Part shown: positions 1 through 64,000 of the stretch, piece after piece | How positions within the stretch are numbered: the first letter of the stretch is position 1 | Layout of the letters: each line of letters begins with the position of its first letter | Position numbers and translations under genes: made by a program | The notes under the pieces: model-generated | Told to the model about the DNA's origin: nothing | The model's database searches: none | Seen by the model: only the letters and a program-made list of their open reading frames with translations | Origin: Candidatus Saccharimonadota bacterium | GTDB taxonomy: Bacteria > Patescibacteriota > Saccharimonadia > Saccharimonadales > Saccharimonadaceae | Length of the DNA: 64,000 nt | Assembly: GCA_017515105.1 (NCBI GenBank) | Contig: JAFWHO010000003.1 | Location: forward strand, 1 to 64,000 | Direction: 5' to 3'

Positions 1-125
1 GCGCGAAGCCCACTCCAAGATAAGGATTCCCTAGGAGACTCCAGAAAGAAGATCTGGTTGATAGGCGCAAGGTGGAAGTATGGTAACATATGGAGCCGAA
101 GCGTACTAATAGGTCCATCGCCTTT
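1..125 (+). rRNA. rrl: 23S ribosomal RNA, 3' end (partial)
   Basis: The window opens inside the last helices of 23S rRNA. The stretch around 88-118 (gccgaagcgtactaatagg) matches the conserved 3' end of bacterial 23S, where the last helix carries ACUAAU. The mature 3' end is placed near 125 by analogy and not mapped. A 5S gene follows about 150 bases downstream on the same strand, as in a normal rRNA operon. Confidence 0.9.
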
Positions 126-277
126 TTATGTTCTAGGTTTTTAGCGTGACTAGTCGCGGTAAAAATCTAGGAGACTTAACTAGCAACCGGTGTTTGAATT
201 TCAGATACCGTGACGCTTTAAAATCTTTGTTCACCTTATGGACATCAATAGTAATAATTAGCGTCATAATTATTACG
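126..277 (+). other. 23S-5S internal transcribed spacer with two processing hairpins
   Basis: The spacer holds two clear hairpins. 133-143 pairs with 160-170 (11 bp with one G-U), just after the 23S end. 251-260 (GTAATAATTA) pairs perfectly with 267-276, ending one base before 5S. Stems at these places are typical cleavage sites for rRNA maturation. No tRNA is present in this spacer. Confidence 0.7.
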
Positions 278-387
278 ATTTGGTGCCCATAGCGCCGAGG
301 AAATACCTGTTCCCATTCCGAACACAGAAGTCAAGCTCGGTAGCGCCGATTATACTGCAATAGCGGGAAACTAGGAAGGTGCCAAAT
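278..387 (+). rRNA. rrf: 5S ribosomal RNA
   Basis: About 110 nt. The terminal helix is formed by ATTTGGTGCC (278-287) and GGTGCCAAAT (378-387), 10 bp with two G-U pairs. The internal block with CCCATTCCGAACACAGAAG (313-331) is the conserved loop B/C region of bacterial 5S. It is followed at once by an intrinsic terminator that closes the rRNA operon. Confidence 0.93.
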
Positions 388-394
388 TATAAGG

Positions 395-427
395 AACCAC
401 TCGGATAACGAGTGGTTTCTTCTTTTT
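395..427 (+). terminator. Intrinsic terminator of the rRNA operon
   Basis: AACCACTCG (395-403), a 5-nt loop, CGAGTGGTT (409-417), followed by a T-rich run to 427. It is a perfect 9-bp stem directly downstream of 5S. Confidence 0.9.
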
Positions 428-456
428 AGAGTATTATTTGCAATAATTCTTAGTAT

Positions 457-493
457 TAAAAAAGAGTTGAGCCTCGTAGCCCAACTCTTTTTT
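457..493 (-). terminator. Intrinsic terminator downstream of nusA
   Basis: AAAGAGTTG (461-469) pairs with CAACTCTTT (482-490). The A run at 457-463 gives the T tract for transcripts coming from the minus strand, and T490-493 gives one for the plus strand, so it can act in both directions. It lies 9 bases after the nusA stop codon. Confidence 0.85.
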
Positions 494-501
494 GTTGATT
501 G

Positions 502-1638
502 TTATTCCGCAGATTCTTCTGGGGCGTCTTCCGTGACCTCTTCAATAGCGGAGAGGAGGGAATCTTCGACGTTTTGCTTCTTTTTCTTGGCGGCTGGTTT
601 GTTGATTTCGATATCAATATCGTAGCCGGTAAGCTTGGAAGCTAAGCGGACGTTTTGGCCTTGTTTGCCGATAGCAATGGATTGCTGTTCAGGGGAAACA
701 AGCACTTTGGCCTTTTTGCCGGAGATCTCAACTTTGTTGATTTCGGCTGGGCTCAAAGCCTCGCGGATGTATTCGGATGGGTTGTCACTCCAGTTAATGA
801 CGTCGATTTTCTCACGATCGCCGATTTCGTTCATGACGGCGCCAACACGGATGCCGCGTCCACCAACGAAAGTGCCAACTGGGTCGATACCTGGGACGGT
901 AGACATGACAGCAATCTTGGTGCGTCGGCCAGCTTCTCTTGCGATACCGCGGATTTCGACGGTGCCGTTTTCGAGTTCTGGAACTTCCTGACGGAAGAGG
1001 CACTCAACGAAGTCAGCAGAAGCACGGGAGAGAATGAGCTGTGCGCCACGTTCACCGTGTTCGATGTTTTTAACGAATACTTTGATACGTTGACCAACTG
1101 AGTAGTGGTCGCTGTCGATTTGCTCGGAGCGTGGCATGATACCAGATGCGTGACCGAGGTCGATGCGGACCAATTTGGCCTCTACACGAGAGACAGTACC
1201 GGTAACGATGGTCCCGATTTTGTTCTCAAATGCGGAAAGAACGGCTTCGTTCTCAGCTTCGCGGAGGCGTTGGATAACAACTTGTTTGGCGGTGCCAGCA
1301 GCGACACGGCCGAAGCTGGTAACGTTGAATTTTTCCTCCAATTCGTCACCGATTTTGGCATCTTTTTTGATGGCCTTAGCCTCTTTTAGAGGGATTTCGG
1401 TGGATGGATTGTAGGCAACGTCGTCTTCGATTACTACGCGAGTTACAAAGACATCAGCAGCGCCGGTCTTGGTGTTTAAGGCTGCACGGACGTTCATGTC
1501 GCGATCACCGTTGTCTTTGCGCCAAGCGGCAGCAATAGCCTGTTCGATGACGTCTAGAACGGTTTCTTTTGGAAGGCCTTTTTCTTCGGCAATGATATCG
1601 ACCATGGCTGACATCTGCTTTAAATCTAGATTTTCCAT
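502..1638 (-). CDS. nusA: Transcription termination/antitermination factor NusA
   Basis: 378 residues. NusA binds RNA polymerase and nascent RNA and tunes pausing, termination and rRNA antitermination. The order is the N-terminal polymerase-binding domain (MENLDLKQMSAMVDIIAEEK...), an S1 domain, then two KH domains (GGRGIRVGAVMNEIG, and EQQSIAIGKQGQNVRLASKL near the C-terminus). There is no acidic-repeat C-terminal domain, as in most bacteria outside Proteobacteria. The ATG at 1638 is preferred over an in-frame TTG at 1659 because AGAAAGGA lies 7-9 nt upstream of it. The usual neighbours rimP and infB are absent. It is transcribed divergently from rnj and has a hairpin in its leader. Confidence 0.95.
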   Translation of the reverse strand: MENLDLKQMSAMVDIIAEEKGLPKETVLDVIEQAIAAAWRKDNGDRDMNVRAALNTKTGAADVFVTRVVIEDDVAYNPSTEIPLKEAKAIKKDAKIGDELEEKFNVTSFGRVAAGTAKQVVIQRLREAENEAVLSAFENKIGTIVTGTVSRVEAKLVRIDLGHASGIMPRSEQIDSDHYSVGQRIKVFVKNIEHGERGAQLILSRASADFVECLFRQEVPELENGTVEIRGIAREAGRRTKIAVMSTVPGIDPVGTFVGGRGIRVGAVMNEIGDREKIDVINWSDNPSEYIREALSPAEINKVEISGKKAKVLVSPEQQSIAIGKQGQNVRLASKLTGYDIDIEINKPAAKKKKQNVEDSLLSAIEEVTEDAPEESAE

Positions 1639-1666
1639 TTTGATTTCCTTTCTAATCAATTTAACT

Positions 1667-1695
1667 AAAAAACCGCCTCTATCTCAAGAGTCGGT
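1667..1695 (-). promoter_or_regulatory. Terminator-like hairpin in the nusA 5' leader
   Basis: Read on the minus strand: ACCG-A-CTCT, loop TGAGAT, AGAG-G-CGGT, then six Ts. The stem is 8 bp with one A.G mismatch. It sits between the nusA promoter and start codon, so it could attenuate nusA or protect its 5' end. Confidence 0.55.
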
Positions 1696-1712
1696 CAAAT
1701 CTGTATATCTAT

Positions 1713-1741
1713 ATTTTAGCAAATTTATTGCAAAAAAGCAA
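1713..1741 (-). promoter_or_regulatory. nusA promoter
   Basis: On the minus strand TTGCTT (1741-1736), a 17-nt spacer, and TAAAAT (1718-1713) preceded by TGC, giving an extended -10. It overlaps the divergent rnj promoter. Confidence 0.65.
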
Positions 1742-1756
1742 GAGATTTGGTATAAT
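1728..1756 (+). promoter_or_regulatory. rnj promoter
   Basis: TTGCAA (1728-1733), a 17-nt spacer, TATAAT (1751-1756), with TGG giving an extended -10. The leader to the ATG at 1793 is about 30 nt and carries the ribosome site AAAAAGGAAA. Confidence 0.75.
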
Positions 1757-1792
1757 AGAGGTACTGAAATTACTTGTAACAAAAAGGAAAAT

Positions 1793-4012
1793 ATGAATTT
1801 AAATGAAGAGAAGAGGCGTGCCCGACTCTTAAAATCAAGGGCAGAAAGGTTGCCAGGAATTAAGCGGCAATTCGAGGAATCACAGGGGCGGAAGGCCCAA
1901 GATTCTGCTGTTTCTGGTGTAGATGAATTTGAGGCAGCCCAGAACCGAAATTTTAACTCAAATTTTGCCCCTGGAGGCAAAGATGCTAAATTGGTGCCTA
2001 GTAAGGCCGGAAAGCAGTCTGAGGCCAAGAAAGCGGCAAAAAAAGGCGCTGGAGCGAAAAAAGCTGCGAAAACTACTAAAACTTCCAAGAAAAACAATCC
2101 TCAGGCCAAAACAGAGGCGGAACAGAGGAAAGTTAATTTGTCCGTATCTGTTAAGAAGGGTGACATGGTTCACCATCAGAGGATGCTTTCTCAAGATGTG
2201 AATGCGCAGGCAACACAGCATATTATTGGGGTGCCAGTGAATAAATCTCGTTATAACGGGTATGACGGCACTCAAATCACCAATGCTAGATTGAAACAGA
2301 TGAGACCGGATCCGGAAGCTGTACGGGTAATCCCGATCGGTGGTGTTGGGGAGTTTGGTATTGGTAAAAATATGACGATTATTGAGTATAAGAGCGAAAT
2401 GATCGTGGTTGATATGGGTGTACTGTTTGCAGGGGAGGATTACCCTGGTGTAAACTACATGATTCCTGATATTAAATATCTAGAGGATAATATTGCTAAA
2501 GTGAAGGCGATTTGCTTTACTCACGCTCACCTTGATCATATTGGGGCGTGTAGGCATTTATTGCCAAAATTTGGTACGAATATCCCAGTTTACGGTACTG
2601 ATTTTACGATTGGAATGATTAAAAAACAGATGTCGGAGCTCGACGAGGAGCCGGATATGAATTATATCGCTGTGGATCCTTTGAAACATGAGAAAATTCA
2701 GGTTTCTGAGCATCTAAGCGTTGAGTTTATCCATACTTTACACTCTATTCCGGGTAACGCTGCGATTGTGGTGAGGACACCAAATGGAACAATTTATCTA
2801 TCTGGCGACTGGCGTGCTGAGACTCGCCCGATGGGGATTCAGACCGATTATGAGAGGCTTGACGAGATTGTAGCGAAAGAGGGGATTGATTTGATGCTTA
2901 ATGAATCAACCAACATTGATTCGCCGGGGAAGCATCCGCATTCTGAGTACGATGTAGGGGATAACCTCGGTAAGGTGATGGATAATTATGTGAATGGTCG
3001 TGTGATTATCTCGTGTTTCTCCTCACAGATTCTAAGGATTGAGCTTATTTTGAAAGAGGCGGCTAAGAGGGGTCGCAAGGTGGCATTTTCGGGCTTTTCA
3101 ATGATCAATAACCTCGAGGTAGCACTTAGGGCTAAATCAATCAAAGTGCCAAAAGACACCATTGTGAAGATGGAAGACATCATCAAGATGCCGGACGAGA
3201 AGGTTTGCATTGTGTGTACTGGGTCACAGGGCGAGTTAAATGCTGTGCTTAACCGTATGATTACAGGTGCCCACAAATACATCAAGATTAAGTCAACAGA
3301 TACGATCGTGTTCTCATCGAACCCGATTCCGGGCAACGAGCCACACGTGGTTTCAACTGTGGACGGGCTTTTGCGCGAAGGTGCACAGGTGATTCAAAAC
3401 GGTAAGACGCATCTTACCAACATTGGGCCTTTGCATTTGTCTGGTCATGCTTACTATGAAGATCATGTGGAATTTGTGACAAGAATGCAACCAAAGAACT
3501 ATATGCCATATCACGGTGAGTTCTATATGTTGGAGCACAATGCTGAAATGGCTGAAAATGTGGTTGGGATCCCGCGTGATAGGATTTTGGTGGCCGATGA
3601 TGGTGATATCGTGGAACTAATGCCAGATAAAACCATTAAGAAGGCTGGTCGTATCCATGTGGGGAATAAGCTATTTGACGATGCTGACCAGCCGGTGCAT
3701 GAAGCCGTGGTGAAAGACAGGATTCATATTTCAAGAGAAGGGATTTTCGTGATTGTGCTGACGCTATCGAAAAAGACCGGTCATTTGATGAAGACGCCGG
3801 ATATTGTGTCTAGGGCATTCATTTACCTAGATAATTCGGAAGAGCTGATTGGTAAAATTCGACATTATCTAAGACAAAAGACTGATAAGTCGATCTCGAC
3901 CGATCCAGAAATGAAGGTTTTGAAGGAAGAGATCAAGGAAGATATTACACATATCTTGTTTGATGCGACTGGACATACACCGATTGTGATCCCAGTGATC
4001 AATAAGGTATAA
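1793..4012 (+). CDS. rnj: Ribonuclease J with long basic N-terminal extension
   Basis: 739 residues. RNase J is a metallo-beta-lactamase/beta-CASP nuclease with 5'-3' exo- and endonuclease activity in mRNA decay and rRNA maturation. The MBL core begins near residue 175 (VRVIPIGGVGEFGIGKNM) and has the metal motif HAHLDH near 244-249, followed by beta-CASP and C-terminal domains. The first ~175 residues are an extra, disordered-looking tail with a lysine/alanine-rich stretch around 80-105. A start at ATG 1793 is supported by AAAAAGGAAA just upstream and by a strong promoter; an upstream in-frame start at 1469 would run through the nusA gene and is rejected. Usual RNase J length is about 555 residues. 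Confidence 0.93.
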   Translation: MNLNEEKRRARLLKSRAERLPGIKRQFEESQGRKAQDSAVSGVDEFEAAQNRNFNSNFAPGGKDAKLVPSKAGKQSEAKKAAKKGAGAKKAAKTTKTSKKNNPQAKTEAEQRKVNLSVSVKKGDMVHHQRMLSQDVNAQATQHIIGVPVNKSRYNGYDGTQITNARLKQMRPDPEAVRVIPIGGVGEFGIGKNMTIIEYKSEMIVVDMGVLFAGEDYPGVNYMIPDIKYLEDNIAKVKAICFTHAHLDHIGACRHLLPKFGTNIPVYGTDFTIGMIKKQMSELDEEPDMNYIAVDPLKHEKIQVSEHLSVEFIHTLHSIPGNAAIVVRTPNGTIYLSGDWRAETRPMGIQTDYERLDEIVAKEGIDLMLNESTNIDSPGKHPHSEYDVGDNLGKVMDNYVNGRVIISCFSSQILRIELILKEAAKRGRKVAFSGFSMINNLEVALRAKSIKVPKDTIVKMEDIIKMPDEKVCIVCTGSQGELNAVLNRMITGAHKYIKIKSTDTIVFSSNPIPGNEPHVVSTVDGLLREGAQVIQNGKTHLTNIGPLHLSGHAYYEDHVEFVTRMQPKNYMPYHGEFYMLEHNAEMAENVVGIPRDRILVADDGDIVELMPDKTIKKAGRIHVGNKLFDDADQPVHEAVVKDRIHISREGIFVIVLTLSKKTGHLMKTPDIVSRAFIYLDNSEELIGKIRHYLRQKTDKSISTDPEMKVLKEEIKEDITHILFDATGHTPIVIPVINKV

Positions 4013-4023
4013 TCTTCCAAATG

Positions 4024-4054
4024 TTCCTCGGTTCAGGCCGGGGAATATTTGTTT
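4024..4054 (+). terminator. Probable terminator after rnj
   Basis: TTCCTCGG (4024-4031) pairs with CCGGGGAA (4038-4045), followed by a modest T-rich stretch. The -10 box of the next gene starts only 5 bases beyond. Confidence 0.6.
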
Positions 4055-4072
4055 ATGTTATAATGAGGTCAT

Positions 4073-4840
4073 ATGAAATATGATGTAATTGTGATTGGTG
4101 CAGGTATGGCGGGACTTACGGCTGCGATTTATTTGAAAAGAGCTGGGAAGAATATTTTGGTGCTTGAGTCTAATGTTGTTGGCGGTCAAATAATCAGTGC
4201 TCTCGCGGTTGATAATTGGCCGGGTGAGCCAGGAGTTTCGGGCGCGGATTTGATGAAAAAAGTTAACCGTCAGGTAGAGGAACTGGGTGTGTCGGTAAGA
4301 TATGAGGATGTTCTGAAGATTGTAAAGAAGAATCATAAATTCTCTGTTGCGACCGATGAGGATAAATATTCTTGTGATGCGATTGTTGTAGCTACTGGGA
4401 CAGAACCTCGGAAGCTGAGCGAAAAACAAGCAGAAGACGCAGGGATGAGACCGATTTCTTATTGTGCAACTTGCGACGGAGCTTTGTATAAGGATAAAAC
4501 GGTGGTTGTGGTGGGGAGTGGAAATACGGCAAAGCACGAGATAAAGTATCTAGAGGGTATTTGTTCGAAAGTTTATCATATTCATCACGATGAGCCGATT
4601 CCAGAGGAGGCTGAAGCAGTGTTCGTGGCGATTGGAAGGGTGCCGGCAACTAAGATTGTAGTGGATTTGGTAGAACTTGATTCTAAAGGGTATATTGAGG
4701 CCGATGAAGATTGCGTGACGTCGTGTCCGGGAGTTTTCGCGGCGGGAGATTGTCGCACGAAAGAAGTTAGGCAGCTCGTAACAGCGGCTGGAGACGGAGC
4801 AGCGGCGAGTGAGGCAGTGCTTAGATATTTGGAAAAGTAG
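4073..4840 (+). CDS. trxB: Short thioredoxin reductase-like FAD flavoprotein
   Basis: 255 residues against about 305-320 for bacterial TrxB, which passes electrons from NADPH through FAD to thioredoxin. Visible are the FAD motif GAGMAG (9-14), the redox pair CATC (131-134), a second Rossmann motif GSGNTA (148-153), and the FAD-binding GD at GVFAAGDC near the end. The NADPH domain lacks roughly 45-50 residues: the sequence jumps from KVYHIHHDE (166-174) almost directly to AVFVAIG (182-188), and the HRR signature that holds the NADPH phosphate is missing. Leaderless: TATAAT 4059-4064 lies 8 nt before the ATG. Confidence 0.85.
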   Translation: MKYDVIVIGAGMAGLTAAIYLKRAGKNILVLESNVVGGQIISALAVDNWPGEPGVSGADLMKKVNRQVEELGVSVRYEDVLKIVKKNHKFSVATDEDKYSCDAIVVATGTEPRKLSEKQAEDAGMRPISYCATCDGALYKDKTVVVVGSGNTAKHEIKYLEGICSKVYHIHHDEPIPEEAEAVFVAIGRVPATKIVVDLVELDSKGYIEADEDCVTSCPGVFAAGDCRTKEVRQLVTAAGDGAAASEAVLRYLEK

Positions 4841-4867
4841 AAGTAAAATATGATATAATATAGGGGT

Positions 4868-4952
4868 GCTCGGATGGCGGAACTGGTATACGCGTTCGAC
4901 TTAAAATCGAATGGGGAAACCCGTGCGGGTTCGATTCCCGCTCCGAGCACCA
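4868..4952 (+). tRNA. tRNA-Leu (anticodon UAA)
   Basis: Acceptor GCTCGGA pairs with TCCGAGC, the discriminator is A4949 and CCA is encoded (4950-4952). The anticodon stem TTCGA/TCGAA encloses CTTAAAA with anticodon TAA. A long variable arm is present, as expected for Leu. The -10 TATAAT is at 4854-4859, so the transcript begins almost at the mature 5' end. Confidence 0.95.
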
Positions 4953-5016
4953 ACACCTAATGGTGCTAAAAAAGTTGGAATTCGTTCTTCGAATCGATTC
5001 CCGCTCCGAGCACCAA
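4931..5016 (+). repeat. Direct duplication of the tRNA-Leu 3' end (23 bp, two copies)
   Basis: The last 23 bp of the tRNA region (4931-4953, T-loop through CCA plus one A) recur exactly at 4994-5016, 63 bp downstream. The second copy has no D or anticodon arm, so it is a 3' fragment and not a second tRNA. It looks like an attachment-site duplication or recombination scar. Confidence 0.85.
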
Positions 5017-5055
5017 AGAATAAAAAGAAGCCGCTTGCGGCTTGTTTTTATTCTT
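5016..5055 (+). terminator. Bidirectional terminator after tRNA-Leu
   Basis: AAGCCGC (5028-5034) pairs with GCGGCTT (5037-5043). The stem is extended by an A-rich arm (5016-5026) facing TTTTTATTCTT (5045-5055). A smaller CCCG-CTT-CGGG hairpin followed by six Ts lies at 5078-5094. Confidence 0.85.
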
Positions 5056-5150
5056 TAGCGAGGTCAGGGAAGACTTTCCCGCTTCGGGTTTTTTGTTACT
5101 TAAAAATTTGACATGATATAATGAGGATATAAACATAAGTAAGGGAGCGT

Positions 5151-6119
5151 ATGGATAACAAGACAGTATACAAGAAAACATTAACGTTTTCGCTTAGACG
5201 CTTAGCGTGGGATTTGGCGTCTTTTGTTGTAATAGTTATTTTGGCGGCGGCGGGGTTTTTGCTGGCTGAAAAATTGGCAAATAGCGGTCTGATTGGACTA
5301 GCTATTGGAATTGTAATCGGTATTATTGTTGTAGCGATTGCGTCACATTTTATTTCGTACGTGTTTAAAGCTGGACAAATTGCGATGATGACAAAGGCTG
5401 TGACGGAGGGGAAGCTCCCCGATGACGTGTATGGTGAGGGTAAGAAGATTGTGAAGGAGAGATTCTTGACAGTTGCAGCATACTACGCGGCTACAAATGC
5501 AATTAAAGGGATTTTTAACCAATTAGGCAATGCGATTACGTCGGTAGGCCAAGCGGTGGGTGGTGATACTGGTAATGCGGTTGGTAGTACTATTTCTGCA
5601 GTAATTCAGACGATAGTGAACTACCTGTGTGATTGCTGTCTTGGCTGGGTGTTTTATCGCAAGGATAAAGGCGCGGTGAAAGCTACGCTTGAGGGGGCGG
5701 TGCTGTTCTTTAAACATGGCAAGACTTTGCTCAAGAATCTTGGGCGTGTATTTGGAATTGGGCTTCTTTCGTTGGTGGTGATAGGCGGGGTTTTCTTTGG
5801 AATTTTCTATTTAATTTCGTTGGCAATTCCAGGTGTATATAATGAGTTGGCGAATGCGATTTCTGAGCTTAGTGCGGAGGGTTCTACGGATTTGGAATTC
5901 TTGACGAATATCCAGAATTTGATGCTTATCGTGTCGGGGATCGGTGGCGTGATAATGTGGGGTATATTGCATTCGACATTTGTGCGTCCGTTTATCTTGG
6001 TAGGAGTGCTTCGCAATTATATCGAATCTGGTAAAGACGAGGCGTTTACTGAAAAAGATTTTGATGAGTTGGATAAAAAATCCAAAAAGTTTCAAAAGCT
6101 GCATGCTGAAGCTAAATAG
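5151..6119 (+). CDS. Multi-pass membrane protein of unknown function
   Basis: 322 residues. Hydrophobic segments are seen around residues 20-45, 45-70, 150-165, 200-230 and 255-280, the last before a charged C-terminal tail ending KKFQKLHAEAK. The GQAVGGDTGNAVGSTISAV region in the middle is small-residue rich. I do not recognise a named family. It has its own promoter (TATAAT at 5117-5122) and a Shine-Dalgarno AAGGGAG ahead of ATG 5151, so it belongs to the leadered class. It is monocistronic. Confidence 0.8.
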   Translation: MDNKTVYKKTLTFSLRRLAWDLASFVVIVILAAAGFLLAEKLANSGLIGLAIGIVIGIIVVAIASHFISYVFKAGQIAMMTKAVTEGKLPDDVYGEGKKIVKERFLTVAAYYAATNAIKGIFNQLGNAITSVGQAVGGDTGNAVGSTISAVIQTIVNYLCDCCLGWVFYRKDKGAVKATLEGAVLFFKHGKTLLKNLGRVFGIGLLSLVVIGGVFFGIFYLISLAIPGVYNELANAISELSAEGSTDLEFLTNIQNLMLIVSGIGGVIMWGILHSTFVRPFILVGVLRNYIESGKDEAFTEKDFDELDKKSKKFQKLHAEAK

Positions 6120-6172
6120 TTTTAATTATAGATAGATTGGTTTAGATTGTTGGTTTTTGCTACAATAAAGGT

Positions 6173-7624
6173 ATGACGAAGAGTTATATTGCGATAGATT
6201 TGAAGTCTTTTTATGCGTCGGTGGAATGCGTGGAGCGGGGGCTTGATCCTTTGACGACACATTTGGTGGTGGCGGATTTGTCGCGAACCGAGAAAACGAT
6301 TTGTCTTGCTGTGTCGCCGGCTTTAAAGGAGTATAGTATTTCAGGGAGGGCGAGGCTATACGAAGTGGTGCAAAAAGTGCGTGAGATTAATCGGGCGAGG
6401 GAGCGAAAATATGGGAAGAAACTTACGGGTAGTTCGACGGATGCTAAGGAGCTTGCTCGAGATCCGTCACTTGCTCTTGATTATATCGTAGCGGTACCAA
6501 GGATGGCGTTTTATATTAGTTATAGTACTAGAATTTACAATGTTTATTTGAAGTACGTTGCTGAGGAGGATATGCATGTTTATTCGATCGATGAGGTGTT
6601 TATAGATGCGACGCCGTATCTCAAAACGTATAAATGCTCGGCGCATGAGCTGGCGATGAGGATAATTCGGGATGTTTTGAAAGAGACTGGCGTGACGGCG
6701 ACGGCGGGGATTGGTACAAATATGTATCTAGCAAAAGTCGCAATGGATATTGTGGCGAAACATACAGCGCCTGATCAGGATGGGGTAAGAATTGCGGAGC
6801 TTGATGAAATGAGCTATCGTGAGAAACTGTGGAATCATAGGCCGCTTACGGATTTTTGGCGAGTAGGGAAAGGTTATGCAAAGAGGCTAGAATCGGCGGG
6901 GTTAAAAACGATGGGTGACATAGCGCTCTGTTCAGAAAAAGACGAAGACTATCTTTATAAAATGTTCGGGATAAACGCGGAGCTTTTGATCGACCATGCG
7001 TGGGGCTGGGAGCTGTGCGAGATAAGCGATGTAAGGGATTATCGTCCGAGCACGAATTCTTTTTCATCTGGGCAGGTTTTGAAGGAGCCGTATGATTTTA
7101 AAAGGGCACGCGTGGTGGCGCTTGAAATGGCGGATGAAGTGGCTTTGAATCTTTTAAAGAAAAAACTGATGACAGATCAAGTTGTTCTGACGGTTGGGTA
7201 TGATAGGGCGAGTCTTTCAGGTTATGGAGGTGAGACGAAACTGGATTTTTATGGGCGGGAAGTGCCAAAGCATGCGCACGGGACAAAGAACTTAAAACAA
7301 TATACGTGTTTTTCTGGTTCGATTCGCGAGGCGGTGGAGGAATTGTTTGATGAAATTGTAGACCCTAAATTATTGGTACGGAGAATTACGATCGACGTTA
7401 ATCGGGTGAAAAGTGAAAAAGATGCCCTGAAAGAGCCACGGCAACTTGATTTATTTGAGGGGGCGGTGGATGCCGAAAAAATGGAAAAAGGTGGACGAGT
7501 GGATGCGGCGATGCTGTCGATCAAAAAGCGCTATGGTAAGAATGCGATTTTGAAAGGTATAAATTTTGAGGATGGGGCGACGGGGCGCGAGCGAAATGCG
7601 CAAATAGGAGGGCATCGAAAATGA
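6173..7624 (+). CDS. Y-family DNA polymerase (UmuC/DinB-like, UvrX type)
   Basis: 483 residues; a translesion polymerase acting at damaged DNA. The N-terminus IAIDLKSFYASVE carries the first catalytic Asp (the motif is usually D.naFFasVE), and YSIDEVFID near residues 139-147 carries the catalytic Asp-Glu pair. A helix-hairpin-helix region follows and then a little-finger domain with FSSGQVLKEPYDF. The length and partner match the Gram-positive UvrX/YqjW branch and not compact DinB. Leaderless: TACAAT 6161-6166, six bases before the ATG. The stop overlaps the start of the YolD gene (ATGA). Confidence 0.9.
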   Translation: MTKSYIAIDLKSFYASVECVERGLDPLTTHLVVADLSRTEKTICLAVSPALKEYSISGRARLYEVVQKVREINRARERKYGKKLTGSSTDAKELARDPSLALDYIVAVPRMAFYISYSTRIYNVYLKYVAEEDMHVYSIDEVFIDATPYLKTYKCSAHELAMRIIRDVLKETGVTATAGIGTNMYLAKVAMDIVAKHTAPDQDGVRIAELDEMSYREKLWNHRPLTDFWRVGKGYAKRLESAGLKTMGDIALCSEKDEDYLYKMFGINAELLIDHAWGWELCEISDVRDYRPSTNSFSSGQVLKEPYDFKRARVVALEMADEVALNLLKKKLMTDQVVLTVGYDRASLSGYGGETKLDFYGREVPKHAHGTKNLKQYTCFSGSIREAVEELFDEIVDPKLLVRRITIDVNRVKSEKDALKEPRQLDLFEGAVDAEKMEKGGRVDAAMLSIKKRYGKNAILKGINFEDGATGRERNAQIGGHRK

Positions 7625-7854
7625 AAGACAATGCTTTGCCGCTAAAATATCAGGAGATTTTGGACCACTCGCATTACGAGCCGAAGCGGCATCCGAGAAT
7701 GTCTCGCAAAATGCGGGCGGCGCAGTTTGCGCCATTTGCGGCACTGGCTGGGTATGCTGGTGCAGTACGAAAAACGGCGAAGTTTGCGGAGCTGAGATCT
7801 AGGCGAGTGATCGAGAAGAATCCGGACGATGAGCCAAGTGAATATCTGATATAA
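7621..7854 (+). CDS. YolD-like protein
   Basis: 77 residues. YolD-like proteins are small partners encoded beside UvrX/YqjW polymerases in Gram-positive bacteria and plasmids, and are proposed to play a UmuD-like role. The motif RKMRAAQFAPFAALAGYA is characteristic. The ATG overlaps the polymerase stop codon by 4 nt, so the two are translationally coupled. The last bases of the gene (CTGATATAA) contain the -10 box of the following glycosyltransferase gene. Confidence 0.88.
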   Translation: MKDNALPLKYQEILDHSHYEPKRHPRMSRKMRAAQFAPFAALAGYAGAVRKTAKFAELRSRRVIEKNPDDEPSEYLI

Positions 7855-7861
7855 TATACTC

Positions 7862-8683
7862 ATGAATATTTTATATTGTGGCGACCGAGGAATTCAGTGT
7901 GGAGTGCTAGTGTCTATTCTTTCAATCTTGAAGCACAATAAGGGGGTTCTGAATTTTTATATTTTGACGATAAATTATGAGGACACGGTGGCGTTTACGG
8001 AGAAGGCGGCTAAGTTTCTGGACGAGTTGGTGAAAAAGACGAACGCGAAAAATTCGGTGAAGCTGATCGATGCGTCGGAAGTGTTTGTGCAGAATTTGCC
8101 GAAGAAAAACATGGGGTCGTATTTTACGCCGGCGTCGATGCTAAGGCTTTATATTGATAAGGTACCGGAGATTGCTGGGCTTGACCGAGTGCTGTACCTT
8201 GATTACGACGTGGTTTGTCGTGGTGACCTCACGGAGTTTTACGATACGGACATGACGGGTGTGGAAGCTGCAGGAGTTCTCGATATTTATGGTAGGAGGT
8301 TTTATCATTATCATGGACTATTTGTGCAGGACTATATGAATTCGGGTGTGATGCTGTTTAATATGCCGGAGTGCATTGAGACTGAGATGTTTGAGCGGGC
8401 GGCAGATCTTTGCGCGAAGCGATGGATGATGTTGGCTGATCAGGCAGCGCTCAACAAGAGTATTTCGAAACGCAAATTGATGCCACGAAAGTTTAATGAG
8501 CAGGAGGAGCGGCCGCGGGGAGACACGGTGCTACATCATTTTTCGAATAACTTTAAGTTTTGGCCGTATTTTAGAGTGCAAAAAGTGAAACCTTTTGAAA
8601 TTGATAAGATCCATAATGTTCTGAAGATTACGGAATACGATGATATTTTGGATGAATATAGTAAGCTAAAGGATGAATTGTAA
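7862..8683 (+). CDS. Glycosyltransferase family 8 protein
   Basis: 273 residues. GT8 enzymes transfer hexoses from nucleotide sugars and build outer-core, glycan or glycogenin-type chains. The metal-binding DxD is in VLYLDYDVVCRGDL near residues 115-128; YMNSGVMLFNM and ADQAALN are typical GT8 acceptor and donor motifs, and a late H (VLHHFSNNFKFW) completes the metal site. No membrane segment is seen. Leaderless: TATAAT 7850-7855 overlaps the preceding stop codon and lies six bases before the ATG. Confidence 0.9.
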   Translation: MNILYCGDRGIQCGVLVSILSILKHNKGVLNFYILTINYEDTVAFTEKAAKFLDELVKKTNAKNSVKLIDASEVFVQNLPKKNMGSYFTPASMLRLYIDKVPEIAGLDRVLYLDYDVVCRGDLTEFYDTDMTGVEAAGVLDIYGRRFYHYHGLFVQDYMNSGVMLFNMPECIETEMFERAADLCAKRWMMLADQAALNKSISKRKLMPRKFNEQEERPRGDTVLHHFSNNFKFWPYFRVQKVKPFEIDKIHNVLKITEYDDILDEYSKLKDEL

Positions 8684-8750
8684 TAATGGGGTTGGTATTT
8701 GTGGTAAAATAGATATAATACTTACGAATAATTAAAGAATAAGAAATAAA

Positions 8751-9722
8751 ATGAGTATTTTTAATACAGGAATAAATCCAATCAATAAATTCAAGGCGGT
8801 GCCGATTTTTCTGACAATCAATAGTGCATATGCGCCTTATGCGGCGGCTTCGATCCATTCGCTAATGCAACATACTGACCCGAAAAGATACTATCGTGTG
8901 ATAATTTTGCATGACGGGCTGAATTTGGTAAATAGGATTCGGCTGAGGAGTTTGGTGACGAAGAACTGTGCGATTCAGTTTAAGAAGATGACTAGGAGTT
9001 TGTATCTTAAGGCAATTATTGCGTATTGTACGAGAAGAAAAAAGGGAGCAGGTGATTATTTTGCATCGGCGGTTTATTACTACCGGGCTTTTATTCCTTT
9101 GCTATTTCCTTTGTATAAAAAAGCAGTGTATATAGATAGCGATACGATACTTCTCGGCGATATCGGCGAGTTGTATGATACGGATCTTGGCGACAATGCG
9201 GTTGCGGCGATGGTCGATCCTAAGGTGACTAATGTTCCAGAGTTTAGAGATTACGTTGACAAGGCGCTTAGGGTGCCGCACACGGAGTACGTAAACTCTG
9301 GCGTGCAGGTGATGGATCTCAAAAAGATGCGTAAGCTGAAATATTTGTCGACCATGATCGAGTTGATAAAAAAATACGATGCGGATTTAGTGGCGCCAGA
9401 TCAGGATTATTTGAATGTGATTTTGAAGGGCAAAATTGCGTTCATTGATCCGAAGTGGAATGCTGAACCATCAAAGAACTTGCCTAAAGATACGAAATTG
9501 GTGCATTTTAATATCTTTAATAAGCCATGGCATTACAAAAATGTGCCATGTGAAGAATTGTTTTGGGAAGCAGCTAAGGGTACAGGGTTCCTTGGAGATT
9601 TGAAGAGGCAGCAAGCGGCTTTTGATGAAGAGAAACAGAAGGTTGATCAAGACAAGATTGCATCCTTGATTAAGAAATCTGGGCGACTTGCGAAGGTGAA
9701 AGAACCGTTGATTAAGTTGTAA
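8751..9722 (+). CDS. Glycosyltransferase family 8 protein (second copy)
   Basis: 323 residues. DxD in AVYIDSDTILLGDIGELYD, then YVNSGVQVMDL, PDQDYLN and the late metal histidine in KLVHFNIFNKPWHY, all typical of GT8. It is related to but clearly diverged from the gene upstream. The gap of 67 bases has TAAAAT/TATAAT boxes near 8705-8720, which give a leader of about 30-40 nt without a good Shine-Dalgarno. A strong terminator follows. The charged C-terminal tail (~60 residues) extends past the catalytic domain. Confidence 0.9.
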   Translation: MSIFNTGINPINKFKAVPIFLTINSAYAPYAAASIHSLMQHTDPKRYYRVIILHDGLNLVNRIRLRSLVTKNCAIQFKKMTRSLYLKAIIAYCTRRKKGAGDYFASAVYYYRAFIPLLFPLYKKAVYIDSDTILLGDIGELYDTDLGDNAVAAMVDPKVTNVPEFRDYVDKALRVPHTEYVNSGVQVMDLKKMRKLKYLSTMIELIKKYDADLVAPDQDYLNVILKGKIAFIDPKWNAEPSKNLPKDTKLVHFNIFNKPWHYKNVPCEELFWEAAKGTGFLGDLKRQQAAFDEEKQKVDQDKIASLIKKSGRLAKVKEPLIKL

Positions 9723-9733
9723 ACTCATGAATG

Positions 9734-9763
9734 AAAAAAGGCGCAACCCTATGCGCCTTTTTT
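9734..9763. terminator. Bidirectional terminator between convergent genes
   Basis: AAAAAAGGCGCA, loop ACCCTA, TGCGCCTTTTTT. It has poly-A and poly-T on both sides, so it ends the GT8 gene (+) and the orphan gene at 9765 (-). Confidence 0.92.
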
Positions 9764-9764
9764 G

Positions 9765-10358
9765 TTAATGGATGAGTACCCAGGTGAAGTCTTTTTCTTT
9801 GACCCACCATTTTTTGTACCTTTTTTTGACATAGCTTGATACGAGCACTTTACCTTTTTTGTGCTTTTCCTCAAGCCATACGACGAGCCCCCACTCACCG
9901 ATATCTGGGTTGACGCCAACATAGCGGTGCCCTTCGGACGGATGATCTACCACTTTCGAGTAGCCGGCTTCCTGCAGGAATTGAACCCAACGCTTGGCGT
10001 CGAGGCGTTCGCTGGAGGTTTTCCGAGGCCACGTGCCTGTCTCTTCGAAGATTTTCCAAGCACAATAGCTTGTGGGGTATTTAATTACGCAGAGGCTCTG
10101 ATCAGAAATTAGATTGTAATTTTTCTTATCTCCTTTCTCTGGCCAATTTGCGAACCCCTGCAAACAATAAGGTTTCGGGTAGGTGTCGATAACCTCCCCG
10201 GCCTTATAGCGGCGGGTAAGTTGGCTCCCCTCTGGACTCATCCAGTATCTTTCTGCCGTTTTTTGATATCTAAGGCGGCAGAATTTGCGAAGTATTCGAA
10301 TCTTGTTCCATTCGGGACAAGAATACTTCGCCCACATATTAGCTATTCTAAGGTTCAT
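9765..10358 (-). CDS. Orphan protein with degenerate CHAP-like domain
   Basis: 197 residues, no signal peptide or membrane segment. The C-terminal half follows the CHAP amidase pattern: PTSYCAWKIFEETGTWP resembles NCTSYVAWK, then AKRWVQFLQEAGY, then GEWGLVVWLEE in the place of GHVAWVE, then VLVSSY. The usual catalytic Cys position is Pro and the His position is Leu, so if the resemblance is real it is probably not a peptidase. The N-terminal half is unrecognised and Trp/Tyr/Arg-rich. The start has a perfect GGGAGG-type ribosome site and a consensus promoter. This style differs from the leaderless neighbours. Confidence 0.75.
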   Translation of the reverse strand: MNLRIANMWAKYSCPEWNKIRILRKFCRLRYQKTAERYWMSPEGSQLTRRYKAGEVIDTYPKPYCLQGFANWPEKGDKKNYNLISDQSLCVIKYPTSYCAWKIFEETGTWPRKTSSERLDAKRWVQFLQEAGYSKVVDHPSEGHRYVGVNPDIGEWGLVVWLEEKHKKGKVLVSSYVKKRYKKWWVKEKDFTWVLIH

Positions 10359-10399
10359 CTGTATCCCCCCTCCCTATAAAACACAAAAGCTATATCTAT

Positions 10400-10428
10400 A
10401 TTTTACCATAAATGCTTATATTAGTCAA
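10400..10428 (-). promoter_or_regulatory. Promoter of the CHAP-like orphan gene
   Basis: Minus strand: TTGACT (10428-10423), 17-nt spacer, TAAAAT (10405-10400). A leader of about 35 nt ends in GGGAGGGGGG before the ATG at 10358. Confidence 0.8.
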
Positions 10429-10473
10429 TTCTGTAACATGATCAGGCCCGCGTAGTAAATAGTTTAGCGGGGA

Positions 10474-10496
10474 TAAAAATAACCCCTGTTCGGGGT
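10474..10496 (-). terminator. Terminator of tRNA-Cys
   Basis: ACCCC (10482-10486) pairs with GGGGT (10492-10496). On the minus strand the hairpin is followed by TTATTTTT. It lies 15 bases after the tRNA 3' end. Confidence 0.75.
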
Positions 10497-10510
10497 GATT
10501 TTTTAAATTG

Positions 10511-10584
10511 TGGAGGTGCCTACCGGAATTGAACCGGTGTACGCGGTTTTGCAGACCGCTGCGTAACCACTCCGCCAAAGCACC
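10511..10584 (-). tRNA. tRNA-Cys (anticodon GCA)
   Basis: Acceptor GGTGCTT pairs with AGGCACC (one G-U); the discriminator is U, as required for Cys, and CCA is encoded. The anticodon loop is CTGCAAA with anticodon GCA. The D loop has GG and the T loop is TTCAATT. The -10 box TATAAT (minus, 10600-10595) lies 10 bases upstream. Confidence 0.95.
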
Positions 10585-10600
10585 GTGTGTAATAATTATA

Positions 10601-11542
10601 TCATACATTCGGAAGTTGTAGTAAGACGATGCCGACTACCACTAATACCGTGGCAACTAGATGGACGAGAATGGTTTTCTTTTGGAGTTTCTCGCGTCCG
10701 AACTGTGGCCATATTAATGTAAGGACTATACCCATGAAAAATATGATGATTGGTTCGACGGAATCTGATGCGGCGGAAGCGATTGCGACGGTTGGTGCAA
10801 TAAGGAGGCCTGCGCGGTAAGTTAAGTTTTTTATGATATTTATGATGAAGTTGGCAGTCATTGGAGCTAGCAGTTTGAGTTTGTTTTTCTTTGCGACGCT
10901 AAAGAATCTTTTGCGCCATTTGGGGTGTGTGGCAATAATGATAATATTCGAAATGCACATACCTAAATAGAAAAATGCCGTTACATTGAAAAAGTCAAGC
11001 TGGTTGGATTTGAGTGAGATGGTTTTAATAAAGATTAGATTACCGATTACTGCAAACAATACATAAATGAAAGCGTAAAGAATAGCACGGAGTTTGATTT
11101 TGCGGCTGCGTTTTCTGGTATTGGCAACGATGATTATAGGAGCGAGGAGGATGATGGGGATTGCGAATAGTTGGTTGATAGAGAAAGATTCGTTTAAGAA
11201 TAGCCAACCTAGTATTAAATATAATATTGGTGACAATTGGATAAAGATTCCGATATTGGTCGATTCTTCGATTTCTAATGCTTTAAAGTATGGGATGCCA
11301 CCAATTGTGTAGATGGCACCAGCAAAGATTATCAGGAAAAATATATATAGTTCGGTATTGCCAAAATTGAAATCGGTAATAGCCATAAGGATGAGAGCTG
11401 TGACTAGTTCGGCGGGAATAATGAAACATTTTTGGGATACAGCGAGCTTGCCCTTGAAAAAAGTGTCAGACAAAAAATTATCTATAAAAATACGGATTGA
11501 ATCTAGAAGCGATGCGAGTAGAACTAGCATGAGCCACATCAT
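10601..11542 (-). CDS. EamA-family (drug/metabolite transporter) permease
   Basis: 313 residues with about ten hydrophobic segments, the DMT/EamA fold of two five-helix repeats. TIGGIPYFKALEIEESTNIGIFIQLSPI is typical of the end of repeat one, and IAPTVAIASAASDSVEPIIIFFMGIVL of repeat two. Substrate is unknown. The start is taken as ATG 11542 because it overlaps the stop of the upstream antiporter gene (ATGA), which implies coupling; an in-frame upstream extension rich in His and Arg is spurious. Confidence 0.85.
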   Translation of the reverse strand: MMWLMLVLLASLLDSIRIFIDNFLSDTFFKGKLAVSQKCFIIPAELVTALILMAITDFNFGNTELYIFFLIIFAGAIYTIGGIPYFKALEIEESTNIGIFIQLSPILYLILGWLFLNESFSINQLFAIPIILLAPIIIVANTRKRSRKIKLRAILYAFIYVLFAVIGNLIFIKTISLKSNQLDFFNVTAFFYLGMCISNIIIIATHPKWRKRFFSVAKKNKLKLLAPMTANFIINIIKNLTYRAGLLIAPTVAIASAASDSVEPIIIFFMGIVLTLIWPQFGREKLQKKTILVHLVATVLVVVGIVLLQLPNV

Positions 11543-12513
11543 ACGGCAAGTGCTCCGTAGGTGATGTAGCCGTAATAGATTGTGAAAATGATGAGCATGA
11601 GGATACCTTCGGCGCGGGTAATCATGTGGTCTTTGCGGGCGAGAATACACAAGAGAAGAGCTGAGAATACAAGCATGATAAGATCTATCATTTCAAAGTT
11701 GTTTGGCGATATTCCTCCGGTGATGGCGATAGGGAGAGCTAAAACGATACAGATGTTGAAAATGTTACTACCAACAATGTTGCCGACTAGGAGATCAGAT
11801 TCACCTTTTTTGGCGGCGGCGATGGTGGTAACGAGTTCGGGGAGAGATGTCCCAAGTGCGACTATCGTGAGTGAGATGATGCGCTCGGAAATACCAATTG
11901 CGCTAGCGATGAATGAAGCGGAGTTTACGACGAGTTGGCTACCGCCAACTATACCGGCAAGGCCAAGGATTATGAATATGATTGATTTACCTAGTTTGTA
12001 TTTGGGTTTTTCGACTACGCTCAGATCTTTTTTGTTTTTGCGAGCTAGGGAAATGAGATAGTAAAGGAATATACCGAAGAAGAGTAGACAAATAATGGCA
12101 TCAGCGCGAGAAAAAGTGTTGGTGACTGCTTCCGTAAGATTGGTATCTAATAATAGTACGATTAATGCGGAAGAAATGAGCAGCAGTAACGGGAGCTCTT
12201 TTGAAACGGTGTCTTTTTTGATTTTAATAGGTAGGATAACGGCGGCGATACCGATGAGTAGGAGTACATTTATAATGTTACTACCGATGACGTTGCCGAC
12301 TAGGATGTCGGTGCTGCCATTAATGAGAGATGAAAAAGAAACGGCAAGTTCTGGGGCGCCAGTGCCAAAAGCGACTATAGTGAGGCCGACTAAGAGTTTG
12401 CTGACTTTGAGGTGTGATGCGACAGAAGAAGCGCCATCAACAAGCCAGTCTGCACCCTTAATCAAGAGGGCAAATCCGACCACTAATAATAATATCTGGA
12501 GTACGATTTCCAT
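11539..12513 (-). CDS. Calcium/sodium antiporter (CaCA family, YrbG-like)
   Basis: 324 residues; a Na+/Ca2+ exchanger of the inner membrane. The two inverted alpha repeats are plain: GTGAPELAVSF with GNVIGSNIINVLLLIG in repeat one, and GTSLPELVTT with GNIVGSNIFNICIVL in repeat two, with the acidic residues for cation binding kept. About ten TM segments. It is first gene of a two-gene operon with the EamA permease. The minus-strand TATAAT (12529-12524) is 10 bases before the ATG, giving at most a few bases of leader. Confidence 0.93.
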   Translation of the reverse strand: MEIVLQILLLVVGFALLIKGADWLVDGASSVASHLKVSKLLVGLTIVAFGTGAPELAVSFSSLINGSTDILVGNVIGSNIINVLLLIGIAAVILPIKIKKDTVSKELPLLLLISSALIVLLLDTNLTEAVTNTFSRADAIICLLFFGIFLYYLISLARKNKKDLSVVEKPKYKLGKSIIFIILGLAGIVGGSQLVVNSASFIASAIGISERIISLTIVALGTSLPELVTTIAAAKKGESDLLVGNIVGSNIFNICIVLALPIAITGGISPNNFEMIDLIMLVFSALLLCILARKDHMITRAEGILMLIIFTIYYGYITYGALAV

Positions 12514-12556
12514 TACGTTTATGATTATATCATATCTGAGCTCTTTGTGGTTGCTA

Positions 12557-12661
12557 AGCGAAGAGACTCTAACTCTCGCTTTGAAAAACGAGAGTTAGCC
12601 AACAAAATAAGGCTACCTAGAGCCCTAAAGTGTGGTGCGAGCGAAGAGACTCTAACTCTCG
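12557..12661 (-). repeat. Duplicated and inverted fragments of the tRNA-Gly T-arm
   Basis: A 22-bp piece of the tRNA-Gly 3' part (12640-12661) is repeated exactly at 12557-12578, downstream of the tRNA 3' end. A 10-bp inverted copy (CGAGAGTTAG, 12589-12598) pairs with 12569-12578 to make a hairpin. The fragment copy lacks the other tRNA arms. The intervening bases show nothing else recognisable. Confidence 0.85.
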
Positions 12662-12709
12662 ACCTCTTCCTTGGCAAGGAAGCGCTCTAAACAACTGAGC
12701 TACGCTCGC
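12633..12709 (-). tRNA. tRNA-Gly (anticodon GCC) with unusual 19-56 pair
   Basis: Acceptor GCGAGCG/CGCTCGC, discriminator A, encoded CCA. Anticodon arm CTTCC-TTGCCAA-GGAAG gives GCC. The T stem is GAGAG/CTCTT and the D stem GCTC/GAGC. The D loop AGTTGTTTA has U where G19 belongs and the T loop TTAGAGT has A where C56 belongs, so the invariant G19-C56 pair is replaced by U19-A56. All stems are intact. The minus-strand -10 TATAAT (12731-12726) is upstream. Confidence 0.9.
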
Positions 12710-12796
12710 ATATTTACGTGTTCTCATTATATCATACTTTTTCCGGAAATGCGATAAAAAGTGATATAATGGTTATATAAAATAAAGGAGAACAAA

Positions 12797-13375
12797 ATGC
12801 CTACATGGGGAATAATACTAATTGTAATCGTAGTTGTTATACTAATAATCATTGGAGCATTTGCTGGCATCTACAATAGCTTGGTTAGATTGGATGAGCG
12901 CGTGAATGAAGCATGGTCTGATATTACTGTACAGCTTAAGTATCGTGCTGATTTGATTCCAAATGTTGTTGAGACTGTAAAAGGTTATGCAAAACACGAA
13001 AAAGAAACTTTCCAAATGGTAACAGAGGCTCGCTCTGCTTCGATGGGAGTAAAAACAGTAAAGCAAGCTGCTGAGGCAGAAAAAGAAATGCAATCAGCTC
13101 TCGGAAGACTATTTGCTATCGCTGAGGCATACCCAGAGCTTAAGGCAAATGAGAACTTCGTTAAATTGCAAGATCAACTTCAAGACGTTGAAGATAAAAT
13201 TCAAGCTGCTCGCAGATTCTATAATGCTGGTGCAAAAGAGCTTAATACTAAGATCAAGACTTTCCCGACAAATATCATCAACAATATAATCGGTCACTTC
13301 AAGAAGCGCGAATACTTTGAAGTTACGGAGAGCGAGAAGGCTAAGATTCAGGAAGCGCCTGAAGTCAAGTTTTAA
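12797..13375 (+). CDS. LemA family protein
   Basis: 192 residues: one N-terminal membrane helix (residues 3-25), then a long helical cytoplasmic or surface domain with the LemA signatures LDERVNEAWSDITVQLKYRADLIPNVVETVKGYA and RRFYNAGAKELNTKIKTFPTNII. Function of the family is unclear; it is commonly next to HtpX, as here. It has a leader with -10 TATAAT (12765-12770) and ribosome site AAAGGAG, and heads a three-gene operon. Confidence 0.93.
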   Translation: MPTWGIILIVIVVVILIIIGAFAGIYNSLVRLDERVNEAWSDITVQLKYRADLIPNVVETVKGYAKHEKETFQMVTEARSASMGVKTVKQAAEAEKEMQSALGRLFAIAEAYPELKANENFVKLQDQLQDVEDKIQAARRFYNAGAKELNTKIKTFPTNIINNIIGHFKKREYFEVTESEKAKIQEAPEVKF

Positions 13376-13381
13376 TACAAG

Positions 13382-14260
13382 ATGTATAAACAGATTGCAG
13401 AAAACAAGCGAAAAACCGTAGTGATCATTATCGGGTTTGTTGTCCTGATTGGTGTGATTGCTGGGTTATTCGCTTGGTTTTATCAGGACCCATTTATTGC
13501 AGTTTGGGTGATAATTGCTGCAATCGCCTACGCAGTTTTGCAATATTATTTCTCTAGTTCTATTGCGATGGCAATGACTGGAGCCAAGGAAATCACAAAA
13601 AAAGATAATCCGAGGCTATATAATACGGTTGAAAACTTATCTATTACGACTGGGCTCCCGATGCCAAAAGTTTATATCATCGATTATCCGGCGCCAAATG
13701 CTTTTGCGACTGGTAGGGACCCGAAGCACGCTTCGGTAGCTGCGACGACTGGACTAATTGACATCATGGACAATAAAGAATTGACTGCCGTGATGGCACA
13801 TGAAATGTCGCACGTAAAAAACTATGATATCAGGGTATCGATGATTGTATTTGGATTAGTTTGTGTTATTGGCTTGATTTCTGACATTGCGTTTAGAATG
13901 ATGTTCTACGGTAGCCGTCGTCGTAATAATGAGGGGAGTCCGGTGGGTTATGTTTTGATCATAATTGCGGCGATTCTTTCTCCACTTGTTGCGGCGATTG
14001 CGCAAATGGCGGTGAGCAGGCAGCGCGAATATTTAGCAGACGCATCGGCAGTTAATATTACTAGATATCCAGAAGGAATGATCGCTGCTTTGAAAAAATT
14101 GCAGTCCCATAGCCAGCCGATGAAGTGTCAGAACATTGCAGCTGAGGCGATGTGGATTAATAATCCCTTGAAAAAAGGTTTCTTCAATAATCTGCTTTCT
14201 TCACATCCACCTATTGAAAAGAGAATTGAAAGACTAGAACATGGAAAAAACACATTCTAA
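13382..14260 (+). CDS. htpX: Membrane zinc metalloprotease HtpX (M48)
   Basis: 292 residues. HtpX degrades misfolded membrane proteins, with its active site on the cytoplasmic side. Two N-terminal helices (residues 13-60), zinc motif HEMSH near residue 140, two further helices, and the third zinc ligand in SRQREYLADASAVN. It starts six bases after lemA and its end overlaps the next gene by 20 bases, so the three genes form an operon. Confidence 0.95.
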   Translation: MYKQIAENKRKTVVIIIGFVVLIGVIAGLFAWFYQDPFIAVWVIIAAIAYAVLQYYFSSSIAMAMTGAKEITKKDNPRLYNTVENLSITTGLPMPKVYIIDYPAPNAFATGRDPKHASVAATTGLIDIMDNKELTAVMAHEMSHVKNYDIRVSMIVFGLVCVIGLISDIAFRMMFYGSRRRNNEGSPVGYVLIIIAAILSPLVAAIAQMAVSRQREYLADASAVNITRYPEGMIAALKKLQSHSQPMKCQNIAAEAMWINNPLKKGFFNNLLSSHPPIEKRIERLEHGKNTF

Positions 14261-15323
14261 GAAGTCGGGCACTAAGGTTGTCGGTAAAGCGAGTACTAAA
14301 GCTGACATAAAGAAAAAAACGGAGAAGAAAACGAAGGGTAGATTTTCGTGTTTTAAAAATCTTTTTAGCAGAAAAAGCACTAGTCCACACAAGACACTCA
14401 GGCGATCATATCGCGAGGACTATCGGCGCGAGACAAATATGCCTGGTATAATGCACCACATTATGACGAGCTTTAAGATGATTTTCAAGAACTGGAAATT
14501 GTTTTTACCGCTGTTGATTATTGCGGTGTTTATCAATGTGGTGTTCGTGGGGATAATGAGTGAAAGTAATTATGCTCAGTTTCAGGATATTATGGATGAG
14601 ACTAGCGCCGATGTGACGGGTGGGGATATCGGTAATGTAGCTAAAGCAGGACTACTTCTGATTTCGACAATTACGACTGGCGGACTGTCGGGAGAGTCTA
14701 GCGAAGCAGCGGTAGTGTTTGGTGTAATTGTCTTCTTGATTATTTGGCTTACAACGATTTTCCTGCTTAGGCACTTGATGGCTGGACATAAAGTAAAACT
14801 TCGCGATGGACTTTATAACGGGATGTCGCCACTCTTGTCATCTTTCGTAGTGTTTGTGGTTATCATGTTGCAGTCTATCCCAATTTTCTTACTCGTCATT
14901 GCTTATTCTGCGGCAGTGCAAACCGATTTCCTGTCGACACCGTTTTATGCGTTGGTATTCTTTATCTTTGCGGCTCTAATGATTCTGTTGTCGGGCTATT
15001 TAATTTCGTCTTCTCTCATGGCTTTTGTGGCGGTGAGTGCGCCAGGTATGTATCCATTTAGGGCAATTTCGGTGGCCTCGGATCTCATGATGGGGCGGAG
15101 GGTGCGTTTTATATTGAGGATCGTAGCGCTCGTGTTAGCACTTGCGATCGTGTGGGTGATTGCGATGTTGCCTTTGATCCTATTTGATATGTGGATGAAA
15201 CAATTTGAGTGGACGGCTGGAATCCCGTTTGTGCCGATTTGTCTCACCGTTATGACTTGTTTTACCGGTATATATGTCACTACGTATTTTTATTTGTATT
15301 ATCGATGGCTGTTAGATAATTAG
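14241..15323 (+). CDS. Membrane protein of unknown function, basic N-terminal tail
   Basis: 360 residues. The first ~70 residues are Lys/Arg-rich and disordered-looking (KKTEKKTKGRFSCFKN). About six hydrophobic segments follow from residue 85 on. The overall pattern of a long repeated hydrophobic core with SAPGMYPFRAISVASDLMMGRRVRF resembles large polytopic stress or bacteriocin-immunity-like membrane proteins, but I cannot assign a family. It overlaps the htpX 3' end by 20 bases in another frame. Confidence 0.75.
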   Translation: MEKTHSKKSGTKVVGKASTKADIKKKTEKKTKGRFSCFKNLFSRKSTSPHKTLRRSYREDYRRETNMPGIMHHIMTSFKMIFKNWKLFLPLLIIAVFINVVFVGIMSESNYAQFQDIMDETSADVTGGDIGNVAKAGLLLISTITTGGLSGESSEAAVVFGVIVFLIIWLTTIFLLRHLMAGHKVKLRDGLYNGMSPLLSSFVVFVVIMLQSIPIFLLVIAYSAAVQTDFLSTPFYALVFFIFAALMILLSGYLISSSLMAFVAVSAPGMYPFRAISVASDLMMGRRVRFILRIVALVLALAIVWVIAMLPLILFDMWMKQFEWTAGIPFVPICLTVMTCFTGIYVTTYFYLYYRWLLDN

Positions 15324-15347
15324 ACAAGTATTCCTTTCGATTTGTGA

Positions 15348-17360
<2,013 letters not shown>

Positions 17361-17364
17361 AGTG

Positions 17365-18249
17365 GTGAAACCAAAAGTTTATTATACAAAAGAAATAACA
17401 CCTGAGGGATTGGTTCGAGTTTATCAGGCTTTGAGTGTGAAATTGCCGGGTAAAATTGGCGTGAAGGTTTCTACTGGTGAAGCAGGTGCGAAGGGTTACC
17501 TTAAGGCGGACTTAATTGGCCCTTTTGTTAAGAGTTTAAATGGTACTATTGTTGAATGCAACACTGCATATGATGGGAAGAGAAATACTGTTCATGATCA
17601 TTTGAAGGTGGCAGAAGAACATGGTTTTACATCTTTTGCCGATGTAGACATTTTGGATGCTGATGGTGAGTTCAAAATTCCATTTGAAAGAGGGAAGCAC
17701 TTGAAATATGATATCGTGGGGACTCATTTAGATAATTATGATTCTTTTGTAAATCTTGCGCATGGTAAAGGTCACGTGATGGGCGGGTTTGGTGCTAACC
17801 TTAAGAATCAATCTATCGGCTTTGCGTCAAGAAACGGAAAAGCCTATATCCATTCTGCTGGTCGGACTGAGGACCCGGATGTTGTGTGGAATGATTTACC
17901 AGAGCAAATTGATTTTATTCATTCTATGGCGGAAGCTGCTACTGCCGTTTCGGATTATTTAAAAGAAAAGAAAAAACCGATTATATATATTACTGTTATG
18001 AACGCGTTGTCACTTAGTTGTGATTGCGACGCGAAGCAGGGTGACCCCGTGATGCCAGATCTTGGTATTGTGGCGTCGATGGATCCTGTTGCGAATGATC
18101 AGGCGTTTATTGATATGATTTGGGCTTCTTCGGAACCTGGCGCAAAAGATTTACGAGAACGTATCGATTCTCGTCTTGGTCGTGAAATCCTTCCTTATGC
18201 CGAAGAGCTTGGCCTCGGGTCTCGTGATTACGAGTTGGTGACCCTGTAA
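17365..18249 (+). CDS. DUF362 domain protein
   Basis: About 294 residues. DUF362 proteins are of uncertain function and often coexist with Fe-S centres; this version keeps the NTAYDGKRNT, GFGANLKN and MPDLGIVASMDPVANDQA blocks and a CDC pair, but no ferredoxin domain. The start is not certain: AGGGAGG at 17351-17357 sits 7 bases before GTG 17365, while an in-frame ATG at 17347 lies inside the ligA end without a ribosome site. Either way it is coupled to ligA. Confidence 0.85.
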   Translation: MKPKVYYTKEITPEGLVRVYQALSVKLPGKIGVKVSTGEAGAKGYLKADLIGPFVKSLNGTIVECNTAYDGKRNTVHDHLKVAEEHGFTSFADVDILDADGEFKIPFERGKHLKYDIVGTHLDNYDSFVNLAHGKGHVMGGFGANLKNQSIGFASRNGKAYIHSAGRTEDPDVVWNDLPEQIDFIHSMAEAATAVSDYLKEKKKPIIYITVMNALSLSCDCDAKQGDPVMPDLGIVASMDPVANDQAFIDMIWASSEPGAKDLRERIDSRLGREILPYAEELGLGSRDYELVTL

Positions 18250-18273
18250 GAGGCCGGTGATATAATATACGTT

Positions 18274-18570
18274 ATGGCAAGTACTAAAGAATATCGTGAT
18301 TATGCATTAGAACAGTTGTCTGGAGCTTCGGATGTAACTTGTCGTCCGATGATGGGGGAGTTTTTATTGTATTCTGAAGGGATCTTGTTTGGCGGTATCT
18401 ATGACGATCGTTTACTTGTTAAGATTGTTCCGGAGAATATGGGATTTGGGATGTCGGAAGCTATACCGTATGATGGCGCAAAACCGATGTATTTAGTTGA
18501 GGATATAGATGATAGGGAAAAGGTGGTTGAGATAATTAGGGCAACCGTGGAGGGGTTAGTTAAGGCTTAG
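18274..18570 (+). CDS. TfoX N-terminal domain protein
   Basis: 98 residues, a single TfoX-N domain: KEYRDYALEQLSG, then CRPMMGEFLLYSEGILFGGIYDDRLLVK, which is the family core. In gamma-proteobacteria TfoX regulates competence; stand-alone N-domain proteins like this have no proven function. Leaderless: TATAAT 18261-18266 is seven bases before the ATG. Confidence 0.88.
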   Translation: MASTKEYRDYALEQLSGASDVTCRPMMGEFLLYSEGILFGGIYDDRLLVKIVPENMGFGMSEAIPYDGAKPMYLVEDIDDREKVVEIIRATVEGLVKA

Positions 18571-18581
18571 ATGGGTAGTGC

Positions 18582-18706
18582 GGCGGGAGTAAGAATTTTG
18601 CTTTGCAAAATTCTTTCTTTTCTGCGTCACTCGGTATTAGAATAATAAATTATTCTAATACTCTCGTTTCCTTGAAAAGGCGAACCCTTCGGGTTCAACT
18701 CTCGCC
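18582..18706 (+). repeat. Inverted-repeat structured element with tRNA-Glu T-arm relics at its ends
   Basis: GGCGGGAGT (18582-18590) pairs with ACTCTCGCC (18698-18706). Inside are three hairpins: 18591-18601/18605-18615 (11 bp), 18635-18646/18649-18660 (12 bp), and 18682-18687/18691-18696 (GAACCC-TTC-GGGTTC). The stretch 18691-18712 strongly resembles the 3' end of the nearby tRNA-Glu in opposite orientation. It could be a small structured RNA or a DNA scar. No ORF is seen. Confidence 0.6.
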
Positions 18707-18720
18707 AAGAATCAGAGAAT

Positions 18721-18751
18721 AAAAAAACAAGCCTTGAAGGCTTCTTTTTTT
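18721..18751. terminator. Bidirectional terminator beside tRNA-Glu
   Basis: AAGCCTT (18729-18735) pairs with AAGGCTT (18737-18743), flanked by seven As on the left and seven Ts on the right. It ends the tRNA-Glu transcript on the minus strand and any plus-strand transcript of the upstream element. Confidence 0.88.
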
Positions 18752-18756
18752 ATTCT

Positions 18757-18831
18757 TGGTGATCTCGGCGGGAGTCGAACCCGCGTTGTCGGGATGAAAA
18801 CCCGATGTACTAACCGTTATACTACGAGACC
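18757..18831 (-). tRNA. tRNA-Glu (anticodon UUC)
   Basis: Acceptor GGTCTCG pairs with CGAGATC (one G-U); discriminator A; CCA encoded. Anticodon stem TCGGG/CCCGA encloses TTTTCAT with anticodon TTC. The T loop is TTCGACT. The promoter on the minus strand is TTGTAA, 16-nt spacer, TATAAT (TGC extended), and the short leader contains the near-palindrome ATATACACCGTGTATAT. Confidence 0.95.
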
Positions 18832-18868
18832 ATTTAATATACACGGTGTATATATTATAGCAAATTTG

Positions 18869-19342
18869 TCAGAAATTACAAGAGTAGGTGATCTTGGTGT
18901 GGAATGATTCTTTGGTGTAGGGGGCGTCGGGGAAGAATTGGATAATGGTCTTGTTTTCGTCGCAGGCTTCGCGGAGGAATTTGGCGTCTTCCGTGTCTCT
19001 GTAGGCTTCATGCAATAATATTTGGCGGAGGAAGACGTGCGAGAAGCCTCTTTCGGCATAGATTTGCATGGTTTCTTCGAGGTTTTCGCTATCGAACTTG
19101 CCGGAATTGATAAAGTCGCTGTATAAATGGTTTTTATAGTAATCTTCGGCCATGGAATCTAGTTTTTGCTTGGTGAGGTTTTCTTCGCTAAAGATAAGTG
19201 GGATGATGAGGGCAACGACCACAAGAAGCATCGCAGAGACAATGATGATGATAGATATTTTTTTTGATAGTGAACCATTTTTGTGGTTTTTTGAAGAGGG
19301 GGATTTGGTTTTGTTGCTGGCGGAAATTGTTTTTTGCTTCAT
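18869..19342 (-). CDS. Single-pass membrane-anchored protein of unknown function
   Basis: 157 residues: a Ser/Lys-rich cytoplasmic tail (1-28), one membrane helix (about 29-50), then a ~105-residue extracytoplasmic, mainly helical domain with KLDSMAEDYYKNHLYSDF and FSHVFLRQILLHE. Ends in ITYSCNF with a lone Cys. I do not recognise the family. Leaderless: minus-strand TAATAT (19354-19349) lies six bases before the ATG; promoter region is shared with divergent pyk. Confidence 0.8.
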   Translation of the reverse strand: MKQKTISASNKTKSPSSKNHKNGSLSKKISIIIIVSAMLLVVVALIIPLIFSEENLTKQKLDSMAEDYYKNHLYSDFINSGKFDSENLEETMQIYAERGFSHVFLRQILLHEAYRDTEDAKFLREACDENKTIIQFFPDAPYTKESFHTKITYSCNF

Positions 19343-19386
19343 ACAAGTATATTACCATATTATAAAACTTATGGTAAGATATAGGT

Positions 19387-20820
19387 ATGAGTAAACTGTT
19401 TAAAAGAACTAAGATTTTGGCTACGATTGGGCCGTCGACGAATAGTCGCGAAATGATTGAAGATGTAATTATGGCTGGGGTGAATGGCTGTAGGCTTAAT
19501 TGCTCACACGGTTCAAATGAAGAACGTGATCAGCAGATAAAGTGGATACGTGAAGCTGCGGAGAAAAAGGGGAGGAGCGTGGCGATTTTGCAGGATTTGC
19601 AGGGGCCGAAGATTCGTTTAGGAATGCTGAAAGATAACCGTCTGGATCTCGAAAAAGGCGATGAAGTTATTCTAGAATATGGTGATTTTGAACATGACGG
19701 TGGAAAGCGGGTGCCGGTGCAGTATAATTTGGCTGAGAAATGTAAGGTGGGTGAGCCGCTTTCGATGTTTGATGGCAAAGTCAAGGCTGAGATTGTTGAA
19801 ATTGTTTCTGACACGGCTATTCGGATTAAGATTTTAAATGATGGTTTTGTGATGTCTAAGAAGGGTTTGAATTTGCCTGATACGGATTTTGGCGGGGATA
19901 TTTTGACTGAGAAAGATTTGTCAGATATTGAATATGGCGCAAATTGTGATTATGATTATGTATCTTTGTCGTTTGTACAGAGCGCTTCGGATATTTTGAA
20001 GCTTAAACAACTATTGCTATCGCTTGGTTCAACGGCAAAAGTGATTGCGAAGATCGAAACGAAGAAAGCGATTTCGTCGGATGAGCATTTGGAAGAAATC
20101 GTGAAGGCTGCGGACGGGATCATGGTGGCGCGTGGCGACATGGCTGTTGAGGCTGGTACTGAAGTGGTGCCAATTGTGCAGAGAAAGCTGATCGCGCTTT
20201 GCCGTGCAAATGCGAAACTATGTATAGTAGCGACGCAAATGTTGTCTTCAATGGTGGATGCACCGGAACCGACGAGGGCGGAGGTTTCGGACGTGGCGAC
20301 TGCGGTTGTGCAAGGAGCTGATGTGGTTATGCTATCAGACGAAACCGCAAACGGGTCTTATCCTTTGGAGACTGTGAAAGAAATGAAGAAGGTAATATTA
20401 TATACTCAGAATCATTCACGTATTGCGCCGATTTCGAAACTTCCAGTTGGGCCAACTTCGGAGGTGTATGATGCGATTTCGAGCGCTGCAGCAAGACTTG
20501 CGGAAAAAATTGAGGCGGACGCTATTGTTTGTCAAACGGCGTCTGGTGCTACGGCGATGATGATGGCGGCGCAGCGACCGAATTTACCGATAGTTACGGT
20601 AACTTCAAATTCGCGTGTTGCTAACCAATTAGCTTTGACTTACGCGAATACGGCTTTTGTGAGACCATATTCAGAGAATTTTGGGTATGATTTGGTAGCG
20701 GAACTCAAAAAGTCAGAGTATTTGCAGACTAAAGAAGGGAAGAAAGACTTGCTAACCGTGATTGTTTCTGGCGACAAAAACAAGGTCGGTACTGACACGA
20801 TTAGGGTGCGAAGCGTTTAA
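19387..20820 (+). CDS. pyk: Pyruvate kinase
   Basis: 477 residues; converts phosphoenolpyruvate and ADP to pyruvate and ATP. Motifs: TKILATIGPSTNS, the substrate Arg/Asn/Ser in GCRLNCSHGS, the catalytic Lys in VIAKIETKKA, the Mg-binding MVARGDMAVE, and a C-terminal domain with VSGDKNKVGTDTIRVRSV. The length is normal and there is no PEP-utilising extension. Leaderless: TAAGAT 19375-19380 with TGG in front, six bases before ATG. Convergent with pgk, with only 15 bases between the stops. Confidence 0.96.
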   Translation: MSKLFKRTKILATIGPSTNSREMIEDVIMAGVNGCRLNCSHGSNEERDQQIKWIREAAEKKGRSVAILQDLQGPKIRLGMLKDNRLDLEKGDEVILEYGDFEHDGGKRVPVQYNLAEKCKVGEPLSMFDGKVKAEIVEIVSDTAIRIKILNDGFVMSKKGLNLPDTDFGGDILTEKDLSDIEYGANCDYDYVSLSFVQSASDILKLKQLLLSLGSTAKVIAKIETKKAISSDEHLEEIVKAADGIMVARGDMAVEAGTEVVPIVQRKLIALCRANAKLCIVATQMLSSMVDAPEPTRAEVSDVATAVVQGADVVMLSDETANGSYPLETVKEMKKVILYTQNHSRIAPISKLPVGPTSEVYDAISSAAARLAEKIEADAIVCQTASGATAMMMAAQRPNLPIVTVTSNSRVANQLALTYANTAFVRPYSENFGYDLVAELKKSEYLQTKEGKKDLLTVIVSGDKNKVGTDTIRVRSV

Positions 20821-20835
20821 ACCCTGTACTAATTG

Positions 20836-21888
20836 TTATTTCTGTATACTTTCGAGACCGGGTAGCTTTTTGCCGAGCAAGAATTCGAGAGAAGCGCCGC
20901 CACCGGTTGAGACTAGGGAGTATTGAAGGCTATCGTGTTTTTCCATAAGTTCTTCAACGAATCCCGTGGTGTCGCCGCCGCAAATGATTGTTTTAGCGTC
21001 TTGATGTTCGCCGATTAATTCCGCTGCGATAGTCGAAGCGGTAGCATAGGCTGGATCTTCGGCGTAACCGAGAAGACCATTCCAAATGATGGTCTTTGCG
21101 TCCGTGATAAGGTTTGCGAGATCGCCAGTGCTGACCGGGCCGATATCTAGTTTTGCACCTTCTTCATTTTCGTCAAAATCGTTTGCAACGATAACTTTTG
21201 AGTTGGTTGACTTGTAGCCATCGGCAGCAATTTTGCCCCCGACATAGATTTTGTCGGCTTTTCCTACGAATTTATCAATGAGGGGTTGCTTGTCGTCAAC
21301 TTTGGCGCCGCCGATGATTAGGAGAACTGGGTGAGCAGGATTATCGGTGGCAGATTTTAAGTTGCTAATTTCTGTTTCAAGTAAGAGCCCACCGTAAATT
21401 GGCAGGAAGTTTTTGACGGCGTCGGTGGAAGCATGAGCGCGGTGGATTACAGCAAAACCGTCTTGGACATAGAAATCTGCATCGGTAGATTTGGCGATGT
21501 TTTCAATGAAGTCTTTGGAATTCTCTTCTTCGCCTGGGTCGAAACGAAGATTTTCTAATAGGATGATTTTGGCTTCCTTTGGCGCTTTTAGCTTTTGGTC
21601 TTTTCTTGGTAAAGGCTGGAATAAGATGCTTTGTTCTGGTAAGAGTTTTTGGAGAGCCTTTGCGACAGGTTTTAAGGAAAACTCTGGAGACTCTTTGCCT
21701 TCTGGTCGCCCGAGATGAGAGATTAGTATAATACGTTTTATGCCGTTTTCTAGCAAATAGTTAATGGTTGGAAGGCTGGCACGGATCCTGAGATCGTTTG
21801 CAACCTTACCATCTTTTAGTGGTACGTTGTAATCAACGCGAACCAAGGCTATTTTGTTTTTAATATCGATATCTTTAATTGTCTTCAT
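20836..21888 (-). CDS. pgk: Phosphoglycerate kinase, short form
   Basis: 350 residues against about 390-415 in most bacteria. It makes ATP from 1,3-bisphosphoglycerate. Visible are VRVDYNVPL, SHLGRP, the Arg-containing LENLRFDPGEEEN, HRAHAS, the hinge GGAKVDDK, CGGDTTGF and the C-terminal STGGGASLEFLLGKKLPG nucleotide loop. All main substrate and nucleotide motifs survive, so the lost residues come from loops between them. Leaderless: minus TATAAT (21900-21895), six bases before the ATG. Confidence 0.95.
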   Translation of the reverse strand: MKTIKDIDIKNKIALVRVDYNVPLKDGKVANDLRIRASLPTINYLLENGIKRIILISHLGRPEGKESPEFSLKPVAKALQKLLPEQSILFQPLPRKDQKLKAPKEAKIILLENLRFDPGEEENSKDFIENIAKSTDADFYVQDGFAVIHRAHASTDAVKNFLPIYGGLLLETEISNLKSATDNPAHPVLLIIGGAKVDDKQPLIDKFVGKADKIYVGGKIAADGYKSTNSKVIVANDFDENEEGAKLDIGPVSTGDLANLITDAKTIIWNGLLGYAEDPAYATASTIAAELIGEHQDAKTIICGGDTTGFVEELMEKHDSLQYSLVSTGGGASLEFLLGKKLPGLESIQK

Positions 21889-21939
21889 GAGACTATTATA
21901 ACATGTTTACAAATATTCATCCTATGATATAATGACGGT

Positions 21940-23490
21940 ATGGCAAAAGCGAGAACATATCAGCAATTGCTCGGCGAAACCGTAGAGCATATGCGTTTAG
22001 AAAAAGGCTGGACGCAGGGTGAGCTTGCACAAATGGTGGGGACGAGTCAGTCAGCGATTCATCGAATCGAAAAGGGTGGACAAAACGTCTCTCTTGAAAT
22101 GGTCAAGAAGCTATCTGAAGCATTCGGGACTCAGATTCTCTCTATAAATGACTCTGTTTCTCAGAGTTTTCGGATAAGGGGCGGCAAGGAATTGCACGGC
22201 GAAATTACGGTAAATACTTCAAAAAATGCGGCTGTGGGGCTCCTTTGCGCAGCACTTCTTAATACTGGCAGAACGGTACTTCATCGGGTTGCGAGAATCG
22301 AAGAGGTGTTTAGGATTATTGAAGTTTTGGAATCGATTGGCGTAAAATGTCACTGGCAAAACCGCCATAGAGATTTAGAAATTATATCACCACGTGAATT
22401 AAAGTTGGATGAGATGGATATAGAGGCGGCGAGGAGAACCAGGTCTATTATCATGTTCTTGGGGCCTTTACTTCATCGTTACCCTAAATTCAAAATCCCT
22501 TACGCCGGTGGGTGTTCGCTTGGAGTACGCACTGTCGAACCACATCTCCAGGCGTTGAAGTCATTTGGGCTCGAAGTAGATGCGGAAGGCAACAGTGGCT
22601 TTTATGAAGTTAATGTTCGTCAAGAGACTTTACATAAGTATCGAGATCGTTATATTGTGTTGACGGAGCGTGGTGATACTGTAACTGAGAACGTATTGAT
22701 GGCGGCAGCGCTTGCACCTGGACGTACAACAATTGTTGGCGCCTCGTCGAATTATATGGTGCAGGACCTCTGTTTCTTTTTGGAAAAAATTGGGGTTAAA
22801 GTTTCAGGTATTGGTACGACGCGCCTTACTGTAGTTGGCAAACCGCAAATTAGTTTGGATGTGGATTATGCAATTTCAGAGGACCCGATTGAGGCGATGT
22901 CGTTTATTGCTGCAGCGCTCGTGACACATTCTGAGATTATGATAACGAGAGCGCCGATTGAATTTCTTGAAATTGAACTTGAGATTTTGAAGACGATGGG
23001 TGCGAAAATTGATCGTTCGGAAGAGTATTTGTCAACAAATGGTAAAACTAGGTTGGTGGATCTTACAATTCATAAATCGGATCTCGTTGCACCGATTGAT
23101 AAGATTCATCCGATGCCGTTCCCAGGGCTTAATATTGATAATCTGCCGTTTTTCTCGGTGATTGCCGCTGTTGCGGAGGGCAGGACCTTGATACATGACT
23201 GGGTGTTCGAGAATCGTGCAGTATATATTACAGAACTTTCTAACTTAAACGTGAAGGTGGAGCTTCTTGATGCGCACCGCGTGTATATTGAAGGGCCAAC
23301 AAACTTTCGTGCAGCTGATTTAACGGCGCCGCAGGCACTTCGTCCGGCGGTCGTGGTGCTTCTTGCAATGCTTGCGGCACCAGGCACATCAATTCTTAGA
23401 AATGTTTATACGATCAATCGTGGGTATCAGGATTTTGCGGCAAGGCTCAGGCATCTCGGAGCAGATATTGTGCCGCTGACTGGCATATAG
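21940..23490 (+). CDS. murA: HTH-MurA fusion: XRE-type DNA-binding domain plus UDP-GlcNAc enolpyruvyl transferase
   Basis: 516 residues. Residues 1-65 are an XRE/Cro helix-turn-helix (EKGWTQGELAQMVGTSQSAI). From about 72 on it is MurA, the first committed step of peptidoglycan synthesis: TSKNAAVGLLCAALL holds the substrate Lys, AGGCSLGVRTVEPHL the catalytic Cys, FPGLNIDNLPFF the catalytic Asp, and LRPAVVV plus INRGYQDF the C-terminal binding residues. Core residues are kept although surrounding sequence is diverged, so both activity and a DNA-binding role are possible. Leaderless: TATAAT 21928-21933, six bases before ATG. Confidence 0.93.
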   Translation: MAKARTYQQLLGETVEHMRLEKGWTQGELAQMVGTSQSAIHRIEKGGQNVSLEMVKKLSEAFGTQILSINDSVSQSFRIRGGKELHGEITVNTSKNAAVGLLCAALLNTGRTVLHRVARIEEVFRIIEVLESIGVKCHWQNRHRDLEIISPRELKLDEMDIEAARRTRSIIMFLGPLLHRYPKFKIPYAGGCSLGVRTVEPHLQALKSFGLEVDAEGNSGFYEVNVRQETLHKYRDRYIVLTERGDTVTENVLMAAALAPGRTTIVGASSNYMVQDLCFFLEKIGVKVSGIGTTRLTVVGKPQISLDVDYAISEDPIEAMSFIAAALVTHSEIMITRAPIEFLEIELEILKTMGAKIDRSEEYLSTNGKTRLVDLTIHKSDLVAPIDKIHPMPFPGLNIDNLPFFSVIAAVAEGRTLIHDWVFENRAVYITELSNLNVKVELLDAHRVYIEGPTNFRAADLTAPQALRPAVVVLLAMLAAPGTSILRNVYTINRGYQDFAARLRHLGADIVPLTGI

Positions 23491-23544
23491 TGCTTATGTA
23501 ATGAATTTGTTGTGGGGGCGGGGTTGGTTTGTTATAATGGTGTA

Positions 23545-25662
23545 ATGGATGAAATTTTGGAGGGATTAAACGAGCAGCAAAAAGAGGCGGCAGAAACTTT
23601 AGAAGGGCCGGTGCTAATTCTTGCTGGTGCAGGAAGCGGTAAGACAAAAACTTTGACACATCGAATTGCTAATTTGATTCGCCACGGGGTTCAACCGGGG
23701 AATATTTTGGCAGTAACGTTCACAAATAAGGCAGCACGAGAGATGCGTGAGCGGTTGTGGTCGCTTGTGTCCCAGTTCGGGGCATTTCGGAGCGCGGCAG
23801 CGCGAGAGTTAGCGCCGGCCGCCCATGGCGATGGGCCGGCCGGACGCGGCCTCGAATGGGATATAAGCGACCAACCGCCGCGCTCTTTCATGCCTTATAT
23901 GGGGACGTTTCATAGTATTGCAGTAAAGATCCTAAGATTAGAAGCGGATGCTTTGGGACTTGATAAGAATTTCATAATTTACGATACTGATGACCAGATA
24001 TCTCTAATTCGGCGAATCATGAAAGAGCTTAAATTGTCTGACAATAAACAGTTGAAGCCGAAATCAATTCAGGCGATTATTTCGAGCGAAAAGAACAAAG
24101 GAAATGGGCCGGACGAATATGAGGCGAATGCTTTTTATCCAAATCAAAAGCAGATTGCAAAGATTTTTTATAAATATGAAGAAGAGAAGCGGAAAGCGCA
24201 GGCGCTTGATTTTGACGATTTGCTTTTATATGAATTAGAGCTTTTCCGAAAGAATCCGGCGATTAGAAAAAAGTGGCAGGATAGATTTGAGCATATTTTG
24301 ATTGACGAGTATCAGGATACGAATGTGATTCAATATAATATCGTGAAACTTTTGGTGAATGAAAAACGCAATATTTGCGTAGTGGGGGATGATTGGCAGT
24401 CTATTTATTCGTGGCGAGGGGCGGATTTTACGAATATTTTGAATTTTGAACGGGATTTTCCGGGTGCTAAAGTGATTAAACTTGAACAAAACTATCGTTC
24501 GACCGGTCGTATTTTGGCGGCTTCGCAAAAGATTATTAATGAAAATAAGACCAGGACTGAGAAGACTTTATTTACGGAGCTTGGAGAGGGGGAGCCGGTA
24601 GATATTGAGTCTCTAAGGGATGAGAATGCGGAGGCGAATTATGTGGCGCTCAAAATTCTAAATATGAAGAAGAACTACCCGGATTACAGTGATTTTGCAG
24701 TGCTTTATCGGACGAATGTACAGTCGTATGCGTTTGAAAAAGCGTTTATTAATATGCATATTCCGTATAAGATTGTGGGTGGGGTGAGATTTTATGATCG
24801 AAAAGAAGTGAAAGATGTGCTTGCGATATTGAAGTTGGTTGTGAATCAGCGAGATAAAGTGAGTCTTGCTAGGGTGGTGTCAAATGTTTTATCCGGAGTA
24901 GGTGAAGCAAGCCTCGCAAAAGTGATGGTGGCGATGGACGCAGTGGAGGGCGCGGAGCCATTACTTGATGCGGATGTACCTGAGGTATTGAAGGCCGGGA
25001 AAGCGAAGAACGGTTTGATGAGACTAGTGGATTTCCTTAGGAAAACTGAGGCGGACGAGAACCCAGGCGAAGTGGTGAAACGCGCAGTTGAATACTTTGA
25101 TTTTAAGACTTTGACGGATGACGGAACGCCGTCGGCGGAAGATAGAATGGGGAACTTGGAAGTACTTGCTGCTAATGCGGCAGAATATGCGAGTCTCGAT
25201 GAGTTTTTGGCGGATGCAAGTTTGATGTCTTCGGCGGATGAGGCGACTAAAAAGAATTCAGTGACGCTAATGACGATGCATGCGGCTAAGGGATTGGAGT
25301 TTCCGGTGGTATTCATCGTGGGGATGGAGGAAGGCTTGTTTCCGAGCAGTCGGGTGATGGAAGACGAGTCGGAGCTTGAAGAAGAGCGAAGACTCGCTTA
25401 TGTTGGAATGACGCGAGCGATGAAAAAACTGTTTTTGACTTATGCTGGGTCGAGGTTCTCGTATGGGTCTAGGAATTACAATATGCCGTCGAGGTTTTTG
25501 ATGGAGCTTGGGTATGATCCGTATGGATCCTCTGGCATTGGATCGGCGGGGTATCATGATAGAGATGGGGATGGGTTTACTGATTTTAATGAATTTGGTG
25601 ATGACGAGTTTGGCGAGAGTGATTTTGATCCTTTCCCAAGCGATGGGCCGATATTTGAGTAA
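23545..25662 (+). CDS. pcrA: UvrD/PcrA-type DNA helicase with palindromic in-frame insertion
   Basis: 705 residues; a 3'-5' SF1 helicase for repair and removal of blocked forks. Motifs: Q motif LNEQQKEA, Walker A GAGSGKT, Ia AVTFTNKAAREM, GTFHSIAV, II LIDEYQDTN, III VVGDDWQSIYSWRGAD, IV NYRS, V TMHAAKGLEFPVVF, VI LAYVGMTRAMK. Between Ia and GTFHS the family usually has about 10-20 residues; here residues ~70-116 are encoded by a GC-rich palindrome. ATG 23545 is chosen because TATAAT (23533-23538) lies six bases upstream. The acidic Gly/Asp-rich tail is non-conserved. Confidence 0.94.
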   Translation: MDEILEGLNEQQKEAAETLEGPVLILAGAGSGKTKTLTHRIANLIRHGVQPGNILAVTFTNKAAREMRERLWSLVSQFGAFRSAAARELAPAAHGDGPAGRGLEWDISDQPPRSFMPYMGTFHSIAVKILRLEADALGLDKNFIIYDTDDQISLIRRIMKELKLSDNKQLKPKSIQAIISSEKNKGNGPDEYEANAFYPNQKQIAKIFYKYEEEKRKAQALDFDDLLLYELELFRKNPAIRKKWQDRFEHILIDEYQDTNVIQYNIVKLLVNEKRNICVVGDDWQSIYSWRGADFTNILNFERDFPGAKVIKLEQNYRSTGRILAASQKIINENKTRTEKTLFTELGEGEPVDIESLRDENAEANYVALKILNMKKNYPDYSDFAVLYRTNVQSYAFEKAFINMHIPYKIVGGVRFYDRKEVKDVLAILKLVVNQRDKVSLARVVSNVLSGVGEASLAKVMVAMDAVEGAEPLLDADVPEVLKAGKAKNGLMRLVDFLRKTEADENPGEVVKRAVEYFDFKTLTDDGTPSAEDRMGNLEVLAANAAEYASLDEFLADASLMSSADEATKKNSVTLMTMHAAKGLEFPVVFIVGMEEGLFPSSRVMEDESELEEERRLAYVGMTRAMKKLFLTYAGSRFSYGSRNYNMPSRFLMELGYDPYGSSGIGSAGYHDRDGDGFTDFNEFGDDEFGESDFDPFPSDGPIFE
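23748..23886 (+). repeat. Palindromic element inside the helicase gene
   Basis: TGGTCGCTTGTGTCCCAGTTCG (23758-23779, here split as two 11-base halves) matches the reverse complement of 23853-23873 at 19 of 22 positions. The centre holds CCGGCC-GCCCAT (23815-23826), GGCG, ATGGGC-CGGCCGG (23831-23843). The block is far richer in GC than the flanks and keeps the reading frame open, like the Rickettsia palindromic elements that insert in genes. Confidence 0.8.
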
Positions 25663-25718
25663 GTAAGTGGCTCCACGAAAATCAAGCGAGTTTTATTAAA
25701 ATAATGTATAATAATAGT

Positions 25719-26261
25719 ATGAAAAGAAAAGGGGTTTTAGTAACAGCTGTCGCTGCGATTTGTATCGCTTCGGTTTTTGTGGCTGGAGGATTATTCCTGG
25801 GTGGCGTTTATGCCGATGAGTCCGAAACAGAGATTCCAGAAGAGAAATTACGATTGGTGTCGGATAATTGCGATACTATCAAGACGAACTTGAAGGCGGT
25901 TCAGAAGAATGATGCCAGAGCTAGGGTATATCTTGGTTCTTATTATGAGAAAATATTGACGAAATACATTACTGCTCTCAACGTAAAACTGATTGAAAGC
26001 AATAATTCCGATACAGCTTTGATTGAAAACCAGAATAAGTATGCTAAGGCGAAATCGGTTTTTAGTGATGATTATATTGCTTATCAAAAAAAGCTAGAGG
26101 ATTTAATTGCGGTTGACTGCAAAAGTGAACCAAAGAAGTTTTATGAAGAATTAACAAAGGTTAGGAAAAAACAGGCTGTGATTGTACAGGATACGGCGAA
26201 ATTGTCGAGCATACTTGTGGAACACAAGGAGTTAGTTAATAAATTGAAAGCGAAATTATAA
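25719..26261 (+). CDS. Secreted or membrane-anchored helical protein
   Basis: 180 residues. A signal sequence (residues 1-30, ending FLGGVYA before DESETE) is followed by a helical domain, probably coiled coil (LKAVQKNDARARVYLGSYYEKIL, TKVRKKQAVIVQDTAKL). Two cysteines, in DNCDTI and VDCKSE, may form a disulfide. No family recognised. The ATG at 25719 is preferred to 25704 since TATAAT (25707-25712) lies six bases upstream. The next gene starts one base after its stop. Confidence 0.8.
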   Translation: MKRKGVLVTAVAAICIASVFVAGGLFLGGVYADESETEIPEEKLRLVSDNCDTIKTNLKAVQKNDARARVYLGSYYEKILTKYITALNVKLIESNNSDTALIENQNKYAKAKSVFSDDYIAYQKKLEDLIAVDCKSEPKKFYEELTKVRKKQAVIVQDTAKLSSILVEHKELVNKLKAKL

Positions 26262-26262
26262 A

Positions 26263-26670
26263 ATGATTGAAGAAGAAAAGCAAAAAAAGCGAAGTAGCGG
26301 AGCAAGAAATTTAATCATAATGGGGGCTCTTTCGATCTTGATCGCGGTCTCTACGACGGGAATTAGCATGGCGATTTATCACAATTCGGGTGATATTTAT
26401 CTTGATCGGTCGAGACCTGGATTCTTGCCTGACGAAGCGGAGATTAAAGAGGAAGAAGAAAGTGGAGACGAGAACGAATATGATTTCTCGAAGACTGGAG
26501 CCGTGACGCGTGATTCTTTGGAAGAATACCTGAAAAACTTGGCTATTGAAGAAAAGGCGATAGATGCTTATGAAGAACCTTTCAACGATAAGGTACTTCA
26601 AGATGATCATTTAGGAATTGTGGTTGGTGGGGGCGAAGCTGCGAGTACCGACGCAGGGGTGCAGGAATAG
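26263..26670 (+). CDS. Small membrane-anchored acidic protein
   Basis: 135 residues: cytoplasmic KKRSSGAR, one membrane helix (about 15-37, NLIIMGALSILIAVSTTGISMAI), then a Glu/Asp-rich extracytoplasmic stretch with DEAEIKEEEESGDENEYDF. No family recognised. It starts one base after the previous stop, so it is co-transcribed with the helical secreted protein and likely functions with it at the envelope. Confidence 0.75.
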   Translation: MIEEEKQKKRSSGARNLIIMGALSILIAVSTTGISMAIYHNSGDIYLDRSRPGFLPDEAEIKEEEESGDENEYDFSKTGAVTRDSLEEYLKNLAIEEKAIDAYEEPFNDKVLQDDHLGIVVGGGEAASTDAGVQE

Positions 26671-26700
26671 TTTTTGAGACTTAAAGCTTAGATTATGTAC

Positions 26701-26729
26701 TTGATTTTTGGGATGATAAAGCATATACT
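26701..26729 (+). promoter_or_regulatory. Promoter of the fibro-slime surface protein
   Basis: TTGATT (26701-26706), 17-nt spacer, TATACT (26724-26729). Eleven bases separate it from the ATG at 26741, so the leader is only a few bases. Confidence 0.55.
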
Positions 26730-26740
26730 TTAAATATCAT

Positions 26741-27862
26741 ATGAAGAAAAAGAAGAGAGTAAACGGGAAGGTGCTTGGTGGAATTGCGGTTGGCGCTTTT
26801 TCTTTGGCGTTGATTTTTTCGATTGTGGGTTTGTCCAACACTGTAGAGGAAATCGACGAGGTTTCGATTGCTGAAACTCCTTCGGCGATTTTGGCAAGTG
26901 CTGGAGTAGCTGAGGGGCGTCCTGTTTCTGTACCGGTGTTGTTTTATGATCAGAAAGAGGACGAGTGCGTGAATCTCTACGATCTCAGTAAAAAAGATTT
27001 GCTGGAGCAGCGTCAATTTGAGTGGACAGAATGTTATTATCTGAGTAGCGCTTATGAGCAGGGTATGGTGGATTTTGAACTTAACGACCAGTCGTTGCCA
27101 GTGGTGAGTAGCGGTGAATTGACACCAAATCGTGGGCTTAGTGATACCACAAGGTGGTTCTCGGTAGTAGATGGGAAAAGTGCAAGCTATACTGGGGATA
27201 TTCAGTTAGATTATGATGCTGATACGGCGGAGTTTTCGTTCTACAAGGAAGAGTTTTATCCTTTGGACAAGGCTGAGTTTTCAAAGAGTGATAAGGTGAA
27301 TAGGGATGGGCATAACCACTTGTTTACGATGAATTTTGCAGTGCCTTTTACGGTTCTATCTAATGGAGGCGAGGCGTTTGAGGTGATAGCCGACGACGAT
27401 ACGTTCGTATTTGTGGGGAATAAATTAGTACTCGATATGGGTGGAATACACGATCCGATGACCGGTGTCTTTGAAATACATGAAAACGGAGAGGTGTATG
27501 TTTCGGTAAATGGTGAAACGATGGCTTATTCTGGGGTGAATGTGACAAAAGGTGAGAGCTCAATTGTTAGAATCTTTCATGCGGATAGGGATTCAAGAAA
27601 TTCAACATTTAACGTGAGATTTATAGCAATGAATCTTGCGGTAGTGAATAGTGAATTAGCCAATAAGGAAGGCGGACTTCAAGTAGCGTATGATCCTTCT
27701 GATCCTATGTATGTTGCTCCGCTTGGTGAAAGTAAAGTATTTAAACCGAGTGGGGCTAAGGGGTTAATAGTGGTGGCAACTATTGAGGGGGCTGCATTGA
27801 TTGCGTTTTCGATTTTTGCAGTGCTTTCAGTTAAAGTCTTTATTAAGAGAAAAAATCGTTAG
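26741..27862 (+). CDS. Cell-surface protein with PA14/fibro-slime domain
   Basis: 373 residues. An N-terminal membrane helix (10-30) and a C-terminal one (about 342-366) followed by KVFIKRKNR bracket an extracytoplasmic region. Residues ~190-290 carry the fibro-slime signature: NHLFTMNFAVPFTVLSNGG, DDDTFVFVGNKLVLDMGGIH, VNGE. PA14-like modules of this kind bind carbohydrate, often through Ca2+ held by paired Asp, so an adhesive role toward a host or matrix is plausible. Its stop lies two bases from the convergent tsaB stop. Confidence 0.85.
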   Translation: MKKKKRVNGKVLGGIAVGAFSLALIFSIVGLSNTVEEIDEVSIAETPSAILASAGVAEGRPVSVPVLFYDQKEDECVNLYDLSKKDLLEQRQFEWTECYYLSSAYEQGMVDFELNDQSLPVVSSGELTPNRGLSDTTRWFSVVDGKSASYTGDIQLDYDADTAEFSFYKEEFYPLDKAEFSKSDKVNRDGHNHLFTMNFAVPFTVLSNGGEAFEVIADDDTFVFVGNKLVLDMGGIHDPMTGVFEIHENGEVYVSVNGETMAYSGVNVTKGESSIVRIFHADRDSRNSTFNVRFIAMNLAVVNSELANKEGGLQVAYDPSDPMYVAPLGESKVFKPSGAKGLIVVATIEGAALIAFSIFAVLSVKVFIKRKNR

Positions 27863-27863
27863 T

Positions 27864-28196
27864 TTATTTACGAGGTTTTGAGATATTAGCAGGGCGGCCA
27901 TAGTCTGGGATGATAATGGATTGTTTGTTGCCATTATGGTCATATAGGGGGATATTTAGTTCGTGAGCAAGTGTGTTCACGACAGTGGCGCCAATGCGAA
28001 GACCGGTAAAAGAACCTGGTCCAGACATGAAAGTGATTTCCGTGATATCTTGCCAAGTTTTGCTGTTTTCTTGCAACTTATCATGAATGAATTCGAGTAA
28101 TTTCTCGGCTAGGTCGTTTGCAAAAATATATTTATACTCTTTGTCATCTAAATGGAGAATAGTCTCAGGAGTGGATGTGTCTAAATAAAGTTTCAT
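27864..28196 (-). CDS. tsaB: TsaB-like protein, N-terminal half only
   Basis: 110 residues, about half of a normal TsaB (~220-230). TsaB is the scaffold partner of TsaD and TsaE in making the t6A37 modification of ANN-decoding tRNAs. The first ASKHA lobe is present: MKLYLDTSTPETILHL, and FMSGPGSFTGLRIGATVVNTLAHELNIPLYDH. The second lobe is absent, and there is no space for it because the stop is next to the convergent gene end. Divergent from tsaE with 16 bases between start codons. Confidence 0.85.
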   Translation of the reverse strand: MKLYLDTSTPETILHLDDKEYKYIFANDLAEKLLEFIHDKLQENSKTWQDITEITFMSGPGSFTGLRIGATVVNTLAHELNIPLYDHNGNKQSIIIPDYGRPANISKPRK

Positions 28197-28198
28197 GA

Positions 28199-28210
28199 TA
28201 TAATATTATA
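28199..28210. promoter_or_regulatory. Back-to-back -10 boxes of tsaB and tsaE
   Basis: The 16-base gap holds TATAAT on the plus strand (28199-28204) and, abutting it, TATAAT on the minus strand (28210-28205). Each box is 8 bases from its own start codon, so both mRNAs should be leaderless and each -35 region lies inside the other gene. Confidence 0.7.
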
Positions 28211-28212
28211 TA

Positions 28213-28614
28213 ATGAAGATTGAAACTGAGCAAGAGATGATGGATTGTGGGCGTGGGTTTGCGCGCGAAATTACTAGGCCATTAGTATTGGAGCTGGTTG
28301 GTGATGTGGGGGCTGGTAAGACTACTTTTGTGAAGGGATTAGCTGAAGGTTTGGGGGTAAAAGAGCCAGTCACCAGCCCGAGTTTTACTATTTCTAAAGT
28401 TTATGCGCTGCCGGGGGGCGGGAATTTGGTTCACTATGATTTTTATAGACTAAAAGAGCCAGGATTGATGCTGGAAGATTTGGAAGAGAAAATTGCGGAT
28501 TCTAAAAACGTAATTGTGATAGAATGGGGTGAATCGATAAAGGATTTCTTGCCTGAAGGGCATAAGAAGATTGAAATTAAATACACTGAAGAGGGAAGGG
28601 AGATCATAAAATGA
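28213..28614 (+). CDS. tsaE: tRNA t6A biosynthesis ATPase TsaE
   Basis: 133 residues. TsaE is the P-loop ATPase of the TsaBDE complex. Walker [20 protein letters not shown] (about 33-51), then TSPSFTI, HYDFYRL, and a Walker B-like VIVIEWGE. The length is normal. The stop overlaps the murC start (ATGA), so translation is coupled to a cell-wall gene. Confidence 0.94.
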
Positions 28615-29885
28615 AACTTTATATTTCGGGTATTTCTGGTACTGGTATGGGGCCTTTGGCTTTGATGGCAAGAGCGGCTGGTTTTGAAGTTAGTGGGTCG
28701 GATCTTCAAAAGGGTGCGATCTATGATGAGCTTATTCAGGCCGGGATTGACGTTTCGATTGGTGATCAAGATGGAGAGTTTCTGAGGACTAAATTAGAGG
28801 AGGGGATTGATTGGTTTGCATATACTTCGGCGCTTCCCAGTGATCATGTGGAGCTTAGAATGGCGCGTGAGGCTGGAGTGAAATGTACAAAGAGGGATGA
28901 TTTGACGGCGTTCTTGGTAGAAAAATTAGGGCTCAAAATGGTGGCTGTGGCGGGGACGCACGGCAAGACTACTACGACCTCAATGATTGTGTGGTTAGGA
29001 CTTCAGATGGGGGTTCCGATTTCTTATATTGTCGGGACGACTTTAGGGTTTGCTCCATCGGGAGCTTATCATGAAGGCGATAAGTACTTTGTTTATGAGG
29101 CGGATGAATACGATCGGAATTTCCTGAAATACCATCCGTGGCTTGCGGTGATACCGGCGGTTTCTTATGATCATCCGGATATTTACCCAACAAAAGAGGA
29201 TTACGAAAAGGCTTTTTCGCAGTTTGAATCACAGAGCGAAAAAGTTCTGACTTGTCGCGGTGAAGAGATTGTGTGGGGTGATGGAGGGGTGGTGATAGCT
29301 CGTGCAAGTGACTTTAATTTGGCGGGTGAAGCGAGGCGGATAGATGCGGCGCTTGCAGCCAACGCGGTGCTTTATATGTTAGATGGAGATGTGGCTGGTC
29401 CTGAAAAAGTCGACAAATTGATTAGCGCAATGAATGATTTCCCTGGGGTAGGTAGGAGATTCGAGAGAATCAGCGCGGGGGTGTATTCTGATTACGCGCA
29501 CCATCCGGAAGAAATTGCAGCTACGGTAGAGATGGCTAAAGAGGAAGCGGAATTATCGGGCCGAAATGGGGTAGTTGTGGTATATCAGCCGCATCAAAAT
29601 ACAAGGCAGCACGAGGTGAAGGATGGTTATAGGGACGCTTTCGTGGGGGCTGATAAGGTTTTGTGGCTTCCGACATATTTGACTCGGGAAAATGAGGAGC
29701 TTCGGGTTATTAAACCGGAAGAATTTATAGCGGATTTATCAAATGCAGAAGTCGCAGAGGTTGCGGAGCTAGGGGATGAGTTGGAAGAAATACTGAGAAA
29801 GTATCTCGACGATAATTATTTGGTGATTTTGATGACGGCGGGACCAGCGGATGCGTGGTTCCGTGAAAAATTTGCTTCTTTGTGA
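28611..29885 (+). CDS. murC: UDP-N-acetylmuramate--L-alanine ligase
   Basis: 424 residues; adds L-Ala to UDP-MurNAc in the cytoplasm. The N-terminal Rossmann motif GISGTGMGPLALMARAAGFEVSGSD, ATP loop AGTHGKTTTTSMI, Mg/ligand motifs EADEYDRNFLKY and HPDIY, PGVGRRFE, and the ligand residue region YSDYAHHPEEIAA identify it. Slightly shorter than typical (~450). The same family includes Mpl, but the Mur order (HTH-murA, murC and murB in the same 10 kb) favours MurC. Confidence 0.9.
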   Translation: MKLYISGISGTGMGPLALMARAAGFEVSGSDLQKGAIYDELIQAGIDVSIGDQDGEFLRTKLEEGIDWFAYTSALPSDHVELRMAREAGVKCTKRDDLTAFLVEKLGLKMVAVAGTHGKTTTTSMIVWLGLQMGVPISYIVGTTLGFAPSGAYHEGDKYFVYEADEYDRNFLKYHPWLAVIPAVSYDHPDIYPTKEDYEKAFSQFESQSEKVLTCRGEEIVWGDGGVVIARASDFNLAGEARRIDAALAANAVLYMLDGDVAGPEKVDKLISAMNDFPGVGRRFERISAGVYSDYAHHPEEIAATVEMAKEEAELSGRNGVVVVYQPHQNTRQHEVKDGYRDAFVGADKVLWLPTYLTRENEELRVIKPEEFIADLSNAEVAEVAELGDELEEILRKYLDDNYLVILMTAGPADAWFREKFASL

Positions 29886-30677
29886 TTATTTAGCAGATCG
29901 ATATGCTTCAATGACATGTTCGAAGAGGCAGGAAATTGTAAGTGGGCCGACGCCGCCGATTTTTGGAGTGATGGCGGTGAGATCTTTTCGGTTGTAAATT
30001 TCGGGATCGAGGTCGCCTTTAATGATACCTTTTTCGCTGGCGGTGCCAGCGTCTACAAGAGTGGCGCCAGGCTTTACCATGTTGTTTTTAATTAGCCCAG
30101 GGACGCCAGTAGCTGATATTATTATATCATAGTTTATTAAATCTGTCAAGTCAGATCCTCGGTGGAAGAGGGAAACGCCGTAATTTGAATTTTGGAACAT
30201 TTTATAAAGTGGGGCACCAACTAATTTACCGCGTCCTACGATAGCGATTTTGCTGGTTTTTAGCGGGATGTCGAAGCCTGCAAGTAACCAGTTGATGGCT
30301 GTGGCGGTTGCTGAGTCGTATTTGGCATCTTTGCCAAGGCCGTCTACGTCTTTTGAAGGAAGAATTTGGTCGACGAGGGCGTCGGTTTGGTCTTTATCGG
30401 TGATGGGGAGCTGTAGGATGATGCCGTGGATGTTTGGGTCTTTATTTGCTTCTTTGATCTTTGCTTCAATGTCGGCGACATTGCTGGCTTTATATTCGAT
30501 AGTGCTAATTCCGATATCTTCACCGTAGCGGATTTTGAGGGAAACGTATTTCTCGATGACAGGGTTGTCGCTGTCGCGGATGATTAAGAGGCAGGGTTTT
30601 TGCTTCATTCCGCGGACTACGGTGGCTTGGCGCTCTTTAACGAAGCCGGATAGTTCTTTGCCGTTTAGAGTCTTCAT
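29886..30677 (-). CDS. folD: Bifunctional methylene-THF dehydrogenase/cyclohydrolase
   Basis: 263 residues. FolD interconverts 5,10-methylene-, methenyl- and 10-formyl-THF. The catalytic Lys is in KYVSLKIRYGEDIG, with GIILQLPIT, KDVDGLG, the NADP loop VGRGKLVGAPLYKM and the C-terminal TPKIGGVGPLT signature. Slightly short versus ~285. The ATG follows AGAAAGGA by a normal distance; it lies 13 bases after murB, in an operon. The stop abuts the convergent murC stop directly. Confidence 0.95.
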   Translation of the reverse strand: MKTLNGKELSGFVKERQATVVRGMKQKPCLLIIRDSDNPVIEKYVSLKIRYGEDIGISTIEYKASNVADIEAKIKEANKDPNIHGIILQLPITDKDQTDALVDQILPSKDVDGLGKDAKYDSATATAINWLLAGFDIPLKTSKIAIVGRGKLVGAPLYKMFQNSNYGVSLFHRGSDLTDLINYDIIISATGVPGLIKNNMVKPGATLVDAGTASEKGIIKGDLDPEIYNRKDLTAITPKIGGVGPLTISCLFEHVIEAYRSAK

Positions 30678-30690
30678 GGTGTCCTTTCTT

Positions 30691-31701
30691 TTATGGTATT
30701 TCTACTGGTTCTTGTTCAAGCCAATAACCGAATTTATCGTAAACTTTACCAATGATTTCGTCGCGAGCCTTGGCGAGGTCGTTGTAGGATTTTGCTGATT
30801 CGTTGATAAGAATAAGGGAAGCTTTGTCGCTGACGCGCATGCCGTGAATGAGTTCACCCTTGAGGCCGGCTTGTTCGATGAGCCAGCCGGAATTGATAAT
30901 ATAGCCGTCTTTCTTTTGGTGGATTGGATAGCCTTTGTCTCGGGCTTTTTCGGCTTCTTCTTCGGTGAGGGAAATGTTTTTGAAGAATGAGCCAGAGCTG
31001 GCTTTTTCTAGTGGGTCGGGGAGTTTGTCGGCGCGGATTTGGCTGACGATGTTGCGGATACTTTGAGGTGAAAAATCGGTGACGCCCTTTTCCGTAATAT
31101 ATCTTTCGAGGGAATTATAAAATGGACGAGACATTTCGCCTTGTTTAAGTTTCAAGGTGATAGAAATGACGAAATAACGGTTTTTTTCGGTAGTATTTAA
31201 GATGCTACGGCGGTAGCCAAAGTTAAGCTGGTCGTGGGTCATGGTTTTGAAGACCCGAGTGACGGAATCGTAAACATCGATTTCGGAAAGCGTGTCTGAA
31301 ACTTCTTGGCCGTAGGCGCCGATATTTTGGACTGGTGCGGCAGCGGCGAGGCCAGGGATCTTGCTAAGGCCTTCGATGCCAGTGAGGCTTTTTGATGCTG
31401 CGTATTCTACGGCGTTGTCCCAGAGTTCTCCACCGAAAACCTTGAGAGTCGTGACGTCGTCTTCGGTGCTCTCAGCGATACCGCGGATGCGGTTGATGAT
31501 GATTACACCATTAAAGCCTTCGTCGTGGCCAATAGTGTTGGCACCACCGCCAAGGACAAAAGTTGGAAGGTTATATGTTTCGGCGAAGCCGTAGGCGTCG
31601 GGGATTTCTTCGGGTTTTTCAATTTCGATAACGTAGCGAGCTGGGCCACCAAGTCGCATAGTGGTGAGGCTCGAAATTAAGATGTTTTCATTTACTCTCA
31701 T
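30691..31701 (-). CDS. murB: UDP-N-acetylenolpyruvoylglucosamine reductase
   Basis: 336 residues. MurB reduces the MurA product with NADPH on FAD. FAD-binding: TMRLGGPARYVIEI and LGGGANTIGHDEGFNGVIIIN; substrate loop GIEGLSKIPGLAAAAPVQNIGAYGQEV; catalytic Ser in SSGSFFKN. The layout fits the type I (E. coli-like) enzyme, including YRRSIL. Leaderless: minus TACAAT (31713-31708), six bases before the ATG, with a TGA in front. Confidence 0.95.
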   Translation of the reverse strand: MRVNENILISSLTTMRLGGPARYVIEIEKPEEIPDAYGFAETYNLPTFVLGGGANTIGHDEGFNGVIIINRIRGIAESTEDDVTTLKVFGGELWDNAVEYAASKSLTGIEGLSKIPGLAAAAPVQNIGAYGQEVSDTLSEIDVYDSVTRVFKTMTHDQLNFGYRRSILNTTEKNRYFVISITLKLKQGEMSRPFYNSLERYITEKGVTDFSPQSIRNIVSQIRADKLPDPLEKASSGSFFKNISLTEEEAEKARDKGYPIHQKKDGYIINSGWLIEQAGLKGELIHGMRVSDKASLILINESAKSYNDLAKARDEIIGKVYDKFGYWLEQEPVEIP

Positions 31702-31757
31702 ATTATTATTGTATCATATCGGATTCCGGTTGTTTTTGCATAAGGATTATAAATTGG

Positions 31758-31786
31758 TTGAAAGTATTTTTGCTATGTGATATAGA
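31758..31786 (+). promoter_or_regulatory. Promoter upstream of the 30-residue ORF
   Basis: TTGAAA (31758-31763), 17-nt spacer, TATAGA (31781-31786) preceded by TGA. It gives a leader of about 50 nt ending in AAAGGAGAGG. Confidence 0.65.
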
Positions 31787-31846
31787 GGGTGGCAGAAAGT
31801 AGGGTTGGTGAAGTTTAATAAACGTAGTAAGGAGAAAGGAGAGGTT

Positions 31847-31939
31847 ATGGAAGAGCTTGATCTTGAATATATCATTATCAAACTAAAAAGAAATCTTCTC
31901 GACCTAAAATCGAGAAGAAATCCTAAAACCTTAAATTGA
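31847..31939 (+). CDS. Small ORF, 30 residues, upstream of recA
   Basis: MEELDLEYIIIKLKRNLLDL followed by ten more residues ending KTLN. It has a strong Shine-Dalgarno (AAAGGAGAGG) and a good promoter, which makes a real small gene or leader peptide plausible. Its 3' half encodes a 9-bp hairpin (31894-31902 with 31910-31918) without a T tract. The rest of the 31702-32021 gap holds only promoters and a palindrome. No family recognised. Confidence 0.5.
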   Translation: MEELDLEYIIIKLKRNLLDLKSRRNPKTLN

Positions 31940-31947
31940 TTCTACTA

Positions 31948-31959
31948 TACACATGTGTA
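31948..31959. promoter_or_regulatory. 12-bp palindrome upstream of recA, possible operator
   Basis: TACACATGTGTA is a perfect inverted repeat between the small ORF and the recA -10 box (TATAAT, 31994-31999). Position suits a repressor site for an SOS-type regulator, but it does not match the known LexA boxes. Confidence 0.3.
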
Positions 31960-32021
31960 AAAGTCAACTCTACTTTCTATTATAACAATGTATTATAATA
32001 AAAGCAAAGAAAGGTAATATT

Positions 32022-33059
32022 ATGGCAAAAAAGGATGCGGTGGAAAAAAAGAATACTAAGGCGGAAGCTGGTAACGACGGCAAGAGTGAGGCCTTGAAAC
32101 TCGCGATTGCGCAGATTACGAAGCAGTTCGGTGACGGCTCGATCATGAAGCTTGGTGAGACTCCGAAGATGGATGTGGAACTATTGCCATCGGGTGCATT
32201 GTCGCTTGATTTGGCGCTGGGTGGTGGTTGGCCTAAGGGTAGGATTATTGAGATTTATGGGCCAGAATCATCTGGTAAGACAACTTTGGCGCTCCATGCA
32301 ATTGCCGAGATACAGAAGCAAGGTGGGCAGGCGGCGTTTATTGATGCTGAGCATGCTTTGGATCCTGCATATGCAAAGAAAATTGGCGTAGATACAGCGA
32401 ATTTGTTGATTTCTCAGCCGGACAATGGCGAGCAAGCGCTCGAGATTTGTGAAACTTTGGTGAGATCTAACGCAGTGGATTTGATCGTGGTGGACTCAGT
32501 GGCGGCTTTGGTGCCACAGGCTGAAATTGACGGCGATATGGGTGATTCCCAGATGGGTCTTCAGGCGAGACTGATGTCCCAAGCCATGAGGAAGCTTACT
32601 GGTATTATTTCGAAATCACGTGCGACGGTTGTGTTTATTAACCAAATCAGAATGAAGATCGGTGTGATGTTTGGCAATCCGGAGACGACGACTGGTGGTA
32701 ATGCTTTGAAGTTTTACGCGTCGGTGAGAGTGGATATCAGAAGGATTGGTCAGATTAAGGAAGGCGATAACATTTCTGGTAACAGAACTAAGGTCAAAGT
32801 GGTGAAGAATAAGATTGCGGCGCCGTTTAGGACTGCGGAATTTGACATTATGTATAATGAGGGAATTTCGAAGTCAGGTGATGTGCTCGATCTTGGTGTT
32901 CAATATGGAGTCCTCGATAAGGCAGGCGCATTTATCAAGTATAATGGCGAGACTTTGGGTCAGGGACGTGAAGCTGTGAAGAAGTTGTTCCGCGAAAAAC
33001 CGGAATTAATGGCAGAGATTGAGGCGAAGGTACGAGAGAAAGCTGCGGCGGATGCATAA
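32022..33059 (+). CDS. recA: Recombinase RecA
   Basis: 345 residues; forms filaments on ssDNA for homologous recombination and SOS induction. Walker [15 protein letters not shown], Walker [11 protein letters not shown], loop L1 [19 protein letters not shown], loop L2 [30 protein letters not shown]. The short N-terminal stretch before the core is Lys-rich. It has a leader with -10 TATAAT (31994-31999) and ribosome site GAAAGG, so it is not leaderless. It heads the recA-nudix-recX operon. Confidence 0.98.
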
Positions 33060-33606
33060 AGACGAGTTGTGGCAAATCTATGCTTCGAATGGGGAGCCGA
33101 TTGTTGATGCAGGGTGGGATTCGGCTTTAGATAATCCGGAGGTAACTGGTGCGGATGCGATTGTGGGGATTGCAGTGGTGTTTTTGTATCGGATTAATGA
33201 TGGCGGGTTAGAACTTTTGTGGCAGAAGCGAGCTGATGGTGTGGATCGTTATCCGGGGTATTATGATATCTCAGCAGGTGGCCATATTAATTTGGGAGAG
33301 ACGGTAGTAGAAGGAGCGATTCGTGAAGCGCGCGAGGAAATTGGTGCGGTGATCGATAAGAAAGATCTAAAGTTTGCCTTTACGAAGCCGTTTAATAAGA
33401 ATAGGTTTGCGTGGATCTTTATGGCGGACTGGACCGGTAGAGAAGATAATTTTTCTTTTAACGATAAAGAGGTCTCGGAAGTTAAGTGGGTACCATATAA
33501 AGAGACAGAAGAGTTTAGGAAAAAACATGCGAAGACACCGCTTCAGAAGGATGATATAACTTTTATTAATCTAGATGATTGGCTAAAGTTGCAGGGGCTT
33601 ATTTGA
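33052..33606 (+). CDS. NUDIX hydrolase (Idi/YfcD-like)
   Basis: 184 residues. The Nudix box is [25 protein letters not shown] (about residues 79-103). The layout, with [21 protein letters not shown] before and FAWIFMADW after, is that of the YfcD/isopentenyl-diphosphate-isomerase-like group; the substrate is not clear. ATG 33052 overlaps the recA stop by 8 bases; a further upstream in-frame start at 33019 lies deep within recA and is rejected. The stop overlaps the recX start (TGATG). Confidence 0.9.
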
Positions 33607-34298
33607 TGGAAATCCTTGGGGTATCGACGATTACTGATTTGAAACAGGGAGTGAAAGATCCTAATAGGGTAAATGTGTTTATTGATGGGGCGTTTGCTTT
33701 TTCGTTGGATGTAGCGCAAGTGGTGGATCTCAAAGTGAAAGTGGGCAGGAAACTATCGGGTGAGGAATTGGAAGAATTAAAGCGGGCATCGGAATTTGGT
33801 AAGGCATACCAAAGAGCATTAGAATGGGTATTGGTGCGGCCGCGGTCAGTGAGAGAGCTCAAAGATTATCTGAAACGTAGTAAGTACAAGAAAGAGATGG
33901 AAGAGCGGAAAAAAGAGTGGCAGGTGAAAGATGATGGTCGGGAACGTAAACGGGAGCGAACTGGTGCGATTGATTTTAGCGGTATGATTTTAGAGCGAAT
34001 TGTGGAGCGTGGGTATGTGGATGATAAAAAGTTTGCAGAATGGTATGTAGAGAATCGGTTCGTGAAGAAGGGGGTTTCGAAGAAACGACTCAAGATGGAG
34101 CTAGCAGAAAAAGGTGTCTCTCGGGAAATCATTGACGAAGTAGTTGATATGAGGGATGATGAAGAGGAAATCGAGAAGATACTTCTTAAAAAACGGGCCA
34201 AGTATGACGATGAGAAGTTAATTGGATATCTTTGTAGGCAAGGGTTTTCATATGACCTAGCTAAGGAAATGGTAAAAAAAGAAGCTAGTGCGAGCTAG
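33606..34298 (+). CDS. recX: RecX family regulatory protein
   Basis: 230 residues. RecX binds RecA filaments and limits their activity; the operon with recA agrees with this. Typical features are the N-terminal VNVFIDGAFAFSLD, then RALEWVLVRPRSVRELKDYLKR, then ERIVERGYVDDKKFAEWYVENR, and a repeat GVSKKRLKMELAEKGVSREII. A charged insert (EMEERKKEWQVKDDGRERKR) separates the first two helical repeats. ATG 33606 overlaps the previous TGA by one base. Confidence 0.92.
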   Translation: MEILGVSTITDLKQGVKDPNRVNVFIDGAFAFSLDVAQVVDLKVKVGRKLSGEELEELKRASEFGKAYQRALEWVLVRPRSVRELKDYLKRSKYKKEMEERKKEWQVKDDGRERKRERTGAIDFSGMILERIVERGYVDDKKFAEWYVENRFVKKGVSKKRLKMELAEKGVSREIIDEVVDMRDDEEEIEKILLKKRAKYDDEKLIGYLCRQGFSYDLAKEMVKKEASAS

Positions 34299-34322
34299 CT
34301 TGTAGTCAGGGCGGGTGATTGA

Positions 34323-34916
34323 TTATTCCCCGGCTTCTTCGGTGTCGGCGGGAGCGTAATCTGGTTCTTTGGTACGGAAGGGGTTGACGAAGTTTGGAAT
34401 GAAGTCTTCGTTTGCAGAGCGAGCTTTGATAGTTTTCTCCTCGTCTTTGACGATGATTTTGTAGTCGGTGATTTCGGCTATTTCGCGTCGGTGAATGGTG
34501 AGTTCGGGATCCATAAAAGCTTTGACGACGGGACGTCTGACGATTATTTGTTGAATAATGAAATCATCCGACATAAAAGTGTAATCCTGGACTTTACCGA
34601 GTTTGGATCCTTTTTTGGTCTCGACTTTGAGGCCGATGAGGTTGAAATTCAGAGAGAGGAGTTTTTCGATTATAACTATATCTTCGGGGGCGGCGAGCTC
34701 TTCGATGCTATCAATAATGATGCCGATATCTGAATATTCGCGGATAGAATTAATATCGAGAATGTAAGCGTTTCGAATTAGTGGACCTGTGAGTTTGAAA
34801 GCGACAATTTTGAGTTTGTCTGGGTCGATAATTGGTTCAGAGATTGCGCCGACGGGGGCTCCAGTTTGAAGACTATAAACATTGGTGCCGATAAAACGAG
34901 AAGATGTAACTAGCAT
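34323..34916 (-). CDS. PRC-barrel domain protein
   Basis: 197 residues with two PRC-barrel-like units: GAPVGAISEPIIDPDKLKIVAF near the N-terminus and GSKLGKVQDYTFMSDDFIIQQ in the middle, then a charged tail. PRC-barrels occur in RNA-processing factors (RimM) and in photosynthetic and stress proteins; the role here is unknown. Leaderless: the minus-strand TATAAT (34928-34923) lies six bases before the ATG and is formed by the last two sense codons (Tyr-Asn) of truB. Confidence 0.88.
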   Translation of the reverse strand: MLVTSSRFIGTNVYSLQTGAPVGAISEPIIDPDKLKIVAFKLTGPLIRNAYILDINSIREYSDIGIIIDSIEELAAPEDIVIIEKLLSLNFNLIGLKVETKKGSKLGKVQDYTFMSDDFIIQQIIVRRPVVKAFMDPELTIHRREIAEITDYKIIVKDEEKTIKARSANEDFIPNFVNPFRTKEPDYAPADTEEAGE

Positions 34917-34919
34917 AAG

Positions 34920-35609
34920 TTAATTATAACACAGCTCTTCAAGCTGTTTGGCGTTTTTGACGTCATATTCTCCAACTTTGATACGACGAAGGGAGGTGAG
35001 ATAAGCGCCAGTACTAAGGGATTCCCCGATATCTTCGGCGAGAGTGCGGATGTAGGTGCCGGAAGAAACGTGGCATCTAATAGTGAGTTCTGGATAATCG
35101 TAATTCAGAATATCGATAAAATAAATTTCTATTTCTCGGCTGGGGATTTCAAAATCTTGGTTTTTGCGGGCGAGTTTGTAGGCGCGTTGGCCGTTAATTT
35201 TGATGGCGGAAAACCTGGGTGGAGTTTGGGTGATAATGCCAGTAAAGTTTTGGAGTGTCGATTTGATATCTTCTAATTCTGGCTTTTTGTCTGAGATTTC
35301 TTCAATTTCGCCTTCGGGGTCGCCGGTGGTGGAGGTGAAGCCGAGTTTTAGAGTGGCTTCGTAGGTTTTGTCGAGCTTCAGGAATTCATTGGACTTTTTT
35401 GTCATTTTACCGGATAGTAGAATTAGTAATCCGGTGGCGAAGGGGTCTAGTGTACCGGTGTGGCCGACTTTGATTTTGTGGCCGAATTCGTCACGGAGTT
35501 TTGTACGGACTTTGGCAACAACACCGAAACTGGAAATACCAGCTGGTTTATCAACCAGGATGATTTGGTCTTCGAGATTTTTATGGTTAGTCAATACGGT
35601 GTCTGTCAT
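34920..35609 (-). CDS. truB: tRNA pseudouridine(55) synthase
   Basis: 229 residues; makes pseudouridine at U55 in the T loop of tRNAs. LVDKPAGISSFGVVAKVR, the catalytic Asp in GHTGTLDPFATGLL, the TYEATLKLGFTSTTGDPEGE motif, and SSGTYIRTLAEDIGESL are all present. The PUA domain is absent, giving a compact form. Note that the tRNA-Gly of this window keeps T55 but has A56. Leaderless: minus TATAAT (35622-35617), seven bases before ATG. Confidence 0.95.
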   Translation of the reverse strand: MTDTVLTNHKNLEDQIILVDKPAGISSFGVVAKVRTKLRDEFGHKIKVGHTGTLDPFATGLLILLSGKMTKKSNEFLKLDKTYEATLKLGFTSTTGDPEGEIEEISDKKPELEDIKSTLQNFTGIITQTPPRFSAIKINGQRAYKLARKNQDFEIPSREIEIYFIDILNYDYPELTIRCHVSSGTYIRTLAEDIGESLSTGAYLTSLRRIKVGEYDVKNAKQLEELCYN

Positions 35610-35677
35610 TTGCTAGATTATAACATAGATCTGTTTTTATTCGCGAGGGTGAGATGCATTTTTCGGGTTTTTTGGCA

Positions 35678-35706
35678 TTGACTTTAAAACATAACCAATA
35701 TATAAT
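35678..35706 (+). promoter_or_regulatory. Promoter of the DUF4874/DUF4832 surface protein
   Basis: TTGACT (35678-35683), 17-nt spacer, TATAAT (35701-35706). The leader of about 33 nt carries AAAAAGG twice and resembles the leader of the surface gene at 42584. Confidence 0.85.
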
Positions 35707-35745
35707 TGTAGGTACAAAAAGGTCAAACAAAAAGGAAAAACAAAA

Positions 35746-38523
35746 TTGAATACTAATTTTAATATCTCGGTTGTGAATGAGAACGATGCTTTTGTTGCCG
35801 TGCCGAATACTGGTGCGTTACAAAATGAAACTCCCATCATTATTGGTTCTTGTTCCATGTTGTTAGCTGTAAGCGCAATAATTATTATGCTATTTATTAA
35901 AAACAAGCATAAAAATAACGAGGATTTGCAGAAGCATTTTCTATTCTTCAATAAGAAACAAATAATTGTTGGCGTGATTCTTTTCCTTGTCACGGCGATG
36001 GTTTCGTTTGGGGCGGCTATCTTGAATGAAAAAACTGGTCAGGTGATGGCGGCTGATAAGGATGGAGAAGAGCAAGTAGTCAATGAGACGGACGGGATTT
36101 CTGTAAAAATTGAGCCAATGAGTTTAAATGTGAATATCAAAAAAGGTGAGAAGGAAAAATTTGCTTCAACTTATCATGATGTGACCGTGGGATCCGGCGC
36201 TTCGTATGGGTATACTCTTGGGGTATATGCGAGCGGTACGGATATTTCTTCAAGCGAAACGAAGACAAAGATTAATGGCCTTGGCGCCGGTGAGGAGCCT
36301 AGTGTACTTGGTAGAAACACTTGGGGCGTAGCGACGACGGAGCCGGTGGATGCAACTTCTAAAGTGTGGCAAAATGTGCCTGGCTCGGAAAGTGATATGA
36401 GGATTATAAAAGAGGCGCGAACTATATCGGAAATCAATAGTGCTGCGAGAGTTTACTATGGCGTGAATGCTGGTGATGATTTGGAATCAGGTGAATATGG
36501 CACAACCATTAACTATGTAGTGGTGCCAAATGCGATAGATGATTTGGAAGTGCAGGATATTTCGTATGCGGATTCAAAAGAGGTGTTGCCGAATCCGGAT
36601 AGAGGAGTATATATACCACTTCGCCTTCAATACAATGCTGAAACTGGATTGTTTGGCGAGAAAAGTGATGTAATTAGTGCGGCGGCTGAAGCGAATCGTA
36701 GGAAGGTTTCTTTGGTTCATCTTAGGATTGACCTTTCGGCGTGGTCCGGAAATGCAAATGAGTCTGGTGAGGATTTACCAATGACGAGTGAACAGGTGGC
36801 TTCGCTTGCGAGACTTTTAAATTACTTCAGGATGTATTCTGTTAAGGTAATACCGCGGTTCTCTTATGACGTTACGGCGCTTGATCAAGAACCAAAATCT
36901 CTCGATACCGTGATGCAGCATCTCGAGGCCCTAAGACCGCTCTTCGAGGAAAATAAGGATGTAATTACTTCGGTGGATGCTGGGATTCTTGGCCCGTGGG
37001 GCGAGATGCATAGTACGAGCGGAATTTATGCTACGGATGAGACACTACGTCAAATTGTTCTCAAGTGGCTGGACGTTTTGCCAAAAGATTTAACGGTAAA
37101 TGTGCGTACGCCGGTACAATATAGGACTGTACTTGGGGGTCTTGAAAATGATTCCGAGGATAGATATAGGTTGGGCATATTTAATGATGGCTATCTTGGG
37201 AGTGAGTCGGATCTCGGTTCTTATCATAGTGGGGTTACTAGGGATATCTTTGTGGATTGGATGGAGACGCAAGGAAATTACACTTTTTACGGTGGTGAAG
37301 TGACGAGGGCGGATCCTGATGAGCCGGATTATGTACCAGAAATGGAGCAGTGGAGCGAAGGCGCATTTGTTGCGCAAGAAATGCCGCGTACACATACTTC
37401 GTATTTTAACAGCGAGTTTAATTTGAAGATTTTGCGCGATAAATGGCAAAACCAGATTTATGAGAATTCCGACGACGAATACGATGGCGAAACTTATTAT
37501 AAATATTTGACTGATCATATTGGATACAGAATAGTAATTCGGAACTCTGAGCTTACTTCTAGCGTGCAGACTGGTGGGATTGCGGCACTAAGGCTTAATT
37601 TGGAAAATGTCGGGTTCGCGAGACTGATTCAAAAACAAAAAGTTTATTTGATTCTTGAAAAAGATGGGGATTATCGCAAGGCAGAGCTTGATACCGATAT
37701 TTCGGGGTTGATGAGCCAGAGTGATGAAACTTACACTTATGTGTTTAGTGTGCCGAGCGATCTCACGGCGGGGAATTGGAATGTATATTACAAGATCAAT
37801 AATGCCAATTCGGAAAATTATCCTGTGAGCTTTGCGAATGCAAATGTTTATAACGAGAATTTGGGGGCGAATAAGGTGGGGCAAATCCAAGTTACTGAGG
37901 GTACAGAACAAAATATTGGGTTCCGGCAGTTAAATACTTCTGCTCAGGATTTGAGTGAAACTAGTGGCCTCGTGGAGGCTAAGAAAAAGTATGTGCAAGG
38001 TGTTATTACTTATCGTCTTAATAGCAATAATCAGGTAATACTTTCTAGGGAACATGTGCTTTTGACCAGGGGTGAGACTTTGAGTTTGAGTGATCCAGAA
38101 GGTTTGAAAAACAAAGGATTTGAGATGCTGTCGAATTACTATAAGCCGAAGTTTTATACTGTGCTTAGTGGTTGGCAGATGGCTGAGGAGGTTACGATCC
38201 CGCTTGAAGACTCAGAATCTTCTTACTGGATTGATGTTTATGTGAGGACGTCACCGAATCCAGACTTTGAGCTTGTGTATGTGTATGACGGGAATGTGAT
38301 TGAACGGGTCGTCACTGATAAGGTTGCGCCTGGAGCTGTGATTGATCTCGATGATCCTGATGGGCTTGCCAGTATGGATATCGTGCCACTGGATGGCTAT
38401 AGGATTACGCATTTCGCGAGTGGGGTGTTAACAAATTGGGCTGGTGTCACTAGAGTAACGATGCCGACCTCAGATCTTGATGATTGGTATATCTTGAACG
38501 TGTATCTGGAAGACGCTGAGTGA
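35746..38523 (+). CDS. Giant surface protein: VPNTG/two-TM module, beta module, DUF4874 and DUF4832
   Basis: 925 residues. VPNTG (19-23) precedes a helix (31-50), then KNKHK, a second helix (about 67-87) and a likely cleavage or exit region VMAAD near 97. Residues ~105-270 are a beta-rich module (RNTWGVATTEP, ARVYYGVNAGDD, GEYGTTINYVV) shared with two other surface proteins here. Then comes DUF4874 (LVHLRIDLSAWSG, VDAGILGPWGEMHS), a glycosidase-like barrel, and DUF4832. The C-terminal ~180 residues hold two copies of an unnamed repeat (YRLNSNNQVILSREHVLLTRGE). The start codon is TTG, supported by AAAAAGGAAAAAC. Confidence 0.87.
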   Translation: MNTNFNISVVNENDAFVAVPNTGALQNETPIIIGSCSMLLAVSAIIIMLFIKNKHKNNEDLQKHFLFFNKKQIIVGVILFLVTAMVSFGAAILNEKTGQVMAADKDGEEQVVNETDGISVKIEPMSLNVNIKKGEKEKFASTYHDVTVGSGASYGYTLGVYASGTDISSSETKTKINGLGAGEEPSVLGRNTWGVATTEPVDATSKVWQNVPGSESDMRIIKEARTISEINSAARVYYGVNAGDDLESGEYGTTINYVVVPNAIDDLEVQDISYADSKEVLPNPDRGVYIPLRLQYNAETGLFGEKSDVISAAAEANRRKVSLVHLRIDLSAWSGNANESGEDLPMTSEQVASLARLLNYFRMYSVKVIPRFSYDVTALDQEPKSLDTVMQHLEALRPLFEENKDVITSVDAGILGPWGEMHSTSGIYATDETLRQIVLKWLDVLPKDLTVNVRTPVQYRTVLGGLENDSEDRYRLGIFNDGYLGSESDLGSYHSGVTRDIFVDWMETQGNYTFYGGEVTRADPDEPDYVPEMEQWSEGAFVAQEMPRTHTSYFNSEFNLKILRDKWQNQIYENSDDEYDGETYYKYLTDHIGYRIVIRNSELTSSVQTGGIAALRLNLENVGFARLIQKQKVYLILEKDGDYRKAELDTDISGLMSQSDETYTYVFSVPSDLTAGNWNVYYKINNANSENYPVSFANANVYNENLGANKVGQIQVTEGTEQNIGFRQLNTSAQDLSETSGLVEAKKKYVQGVITYRLNSNNQVILSREHVLLTRGETLSLSDPEGLKNKGFEMLSNYYKPKFYTVLSGWQMAEEVTIPLEDSESSYWIDVYVRTSPNPDFELVYVYDGNVIERVVTDKVAPGAVIDLDDPDGLASMDIVPLDGYRITHFASGVLTNWAGVTRVTMPTSDLDDWYILNVYLEDAE

Positions 38524-38540
38524 TTTCTCTTTACGGATGA

Positions 38541-38568
38541 TTGACTATTTAGTGAACTGTGGTATAAT
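38541..38568 (+). promoter_or_regulatory. rpsO promoter, leaderless
   Basis: TTGACT (38541-38546), 16-nt spacer, TATAAT (38563-38568) with TGG in front. Six bases (GGGGCA) separate the box from the ATG. Confidence 0.8.
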
Positions 38569-38574
38569 GGGGCA

Positions 38575-38841
38575 ATGATAACAAAAGAGAATAAAGACAA
38601 GGCTATTGCCAAGGTTGCCCGAAATAAGGCTGACGTTGGTTCTCCTGAAGTTCAAGTTTCGATCTTGACTGAGCGGATCAAAGAAGTGACCGAGCATGTT
38701 AAGAACAACAAACATGACTTTATGGCCAAAAGAGGTTTGATGCAGATGGTGGGGAAGCGCAAAAAACTATTGCGCTATCTGGAAGAGACTGATTTTGAGC
38801 TATATAAGAAGACCATCAACAAGCTCGGCCTCAGGAAATAG
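38575..38841 (+). CDS. rpsO: 30S ribosomal protein S15
   Basis: 88 residues, full length. S15 binds the 16S central domain early in 30S assembly. NKADVGSPEVQVSILTERIKEVTEHVKNNKHDF and the C-terminal RRLGLRK-like KTINKLGLRK are standard. The first residues are shortened. In many bacteria S15 represses its own leader RNA; here there is no leader, so that control cannot exist in the usual form. A strong terminator follows; pnp, its usual partner, lies 4 kb away. Confidence 0.97.
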   Translation: MITKENKDKAIAKVARNKADVGSPEVQVSILTERIKEVTEHVKNNKHDFMAKRGLMQMVGKRKKLLRYLEETDFELYKKTINKLGLRK

Positions 38842-38861
38842 ATTTAGGCAGTAGAAATGGG

Positions 38862-38889
38862 AAAACCCGCCTTATTTGGCGGGTTTTTT
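38862..38889. terminator. Bidirectional terminator between rpsO and the orphan at 38872
   Basis: AAAACCCGCC (38862-38871), loop TTATTT, GGCGGGTTTTTT (38878-38889). It also encodes the last residues of the convergent orphan gene. Confidence 0.93.
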
Positions 38890-39423
38890 GTTGGTTTTGG
38901 GTTTTTTTAGTTCTTCGGCGATTAGGAAATCGTCGATTGCCTTTTCGGCTTCCTCGATAGAACGTTTCTTGAACGCTTCCATGTATCTCGGAAGGCCTAT
39001 TGGCGATTCCACCCACATTGAAATCAGATCTTTAAAGATTAATTTTATTGTGGGGAACAATGTCTGAAACCTTTCAGACAGTTCAGCCGTTTCCCTCTCA
39101 TTTGTGTTTGTTGTTTCAAAACGGAGTTCGATGAACTCGGTCTTTTTGCCTTCGTAAAAGCAAAGATGGTTGTTCTGAAACAGTACCATGTCGAGGTTGA
39201 ACAGCTGCTTGTTGTTCTTCCTTAACGCCGTATAGAGCTCCACCAACGGTTCAAACTTTTCAGTTCCATTGTCGCTGATGTTGATAATTACCGGTATGTA
39301 CCCGATAATGAAGAACTCACCCCTGAGTTCTCTCTCGAGCTCTTTGTTTCTTTTAATACTCTCCTGCGTTTCAAGCCGCGGATCTGAATCGAGGAACAAT
39401 AGTAAAAGGCTTCTTTTTCCCAT
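38872..39423 (-). CDS. Orphan cytoplasmic protein, function unknown
   Basis: 183 residues, no signal peptide. It starts MGKRSLLLLFLDSDPRLETQ, has a central mixed alpha/beta region (FFIIGYIPVIINIS, LFNLDMVLFQNNHLCFYEG) and ends in a Lys-rich tail (KKPKTNKKPAK) encoded inside the terminator. I do not recognise the fold. It has a consensus promoter, a leader and a perfect GGAGGTGA ribosome site, like the other isolated minus-strand orphans at 9765, 45151 and 49163. It may be a recent acquisition. Confidence 0.75.
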   Translation of the reverse strand: MGKRSLLLLFLDSDPRLETQESIKRNKELERELRGEFFIIGYIPVIINISDNGTEKFEPLVELYTALRKNNKQLFNLDMVLFQNNHLCFYEGKKTEFIELRFETTNTNERETAELSERFQTLFPTIKLIFKDLISMWVESPIGLPRYMEAFKKRSIEEAEKAIDDFLIAEELKKPKTNKKPAK

Positions 39424-39477
39424 TTTTTCACCTCCAAAAAATATTAGGGGTAACGGAAAACTAACCCCCTTACGTTT

Positions 39478-39506
39478 ATTATAGCATATTTTGTGTTAAA
39501 AAGCAA
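39478..39506 (-). promoter_or_regulatory. Promoter of the orphan gene at 38872
   Basis: Minus strand: TTGCTT (39506-39501), 17-nt spacer, TATAAT (39483-39478) preceded by TGC. The leader (about 50 nt) has an AGGGG/CCCCT stem and then GGAGGTGA. Confidence 0.82.
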
Positions 39507-39536
39507 GGAATTAGGGGGAATAACAGGGGTGGGGTT

Positions 39537-42500
39537 TTAGAGAGATTTGTTGAGTCCCATCCAGAATTTGAAGTATTTTGATGCGGTATCGACATTCCAG
39601 TGAATGCCATCAACAGTCTTATAGCTACTCCAGTTGCTCTTGAAGCTCCATTTGGTTTTGTCTAATGAGGTATCAACGATTTGACTAAAAGTATCTACAT
39701 AGGATATATATTTATATTTGTTTGTGATATAGCTACTGTATTTTTTGTTAACCGTATAGTACTTGAAGTTTGAACGGTATTTTGCTGTGCAGTAATTGGC
39801 GTTATTGTTTTTTACATACGTTTTACTATCCCCATCGCTAGCCTTCATGGGGTGTTGAGATGTAACGTAGCCGTGTATTTTGTAGCCAGCATCACCAAAT
39901 TCTGCAATAACATCATTGTATCTTTTTATTTGTTCGCTGATCGTTGGTAGTATTATCGTTCTAGTTATGGCTCCCGTTTCTTTGTTTTTAATATAGGCGA
40001 TTTTCGAAGCGTTTTTTTCTATTTCTTCGCAGGAATAATGTTTGGTGTCATTGCCAGAAATGGTGAAATAGACGTAAAGATCAACATAGTCCTTTGCATA
40101 CTTGTGGTGGTTGATGATTTTCTTGGCGAAACTCCAACCCGAGTAAGGTGGTTGATTCTCTACTTTATTTGGGCCAGCGTCGGCTGTCCAGTTTTGGGCG
40201 GTTTCAAACTGATAGCCGTGGCCTGAGTAATAGATAAAGTTGAGGGTGTCATCCAGGGATTTTGGCCCGCTTAACTTAGTGTTATACTGGTTGTTTTGAG
40301 TGGTAGTATATTGAGTTCCGGAAGTGCTTGAGGTGTAGCTTTTTACGTTAGCATAACCGTCTTTTGCTGATCCGTTGATTTGCCTGAGCTGGGAGGCGCC
40401 AAGAATTATGATTACTTTTTTCCAGACAGTAATCGTGAAAGTGTCTTTTTTGTTGGAGTCATATACGGACTGGGCAGTGATAGTGGCTTTGCCGGCATTA
40501 ACGATTGTGACTTCGCCTTTTTCGTTGACGGTGGCAGTTTTTGTATTTCCGCTTTGCCAGTTTACTCCTTTATCAACAGCGTTTGGTGTTCCATTGACGA
40601 CGGCATTAAGTTTGATGGTGTGGCTATCATTATTATAAGAAATGACTTTGCTTTCAATAGGTGAATCGTTTTTGTCCCGTATTTCGACACCGATGACTCT
40701 ATCTGGTTCGACGTAGTGCCATAGAGCGTAGAGGGTGATGATTTGTGACGATTCGCCATCTGGGATATTGAATGGTACTGTGTTGCCGGCTTGATATGTT
40801 GTGCCGCTTGTCGTTCCATTGGAACAGTTTTCACCTGAAGGTTGGATGGTGCACCAACCTCTAAATTCGTAGTCCGTACGGGTTGGCTTGATGCTGCTGA
40901 TTGTGAATGATGTACTATTATCGGTAATGTAGTCGGAGTCCGATGCAGGAGCGTTGCTACCACCGTTAGCGTTGTAGTTTAGGATAAAGGAATAATAGGT
41001 GGGCTCTGGTTCTTCTGGATTTTCTGGGTCTGGAGTTGGGGTCGGGGTGGTTTTTTCCCAGATGGCGTAGAGGTTGATGTTTTGGTTTCCGGTATAGGAG
41101 GCGCCGGCGTTGTATGAGGTGCCGCTATTGTTTGCGATAGTATTCCAGTGTTTAAAGGTGTAATTGTTCCTTTCGCAACCAGTTGAGGCAGATATCGTGA
41201 CAGGTGCACCAATGTCTGCCGTTTGTGATGTGACACTACCGCTGCCGCCATTACAGTAGTAATTTACAGTGTAGGTTGGCAAAACGGTGGCAATGGCTTT
41301 GTAAGTGACTGCGCTGTTGTTGGTGCCGTAGTAGGACCCGTCTGGGAGATTATCCGTAAGATTAAAACCGTAATAGATCGTGGTAGAGTCGTTAGCTGGG
41401 GTGGCGGTGGTAGTTTCTTTGATGGCGATTTCGGAGCCTAGGACAGGAATACCGGCCCATTTACTGGTGGAAGATGGGGTATAATTGGTGCCAAATGTTG
41501 AATTTGCGATAGCGAAGCCGTAGGAATCGGCTTCAAGGGTGTCAGGATTAGCGAAGGAATTTGAAGTGGGTAGGATGCGGGCATTAGCCGAAATGCTACC
41601 ATTGATTGAAAGATCATTATATTTGGGGTTGTCGGTCGAGATAAATAATTTGTAACCGTGCACAGTTGCGTCGTTAACGGTGACGGTTTGTGAGGTTGAA
41701 ACGAAGACGTTTCCGTTTGCTAGATCTACATCTTTTGTAAAATTGCCGCTTGAAGTAGAAAGGGAAAGTGTGTCTTCATTGGTGGGGGCTGCAAAAGCAG
41801 TTTCTTCATTTGTGTTAGAAGTAAATGTATTCAAACAGAAATAGGCACCGCCGGCAACGACTGCGATTCCTGCGACGGCTGTGATTAATTTATGCGACTC
41901 GAGGTTAAGGCCTGTTTTTGACGATCTAGAAAGGGAAATGGTTTTTTTGGAGAAATGGTTTTTGATTGAGCTGAGAGAATTCGCCAACGAACGATTTGTG
42001 TTTTTTTGGTTTGGCCTAAATGAAGTCGTGGTTCTGAAAGTAGAATGCGTGTAGCTACGGGCCTTCAAACGAGGCAAGAGGTATTTTCGGATAGCAAAGA
42101 AGCTTACGATGATAATAAGAAGGCCAGAAAAGATGAATGGCATATTTCGTCCAATGGTAGCACCAAATGCTTGAGCGCTAATTCCGCCGGTGTCTGGGAC
42201 GAGAATTGATCCTTCGAGCTCCTCGGGGTTTTCGGAAATGGCTAATGACGTAGTAAATTCTTTGCCATCGCTATATTTGGCAACAAGACTATAATCTCCG
42301 GTGGCTAGATTTTTGGCATAACTTCCTTTTACGGTAATAATAGTGCTACCTTCTTCGAGATAGTAATCTTCACCTAAAACCAGTTCCTTGTCGTTAAGGA
42401 ACAAGCTTTGAAAAAGACTGAGATCGTAGTCGATTTCGACAATAAAATCTTCGCCATCGCCAAGAGCTTGAATATTATCGCTGAGCCAAGTAATTTCCCC

Positions 42501-42584
42501 AGTACTCTCTGGGGTTGGTTCTGGCGCAGGCGCAGAACTATTAGTGATGTTTATCCTAGGACTAAATGAAGCAGTAGATGCCAT
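39537..42584 (-). CDS. Giant surface protein: Ig-like domain, VPDTG/two-TM module, beta module, List-Bact repeats, Big2 and SGNH-like domain
   Basis: 1015 residues. An Ig/X2-like domain (30-118) leads to VPDTG (129-133), a helix (about 149-165), a basic ~65-residue linker, a second helix (233-251) and a possible cleavage site AFAA near 264. Then come the beta module shared with the other surface proteins (YYGFNLTDNLPDGSYYG), two Listeria-Bacteroides repeats (CERNNYTFKHWNT; RTDYEFRGWCT) and a Big2-like Ig domain (TATVNEKGEVTIVNAGKATI). The last ~280 residues look like an SGNH/GDSL hydrolase: IILGASQLRQI as block I and DGIHWN as the Asp-His block V. It has its own promoter and a ribosome site AAAAAGGAAAA. 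Confidence 0.88.
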   Translation of the reverse strand: MASTASFSPRINITNSSAPAPEPTPESTGEITWLSDNIQALGDGEDFIVEIDYDLSLFQSLFLNDKELVLGEDYYLEEGSTIITVKGSYAKNLATGDYSLVAKYSDGKEFTTSLAISENPEELEGSILVPDTGGISAQAFGATIGRNMPFIFSGLLIIIVSFFAIRKYLLPRLKARSYTHSTFRTTTSFRPNQKNTNRSLANSLSSIKNHFSKKTISLSRSSKTGLNLESHKLITAVAGIAVVAGGAYFCLNTFTSNTNEETAFAAPTNEDTLSLSTSSGNFTKDVDLANGNVFVSTSQTVTVNDATVHGYKLFISTDNPKYNDLSINGSISANARILPTSNSFANPDTLEADSYGFAIANSTFGTNYTPSSTSKWAGIPVLGSEIAIKETTTATPANDSTTIYYGFNLTDNLPDGSYYGTNNSAVTYKAIATVLPTYTVNYYCNGGSGSVTSQTADIGAPVTISASTGCERNNYTFKHWNTIANNSGTSYNAGASYTGNQNINLYAIWEKTTPTPTPDPENPEEPEPTYYSFILNYNANGGSNAPASDSDYITDNSTSFTISSIKPTRTDYEFRGWCTIQPSGENCSNGTTSGTTYQAGNTVPFNIPDGESSQIITLYALWHYVEPDRVIGVEIRDKNDSPIESKVISYNNDSHTIKLNAVVNGTPNAVDKGVNWQSGNTKTATVNEKGEVTIVNAGKATITAQSVYDSNKKDTFTITVWKKVIIILGASQLRQINGSAKDGYANVKSYTSSTSGTQYTTTQNNQYNTKLSGPKSLDDTLNFIYYSGHGYQFETAQNWTADAGPNKVENQPPYSGWSFAKKIINHHKYAKDYVDLYVYFTISGNDTKHYSCEEIEKNASKIAYIKNKETGAITRTIILPTISEQIKRYNDVIAEFGDAGYKIHGYVTSQHPMKASDGDSKTYVKNNNANYCTAKYRSNFKYYTVNKKYSSYITNKYKYISYVDTFSQIVDTSLDKTKWSFKSNWSSYKTVDGIHWNVDTASKYFKFWMGLNKSL

Positions 42585-42622
42585 CTTTGATTTTCCTTTT
42601 TGTATTGACCTTTTGTATTTCT

Positions 42623-42650
42623 ATTTTAACATAAGAATTTTGAAATGCAA
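42623..42650 (-). promoter_or_regulatory. Promoter of the SGNH surface gene
   Basis: Minus strand: TTGCAT (42650-42645), 16-nt spacer, TAAAAT (42628-42623) with TGT in front. The leader holds AAAAGGTCAA and AAAAAGGAAAA as in the gene at 35746. Confidence 0.7.
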
Positions 42651-42675
42651 GAGTTTTTCAGGTTTCTTATTATGG

Positions 42676-42704
42676 TTTAAAAGAAATGGTTTTTCTGGTA
42701 TAAT
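42676..42704 (+). promoter_or_regulatory. pnp promoter
   Basis: TATAAT (42699-42704) with TGG in front gives an extended -10; a weak -35 TTTAAA (42676-42681) is 17 nt upstream. The leader to the ATG at 42913 is about 200 nt, by far the longest in this window. Confidence 0.7.
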
Positions 42705-42750
42705 AGTAGTTAGTAAATTAACATTGGGAAGACGGCAGATATATTTATTC

Positions 42751-42871
42751 TAAACTCTTAATATCATATTTTTTTCGACACGGGTCGCTCCGGCCCGTCG
42801 TTACGGGCGGAGCGCCCTAATTCTCGGTCGTAACCTCCGAAATGTCTCAAAAAATAGATATCAAGAGTTTA
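42751..42871 (+). repeat. Long inverted repeat in the pnp leader
   Basis: Arms 42751-42780 and 42843-42871 (TAAACTCTTAATATC... against ...GATATCAAGAGTTTA) pair almost fully. They enclose a GC-rich core where GGGTCGCTCC (42782-42791) pairs with GGAGCGCCC (42809-42817) around a perfect GCCCGT-CGTT-ACGGGC hairpin. The mRNA can fold into one long stem. No ORF is found between 42585 and 42912. Confidence 0.8.
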
Positions 42872-42912
42872 GGTAGTTATACCTGAAGTTTTCCCGAGAA
42901 AGGATTATTTTT

Positions 42913-45084
42913 ATGGAAATAATAAACCCTAATGGTAAGAAAACGGTGCGGGTTTCGACTGATTGGTTGGGGCGAGAATTGACTCTAGAAGTGAATAGGG
43001 TCGGTTTTAGGACCACTTCATCAGTACTCGTGACTTATGGGGATACTGTAGTGCTTGGCTCTGTAGTGGTAGGCACTAAACCGGTAGTGCAGGATTTCTT
43101 CCCGCTATCTATTGATTATGAAGAAAAATGGTATGCGGCAGGGAAAATCTCCGGTTCGCGTTTTATTAAAAGAGAGGGTAAGCCGGCGGACGAGGCGGTT
43201 CTCGTTGGTCGTTTGATTGACCGTCCGATTAGGCCTTTGTTCCCTAAGGGGTACAGGCAAGAGGTGCAGGTGGTTTGTACCGTACTTTCGATGGACCCAA
43301 GTTTTAGGCCTGATTGTGTAGCAATGATTGCAGCGTCTTCAGCTTTGATGAATGCCGGTGTGCCATTTGATGGCCCGGTGGCTGGGATTAGGATCGGACG
43401 AATTGGCGGTGAGTTTAAGGGCTTCCTAAATGCTGAAGAGCGTGAGCAATCACCGATGGATCTCGTGGTTGCTTGTAAAGATGGTAAGGTGATGATGGTG
43501 GAAGCTGGTATGAAAGAGGTGCCAGAGGATACGATTATTGAGGCGATGCACTGGGCAGTGAAAAATGTACAGCCTGTGCTTGATCTTCAGAGAGAGCTTT
43601 CAAAGCAGGTGGCTAAGGCTCCGCAGGAATATGAATTGGTACTTCCGGACGAAGAGATTTTGAAAGAAGTTGCGGACTGGACCGATGGTAAGTTTGGCTC
43701 AAAGGTGCGCGGTAATGTGATGGAAAGAGCGCAGATTTTGGATGATATCAAATATGCTATGCACGATGAGTTTGCACTATCTAAGGGCCAGGGCGAAACG
43801 GACAATGAAAAGGTTGCGTGGTATGATGAGAACTTGCGTGATGTATATGATCAGGCATTTGAACTTGCGGTGCATAAAGAGGTGCGTCGTGGGATCGTAG
43901 AGGAAGGTGTACGCCCTGATGGCCGTAAGTTGGATGAAGTGAGACCATTGTCGTCACAGGTCGGAATTTTACCAAGAACTCATGGTTCATCTCTATTCAC
44001 GAGAGGTGTGACTCAGGCGATGAATATCGTAACTTTAGCACCTTTGTCTTACTCGCAAGATGTTGATACGATGGAAGTGACCGAGGGGAAGAGGCGTTAT
44101 ATGCATCATTACAATGCACCGTCTTATACTGTAGGTGAGCCGGGCAGGATTGGTTCGCCAGGACGCCGTGAGATTGGGCATGGCTATCTCGCTGAGAGAG
44201 CTCTTATCCCTGTTCTTCCTTCTGAAGAAGATTTCCCTTATGCAATTCGTTCGGTGACTGAGATTATGTCCCAGAACGGTTCGACTTCGATGGCGGCAAC
44301 TTGTTCATCGTGTCTTGCATTGATGGATGCTGGTGTGCCGATTAAGCGTCCGGTGTCTGGTGTTGCTATGGGATTGATGGTAGATGTGCCAAAAGGTACT
44401 GAGATTACTGCTGACGATATCGATAAGGCATATGTATTAACCGATTTGATGGATGCCGAGGACTTTGCTGGTGATATGGACTTTAAGGTGACGGGCACAA
44501 CTGAAGGTGTGACTGCACTTCAAATGGATATGAAAGTTCATGGTTTGCCGGTAGAAATCTTGGAAAAAGCAATCAAACAATCACATGATGGCAGAATGTT
44601 CATTTTGGATCACCTGGTGTCAGTGCTCAAAGAGCCTCGTTCTGAGATTTCAAAATATGCTCCTCAGATTGAGAAGATAATGGTAAAACCGGAGAAGATT
44701 GGTTCGATTATCGGTAAAGGTGGTGAAACTATCAATAAGATTACGACTGAAACTGGCGCAGGAGTAGACATTGAAGACTCTGGTCTTGTTACAATTTCGG
44801 CAAATGATCCAGAGAAAATCAAAAAAGCTCTCGAATGGGTCAAATCACTCGTGGAGGAACCAGAGGTTGGCAAGGTTTATGAAGGAACCGTAGTTTCGAT
44901 TAAAGATTTTGGCGCTTTCGTAAATATTATGCCTGGAATCGATGGAATGCTACATATTTCACAAATTCGCGAAGGGAAGAGGCTCAAATCAGTAGAAGAA
45001 GTGTTGAAGGTCGGCGATAAAGTTAAGGTTAGGCTCGTTGCAATTGATCATGGTAAGCTGTCGCTTAGTATGATTGGCGTATAA
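42913..45084 (+). CDS. pnp: Polyribonucleotide nucleotidyltransferase (PNPase)
   Basis: 723 residues; phosphorolytic 3'-5' exoribonuclease. Two RNase PH domains: the first with RFIKREGKPADEAVLVGRLIDRPIRPLFPKGY, the second catalytic one with HGSSLFTRGVTQAMNIVTL and SEITEIMSQNGSTSMA-like RSVTEIMSQNGSTS. Then a KH domain (IGSIIGKGGETINKI) and an S1 domain (YEGTVVSIKDFGAFVNIMPGIDGMLH). It ends with an intrinsic terminator. The long structured leader suggests post-transcriptional self-control, as known for E. coli pnp. Confidence 0.97.
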   Translation: MEIINPNGKKTVRVSTDWLGRELTLEVNRVGFRTTSSVLVTYGDTVVLGSVVVGTKPVVQDFFPLSIDYEEKWYAAGKISGSRFIKREGKPADEAVLVGRLIDRPIRPLFPKGYRQEVQVVCTVLSMDPSFRPDCVAMIAASSALMNAGVPFDGPVAGIRIGRIGGEFKGFLNAEEREQSPMDLVVACKDGKVMMVEAGMKEVPEDTIIEAMHWAVKNVQPVLDLQRELSKQVAKAPQEYELVLPDEEILKEVADWTDGKFGSKVRGNVMERAQILDDIKYAMHDEFALSKGQGETDNEKVAWYDENLRDVYDQAFELAVHKEVRRGIVEEGVRPDGRKLDEVRPLSSQVGILPRTHGSSLFTRGVTQAMNIVTLAPLSYSQDVDTMEVTEGKRRYMHHYNAPSYTVGEPGRIGSPGRREIGHGYLAERALIPVLPSEEDFPYAIRSVTEIMSQNGSTSMAATCSSCLALMDAGVPIKRPVSGVAMGLMVDVPKGTEITADDIDKAYVLTDLMDAEDFAGDMDFKVTGTTEGVTALQMDMKVHGLPVEILEKAIKQSHDGRMFILDHLVSVLKEPRSEISKYAPQIEKIMVKPEKIGSIIGKGGETINKITTETGAGVDIEDSGLVTISANDPEKIKKALEWVKSLVEEPEVGKVYEGTVVSIKDFGAFVNIMPGIDGMLHISQIREGKRLKSVEEVLKVGDKVKVRLVAIDHGKLSLSMIGV

Positions 45085-45107
45085 GCTCGCATAAAAAACT
45101 TGGAATG

Positions 45108-45138
45108 AAAAACCGGCTAACAGATGTTAGCCGGTTTT
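45108..45138 (+). terminator. Terminator of pnp
   Basis: AACCGGCTAAC (45111-45121) pairs perfectly with GTTAGCCGGTT (45126-45136), with As before and Ts after. Convergent with the small orphan gene ending at 45151. Confidence 0.9.
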
Positions 45139-45150
45139 AATGTGCTGGCC

Positions 45151-45312
45151 CTATTGGGCCTTGTTTGTGGGTGTTACGGCTGCTCTGACCCAGTCTCCAT
45201 TTAGGTCTTTTCTTCTTTTGGAGATCTCCTGGATCCGTTTTTTGATCTCGTCTTCCGTCATTGCTTCATCTGCATTCGGAATGATTTCTTTAATAATCTG
45301 ATCAAACAACAT
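45151..45312 (-). CDS. Small orphan protein, 53 residues
   Basis: MLFDQIIKEIIPNADEAMTE followed by a charged helical stretch (EDEIKKRIQEISKRRKDLNG) and ending TPTNKAQ. It is likely all-helical and cytoplasmic. Start ATG 45312 is fixed by AAGGAGG eight bases upstream; a longer reading frame upstream of this lies in the leader. It has the best promoter of the window. I know no homologue. Confidence 0.7.
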   Translation of the reverse strand: MLFDQIIKEIIPNADEAMTEDEIKKRIQEISKRRKDLNGDWVRAAVTPTNKAQ

Positions 45313-45389
45313 TTCGTTTCCCTCCTTTTGCGTACCCTGCCCGCCGGCGTATATTTGAATAAAGAGCAAAACTCTAAACCCATCCGAGC

Positions 45390-45418
45390 ATTTTAGCATT
45401 TTTTAGTATTTCTGTCAA
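45390..45418 (-). promoter_or_regulatory. Consensus promoter of the 53-residue orphan gene
   Basis: Minus strand: TTGACA (45418-45413), exactly 17 nt, TAAAAT (45395-45390) with TGC giving an extended -10. The leader is about 70 nt. Confidence 0.85.
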
Positions 45419-45470
45419 GGGTATTTAGCTTATTTTGTGACCTCTGTTAATGTATGGTATAATATAGTTT

Positions 45471-47240
45471 ATGGATAAAATACGGAATTTTTGCATTATT
45501 GCGCATATTGATCATGGGAAATCGACGATTGCGGATCGGATGATGGAGATGACGGGGACAGTAGAGAAGCGCGAAATGAAGGCGCAGCTTCTTGATTCGA
45601 TGGAGCTGGAGCGCGAGAAGGGTATTACGATCAAGCTCGCGCCGGTGACGATGAATTGGAAAGGATGTACGCTGAATTTGATTGATACGCCGGGGCATGT
45701 GGATTTTTCGTATGAGGTGAGCCGGTCTCTGCAAGCGGTGGAGACTGCGGTGCTGGTCGTGGATGCGACGCAAGGAATTCAGGCGCAGACGCTCGCGAAT
45801 GTTTATTTAGCCTTGGAGCAAGATCTTACGATTATTCCGGTAATTAATAAGGTGGATCTGCCGGCGGCGGATGTGCCAAAAGTTGCGGCTCAAATCATGA
45901 ATTTACTAGGATGTTCTCGAGAGGAAATCATTGAGGCGTCCGGTAAGACCGGGATGGGAGTGGATGAGATTTTGGATGCGGTGATTGAACGGGGTCCAGC
46001 TCCGAAAGTCAATGATGACGATAACCAGGCTCTGATATTTGATTCTTATTTTGATGATTACCGCGGGGTGGTGCTTTATGTGAGGGTTTTTGAGGGGGAA
46101 ATCAAGAAAAATGCGGAAATTTTGATGATGGCGGCAGAAACTAAGGGTTTGGCGCTCGAGGTGGGGGTGTTGACGCCCAAAATGACGCCGCGGGACAGCT
46201 TGAGGGCAGGTGAAATTGGCTACATCGTGACAAACCTCAAGACGACGCGTGAGGCCAAGGTCGGTGATACGGTGACGCTAGCAAAAACTCCGGCTAGGGA
46301 AGCGTTGCCAGGATATAAGAACGTGTTGCCGTTTGTGTATGCTGGATTTTTCCCTGTTTCAAATGACCAATACAAAGAGTTAAAGGAAGCGATTGAGAAG
46401 TTGGCGTTGTCGGATTCGGCGCTTCAGTTTGAGCCGGAGAATTCGCCAGTGCTTGGGTTTGGCCTTCGGATTGGGTTTCTTGGACTTCTCCATATGGATA
46501 TTATTCGCGAGAGGCTGGAGAGGGAGTTTGGTTTGGATCTAATTGTGACGAATCCATCAACAAACTATGAAGTCGTGATGAACAACGGGGAAGTGCGCGA
46601 GATTAAGTCGGCGAGTGATTTGCCGGATGCTTCGGAAATTCGCGAAGTACGAGAACCGTGGGTGAAGGGCGAGATAATTCTGCCAAAATCGATGATCGGA
46701 AATGTGTTGAACCTCATTAATGAGAAACGTGGGCATCAGACGAATGTATCTTATATTGAAGACCGAGCGGTAATTGACTTTGAGGCGCCAATGGCGAACC
46801 TTTTGACTGATTTTTATGATCAATTGAAGTCGGTGACTTCGGGATACGCTTCGTTTAATTATGAGCTTGACGGTTATCGGGCTGAGGATTTGGTTCGGGT
46901 TGATTTTCTAGTGGGTGGGCATAAGATGGACGCGCTTTCGGTGATGGCGCACAGAAGTGAGTCAGAGGCAATTGGGCGAGAAGTGACGAAGAAATTGAAG
47001 AGCGTAATTCCGCGGCAGAACTGGGAGGTTGCACTTCAGGCTGCGATTGGTGCGAGAATTATTGCGAGGGAAACGATTGGAGCGTATCGTAAGGATGTAA
47101 CTGTGAAGATTCATACTGGTGACCGGGACAGGAAGGCAAAACTGCTCGAGAAGCAGAAGCGCGGGAAAGCGCGAATGAAGAGATTTGGTAAAATCGACAT
47201 CCCGAGTGAAGCTTTTACGGTTATGCTGAAGCGGGATTAA
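45471..47240 (+). CDS. lepA: Elongation factor 4 (LepA)
   Basis: 589 residues; a ribosome-associated GTPase that back-translocates or aids 30S assembly. G1 AHIDHGKST, G2 with EREKGITIKLAPV, G3 DTPGHVDFSYEVSR, G4 NKVDLPAAD, then EF-G-like domains and the LepA-specific C-terminal domain (AALQAAIGARIIARETIGAYRKDV). Leaderless: TATAAT 45458-45463 with TGG in front, seven bases before the ATG. Confidence 0.97.
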   Translation: MDKIRNFCIIAHIDHGKSTIADRMMEMTGTVEKREMKAQLLDSMELEREKGITIKLAPVTMNWKGCTLNLIDTPGHVDFSYEVSRSLQAVETAVLVVDATQGIQAQTLANVYLALEQDLTIIPVINKVDLPAADVPKVAAQIMNLLGCSREEIIEASGKTGMGVDEILDAVIERGPAPKVNDDDNQALIFDSYFDDYRGVVLYVRVFEGEIKKNAEILMMAAETKGLALEVGVLTPKMTPRDSLRAGEIGYIVTNLKTTREAKVGDTVTLAKTPAREALPGYKNVLPFVYAGFFPVSNDQYKELKEAIEKLALSDSALQFEPENSPVLGFGLRIGFLGLLHMDIIRERLEREFGLDLIVTNPSTNYEVVMNNGEVREIKSASDLPDASEIREVREPWVKGEIILPKSMIGNVLNLINEKRGHQTNVSYIEDRAVIDFEAPMANLLTDFYDQLKSVTSGYASFNYELDGYRAEDLVRVDFLVGGHKMDALSVMAHRSESEAIGREVTKKLKSVIPRQNWEVALQAAIGARIIARETIGAYRKDVTVKIHTGDRDRKAKLLEKQKRGKARMKRFGKIDIPSEAFTVMLKRD

Positions 47241-47339
47241 GCTCATGCTGGAGATTTTAAGCTTATAGCGTGATAAAAATGAAAAGTCAAGACTTTTTAT
47301 TTGAGACAAAAGGTGTATTATAAAAGTGGAGGTAAACTT

Positions 47340-47780
47340 ATGAAGATTTTGTGGACCGATGGGAGTGCGGTGCCCAATCCAGGTCTTGGGGGATTTGCTG
47401 TAATTGAGGTGGTGAATGACGAAGGACGTCCGGTAGTTCTTGGGCGCGAGGAAGATTCGACGAACATTAGGATGGAGGGTAAGGCAATGATTGCAGCGAT
47501 TCGTTATGCTGATGGTGAAGGATGTGAAATACATTCTGATTCAGAATTTTGGATTAATGTTTTAACCAAATGGGCTGAAGGTTGGAAAGCTCGTGGCTGG
47601 AAGAAGACAAAAGGCGAAATCGCTAATTTAGATATTGTAAAAGAATTGTATGAGCTCTACTGCGATAACGATGTGAAATTAGTGTGGGTGAGGGGGCATG
47701 TAGGAACGAAGTTTAATGAAATGGCAGACGAGTGGGCAAACAAGGCGCGCGAGGGTGCGACGCTAGATATGGCACACTAG
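47340..47780 (+). CDS. rnhA: Ribonuclease HI
   Basis: 146 residues; cleaves RNA in RNA-DNA hybrids. The four catalytic acids are in WTDGSAVPNPG, RMEGKAM, IHSDSEFWI and NEMADEWAN, and the His loop is WVRGHVGTKFNEMAD. ATG 47340 is chosen because GGAGGT lies seven bases upstream; an in-frame upstream start at 47301 has none. The last codons (Asp-Met-Ala-His-stop) fall within the first unit of a 14-bp tandem repeat. Confidence 0.94.
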   Translation: MKILWTDGSAVPNPGLGGFAVIEVVNDEGRPVVLGREEDSTNIRMEGKAMIAAIRYADGEGCEIHSDSEFWINVLTKWAEGWKARGWKKTKGEIANLDIVKELYELYCDNDVKLVWVRGHVGTKFNEMADEWANKAREGATLDMAH

Positions 47781-47832
47781 ATGTAGCGCGCTAGATATAG
47801 CGTGTCAGATACGGTGTGCTGGCTATTGCGTG
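47763..47832 (+). repeat. Five 14-bp degenerate tandem repeats at the end of rnhA
   Basis: Units: CTAGATATGGCACA, CTAGATGTAGCGCG, CTAGATATAGCGTG, TCAGATACGGTGTG, CTGGCTATTGCGTG. The array starts in the rnhA C-terminus and ends 20 bases before the tyrS promoter. The same unit occurs at 62384-62411. Confidence 0.7.
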
Positions 47833-47864
47833 CAAAACCGGTGTAAATATGGTATATATAATAT

Positions 47865-49115
47865 ATGAAGTTATCTGAAGAATTAATCTATCGGGGGTTT
47901 AAAGCAGAGACAACAATCGAGAATCCGGAGGATCTCGATAATCGTGCCTCAAAGAAGTTTTATTTTGGAGCTGATCCGAGTGCGGATTCTCTCACGATTG
48001 GAAATTTGGCGGCACTGATGATGTGTGCTTGTTTTGCGCGCCACGGCTATCAGCCTTATCTATTGGTTGGTGGTGCGACTGGGCAGATTGGTGATCCGAA
48101 GGAAAATAGTGAGCGTGAGCTGAAACCGCTAGAAGAAGTTGAGCATAATAAACAATGCATCAAAGAACAGGTTGAAAGAGTAATAAATAATGCTTCTTCT
48201 GACCATTCTGATGTCGTGCTGGTCGATAATTATGATTGGTTCAAGGATATGAAATATCTCGATTTCCTGCGCGAGGTCGGGAAAGCGTTTTCGATGACAC
48301 AGCTACTTGATCGTCAATTTGTGCAGAATCGAATTGGTGAAGGTGGCGCGGGGATTTCATATGCGGAGTTCTCTTACACTTTGATTCAGGGTTATGATTT
48401 CTTGCATCTTTATCGTGAATATGGAGTGGATTTACAGCTTTGTGGTGCTGATCAGTATGGTAACTGTACAAGCGGGATTCATTTGATTCGTAGACTTGAA
48501 GGCGGTGAGGCTGATGTGTGGTCTACGCCGCTTATCATCGATCCTGTAACGGGGCGTAAATTTGGTAAATCAGAAGGAAATGCGATTTGGCTGGCTGCTT
48601 CGGACAACGGGGATGGGAATTATACATCAATCTTTGATTTTTATCAGTTCTGGCTGAATCAGCCTGATGAGGCGGTTGAGAGTTTGATCAAAACTTATAC
48701 TTTACTTGAGAAAGAGGAGATTGAGGCGATCCTGAAGGAACATTTTGAGGCTCCGGAGAAGCGGATTGCGCAAAAGGCTTTGGCACGTGGCGTAACGGAA
48801 GTTTTGCATGGACGCGAGAATGCGGACGCGATTGAAAATTTGATCGGTTTGTTATTTGATAAAAATACGAATTTTGCTGAATTTAGTGAAGATGAGTTGA
48901 AGGAATTTGGTGAGTATTTGCCGACGGCTAAGAAGGGCAGTGGACTTGTGGATTTATTGGTTGATAATGGTCTCGCGGAGTCGAAAAAGAAAGCGCGCGA
49001 GTTTATTTCTCAGGGTGCGATTACGATTAATGGCGAGAAGGTGAAAGAGGATGTGGTAGTGGATCAGGTAGCGATCGTGAAGAAGGGCAAGAACAAGTTT
49101 GTGATCGTTAAATAA
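47865..49115 (+). CDS. tyrS: Tyrosyl-tRNA synthetase
   Basis: 416 residues. Class I synthetase with ADPSADSLTIGNLAAL in the place of the HIGH motif (here TIGN), the tyrosine pocket YTLIQGYDFLHLY and QLCGADQYGN, the KMSKS equivalent KFGKSEGNAIW, and a C-terminal S4 RNA-binding domain (SKKKAREFISQGAITING). Nearly leaderless: TATATA 47853-47858 with TGG in front lies six bases before ATG, and an overlapping TATAAT lies at 47857-47862. Confidence 0.96.
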   Translation: MKLSEELIYRGFKAETTIENPEDLDNRASKKFYFGADPSADSLTIGNLAALMMCACFARHGYQPYLLVGGATGQIGDPKENSERELKPLEEVEHNKQCIKEQVERVINNASSDHSDVVLVDNYDWFKDMKYLDFLREVGKAFSMTQLLDRQFVQNRIGEGGAGISYAEFSYTLIQGYDFLHLYREYGVDLQLCGADQYGNCTSGIHLIRRLEGGEADVWSTPLIIDPVTGRKFGKSEGNAIWLAASDNGDGNYTSIFDFYQFWLNQPDEAVESLIKTYTLLEKEEIEAILKEHFEAPEKRIAQKALARGVTEVLHGRENADAIENLIGLLFDKNTNFAEFSEDELKEFGEYLPTAKKGSGLVDLLVDNGLAESKKKAREFISQGAITINGEKVKEDVVVDQVAIVKKGKNKFVIVK

Positions 49116-49138
49116 TTTTACAATATGGGTATAATGCA

Positions 49139-49164
49139 AAAACGAGCCTTATGGGCTCGTTTTT
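49139..49164. terminator. Bidirectional terminator after tyrS
   Basis: AACGAGCC (49141-49148), loop TTATG, GGCTCGTT (49154-49161), flanked by As and Ts. It overlaps the stop codon of the convergent gene at 49163. Confidence 0.9.
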
Positions 49165-49882
49165 AGGTGTTTCGTCTAGTGAGTCTTCCTATAACGCTTC
49201 CAGCATAGTTTATAAATTGTGCTGACGGAACGTTGGATCTCGATATTATTTCGGAATAAATATCAAATTTTGGGCCACCGTATATTTCAGCGAATTTTTT
49301 GAAAGCACCGCTGTATGAATATGCGATATGGCCACGTGTCCGGAGACTCATTTTGATGATAGTGTACAGAGCCCTGATTAGTTTCCTTTTGTCATAATTG
49401 TCTTGCCAGAGAAGATTTTTGAATTCTTGAATCTTCACTGGCAGCATGGTCTTGTCGTTTCCTTGAATATCCATAAGTGTGATTTTTGGAATACTCATTT
49501 TGCCAAATACGTAATTTGGCTTGATCATTTTCTCTCCCAATTGCCACATTACGACTCTAGCCTCATCATCAAGAAGGGAGGTTTCGAATTCGTCTTTCGT
49601 GAGCAATGTGGGGACTATTTGGATAGTGTGATTACCGCAAAGACCGTAGAGTGACTTATTCTTGCTTGGGTCAAACTCTTTTGTTACGATCATGGCGTTA
49701 ATATTTGACCAGCCGTCAATGCAAAACTCAAGAGCGCAGCTGCCCGTGATTGCGAAGAAAAGAAAATTATTGTTCCCGAAGAGATTGATCGCTTCGATAA
49801 GGAAGTTTAATGCTTCTTTTCGGTACTGCTCTGGCATTTGGTAATCCGGAATATCCTTCGTTACTAATTCGCTCGTAAACAC
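49163..49882 (-). CDS. Orphan protein with degenerate nucleotidyltransferase-like domain
   Basis: 239 residues. ITGSCALEFCIDGWSNINAMIV (residues ~44-65) resembles the GS...SDxDxxV signature of minimal nucleotidyltransferases, but both catalytic Asp positions read Asn (NIN). The rest is mainly helical (LIRALYTIIKMSLRTRGHIAYSYSGAFKKFAEIYG), as in the helical half of such proteins. If this reading is right it is probably inactive as an enzyme. The start is GTG with AAAGGTGGTGA upstream. It belongs to the class of leadered orphans with convergent terminators. Confidence 0.72.
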   Translation of the reverse strand: MFTSELVTKDIPDYQMPEQYRKEALNFLIEAINLFGNNNFLFFAITGSCALEFCIDGWSNINAMIVTKEFDPSKNKSLYGLCGNHTIQIVPTLLTKDEFETSLLDDEARVVMWQLGEKMIKPNYVFGKMSIPKITLMDIQGNDKTMLPVKIQEFKNLLWQDNYDKRKLIRALYTIIKMSLRTRGHIAYSYSGAFKKFAEIYGGPKFDIYSEIISRSNVPSAQFINYAGSVIGRLTRRNT

Positions 49883-49918
49883 ACGAAATCACCACCTTTC
49901 TAATGTACAATTTCTCCA

Positions 49919-49948
49919 ATTATACAACGGGGGAGGGCTTTTTTACAA
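49919..49948 (-). promoter_or_regulatory. Promoter of the nucleotidyltransferase-like orphan gene
   Basis: Minus strand: TTGTAA (49948-49943), 18-nt spacer, TATAAT (49924-49919). A leader of about 30 nt precedes the GTG start. Confidence 0.65.
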
Positions 49949-50006
49949 GGGTAGTATAGTAATTTTTTGCGTGCTGGCGGAATAGTTTGAGTTAGTGCGT
50001 GATAAA

Positions 50007-50035
50007 TTGACTTTTCATGTTGGTTATGCTATATA
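50007..50035 (+). promoter_or_regulatory. Promoter of the FISUMP surface gene
   Basis: TTGACT (50007-50012), 17-nt spacer, TATATA (50030-50035) preceded by TGC. The ~65-nt leader ends in AAGGAAG. Confidence 0.75.
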
Positions 50036-50107
50036 CGTAAGTATAAAGGTTATTGTTCTTCGGAATAAAGATAGATATAGTAATAAGTTTAAACAAGGAA
50101 GCTCTGT

Positions 50108-51559
50108 ATGCTGATGAGAAAAAGGGTAGAGATTAAAATGTATATAGTGCTTGGTTTGATTCTTGCGCCAGTTATTGTTTCCAGTGCGGTACTGTCTTCG
50201 GATTATGTGTCTGCTGATGAATCTACCGGGGTTAATGCTAGCGTCAATGTGCCGGCGTCTTGTACGATGTCTGGTTCTGGTATGTCGAGCCATACAGCGA
50301 CACTCATCAATGGTACATATACCCCGGGTATAGGCACTACTACTGTCAACGTAACATGTAATGATGCTGCTGGGTTTTCGATTTATGCTGCTGGATTTAC
50401 TGGAAATGAGGTTGGAGCGGATAATAGCAATAAGCTTGTAGGTACAGCAGCGAGTGGCAACGCAACCATTAATACTGGTACAGCTACAGGTCCTAGTATT
50501 AATTATGATGTATCCAATTGGGCAATGAAGCTTGAAGCTGACTCTTATGGTGATTATCCTGTTAGTATCGAAAACTCTTTTGATTATTACCATGAGGTAC
50601 CAATTGTTTTTACAAAGGTTGCTACTAGGCTTACGGGCACAGATGTTGGCACTGGTGCAACAGGTGCAACTTTTACTTCGACATATGCGGCGTATATTTC
50701 TAAAGAACAGCCCACTGACAGTTATTCTGGGCAAGTAAAGTTTGTCATGGTCCACCCAAATAATGCTGATATTCCAGGTTCCTTTGCGGCCGCTTATCGT
50801 GCTGCTGGTAAAACTAAGTATAATGGTTATTACAAAATGCAGGATATGAACGATACGATTTGTGCCAATGTTTATGAACTCGAGTCTGCCACTTTAATTG
50901 ATACCCGTGATAATAACACTTATACGGTCGCTAAACTTGCAGATGCTTGTTGGATGACGCAAAATCTCAGGATTACTGGCGTTGTCCCCGCAGAAGGGTC
51001 CAATTTCACTGGGAACGATTATAACGTATCTGCTTATGATCTTAAAACTGATGGGACTAGTGGTGGCGCTTGCCATTGGAAAACTGGGGGCGACGATAAT
51101 CCTTGTAGTCATATTCCTGACTCTAGTGATTTATCCAGAACCGGTTTGACTGCCCAGCAGATCGGTGTATGGTATAATTATGCGGCTGCGACGGCGGGGC
51201 AAATCACGGGGGAGTCGAATACCGATCTGGCCACACAGGATATTTGCCCAGCGGGGTGGCATTTGCCGTATTTCGATCCAGCTGGGTGGGATGATAATGA
51301 ATATGTTGGCCCGCATGGTTCAATAAATAGCCTAGTTCATGGCAGGAGTTGGGTATACCCTAGTTTTAATGATAGTTTCTTGCCCGTTACTGGCGGTTAT
51401 TTTAATGTCGGTTCAATTCAAAACATCGGTAATGGTAATTGGTGGTCTACTACTGCCAATTGGAAGAATGATCGTTATGGCTTGTCCTTCAGCACCTGGC
51501 CAGGTTTTCACGGTTCCGTCATTCGTTCTTGGGGTGTTTACATTAGGTGTGTTAGGTAA
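50108..51559 (+). CDS. Secreted surface protein with shared beta module and FISUMP domain
   Basis: 483 residues. A signal sequence (about 1-36, ending YVSADESTG) is followed by the beta module shared with the proteins at 35746 and 39537 (WAMKLEADSYGDYP, FTSTYAAYISKEQPTDSYSGQVKFVMVHPN). From residue ~250 there is a Fibrobacter succinogenes major-domain (FISUMP) type region: WMTQNLRITG, CPAGWHLP, WWSTTAN, YIRCVR, with several Cys. FISUMP domains are extracellular and structurally C-type-lectin-like. Good promoter and ribosome site (AAGGAAG). The methylase gene follows after 12 bases. Confidence 0.85.
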   Translation: MLMRKRVEIKMYIVLGLILAPVIVSSAVLSSDYVSADESTGVNASVNVPASCTMSGSGMSSHTATLINGTYTPGIGTTTVNVTCNDAAGFSIYAAGFTGNEVGADNSNKLVGTAASGNATINTGTATGPSINYDVSNWAMKLEADSYGDYPVSIENSFDYYHEVPIVFTKVATRLTGTDVGTGATGATFTSTYAAYISKEQPTDSYSGQVKFVMVHPNNADIPGSFAAAYRAAGKTKYNGYYKMQDMNDTICANVYELESATLIDTRDNNTYTVAKLADACWMTQNLRITGVVPAEGSNFTGNDYNVSAYDLKTDGTSGGACHWKTGGDDNPCSHIPDSSDLSRTGLTAQQIGVWYNYAAATAGQITGESNTDLATQDICPAGWHLPYFDPAGWDDNEYVGPHGSINSLVHGRSWVYPSFNDSFLPVTGGYFNVGSIQNIGNGNWWSTTANWKNDRYGLSFSTWPGFHGSVIRSWGVYIRCVR

Positions 51560-51571
51560 TGAATCGATAGT

Positions 51572-52690
51572 ATGAAATACTTGGCAATACTTGGTCGGCA
51601 ACCGGAGATATCGATGGCAGAGCTCGAGGCTCAGTTTCTCGATATTAGGTTTATGACGAAAGGTGTTCATGACCAGCCTCTTGCCTTTATTGAGTTTACG
51701 ACAGAATCTGAAATATTAATTGATAAATTGGGCGGCGTACAAAAACTTGCCGTTCAATTAGACAGAAAATCTCTAGACTATTTACACGATCTCCCGGAGG
51801 GGAAAATTACGATTGGGGTGAGCGATTATTCTAAAGGTGCTTCGCGGAAAACTGCGGGGAGTGAAGCTTTGAAATTAAAGAAGATTCTGGTGCGGCACGG
51901 ACGTAGTGTGAGGGTGGTTGAGAATAAAGACGCGGTGCTTTCTTCGGCAACTTCACTTCACAATGGCCTGTCAGGCAAGAATGAGCGCAAAGTTGAACTT
52001 ATTAAAACTGATGACGGTTGGTACCGAGTAGTTGGGGTGCAGGATATTGATGCCTACACGAAGCGTGATCAGAAACGTCCGGCGCGGGATGCGTATGTTG
52101 GGATGTTGCCTCCGAAACTGGCGCAGATTTTGATAAATTTATGCGGGCCACTAGCGGAAGGCGCTACGGTGCTAGACCCGTTTTGCGGGACTGGCGTGGT
52201 TTTACAAGAGGCTCTTCTCATGGGATACACGCCGTACGGCACCGATATCAACGAGCGGATGGTGGAGTATAGTAAAAAGAATTTGCAGTGGCTTACTGAA
52301 TCTAAAATGAATCATTTTCAGATTCAGCAAGGCGATGCGACTTCATTTACTTGGCAGCAGCCGATTGATGCGGTGGCGTGCGAAGGGTATCTTGGGAAGC
52401 CGATGTCTGAGATCCCGACAGATATGAAAATGAAGGAGCAAAAGCAGGAGTGCGGCGCAATTATACTAGGATTTTTGAAGAATTTAGCGAAGCAAATCAA
52501 GGAAGGTACTCCGGTAACGATCGCAGCGCCGGCGTGGCTCAGAGGAGACGCAACATATGAAAGGCTAGATATTGTTGACGAAATCGAGGATATGGGGTAT
52601 AATGTTAATAATAAAACGCGAGAGGGGCTTCTTTACCATCGTAAAGACCAGATTGTCGCGCGAGATATAATAATTTTAAGGAAAAAGTAA
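51572..52690 (+). CDS. TRM11/TrmG10-like RNA methyltransferase
   Basis: 372 residues. N-terminal THUMP-like part, then a Rossmann SAM domain with LDPFCGTGVVLQEALLMGYTPYGTDIN. The family (COG1041) makes m2G10 in tRNA in archaea and eukaryotes through a catalytic DPPYG; here the corresponding place reads VACEGYLGKPMSE, so the exact substrate is uncertain. It begins 12 bases after the surface gene and its stop abuts the rpmA ATG, so it is probably co-transcribed with ribosomal protein L27. Confidence 0.82.
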   Translation: MKYLAILGRQPEISMAELEAQFLDIRFMTKGVHDQPLAFIEFTTESEILIDKLGGVQKLAVQLDRKSLDYLHDLPEGKITIGVSDYSKGASRKTAGSEALKLKKILVRHGRSVRVVENKDAVLSSATSLHNGLSGKNERKVELIKTDDGWYRVVGVQDIDAYTKRDQKRPARDAYVGMLPPKLAQILINLCGPLAEGATVLDPFCGTGVVLQEALLMGYTPYGTDINERMVEYSKKNLQWLTESKMNHFQIQQGDATSFTWQQPIDAVACEGYLGKPMSEIPTDMKMKEQKQECGAIILGFLKNLAKQIKEGTPVTIAAPAWLRGDATYERLDIVDEIEDMGYNVNNKTREGLLYHRKDQIVARDIIILRKK

Positions 52691-52963
52691 ATGTCACATG
52701 TCAAAGCTGGCGGTACCGCCAAAAATATTCACAATAATGCTGGTCAGCGTCTCGGCGTGAAGCGTTTTGGTGGCCAAAAAGTTAAGAATGGTGAAGTTCT
52801 TGTTCGCCAAACTGGTGCTACTAAAATCGCTGGCCCTGGTACTTATATGTCACGCAACTTTACTATTCATGCCGCTAAGGATGGTGTAGTAACTTTTGTT
52901 AAGACTAAGAAAACTCATTTCTCTGGCAAGTCTTTGCCTCGTGTGAGAGTCGAAGTACGCTAG
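52691..52963 (+). CDS. rpmA: 50S ribosomal protein L27
   Basis: 90 residues, full length. L27 sits near the peptidyl transferase centre. The start MSHVKAGGTAKNIHNNAGQRLGVK matches the mature N-terminus, so there is no cleavable extension as in Firmicutes. The ATG directly follows the stop of the TRM11-like gene with no gap. Its usual neighbour rplU is absent from the window. A strong terminator follows. Confidence 0.97.
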   Translation: MSHVKAGGTAKNIHNNAGQRLGVKRFGGQKVKNGEVLVRQTGATKIAGPGTYMSRNFTIHAAKDGVVTFVKTKKTHFSGKSLPRVRVEVR

Positions 52964-52965
52964 CC

Positions 52966-52992
52966 AAATAGCCCTCCCGGGGCTATTTTTTT
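52966..52992 (+). terminator. Terminator of rpmA
   Basis: AAATAGCCC (52966-52974) pairs with GGGCTATTT (52980-52988), followed by Ts to 52992. The next -10 box starts at 52997. Confidence 0.9.
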
Positions 52993-53008
52993 GTGGTATA
53001 ATTTTGAT

Positions 53009-54058
53009 ATGGAGAAATTGAAGGGTAAGCTTTTTTCTGTACGAACTATTTTGATGATTTTGACGGTCGCTCTCGTGGCGTTTGTAGTTTATCAGAACTG
53101 GCCAGATATCCTAGAAACACTGAATCATATTACTGAAGCGAATGGTTTCGTCTTGATACTTTTGATTCCGGAGCAATTATTCATGTATTTTGCTTGTGGA
53201 CAGATTTTCTTCTCTTATCTAAAAGGTAAGAAAAACGTGACAAAGTTTTCTAATAAAGAAATGCTGAGTATTTCTACTGAACTAAATTTCGTTAATCATG
53301 CGATACCGGCCGGTGGAGTTGGGGGGCTCGCGTTTCTAACTTATCGCTTGAAGCCGCATGGAGTGTCGGCGGGGCAAGCGAGTTTTTTGTATTTGTTCCG
53401 TTATGCGGTGACGACTGTTATTAACTATGTACAGGCTCTGATTGCGATAGTGGTATTACTTCTATTGAATTTGATTCCGGAGGAGGCAAAATGGATTATT
53501 CCGGTATCCCTTCTTATGAATATGGGCGTTTTCTTCTTTTTGTGGTTTGTGGTATTTGTGGCGAGTAGTAGAAAAAGGATCAGTTTCTTCACAAAGACTG
53601 TAGAAAAAATTACCGATACCGTGGCACGGATTTTTACTTTTGGACGAAAAAAGAAGATTGTGAAGCATGAATCGATTAATGCGTATTTTTTGGATATACA
53701 CGAAAGTGTAAAGATTGCGAAGGACAATAAACGGCTGCTTACCAAGCCGATACTTTGGGGAGTAATATATAGTTTTTGCGAAATTGCGACATATTGGATC
53801 GTGGCGATTTCGCTTGGGCGCCCGGAGCTTTTGCCGTTTATTATGGTGGGCGAGGCGATCGGATCGGTGTTTGACGGGATTGTGCCTTATGGACTATATG
53901 AGCTTGGCATGGCCGGTGTGATGATTGCGCTTGGTGTGGATTTCCCGACAGCGACGATTATTACGGTGATGACGAGAGTGATCACTCTGCTATTTACAAT
54001 TGCTTCTGGTTCTTATCCTTATTATGAAGCGATTCGGGGCGATAAGGATGGAAAATAG
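53009..54058 (+). CDS. YbhN/UPF0104-type membrane protein (flippase-like)
   Basis: 349 residues, about eight hydrophobic segments. NHAIPAGGVGGLAFLTYRLKPHGVSAGQAS and the late FDGIVPYGLYELGMAGVMIALGV are signatures of the lysylphosphatidylglycerol synthase TM domain/YbhN family, which moves or makes lipids in the membrane. The soluble LPG synthase domain is missing. Leaderless: TATAAT 52997-53002 with TGG in front is six bases before ATG 53009. Its end overlaps the xseA start. Confidence 0.88.
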   Translation: MEKLKGKLFSVRTILMILTVALVAFVVYQNWPDILETLNHITEANGFVLILLIPEQLFMYFACGQIFFSYLKGKKNVTKFSNKEMLSISTELNFVNHAIPAGGVGGLAFLTYRLKPHGVSAGQASFLYLFRYAVTTVINYVQALIAIVVLLLLNLIPEEAKWIIPVSLLMNMGVFFFLWFVVFVASSRKRISFFTKTVEKITDTVARIFTFGRKKKIVKHESINAYFLDIHESVKIAKDNKRLLTKPILWGVIYSFCEIATYWIVAISLGRPELLPFIMVGEAIGSVFDGIVPYGLYELGMAGVMIALGVDFPTATIITVMTRVITLLFTIASGSYPYYEAIRGDKDGK

Positions 54059-55214
54059 TTTTTCCCCCACAGAATTTATCAGTGTAGTTAATCAGACTCT
54101 GGAATACACCTATTCGTCAGTTGTGGTGGTGGGTGAAGTGTCGGGGTTTAAAGTGAATCAAGGTAAATGGGTGTTTTTTGATCTTAAAGATGACGAATCA
54201 TCGGTGAGTTGTTTTATGACTTTATGGTCGCTTAGACAGCCGATTGAAGATGGGATGAAGATTGCGGTACGTGCGGTGCCAAAACTCACGAAGTTTGGAA
54301 AGTTTTCTTTGACCGTAAACGCAGTGAAGCCGGTTGGAGAAGGGTCTCTTAAGAAGGCTTACGAGATGTTGAAGAAGAAGCTGACGGCCGAGGGGCTGTT
54401 TGCGGCTGAGAAGAAGCGTCCAATTCCAGAGGATTTGACAAAAATTGGTGTGATATCATCTACGCAGGCGGCCGGTTATGCTGATTTTATCAAGATTATC
54501 AATGCGAGGTGGGGTGGCATGAAAGTGACGGTAGCGCATACTCAAGTGCAGGGCATGGATGCACCGGACCAAATGATACGGGCTTTGCAGTATTTTAACG
54601 AGCGGAGTGAGGTGCAGATGATTGTGATGATCCGGGGCGGTGGTAGTGCGGATGACTTGTCCTGTTTTAACGACGAGAAATTGGTACGGGAGATAGCCGC
54701 TTCAAAGATTCCAGTGATTACGGGAATTGGACATGAAGTTGATGAATCTTTGGCGGATCTTGCAGCTGATGTGAGGGCGTCAACGCCGTCAAACGCTGCC
54801 GAAATACTAACGAAAGACAAGAATGAAGAGAAGAAGCGAATTGATCGATTAATGGAACACACAAAACAAGCGCTAATGCAAAACATAGACCTTGCGATTC
54901 GGGGGAATAAAGAAAAAGTGGCAAGGATATCGAGGGGAATTATAGACAAATATATTGAGCCAAGTTTGGAATTAAATCGAGAAAAAATGCAGAAGGCGTT
55001 AGAATTGATTTCGCAAAAGTTCAAAGAAACAAATACTTTATTTCTTACGAAAATGAAACTACTTGACGCTTTAAATCCAGAGAAGGTGCTAAGGCAGGGC
55101 TATGCGATTCTGTCCGGTAAAATCTCACCAGGTAGTGTTGTAAAAATTACAACACATCAAAAAGAAATAGAAGCAGAAGTTAAAACGATAAAAGAAAGGA
55201 AAGAAAATGGCTGA
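54048..55214 (+). CDS. xseA: Exodeoxyribonuclease VII large subunit
   Basis: 388 residues. With XseB forms ExoVII, which degrades ssDNA in repair. The N-terminal OB fold (VVVVGEVSGFKVNQGKWVFFDLKD) is followed by the catalytic domain (IGVISSTQAAGYADFIKII, IRGGGSADDLSCFND, GIGHEVDESLADLAADVRASTPSNAAE) and a coiled-coil C-terminus with LRQGYAILSGK. Slightly short versus ~450. ATG 54048 overlaps the end of the upstream gene by 11 bases and follows ATAAGG. Confidence 0.94.
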   Translation: MENSFSPTEFISVVNQTLEYTYSSVVVVGEVSGFKVNQGKWVFFDLKDDESSVSCFMTLWSLRQPIEDGMKIAVRAVPKLTKFGKFSLTVNAVKPVGEGSLKKAYEMLKKKLTAEGLFAAEKKRPIPEDLTKIGVISSTQAAGYADFIKIINARWGGMKVTVAHTQVQGMDAPDQMIRALQYFNERSEVQMIVMIRGGGSADDLSCFNDEKLVREIAASKIPVITGIGHEVDESLADLAADVRASTPSNAAEILTKDKNEEKKRIDRLMEHTKQALMQNIDLAIRGNKEKVARISRGIIDKYIEPSLELNREKMQKALELISQKFKETNTLFLTKMKLLDALNPEKVLRQGYAILSGKISPGSVVKITTHQKEIEAEVKTIKERKENG

Positions 55215-55404
55215 CAAAATGAGTTTAAACCAAAAGATTGAGAAGCTCGATACGGAAGTAGAGTGGTTTTATTCGGATGATTTCAAGTTGGACGAGGCCA
55301 CGGATAAATATAAGGAAGCAGTTTCGCTTGCAAAAGAGATTGAAGAAGATTTAACGAAACTCAAAAACGAGATAGAAGTATTGGCTGAAGATTTTACAAA
55401 ATAA
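55207..55404 (+). CDS. xseB: Exodeoxyribonuclease VII small subunit
   Basis: 65 residues, all helical, with LNQKIEKLDTEVEWFYSDDFKLDEATDKYKEAVSLA, the normal XseB signature. It overlaps xseA by 8 bases and has GAAAGGAAAG just upstream of the ATG, so the two subunits are coupled. Confidence 0.92.
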   Translation: MADKMSLNQKIEKLDTEVEWFYSDDFKLDEATDKYKEAVSLAKEIEEDLTKLKNEIEVLAEDFTK

Positions 55405-55430
55405 TAAAGTAATTATGGTATAATAAGCGT

Positions 55431-56186
55431 ATGGATAATGGACAAATGCCACCGGTACAAGTTCAGCCTGCTCAGTCTGTTCAGACTGCTTCTGGTATGC
55501 CTATGGTGCAGCAGGTTCAAGCGGCTCCGGTGCAAAAAACGAAAGATATGACCAGCTTAATTAAGACGATTGTGATTATCGCTGTTTCTTTAATTGCGGT
55601 GACTTTTATTGGTCTATTCATTATGATGCTTATGCAGCGCAATGAGGCACAGAACGATGTGGACGGACAGATTTCGGTTGCAGTCGCGGAAGCGTTGGAT
55701 GACCAGGCTGCTAAGCTTGAAGCGGAATATCTTGAGAACATGAAGTACCCTTATAAGACTTTCTTTGGGCCAGTTGATTATGGTGAACTGAACTTTGAAT
55801 ACCCCAAGACTTGGAATTTGTATATCGCAAAAGATGCGTCAAATGGTGGAGACTATGAGGCTTATTTTAACCCAGATCAGGTTGAGCCAATTTCGAATGA
55901 AACAGTGATGGCGGTGAGGCTTTCGATTTTGGATGATGCGTTTGAAAAGGTGGCTGCCGAATATGAGCGTTATTTGGAGGATGAAGAGGCACCACTGAAA
56001 GTTGAGGCGGTCACTGTCAATGACGGTCCTGCTAATTTGTATACTGGTGTGGTCCCAGAAACGGACTTTAGCGGTATGGTTTTGTTGGTAAAGATTCGCG
56101 ATAAAACTGCTGTTCTTCGTACTGACTCAATGCTCTTTGAGAGTGATTTTCGCAAATTGATGGATACGATCAAATTTAACACCTAG
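55431..56186 (+). CDS. Membrane-anchored protein with Pro/Gln-rich cytoplasmic tail
   Basis: 251 residues. A Pro/Gln/Val-rich tail (1-38), one membrane helix (about 45-68), then an extracytoplasmic domain beginning after a helix (VAEALDDQAAKLEAEYL); it contains FFGPVDYGELNFEYPKTWNLYI and looks like a PsbP/Mog1-type alpha/beta fold. No function known. Leaderless: TATAAT 55419-55424 with TGG, six bases before the ATG. Confidence 0.8.
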   Translation: MDNGQMPPVQVQPAQSVQTASGMPMVQQVQAAPVQKTKDMTSLIKTIVIIAVSLIAVTFIGLFIMMLMQRNEAQNDVDGQISVAVAEALDDQAAKLEAEYLENMKYPYKTFFGPVDYGELNFEYPKTWNLYIAKDASNGGDYEAYFNPDQVEPISNETVMAVRLSILDDAFEKVAAEYERYLEDEEAPLKVEAVTVNDGPANLYTGVVPETDFSGMVLLVKIRDKTAVLRTDSMLFESDFRKLMDTIKFNT

Positions 56187-56225
56187 TTATTATAGATACT
56201 TTCTTAAATGTTGTATAATGGAGTT

Positions 56226-56912
56226 ATGCAACAGGAGGTAGATGGAGTTTTGGTTGCGGCGCATGAGCTTAAGGCTCCGCTGGCGGTTTTAAGGCAACTT
56301 GCTTTATCTTTTGAGGGGGCGGGGGTTTCTGATGAACGTATCAAAAATCAGATGGTTAGCGTGTCTGAGCGGGCGCTTCGGCAAGTTAATGATTTGTCGA
56401 AGATTCGTAGGCTTGAAGATGGATTATTTGAGATGGAGCCAGTTGCGGTGAGGGAGGTTTGCGATGCTGTGACTAGAGAATTAAGATATCTTTTCCGATA
56501 TAATGAACGTGATTTTACGGTAAAGTATTCGAATAAAATGAAACTAGTGACGGCGAACCGCGAATTATTATATAGCGTACTTTATAATTTCCTTTTAAAT
56601 GCGATGCATTATTCTGATGCGAAAACTAATTCGAGATTGACCGTGAGGGATCACCGGGGCAGTGTGCGGGTTGATGTGAGGGATTTTGGTCCGGCTTTAC
56701 CGGTGGAAGTGTGGCGGGAATTAAGGTATGGACAGATTGATAAACCGCTACCGGTCGCGATGCGCCCAAATTCATCTGGGCTGGGACTTTATATTGCCTC
56801 GACATTTTCTCGGTATATGGGGGCCAAGGTTGGGGTGGTGAGGCATCGCGATGGGACGAGTTTTTATGTCGAATTACCAATTTCTAAACAGGCGAGTTTG
56901 TTTGGCGTATGA
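56226..56912 (+). CDS. Soluble sensor histidine kinase core
   Basis: 228 residues with only HisKA and HATPase domains. The phosphoacceptor is in AAHELKAPLAVLRQ (near residue 13). N box LLYSVLYNFLLNAMHYS, a reduced G1 box DFGPALP, and G2 box NSSGLGLYIASTF. There is no membrane segment or PAS/HAMP sensor, so the signal must be cytosolic or come through a partner. Leaderless: TATAAT 56214-56219, six bases before ATG. The stop overlaps the response regulator start (ATGA). Confidence 0.9.
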   Translation: MQQEVDGVLVAAHELKAPLAVLRQLALSFEGAGVSDERIKNQMVSVSERALRQVNDLSKIRRLEDGLFEMEPVAVREVCDAVTRELRYLFRYNERDFTVKYSNKMKLVTANRELLYSVLYNFLLNAMHYSDAKTNSRLTVRDHRGSVRVDVRDFGPALPVEVWRELRYGQIDKPLPVAMRPNSSGLGLYIASTFSRYMGAKVGVVRHRDGTSFYVELPISKQASLFGV

Positions 56913-57256
56913 TTTTTGTGATTGATGATGATGAGATAATGGCTGAATGCATAGCTAGGTGGGCGAAAGACAAAGTTAAAAAATTCACAAATGCAATTGA
57001 AGCGATGAATGCTATTTCGGATGGGGTTTTGCCGGATTTGATTTTTTTAGACATTTTATTAGATGGGCCTGATGGTTTTACGTTTTTAAATGAAATGGTG
57101 TCATATAATGATACGGCAAAGATACCAGTGGTGGTGGTTTCGTCACTCGATCTCTCGAAATATAATTTGGCGGAATATGGAGTAGTCAGGGTACTTAGTA
57201 AGGATACTATGGTTCCGGCGGACATCAAGGAGCGCATTGATGAGTATGCCAAGTAA
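56909..57256 (+). CDS. Stand-alone response regulator receiver
   Basis: 115 residues, one REC domain: acidic pair IDDDE (5-9), phosphoacceptor Asp in IFLDILLDGPDG (near 49), Ser/Thr switch in VVVVSS and Lys in VRVLSKDT (near 102). No DNA-binding output domain, so it must act by protein contact. It overlaps the kinase gene by 4 bases and recO by 17 bases. Confidence 0.92.
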   Translation: MIFVIDDDEIMAECIARWAKDKVKKFTNAIEAMNAISDGVLPDLIFLDILLDGPDGFTFLNEMVSYNDTAKIPVVVVSSLDLSKYNLAEYGVVRVLSKDTMVPADIKERIDEYAK

Positions 57257-57923
57257 AGATATTAAGACGGTTGGGTACGTGATGAGGCGAACCAATTATG
57301 GCGAGGCGGATCGGATCTTAGACATCATTACGCCGCTTGGTAAAATTGCGGCGATTGCGCGAGGAGCGAGAAGGGAAAAATCAAAACTGGCTGGGGGAAT
57401 TGAGATGTTTACTTTGACGGATTATTGTTTTCACAAAGGTCAAGGGGAGCTTGCGATCGTGACTTCGGCCAAGATGAAGAATCATTTTTCTAACATTATG
57501 AAGAGCTACGATCGGATAGAACTAGGTGGTGTGATTTTGAAGAAGGTAGCGAAAATTGCGGAAGGGTCTGACAGTGATGAATATTTTAATATAGTTCACC
57601 AAGCCATTATGGGTCTTAATGATGGGGTTGATGTACGCCTAGTGGAGACATATGCTCTCGTTAATCTTGCGAGTGCGATGGGCGAAGAATTGAATTTGCA
57701 AAGAGATGGTAATGGCGAGAGACTTGCCCCTCAGCGGCAGTATGATTGGGACGAAATTAATGATTGTTTTATTGAGTGCGAGGGGGCTGCTTTTAATGAA
57801 AATGACATTAAGCTGCTTAGGATGATAGCCTCGACAGATCTCGCGGTGGTGACGAGGGTCAAAAACATTGATGAGTCGCTTGGGAAGGTGTGGGAGTTGG
57901 TGCGCGCAGTTGTGCATATATGA
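57240..57923 (+). CDS. recO: DNA repair protein RecO
   Basis: 227 residues. RecO loads RecA on SSB-coated DNA. The N-terminal OB fold (TVGYVMRRTNYGEADRILDIITPLGKIAAIARGARREKSKLAG) is typical, followed by the helical domain. The zinc-finger Cys seen in some RecO proteins are absent. Start ATG 57240 has AAGGAG seven bases upstream and lies within the response regulator gene; ATG 57246 is an alternative. Confidence 0.9.
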   Translation: MSMPSKDIKTVGYVMRRTNYGEADRILDIITPLGKIAAIARGARREKSKLAGGIEMFTLTDYCFHKGQGELAIVTSAKMKNHFSNIMKSYDRIELGGVILKKVAKIAEGSDSDEYFNIVHQAIMGLNDGVDVRLVETYALVNLASAMGEELNLQRDGNGERLAPQRQYDWDEINDCFIECEGAAFNENDIKLLRMIASTDLAVVTRVKNIDESLGKVWELVRAVVHI

Positions 57924-57951
57924 TATAATATAAAAAACAAAAGGAGAAAAT

Positions 57952-58482
57952 ATGGCAGATTTTAACAAAGTTTTGACGCCTGGAGATGTAGACAAAGGCG
58001 AGCTAAATGTAGTAATTGAGATCCCGACTGGGTCAAATCACAAAATTGAATGGGACAGGGAGCACGCTTGCTTTATGCTAGACCGCGTTGAGCCTATGAT
58101 TTTTGCGAAGCCATGCAACTATGGTTTTATTCCACAGACTTTGGATGAGGATGGTGATGAGTTAGATGTGTTGATGATCACCGAGCAACCTCTTACTACG
58201 GGTATTTGGATGAAGGCTAAGATTCTTGGTGTGATGAAATTTGTCGACGACGGTGAAGTGGATGATAAGATTATTTGTGTGCCGGCTGATGATAGAAACA
58301 ATGGCGATGCGTACAATAGCTTGGAAGATTTGCCAAAGCAAACTATAAGGCAGATTGAGGAGCACTTCAATCATTATAAGGATTTGAAGAAGCCTGGTAC
58401 TACTGAAGTTAAATCATTTGAAGGTATTGATGTGGCAAAACAGGTGATCTTTGATTCAATCGAAAGGTTTAAGAAGCAATAA
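57952..58482 (+). CDS. ppa: Inorganic pyrophosphatase
   Basis: 176 residues, family I. Catalytic motifs: VIEIPTGSNHKIEWD, DRVEPMIFAKPCNYGFIPQTLDEDGDELDVLMI (metal-binding Asp cluster), and DDRNN with KDLKKPGTTEV. It has a leader with AAAAGGAG upstream and -10 TATAAT at 57924-57929. Terminator follows. Confidence 0.97.
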   Translation: MADFNKVLTPGDVDKGELNVVIEIPTGSNHKIEWDREHACFMLDRVEPMIFAKPCNYGFIPQTLDEDGDELDVLMITEQPLTTGIWMKAKILGVMKFVDDGEVDDKIICVPADDRNNGDAYNSLEDLPKQTIRQIEEHFNHYKDLKKPGTTEVKSFEGIDVAKQVIFDSIERFKKQ

Positions 58483-58483
58483 G

Positions 58484-58513
58484 AAAAATAGCCCCCGAGA
58501 GGGGCTATTTTTG
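58484..58513. terminator. Terminator between ppa and the convergent gene
   Basis: AAAAATAGCCCC, loop CGAGA, GGGGCTATTTTTG. Poly-A and poly-T on both sides let it serve both strands. Confidence 0.92.
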
Positions 58514-58517
58514 TTTT

Positions 58518-59051
58518 CTACTCAGTGGCCTTTTCTTCTACGATGTCTACGTCTTCATGGACAAGGTCATCTTCGTCATCAAGTTCGTCTTCGTCGTCAA
58601 ATTGTTTATTATACTCAATAGTTCTTCTGACATCTTCCGTGGTAATACCTTCATACTCTTCCGGCATATGGGTGACGATGACGTGGCGTCCGTCAATTTC
58701 GATGTTTTTTAAGTGGGTGCTGAGGGTATTTTTGTAGTAATTGTAGGCTTCTTTTGCTTTTGCTTCACTGGCATACTTTTGGTAAACTTTTAGGTCAGTG
58801 ATGTCGTTATTCTGATAATAATAGACGAAATAGGTCTCGTCTGGCATCGGCTCATCTTCGTCTGCCGAGATACGATCACCACTTATTAGTGGAATAACAA
58901 GTTTGGTGTTGTCTGATACAAAGAATGAACCATTATCGAGTGAAGCTCGGTTGATTAATATCACTGCAATAATTATCGCGATAACTGCGACAATTGCAGC
59001 AACGGCTATTATTATAATGTTTCGCTTCTTTTGGTCAGTCTTTTTGGCCAT
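58518..59051 (-). CDS. Membrane-anchored acidic protein of unknown function
   Basis: 177 residues: Lys-rich cytoplasmic start (AKKTDQKKRN), one membrane helix (about 11-33), an extracytoplasmic alpha/beta domain (TYFVYYYQNNDITDLKVYQKY) and a very acidic C-terminus (QFDDEDELDDEDDLVHEDVD). No family recognised. It has -10 TATAAT (minus, 59077-59072) and AGGAGG before the ATG, so it is leadered. Confidence 0.8.
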   Translation of the reverse strand: MAKKTDQKKRNIIIIAVAAIVAVIAIIIAVILINRASLDNGSFFVSDNTKLVIPLISGDRISADEDEPMPDETYFVYYYQNNDITDLKVYQKYASEAKAKEAYNYYKNTLSTHLKNIEIDGRHVIVTHMPEEYEGITTEDVRRTIEYNKQFDDEDELDDEDDLVHEDVDIVEEKATE

Positions 59052-59126
59052 GATTTCCTCCTGTTTGTTCTATTATATCACGCTTGTGGTTATACGAGAA
59101 CAAAAAGCGGGAGAAGCGACGTATTA

Positions 59127-60470
59127 TTACAAATCGCTGATTTTAACTCTGGTTTGCCTGGTGGTGTCACGATCACGAACGGTGACAGTGTCGTCGTTCA
59201 TGGTATCAAAATCAATTACGACGCAACTTGGAGTGCCGATTTCGTCTTGTTTGCGATAGCGTTTGCCGATATTGCCGGAATCATCCCAGGTGACGTTACC
59301 GTATTTTTTGCGGAGTTTGTCGTAGACTTCGCGAGCTTTCTCGACGAGTTCTGGTTTGTTTTTGAGAAGTGGGGAAACGCAGAATCTAAATGGGGCGAGG
59401 TTTTCTGGCAATTTAAGGATGGTCCTTTTCTCGCCGTCGATTTCGTCTTCGGTGTAAGCGGAAGAAAGGACGGCTAGGAATAGGCGCTCGACACCGATTG
59501 ATGGCTCGATGACGTGTGGGACAAATGTCTCATTTGTAGTCTTATCGCGGTATGCCATTGATTTGCCGGAGGCCTTCTCAATATTCATGAGGTCAAAATC
59601 GGTACGATAAGCAAGGCCCATGAGCTCTTCTTCACCATTTGGATAGTCAAACATAAAATCGATAGTGCGTTTGCTATAATGGGCGCGGTCTTCGGCTGGG
59701 ACTTCAAGTTCGTGGATTTTTGATTTCGGCAAGCCCATGACGCCTTCTAGGAATTCGTGATGAAGAGTGCGCATAGTTTCGAAGTTTTCTTCCCATGTGG
59801 ATGGGTTGACGAAGTATTCGATTTCCATCTGAGAACATTCGCGGTCACGCAAGATGAAGTCGCGTGGGCTAATTTCGTTACGGAAGGCTTTGCCCTGCTG
59901 GGCAAGACCAAATGGAATATTCGGGTAAATAGTGTCGACAATATTCTTGTAGTTTGTGAAAATTCCTTGGGCGGTCTCTGGTCGGAGGTAGGCGACGCCT
60001 TTTTTGGCGACTTCTTGGTCGTCATCGGGGAGTACTGCGCCTACGTGGGTCATAAACATCATGTTGAATTTACGGATTGGGCCCCAGGATTCTTTGCCGC
60101 AGACTGGACACTTGGTATGGGTCGCCAAGAATTCCTCGGTGGTAACTGATTCACTGATACCGTCGGCTATTTTGTCGGCGCGAAAACGAGATTTACATTC
60201 TTTGCATTCAACTAGTGGGTCTGCGAAGGTAGCAGTGTGGCCGGAAGCTTCCCAGGTTTTGGGGTTCATCAGGATGGCTGCGTCGATGCCGTACATATCT
60301 TCGCGATTCTCGACGAAGAATTTCCACCACTCGTCCATGATTTTCTTTTTTAGTAAAACACCAAGTGGACCAAAATCCCAGGTGCCGGCGAAACCGCCGT
60401 AGACGTCGGAGCCAGGGAAAATGAAACCGCGACGCTTACATAAACTTACGATATTGTCTAATTTTGCCAT
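59127..60470 (-). CDS. glyS: Glycyl-tRNA synthetase (dimeric alpha2 type)
   Basis: 447 residues. Class II synthetase of the archaeal/eukaryotic/Gram-positive single-chain type, not the alpha2beta2 type. CKEC and CPVC form a zinc site in the N-terminal insertion; motif 2 FRNEISPRDFILRDREC, motif 3 GVERLFLAVL, and a C-terminal anticodon-binding domain (APFRFCVSPLLKNKPELVE). Leaderless: minus TATAAT (60482-60477), six bases before ATG. Its substrate set would include the unusual tRNA-Gly at 12633. Confidence 0.96.
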   Translation of the reverse strand: MAKLDNIVSLCKRRGFIFPGSDVYGGFAGTWDFGPLGVLLKKKIMDEWWKFFVENREDMYGIDAAILMNPKTWEASGHTATFADPLVECKECKSRFRADKIADGISESVTTEEFLATHTKCPVCGKESWGPIRKFNMMFMTHVGAVLPDDDQEVAKKGVAYLRPETAQGIFTNYKNIVDTIYPNIPFGLAQQGKAFRNEISPRDFILRDRECSQMEIEYFVNPSTWEENFETMRTLHHEFLEGVMGLPKSKIHELEVPAEDRAHYSKRTIDFMFDYPNGEEELMGLAYRTDFDLMNIEKASGKSMAYRDKTTNETFVPHVIEPSIGVERLFLAVLSSAYTEDEIDGEKRTILKLPENLAPFRFCVSPLLKNKPELVEKAREVYDKLRKKYGNVTWDDSGNIGKRYRKQDEIGTPSCVVIDFDTMNDDTVTVRDRDTTRQTRVKISDL

Positions 60471-60578
60471 GGTATTATTATAACCCTGATTTTGGTTTTT
60501 CTCAACTCTTGGGGTGGATTTCTGGAAATATTAGCATCATTTTTTGCCTTAAGAGGTTTTTGGGGGTATAATAGAGGA

Positions 60579-62363
60579 ATGAGTGAAAAGAAGAAAGAGA
60601 ATAATTCGAAAAATATGAAGAGGACGCTGCATTATTTTTGGATGGCGATGATGCAACATAAGATTCGGACACTTTTATTATTTGTTTTGGTGCCGATTTG
60701 GATTGCAATTTCCAATGTTTTGGTGCCATATGGTACTTCGCAAATTGTTGGAAAATTATCTTCGGGTGATTTTGATCTGCAAAATTATGTTGGGATACTA
60801 CTTCTCACTCTTTTGCCGGCGGCGGTCAATAACTTGTTTGTGATTCGAATTATTGATTGGGTTGATTTTTCACTCGATGCTCTGGGTGGTGAATACTTGG
60901 CAAAGATGGCTTTCTCGGCCGTGATTGACCAATCAATGACTTTCCACTCAAATAAGTTTTCGGGTTCTCTTACTAGTGCGGCGAACAAACTATCGAGTGC
61001 GTTCATTAGCCTGAAATCAAATTTTGTTTGGGACATTTATCCTTTGGTTCTAACTGGAGTGCTTTCAATTGGTACGATAGCGTTTGTGTGCCTACCGTTT
61101 GCTTTGATTCTTTTGGCTTATGTAATTATTTACATGTTGGTCGCTATTTTTACTTATTATAAGACGCGTTACGTTGATGAGGAATGGTCGAAAGCGGAGA
61201 ATAAGCAAACTGGCCAACTTGCTGATGCGATTACGAATGAAATGTCGGTAAAATCGTATGCGCGTGAGGGTTTGGAAAAGGAGAGGTTCTCTCGCGCAAC
61301 TGCTCGGACAAAACGTGCAATATTTGGGGTTGCAAAAGTTTCTCTTTGGCGTAATATGTCGATGAATGCTGTAAATATGACCACATATGCAGGTTTACTT
61401 GTTTTGATTGTGATGAGCCATAATCTGTTTGGGGCTTCGGTAGCCGACATGGTGTTCTTGTACTCATTATCTAACTCACTACTTAATAATGTTTGGACTA
61501 TTAATCGTATTTTGCGTGCTATCAATAGGTCGCTTGGTGACGCAAAGGAAATGGTGGGAATTTTGGACTCGCCGACAATTGTGGACGATAAGACCGATAA
61601 ACCATTAGAGATAGGACCGGCTGAGATTGATATCCGTGACATCACCTTCCATCACGAAGGTAAGAAAACCCCTTTGTTCAAGGGATTCTCTTTGGAAGTG
61701 CCGGCCGGGAAGAGCTTAGGGCTTGTGGGAGTGTCTGGTTCTGGCAAATCTACTTTGACTAAATTATTGCTTCGGTTTGCAGATGTAAATGAAGGTGGGA
61801 TTTATATCGACGGTCAGGACATCAGGGATGTTACCCAGAAGAGCCTTCGTGAAGCGATTGCGTATGTACCGCAGGAATCTTCTCTCTTTCATCGTTCGAT
61901 TTATGAAAACATTGCCTATGGTAAACCGGACGCAACTGAGGCTGAGGTCAAAAAAGCAGCAAAGTTAGCCTATGCTGATGAGTTTATCCGGGATCTTCCG
62001 GATGGATACGAGACTTTAGTTGGCGAGAGGGGTATCAAGCTCTCGGGTGGGCAAAGGCAGAGAATTGCGATTGCGCGGGCGATTTTGAAGGATGCTCCGA
62101 TATTGGTGCTCGATGAGGCAACTTCGGCGCTCGATTCTGAATCGGAGGCCGCGATTCAGCAGGCTTTGGTTAATTTGATGAATGGGCGTACTTCGATTGT
62201 GGTGGCACATAGATTGTCGACAATCGCTGGGTTAGACGAAATTGTGGTGCTAGATAGCGGAAAGGTCGTGGAGAGGGGCTCACATCATGAGCTACTGAAG
62301 AAAAATGGCAACTATGCGAAACTTTGGTCGAGACAGAGTGGTGCATTTCTAGACGAAGGCTAG
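60579..62363 (+). CDS. ABC transporter, fused permease and ATPase (exporter half)
   Basis: 594 residues. An N-terminal six-helix exporter domain is followed by the ATPase: Walker A GVSGSGKSTLTKLLLRF, Q loop YVPQESSLF, signature LSGGQRQRIAIARAI, Walker B ILVLDEATSALDSESE, H loop VVAHRLS. It likely works as a homodimer; substrate unknown. ATG 60579 is chosen because TATAAT (60567-60572) is six bases upstream; a longer upstream reading frame (60492) is not supported. Confidence 0.94.
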   Translation: MSEKKKENNSKNMKRTLHYFWMAMMQHKIRTLLLFVLVPIWIAISNVLVPYGTSQIVGKLSSGDFDLQNYVGILLLTLLPAAVNNLFVIRIIDWVDFSLDALGGEYLAKMAFSAVIDQSMTFHSNKFSGSLTSAANKLSSAFISLKSNFVWDIYPLVLTGVLSIGTIAFVCLPFALILLAYVIIYMLVAIFTYYKTRYVDEEWSKAENKQTGQLADAITNEMSVKSYAREGLEKERFSRATARTKRAIFGVAKVSLWRNMSMNAVNMTTYAGLLVLIVMSHNLFGASVADMVFLYSLSNSLLNNVWTINRILRAINRSLGDAKEMVGILDSPTIVDDKTDKPLEIGPAEIDIRDITFHHEGKKTPLFKGFSLEVPAGKSLGLVGVSGSGKSTLTKLLLRFADVNEGGIYIDGQDIRDVTQKSLREAIAYVPQESSLFHRSIYENIAYGKPDATEAEVKKAAKLAYADEFIRDLPDGYETLVGERGIKLSGGQRQRIAIARAILKDAPILVLDEATSALDSESEAAIQQALVNLMNGRTSIVVAHRLSTIAGLDEIVVLDSGKVVERGSHHELLKKNGNYAKLWSRQSGAFLDEG

Positions 62364-62383
62364 GGTGTTTATAGAGGTAGATA

Positions 62384-62417
62384 CTAAATATGGCACACCA
62401 GATATGGTGTGCCATAT
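62384..62417. repeat. 13-bp perfect inverted repeat built from the 14-bp repeat unit
   Basis: ATATGGCACACCA (62388-62400), GATA, TGGTGTGCCATAT (62405-62417). It lies between convergent genes and may end transcription, but has no real T tract. CTAAATATGGCACA and CCAGATATGGTGTG are two units of the repeat seen at 47763-47832. Confidence 0.65.
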
Positions 62418-62443
62418 GTTGTGTTATTCTGTTTTGACTGGTT

Positions 62444-63781
62444 TTAGTCAGCCCAGAAATCTTCAGGATTACTAACGACTTCGATATTTAAGTCGGTGAC
62501 TTCGCCGGTTTGGAAGTTCTTTGTTTTTAGAGACTTGGTTTCGACTTCTTCAGCGCCAATGACGATGCCGTTTTCGGCGGTCTTGGAGGCGTAGGTCATT
62601 TTGTCGCTGAGCTTTTTACCGGAGAAGGTGATAGTAACACTGTGGCCTTTGCCGCGGAGCTTGGTGGCGACGTTCATCGCTTCGTCGTATTCGTGTTCTG
62701 AAACTGGAATGATAGCGTAATCAAGTAGGCTGTGTGGTTCGTGATCGAGGAGGTTGTGCTCGTTTAAGACGTAGAATAGGCGGGTGAGGCCAATGGAGCC
62801 GCCGACGCCAGGGAATGCTTGATCGGTGAAATGTTTGGTAAGATTGTCGTAGCGACCGCCGCCGGCGACGGAGCCGATATTTGGATATTCTGGTAGGATG
62901 AATTCGAAGACGGTGCCGGTGTAGTAATCGAGGCCGCGGACGATTTTCATGTCGGCTTCGATTTGATCTTTTTTGCCGACCGATTCTAATAGGTAAAGAA
63001 TTTGGTCGAGCTCACTAAGGCCTTCTTTAAAGGTGTCGTTATTGATTTCGAGATTGCCGAGTTCTTTAATCACGAAAGAGCGATCGCCGTGAAGATTGAC
63101 GAAGGCAGTGATTTTGGCCACGGTTTTAGGATCTAGTTTTAATTCTTCTAGGCTGTTTTTGGTTTGCTCCGGGGTGACTTTTTCGGCGTGGTCGATAATA
63201 TTCATTATTTCGGGAGTTTCTTCGGTGAGACCGAGGAATTCGAGAAGTCCGGTGGTGATTTTGCGGTTATTGATGCGGGCAAGGACTGGAGTGTTTAGAT
63301 CAAATGATTCAATGGTTGAAAGAAGAGCTGCAATTACTTCGGCGTCGTAAGCGAGAGGGAGCGTGGTCCTGCCGATGACGTCAATGTCGCATTGATAAAA
63401 TTCACGGAAGCGGCCTTTTTGGGCGCGTTCGCCACGGAAGTTTTGGCCAATTTGGGAGACTTTAAGAGGAAAAGTTAGATTACTTTCGTATTCGGTAACG
63501 TAGCGAGCTAGAGGTACAGTGTGATCAAAACGGAGAGCTTGGTCTGCCGCTTCGACAGTTTTGTCACCTGTTTTGATGAGCTTGTATATTTGTTTCTCGG
63601 TGTCGCCGCCAGCTTTGGCGAGAAGAATTTCAGTACGTTCAATAGTTGGGGTCTCAATTTCTTGGAAACCGTATAGACGGTAAGTGTCGGCAATTTTGGA
63701 TTTTAGGTTATTAAAAACTGCTTGTGCCTTCGGCAAAAGTTCTTGGGTTCCCGAAATTGGAGAAGTGTTGATTTTTTTCAT
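62444..63781 (-). CDS. hisS: Histidyl-tRNA synthetase
   Basis: 445 residues. Class II synthetase: motif 1 region YGFQEIETPTIERTEIL, motif 2 GQNFRGERAQKGRFREFYQCDIDVIG, the histidine motif VRGLDYYTGTVFEF and AGGGRYDNL, motif 3 GGSIGLTRL, then the anticodon-binding domain (YAIIPVSEHEYDEAMNVATKLRGKG). Leaderless: minus TATAAT (63793-63788) with TGT in front, six bases before the ATG. Confidence 0.97.
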   Translation of the reverse strand: MKKINTSPISGTQELLPKAQAVFNNLKSKIADTYRLYGFQEIETPTIERTEILLAKAGGDTEKQIYKLIKTGDKTVEAADQALRFDHTVPLARYVTEYESNLTFPLKVSQIGQNFRGERAQKGRFREFYQCDIDVIGRTTLPLAYDAEVIAALLSTIESFDLNTPVLARINNRKITTGLLEFLGLTEETPEIMNIIDHAEKVTPEQTKNSLEELKLDPKTVAKITAFVNLHGDRSFVIKELGNLEINNDTFKEGLSELDQILYLLESVGKKDQIEADMKIVRGLDYYTGTVFEFILPEYPNIGSVAGGGRYDNLTKHFTDQAFPGVGGSIGLTRLFYVLNEHNLLDHEPHSLLDYAIIPVSEHEYDEAMNVATKLRGKGHSVTITFSGKKLSDKMTYASKTAENGIVIGAEEVETKSLKTKNFQTGEVTDLNIEVVSNPEDFWAD

Positions 63782-63821
63782 GGTTTTATTATAACATAAA
63801 TCTGTGGACGTTGAATAATAC

Positions 63822-63875
63822 AGGAGGAGGAATCCCGCGCTAAAGCGCGGGATGCGAACCTTCGGTTCGTCTCCT
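63822..63875 (+). repeat. GC-rich double-hairpin element with T-arm-like sequence
   Basis: AGGAG (63822-63826) and CTCCT (63871-63875) enclose two hairpins: ATCCCGCGC-TAAA-GCGCGGGAT (63832-63853) and CGAACC-TTC-GGTTCG (63855-63869). GGTTCGTCTCC resembles a tRNA T arm. Its layout mirrors the element at 18582-18706. Nothing else is recognised between hisS and the window end except the next terminator and a -10 box. Confidence 0.55.
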
Positions 63876-63889
63876 ATATCTCGCTATTA

Positions 63890-63929
63890 TAAAATAAAAA
63901 TAAGACCTAAAGGTCTTCTTTTTATTTTA
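63890..63929. terminator. Bidirectional terminator near the window end
   Basis: AAGACC-TAAA-GGTCTT (63902-63917), extended by A-rich and T-rich arms (63890-63901 and 63919-63929). Confidence 0.85.
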
Positions 63930-63990
63930 TGGTGGGGCTTAATTCGCCAGGTATTAACAGCATATAAAAAAGATTTGTATCAAAAATGGT

Positions 63991-63996
63991 ATAATT
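63991..63996 (+). promoter_or_regulatory. -10 box of a gene beyond the window
   Basis: TATAAT with TGG in front (extended -10), followed by TGTAT at the window edge. By the rule of this genome a start codon would be expected a few bases further on. Confidence 0.5.
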
Positions 63997-64000
63997 GTAT

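Follow-up and report, generated by a model that had tools for sequence, protein, structure and literature searches.

The locus lies on a contig of a Candidatus Saccharimonadota bacterium, of which the first 64,000 nucleotides were analyzed; we refer to this whole stretch as the window. The features that concern us are collected in Table 1. They comprise a tRNA-Gly(GCC) gene with its immediate signals, a repeated piece of that same gene behind it, and, far away in the window, the synthetase that presumably charges the tRNA.

Table 1. Features of the tRNA-Gly(GCC) locus and the presumed charging enzyme, in window positions
Feature	Position	Strand	Basis
Exact 22-nt repeat of 12640-12661 (T arm and acceptor 3′ side of the tRNA)	12557..12578	-	
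Hairpin; right arm is the start of the T-arm copy, left arm its inverted copy	12569..12598	-	
Intrinsic-terminator-like stem-loop directly 3′ of tRNA-Gly(GCC)	12608..12627	-	
tRNA-Gly(GCC), CCA encoded	12633..12709	-	ARAGORN and Rfam
TATAAT, -10-like box, 16 nt upstream of tRNA-Gly(GCC)	12726..12731	-	by eye
Glycyl-tRNA synthetase, dimeric (alpha2) type, presumed charging enzyme	59127..60470	-	TIGR00389

The TATAAT box is absent from the list produced by the consensus scanner. The tRNA gene matches the Rfam family RF00005 with 68.8 bits, and no non-standard stem pair is flagged. On the minus strand its 5′ part reads GCGAGCG UA GCUC AGUUGUUUA GAGC G CUUCC UUGCCAA GGAAG, and the rest is AGGUC GAGAG UUAGAGU CUCUU CGCUCGC ACCA. 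In standard numbering, the two unusual residues are U19 (window 12691) and A56 (window 12653). Elsewhere the tRNA is unchanged: all stems, G18, U54, U55, A58, G15-C48 and the CCA end are as usual. The letters fit the G18-U55 and U54-A58 contacts, and Watson-Crick pairs at 15-48 and at 19-56, the latter being U-A and not G-C. The T stem, GAGAG/CUCUU, pairs as G49-U65, A50-U64, G51-C63, A52-U62 and G53-C61. A preliminary description, made from the window's letters alone, had reported U19 and A56 in a tRNA with intact stems, GCC anticodon and CCA, and normal residues in the other three tRNAs of the window. ARAGORN, Rfam and the sequence itself confirm the former, and all three of the other tRNAs do have G19 and C56.

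Copy number and the role in translation

The source genome consists of 811,401 bases in four contigs and is 99.38% complete. It has 46 tRNA genes by RF00005, all of which we typed with ARAGORN after fetching the 42 that lie outside the window in 31 stretches. Just one of the 46 has the GCC anticodon, and a second tRNA-Gly(GCC) of the normal type is not found among them. Each anticodon has one gene, with the exception of CAU, which has two. Both tRNA-Gly(UCC) and tRNA-Gly(CCC) are present, each with G19 and C56. (The tRNA-Gly(CCC) has a peculiarity of its own, a C55 in the T loop TCCGACT, where U or pseudouridine is expected.)

As the sole tRNA-Gly(GCC) among 46 tRNAs, the gene in the window would have to serve translation. 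And since GGU and GGC make up 711 of the 1180 glycine codons in 38 open reading frames of the window, it should be indispensable. The synthetase matches TIGR00389 with 467.4 bits together with its neighbours, against a cut-off of 243.3. We infer that the tRNA is charged and used in translation, and we are confident that this is the genome's ordinary, essential tRNA for GGU and GGC codons.

The 19-56 pair in relatives and in tRNA-Ala

G19-C56 is regarded as a constant of elongator tRNAs, and RNase P, the ribosome and a number of enzymes make contact with it. We searched 30 relatives using a pattern that leaves positions 19 and 56 free. The pattern matches in 19 of them, and all 19 have U19 and A56. 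Within the genus, 17 of 18 genomes match, and all of them are U19-A56.

For the phylum, an even draw of 379 Patescibacteria genomes was searched, and the pairs were tallied by hand from the matched sequences. This pattern fixes the D-stem letters GCTC/GAGC, so that the 316 genomes without a match are uninformative. The 63 matched genes have G-C in 23 cases, A-U in 11 and U-A in 29, with no mismatched pair at all. By our own arithmetic, a random pairing of the same two columns would produce about 38% Watson-Crick pairs, a comparison in which related genomes do not count as independent. In the genome's own class, 35 of the 37 genomes drawn have a match, 28 with U-A, 7 with A-U and none with G-C. 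The 342 genomes of other classes give 28 matches, with 23 G-C, 4 A-U and a single U-A, the last on a contig (C252 of genome G373) that is possibly foreign. Searching named genomes, we find tRNA-Gly(GCC) with T19 and A56 in at least 118 stretches, and the group names among the 80 titled matches listed are Saccharibacteria, Patescibacteria and one Nomurabacteria. Conservation in relatives had been proposed as a check in the preliminary description; changes of this type are found throughout the class. The U-A or A-U state is clade-wide, and the two positions covary without mismatches. As a side observation, the U19/A56 pattern has one match in viral contigs, at 773-826 of an IMG/VR contig (L202).

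The change is not restricted to glycine. All three tRNA-Ala genes of the genome, (UGC), (CGC) and (GGC), at loci L001, L013 and L020, have A19-U56, and for this clade it was thus an overstatement to call G19-C56 universal. The other 42 of the 46 tRNAs retain G19-C56, the changed ones being the three Ala and the one Gly. A joint Ala/Gly pattern was run over 117 genomes of the class. Among the matches listed, tRNA-Ala(UGC) in the genus is A-U, except for U-A in G001, G449 and G468, and in other genera it is nearly all G-C, with A-U in G450. No mismatched 19-56 pair was seen among these listed matches. Within this class of bacteria, tRNA-Gly(GCC) no longer has G19-C56, and tRNA-Ala has given it up in part.

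The alanyl-tRNA synthetase (AlaRS) of the genome has 627 amino acids and ends after the editing domain (L177, 1486-3369), and its only Pfam domains are tRNA-synt_2c and SAD. In all 46 class genomes searched, the AlaRS match never goes beyond position 716 of the 847 in the profile, and one of them (G432) has a weak SAD match only. From these profile matches, the C-Ala domain seems to be missing across the class, in all 45 genomes where AlaRS was detected. As described for prokaryotic AlaRS, C-Ala touches the tRNA elbow (PMC7033119). Loss of C-Ala was considered as an explanation for the altered tRNA-Ala and rejected, as the domain is absent whether tRNA-Ala(UGC) is G-C or not. Given that tRNA-Ala(UGC) is G-C in most of the genomes lacking C-Ala, the loss cannot be a sufficient cause. 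It may be a permissive factor at most, not one that forces the change at 19-56. The metazoan mitochondrial tRNA-Ala/AlaRS system, as described in PMC7033119, resembles this one in combining a relaxed elbow with an altered elbow-binding domain of AlaRS. The mitochondrial enzyme retains a re-adapted C-Ala; in our case the domain is missing from AlaRS, and the 19-56 pair is still Watson-Crick.

Readings of the altered elbow

The 19-56 interaction is a Watson-Crick pair whose exposed flat outer face is recognized by proteins, RNAs and the ribosome (PMC4810234). The explanation that we favor is a compensated drift, in which positions 19 and 56 would have changed together and G-C would have given way to U-A in this genome and to A-U in some relatives, both again Watson-Crick. 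Most partners that read the elbow stack on the pair's flat face, so that any Watson-Crick pair can serve. A Watson-Crick swap retains the flat outer face, and hence the change would be tolerated. An AlaRS without the elbow-binding C-Ala and a dimeric glycyl-tRNA synthetase could have been permissive, as neither enzyme would then need G19-C56. The change in tRNA-Gly(GCC) is probably close to neutral, and the reading as a tolerated compensated variant, one of two offered in the preliminary description, is supported by the sole copy, the clade-wide state and the covariation of the pair. Compared with a canonical bacterial tRNA-Gly(GCC), the tRNA has in common the cloverleaf, the GCC anticodon, C2-G71, A73, CCA and G18, as well as U54-U55, A58, G15-C48 and the T-stem pairs for EF-Tu; the difference lies in the 19-56 pair, which is U-A instead of G-C, and A-U in other members of the clade. 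The class, with A-U or U-A in essential Ala and Gly tRNAs, amounts to a natural experiment suggesting that a stackable Watson-Crick pair may suffice, and it allows domains that read the elbow, such as C-Ala of AlaRS, to be compared.

Pure neutrality leaves one thing unexplained, the confinement of the change to Ala and one Gly tRNA. An alternative is that the pair is an adaptive label, with A-U or U-A marking Ala and Gly tRNAs for or against some reader of the elbow, be it a synthetase, an editing enzyme or a modification enzyme. That only Ala and Gly tRNAs are changed in this genome, and that G-C occurs in none of the 35 matched tRNA-Gly(GCC) genes of the class, is what such a label would look like. 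But A-U and U-A are both found within one isoacceptor, tRNA-Gly(UCC) and tRNA-Gly(CCC) of the same genome remain G-C, and tRNA-Ala(UGC) is G-C in most of the listed genera. We consider a label unlikely.

Much less probable still is a specialised, non-ribosomal donor of glycine comparable to the staphylococcal cell-wall tRNAs, the other role for which the preliminary description had made room. In S. aureus, three of the five tRNA-Gly genes lack the strong EF-Tu pairs G49-U65 and G51-C63 and have A49-U65 and A51-U63 instead, and the same three have UU or CU at 18-19, as reported in PMC4052509. There is a resemblance, in that both these pentaglycine tRNAs and the tRNA in the window depart from GG at 18-19. 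The latter deviates at 19 and in the T loop, the former at both 18-19 and the T arm (PMC4052509). On every feature examined, the comparison speaks against such a donor. The cell-wall tRNAs that PMC4052509 describes are extra copies that have lost G18 and carry A49-U65 and A51-U63; here we have a sole copy with GU at 18-19, with G49-U65 and G51-C63 retained, and with a T-loop change that compensates for the one at 19. The matched gene of the relatives has the same state. A special role is thus unsupported: the gene is the only tRNA-Gly(GCC) of the 46 and its change is class-wide, a situation in which, by the preliminary description's own account, it is a normal translation tRNA. A side role of the tRNA beside translation may exist. 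An artefact of assembly or sequencing, or a pseudogene, has a negligible probability, with the same two letters in many separate genomes (sequencing error was rejected on the 19 of 19 matched relatives) and all stems of the gene intact.

Hairpin units behind tRNA genes

The class-wide departure from G19-C56 is of moderate interest; more surprising are the hairpin units. Behind tRNA-Gly(GCC), the T-arm repeat lies 83 nt from its source, start to start, a short way past the terminator. The hairpin unit has a folding z of -5.11. T-arm copies behind tRNA-Gly occur in 6 of 17 genomes of the genus, some in tandem. When tRNA-Gly loci are compared, duplicate genomes included, 27 of 143 entries include a copy at some place in the locus; in three of the 27 (L144, L147, L156), what matches is a gene resembling tRNA-Gly(CCC) at a distance of kilobases and not a hairpin unit. 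A dispersed repeat can be rejected: in six genomes searched for it, the 16-nt Gly T-arm with at most one mismatch appears behind tRNA-Gly only, and its other matches all have 2 mismatches, the limit of the search. In two loci (L133 and L066), we observe tRNA-like copies downstream of tRNA-Gly(GCC), two of them in tandem in L133. These copies retain the acceptor-stem ends, the T arm and CCA, but their D region is larger, and a simple hairpin stands where the anticodon arm would be.

Other tRNA genes have such units too. In this genome, 13 of the 46 tRNAs have their own last 18 nt copied downstream (at most 2 mismatches, within 250 nt) and none upstream, while 2 have their first 18 nt copied downstream. 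At other loci, 3′-end copies are found downstream in 27 of 296 and upstream in 1, and 5′-end copies in 6; a few of all these 18-nt copies may be neighbouring tRNA genes. The tRNA-Gly(GCC) gene is not one of the 13 because its copy has decayed at the acceptor end. Units with the 3′ end of their own tRNA stand behind at least 13 of the 46 tRNAs besides tRNA-Gly(GCC) (loci L002, L005, L010, L011, L015, L018, L019, L021, L024, L026, L029 and L030); most of the units include a hairpin, and tandem arrangements are frequent. As an example, tRNA-Leu(UAA) (4868-4952) has a copy of its 3′ end at about 4994-5015, 41 nt downstream, with a hairpin ahead of the copy.

Many of the hairpins follow one plan: the arms match the tRNA, next comes a slight mismatch or bulge, and the tip, three pairs long, is capped by a loop of 3-4. 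Between units the letters of the tip vary and the pairing is kept (GACC/GGTG, TACC/GGTG, GGC/GCC, CTC/GAG, TTC/GAA, TAC/GTA). The folding z of 21 units, hand-picked for clarity, ranges from -1.68 to -6.77. A search for the tip motif in 30 genomes of the genus yields 17 matches in 9 genomes, and 15 of the 17 lie behind a tRNA and are followed by the 3′ end of that tRNA. The remaining two are a tRNA-Ser 3′ fragment in a locus without a tRNA (L194), and a match with neither a tRNA nor a 3′ end that looks like chance (L198). The five matches in the genome itself are all at tRNAs, twice Asn, twice Ser-GCU and once Thr. Neither the Gly hairpin nor the tip motif flanked by ANTC has a match in viral contigs.

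How these units arise is a guess. Small DNA (or RNA) hairpins could insert at the T arm of a wide range of tRNA genes; by restoring the 3′ end, each unit would leave its tRNA whole, and tandem expansion would follow. At tRNAs with CGA or CAA at 56-58, the units often start at C56. The A56 of tRNA-Gly removes that motif, and most copies in the genome's own group start at C48-G49-A50, another CGA. The start positions are suggestive of a shift from C56 to C48 in tRNA-Gly. There are exceptions: one copy starts at nt 54 despite a TTAGAG T loop (L156), others at 57 (L083) and 51 (L105, L115), and at other tRNAs a unit start at nt 58-61 is common. That the T-arm copies belong to a tRNA-anchored system of hairpin elements in Patescibacteria, with the T-loop change and the hairpin linked, is a tentative idea that we hold at low confidence. 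The copying of tRNA ends may be phylum-wide, as three loci outside the class also have such copies, and the units that follow so many tRNA genes may represent a novel type of tRNA-associated element. Among the titles and abstract beginnings of open-licence papers we found no earlier description of the 19-56 swap or of these tRNA-end units, which leaves their absence from the literature unproven.

Attachment sites of tyrosine recombinases occur in tRNA 3′ ends. The likeness is a downstream direct repeat of the tRNA 3′ end (12557-12578) that leaves the tRNA whole. But these units are mostly about 60-130 nt without cargo, stand at many different tRNAs, and each comes with an inverted copy that forms a hairpin. 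No integrase-bearing cargo lies within the window's 83 nt. In one locus (L118, about 3100-7260), an islet of about 4.2 kb separates tRNA-Gly from a distal T-arm copy, with hairpin-like stretches at both ends, one of them next to tRNA-Gly. None of its five longer ORFs has a tyrosine recombinase match in Pfam; they are a Y1 transposase (E-value 2e-7), an alpha/beta hydrolase, a C39-peptidase-like protein and two unassigned. A Y1/RAYT transposase was considered as a candidate maker of the hairpins: by tblastn, this is the one locus with a Y1/RAYT-like protein among those searched, and in the genome itself the Y1/RAYT match is below the cut-off with a stop inside. The genome has two tyrosine recombinases, one XerD/XerA-like and the other of 300 amino acids (C4:237513), nearest to XerA/integron models and below their cut-offs.

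Further repeats were seen along the way. In three loci outside the class (L171, L172, L173), copies of tRNA-Leu and tRNA-Gly 3′ ends from nt 54 onwards stand directly behind short AGCAGT/ACTGCT-like hairpins. A different repeat of about 170 nt, beginning right after CCA or a few bases on, lies behind tRNA-Ile(GAU), tRNA-Val(CAC), tRNA-Val(UAC) and tRNA-Leu(CAA) (L001, L006, L008, L027). And a shared stretch resembling TTCAAGGAAACGAG, followed by hairpins, is found behind tRNA-Ala(UGC), tRNA-Ile(UAU) and tRNA-Glu(UUC), at L001, at L004 and in the window behind 18757-18831.

Follow-up and report, generated by a model that had tools for sequence, protein, structure and literature searches.

To our knowledge, the best-known palindromic repeats within coding sequences are those of Rickettsia, for which a mover has yet to be identified. 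Rickettsia palindromic elements (RPEs) and the coding palindromes of Wolbachia are palindromic repeats of 100-150 bp, found in frame in conserved genes and without a known mover; one gene can hold different RPE groups near one place, and a 12-bp terminal inverted repeat is given for RPEs in a review table (PMC2229807, PMC3767692, PMC10969869). By template switching, the arms of inverted repeats become homogenised and the spacers between them inverted, coding genes included (PMC8604942).

The window analyzed here is a stretch of 64,000 nucleotides of a Candidatus Saccharimonadota genome. An initial annotation had reported a GC-rich palindromic element in frame in its PcrA/UvrD helicase gene, had named the Rickettsia palindromes as a parallel and knew of none in Saccharibacteria. 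The parallel fits, since in-frame palindromes in conserved genes are found in both, with Saccharibacteria as hosts here; a search of the open-access literature likewise returned no report of such an element in Saccharibacteria.

The pcrA hairpin and its repeat family

The long hairpin in pcrA was located at window positions 23751-23878, and the reading frame runs uninterrupted across it. The features of the two copies in the window are as follows.

23545..25662, + strand: pcrA/uvrD helicase gene, host of the element in frame (705 aa, open frame, Pfam UvrD-helicase and UvrD_C)
23751..23774, + strand: left private arm, ancestral gene sequence encoding RLWSLV (GCGGTTGTGGTCGCTT, identical in the nearest empty relatives L138 and L075)
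23775..23857, + strand: conserved core, a three-way junction (family model match of 102 bits; covariation)
23788..23806, + strand: core hairpin P2, CGGAG-CGCGGCAGCG-CGAG with a GGCA loop (near-invariant; the stem covaries, with GCGC, GCCT and GCTT variants)
23812..23847, + strand: core hairpin P3 with a GGCG loop, a bulged C and a bulged A (15 pairs, 11 of them with changes on both sides)
23857..23878, + strand: right private arm, rewritten as an inverted copy of the left arm (unlike the empty relatives L138 and L075; the same arm in L140)
42772..42852, - strand: second copy, divergent, type B (TACG/AACG loops), intergenic upstream of pnp (74 bits, E 4e-16; private arms of its own)
42853..42870, - strand: left private arm of the second copy, from arm comparison
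42752..42771, - strand: right private arm of the second copy, from arm comparison

The GC content of the hairpin stretch was 68%, against 45% for the pcrA gene and 44% for the window. The arms have a kernel of 17 nt (23758-23774/23857-23873) with a complementarity of 88%. The element strand folded to -92.9 kcal/mol as RNA (z -6.2) and with a z of -5.3 as DNA, and 0 of 200 shuffles folded as well. With its open frame, its raised GC content and a fold that beats shuffled sequence, the palindrome is as the initial annotation described it.

The insertion point lies between motif Ia and the GTFH motif, and was placed between residues 81 and 88 of the PcrA structure of G. stearothermophilus (1pjr). 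An AlphaFold model of the PcrA was of low confidence (pTM 0.40), with residues 79-107 lacking a confident model. Comparison with pcrA of relatives, the closest of which belong to Candidatus Saccharibacteria of the gut (sheep and yak in several cases), showed the segment to be absent from most of them. The spacing from NKAA to GTFH is 67 aa in the source pcrA, against a median near 40 in empty relatives (most 31-48). An extra segment is therefore present as claimed, but the ∼45 residues first ascribed to it come to a net gain of ∼27 over relatives, because the arms overwrite gene sequence instead of adding to it.

A nucleotide search of the source genome with the pcrA element gave no good second copy; the same query in congeners gave many copies, 77-96% identical and in different places. 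A covariance model (R1) was then built on the ∼83-nt core and used to search the genomes. Core copies were found in 90 of the 100 species of the genus, with a maximum of 36 per genome, and the further copies that the initial annotation had proposed to look for were found in the source genome too, which holds four (pcrA, valS, gatA and the copy upstream of pnp). In a phylum sample of 192 genomes matches were confined to the three members of the genus plus one borderline match (29.7 bits), and the repeat is restricted to one genus within this sample. With its arms the element measures about 115-130 nt, the core accounting for 83 nt. A search of Rfam with the pcrA region gave nothing near a gathering score, and the phage and plasmid collections searched gave no match to the element. 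An exact motif search of IMG/VR matched three contigs in which the remaining core is missing, and these were set aside as chance matches.

The core is a three-way junction. P1 has GGGG paired with CCCC at the foot, P2 has 4 bp closed by a GGCA loop, and P3 has 15 pairs, ends in a GGCG loop and bears a bulged C as well as a bulged A. In the covariation test 21 of 29 core pairs had changed on both sides, with 140 cells counted against 38 after shuffling, and the signal collapsed when the pairing was slid. A second core type, with TACG and AACG-like loops, is represented by the second copy in the window and, with a variant loop, by the valS copy. Within each core type the two loops are alike, and because of this resemblance there is a hint that one factor may read both.

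The repeat is dispersed, and its in-gene copies survive in frame. An ORF stays open across the element in 107 of 133 distinct copies; the naive chance for a genic insertion was 17%. Host genes, often of the housekeeping kind and named by their Pfam domains, include trmD, tatD, dnaX, mnmA, truB, lepA, leuS, tgt, uvrB, uvrC, polA, tyrS, argS, queA and obgE. At the insertion place, most of their orthologues in the source genome show a gap. Nine copies of the first set were without a spanning ORF; these were mostly intergenic, with some over gene ends or truncated frames, and within that set none clearly breaks a gene. Copies probably persist where they land in permissive surface loops. Across the whole genus, essential enzymes (helicase, tRNA modification enzymes, tRNA synthetases, DNA repair enzymes) have been lengthened repeatedly by a repeat.

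Several other observations were made at these loci. Palindromic inserts with different cores occur at the same pcrA loop (L073, L139, L143) and at the trmD loop (L160, L161, L162); by eye these too have private arms, 26 bp long in L073, and it seems that these two loops are shared by several families of palindromes. In the mnmA copy at L045:1521-1638, P3 carries an additional hairpin insert of about 35 nt, and mnmA of that genome holds two elements. A partial element in trmD of G060 (L172) and, in trmD of G028 (L170), a short remnant hairpin, GAGAATTT-acaa-AAATTCTC, are apparent scars, and suggest core loss by deletion. Upstream of pcrA, the ORF at 21940-23490 appears by eye to join an XRE-type HTH domain to a MurA-like enzyme. 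The PcrA C-terminus (window 25560-25662) is an acidic tail with DRDGDGFTDFNEF, resembling an EF-hand/dockerin calcium loop, and is found in relatives too.

Private arms and core inversion

In nearly every copy the flanks outside the core pair with each other, and not with the flanks of other copies. Over 133 copies the median pairing score was 16, against 4 for mismatched flanks dealt at random, and it fell below 8 in 5 copies; the pairing had first been noticed in 47 copies. In 90 of 125 copies the arm ends at -28 to -33 nt from CGGAG, which corresponds to about 17-18 private pairs. Just about 5-8 inner pairs are shared between copies, and the outer arms are private. A pre-existing hairpin as the target was ruled out because empty sites did not exceed control windows in their tendency to form hairpins.

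Each arm was compared with the orthologous gene. One arm is conserved (mean BLOSUM 6.1) and the other is not (-1.5) over 100 copies, a set that includes the four self-matches of the source genome. In pcrA, the left arm GCGGTTGTGGTCGCTT is old and the right arm is new relative to the nearest empty relatives. With self-matches excluded 42 copies were callable, and in 30 of them the old arm was the one lying 5' of the core when read on the element strand (orientation effect p=0.003; 0.006 collapsed by gene). Bulges tended toward the old arm (16:4 and 4:8, p=0.02). Several of these orientation and bulge tests are modest and were picked after looking, and orthologous copies are not independent. The net length gain is about that of the core alone, so the new arm overwrites existing sequence, and a first guess that core plus one arm are added per event was ruled out by the same measurement. 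For the copies that can be judged, then, one flank retains the gene's old sequence and rewriting has turned the other into its inverted copy, giving a private stem of 17-18 bp.

Perfect arms are rare (3 of 128). Arm quality showed no trend with core similarity to the family, taken as a proxy for age, and no direct target duplication was found at any tested offset. Species of the genus differ by about 20% in the genes compared, and the sample held no empty relative more than 90% identical, so that single events were not seen; the genomes named are mostly metagenome assemblies. The private arms look like a record of each copy's entry, which makes the insertion mechanism testable.

The pcrA insertion of the window recurs in L140, with identical placement of the arms and a two-base bulge common to both; read by eye, the L140 core points the opposite way, and the inner arm pairs have changed in concert between the two. 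The core was found in both directions among trmD copies, and both orientations occur in 12 of 22 orthologue bins; some of these cases may be independent insertions.

The inner arms also distinguish the two strands. Non-Watson-Crick pairs on the element strand were G.T in 65 copies against A.C in 6, in either gene orientation, and bulges in the left arm recur at fixed positions, -14/-15 and -23 to -25. The G.T excess and the recurrent bulges therefore suggest that the folded element strand is read or written by some agent, either as DNA or as RNA from that strand. One-direction copying as the source of the G.T pairs was unsupported, as G.T also dominated where the right arm is ancestral (small numbers).

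Proposed mechanism and alternative explanations

On balance, the segment probably belongs to a selfish, structured and non-autonomous repeat that is specific to the genus, spreads through genomes of gut Saccharibacteria and has its flanks rewritten by fold-back template switching. The core would first enter its target. At insertion or soon after, a polymerase at the hairpin foot would switch template and copy the old flank over the other (fold-back synthesis), as the arm data suggest. The same switching may later homogenise the arms and invert the core between them, as L140 indicates. The imperfect arms, the flat relation of arm quality to core similarity, an order of events that was not seen and the failure to find a mobilising enzyme among the candidates surveyed count against this account, and simple copying followed by decay does not account for the excess of G.T over A.C on the element strand.

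The mover candidates surveyed in 40 genomes of the genus were a Y1 transposase and a reverse transcriptase, and neither tracks the element. A transposase-independent mobile hairpin may tentatively be considered, in which the folded strand would join the target DNA, with the ∼18 nt next to it copied back onto the other end. If this were true, insertion would be signed by an inverted, not a direct, target copy, and the core could flip later.

We regard as unlikely that the repeat is a conventional MITE or REP, that is, a short derivative that a transposase moves in trans (cut-and-paste or peel-and-paste), recognising its terminal repeats. Its size, hairpins and dispersal are consistent with such an origin, and a strand-specific folded substrate, as marked here by G.T pairs and bulges on one strand, is typical of REP/RAYT systems. 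Against this, the Y1 transposase domain PF01797 was detected in 2 of the 40 genus genomes, once below the cut-off; the terminal arms are private, not conserved; and a direct duplication was not found at the offsets tested.

Spread of the core through an RNA intermediate and a reverse transcriptase, with arms made by hairpin self-priming, appears improbable. Reverse transcriptases (RVT_1) occur in 25 of the 40 genomes, with up to four per genome, and imperfect arms would be compatible with low-fidelity synthesis, but copy number shows no dependence on RVT_1, the median being 7 where it is present and 6 where it is absent (p=0.97). Neither the source genome nor G026, which is 99% complete and has 12 element copies, encodes a reverse transcriptase.

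Slightly less probable again is a functional RNA element, the core acting in the mRNA of its host gene through regulation, processing or translational bypass, with arms under selection at the transcript level. The strong covariation, the invariant loops and the retention of private stems would accord with this. However, in-gene copies lie in both orientations (43 + and 64 -), so more than half of the mRNAs bear the complement; the open frame makes bypass unnecessary; and Rfam holds no match. Selection at the mRNA level was rejected, since wobble pairs on the mRNA strand are unbiased (70 against 71) where the element strand is strongly biased.

An assembly or amplification artefact is very hard to credit: most of the genomes are metagenome-assembled and palindromes can originate as chimeras, but identical arms occur in independent assemblies (window and L140), frames are retained and the core is conserved over 90 species.

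Comparison with known systems

Among the MITEs, Correia, RUP and ERIC elements are likewise short, non-autonomous dispersed repeats with inverted ends; here the ends are not conserved among copies, and the direct target-site duplication of such elements was not found. REP/REPIN sequences, which RAYT (Y1) transposases move, resemble the present element as short GC-rich hairpins with strand-specific irregularities, but this element lies mostly inside genes and in frame, and the Y1 gene is near-absent from the 40 genus genomes searched for PF01797. The tracking reverse transcriptase expected of a retroelement was not seen in the genus genomes surveyed, nor was the selection on the transcribed strand expected of a structured mRNA.

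Template switching at inverted repeats produces the same arm homogenisation and spacer inversion, also in coding genes, but in the cases described the arms are short and already present, and have no link to a repeat family, unlike those of this element (PMC8604942). Mitochondrial genes of Nematomorpha likewise have private inverted repeats inside coding sequence; their arms are reported as perfect, whereas those here are imperfect, and a conserved dispersed core does not appear to be described there (PMC6649704).

RPEs are the nearest known kind. As with RPEs, the Saccharibacteria element is a dispersed palindromic repeat of about 100-150 bp and is inserted in frame in conserved genes (107/133). 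The likeness is one of behavior and description. The host phylum is other than that of the Rickettsiales, with the element in Saccharibacteria and in one genus of the phylum sample; the core is a three-way junction that inverts, and the arms are copy-specific and derived from the host gene, a trait undescribed in the RPE reviews and genome papers. The private arms suggest an unusual way of inserting. Together with the three-way-junction core, the core inversions and the near-absent Y1 gene, they go beyond what the initial annotation contained or those reviews and genome papers describe. This is a second, seemingly unrelated case of coding palindromes, in a new phylum and in genomes of about 0.7-0.9 Mb. 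Present in 90 of the 100 species of the genus, and in as many as 36 copies per genome, it provides a comparative data set for reading insertion footprints.
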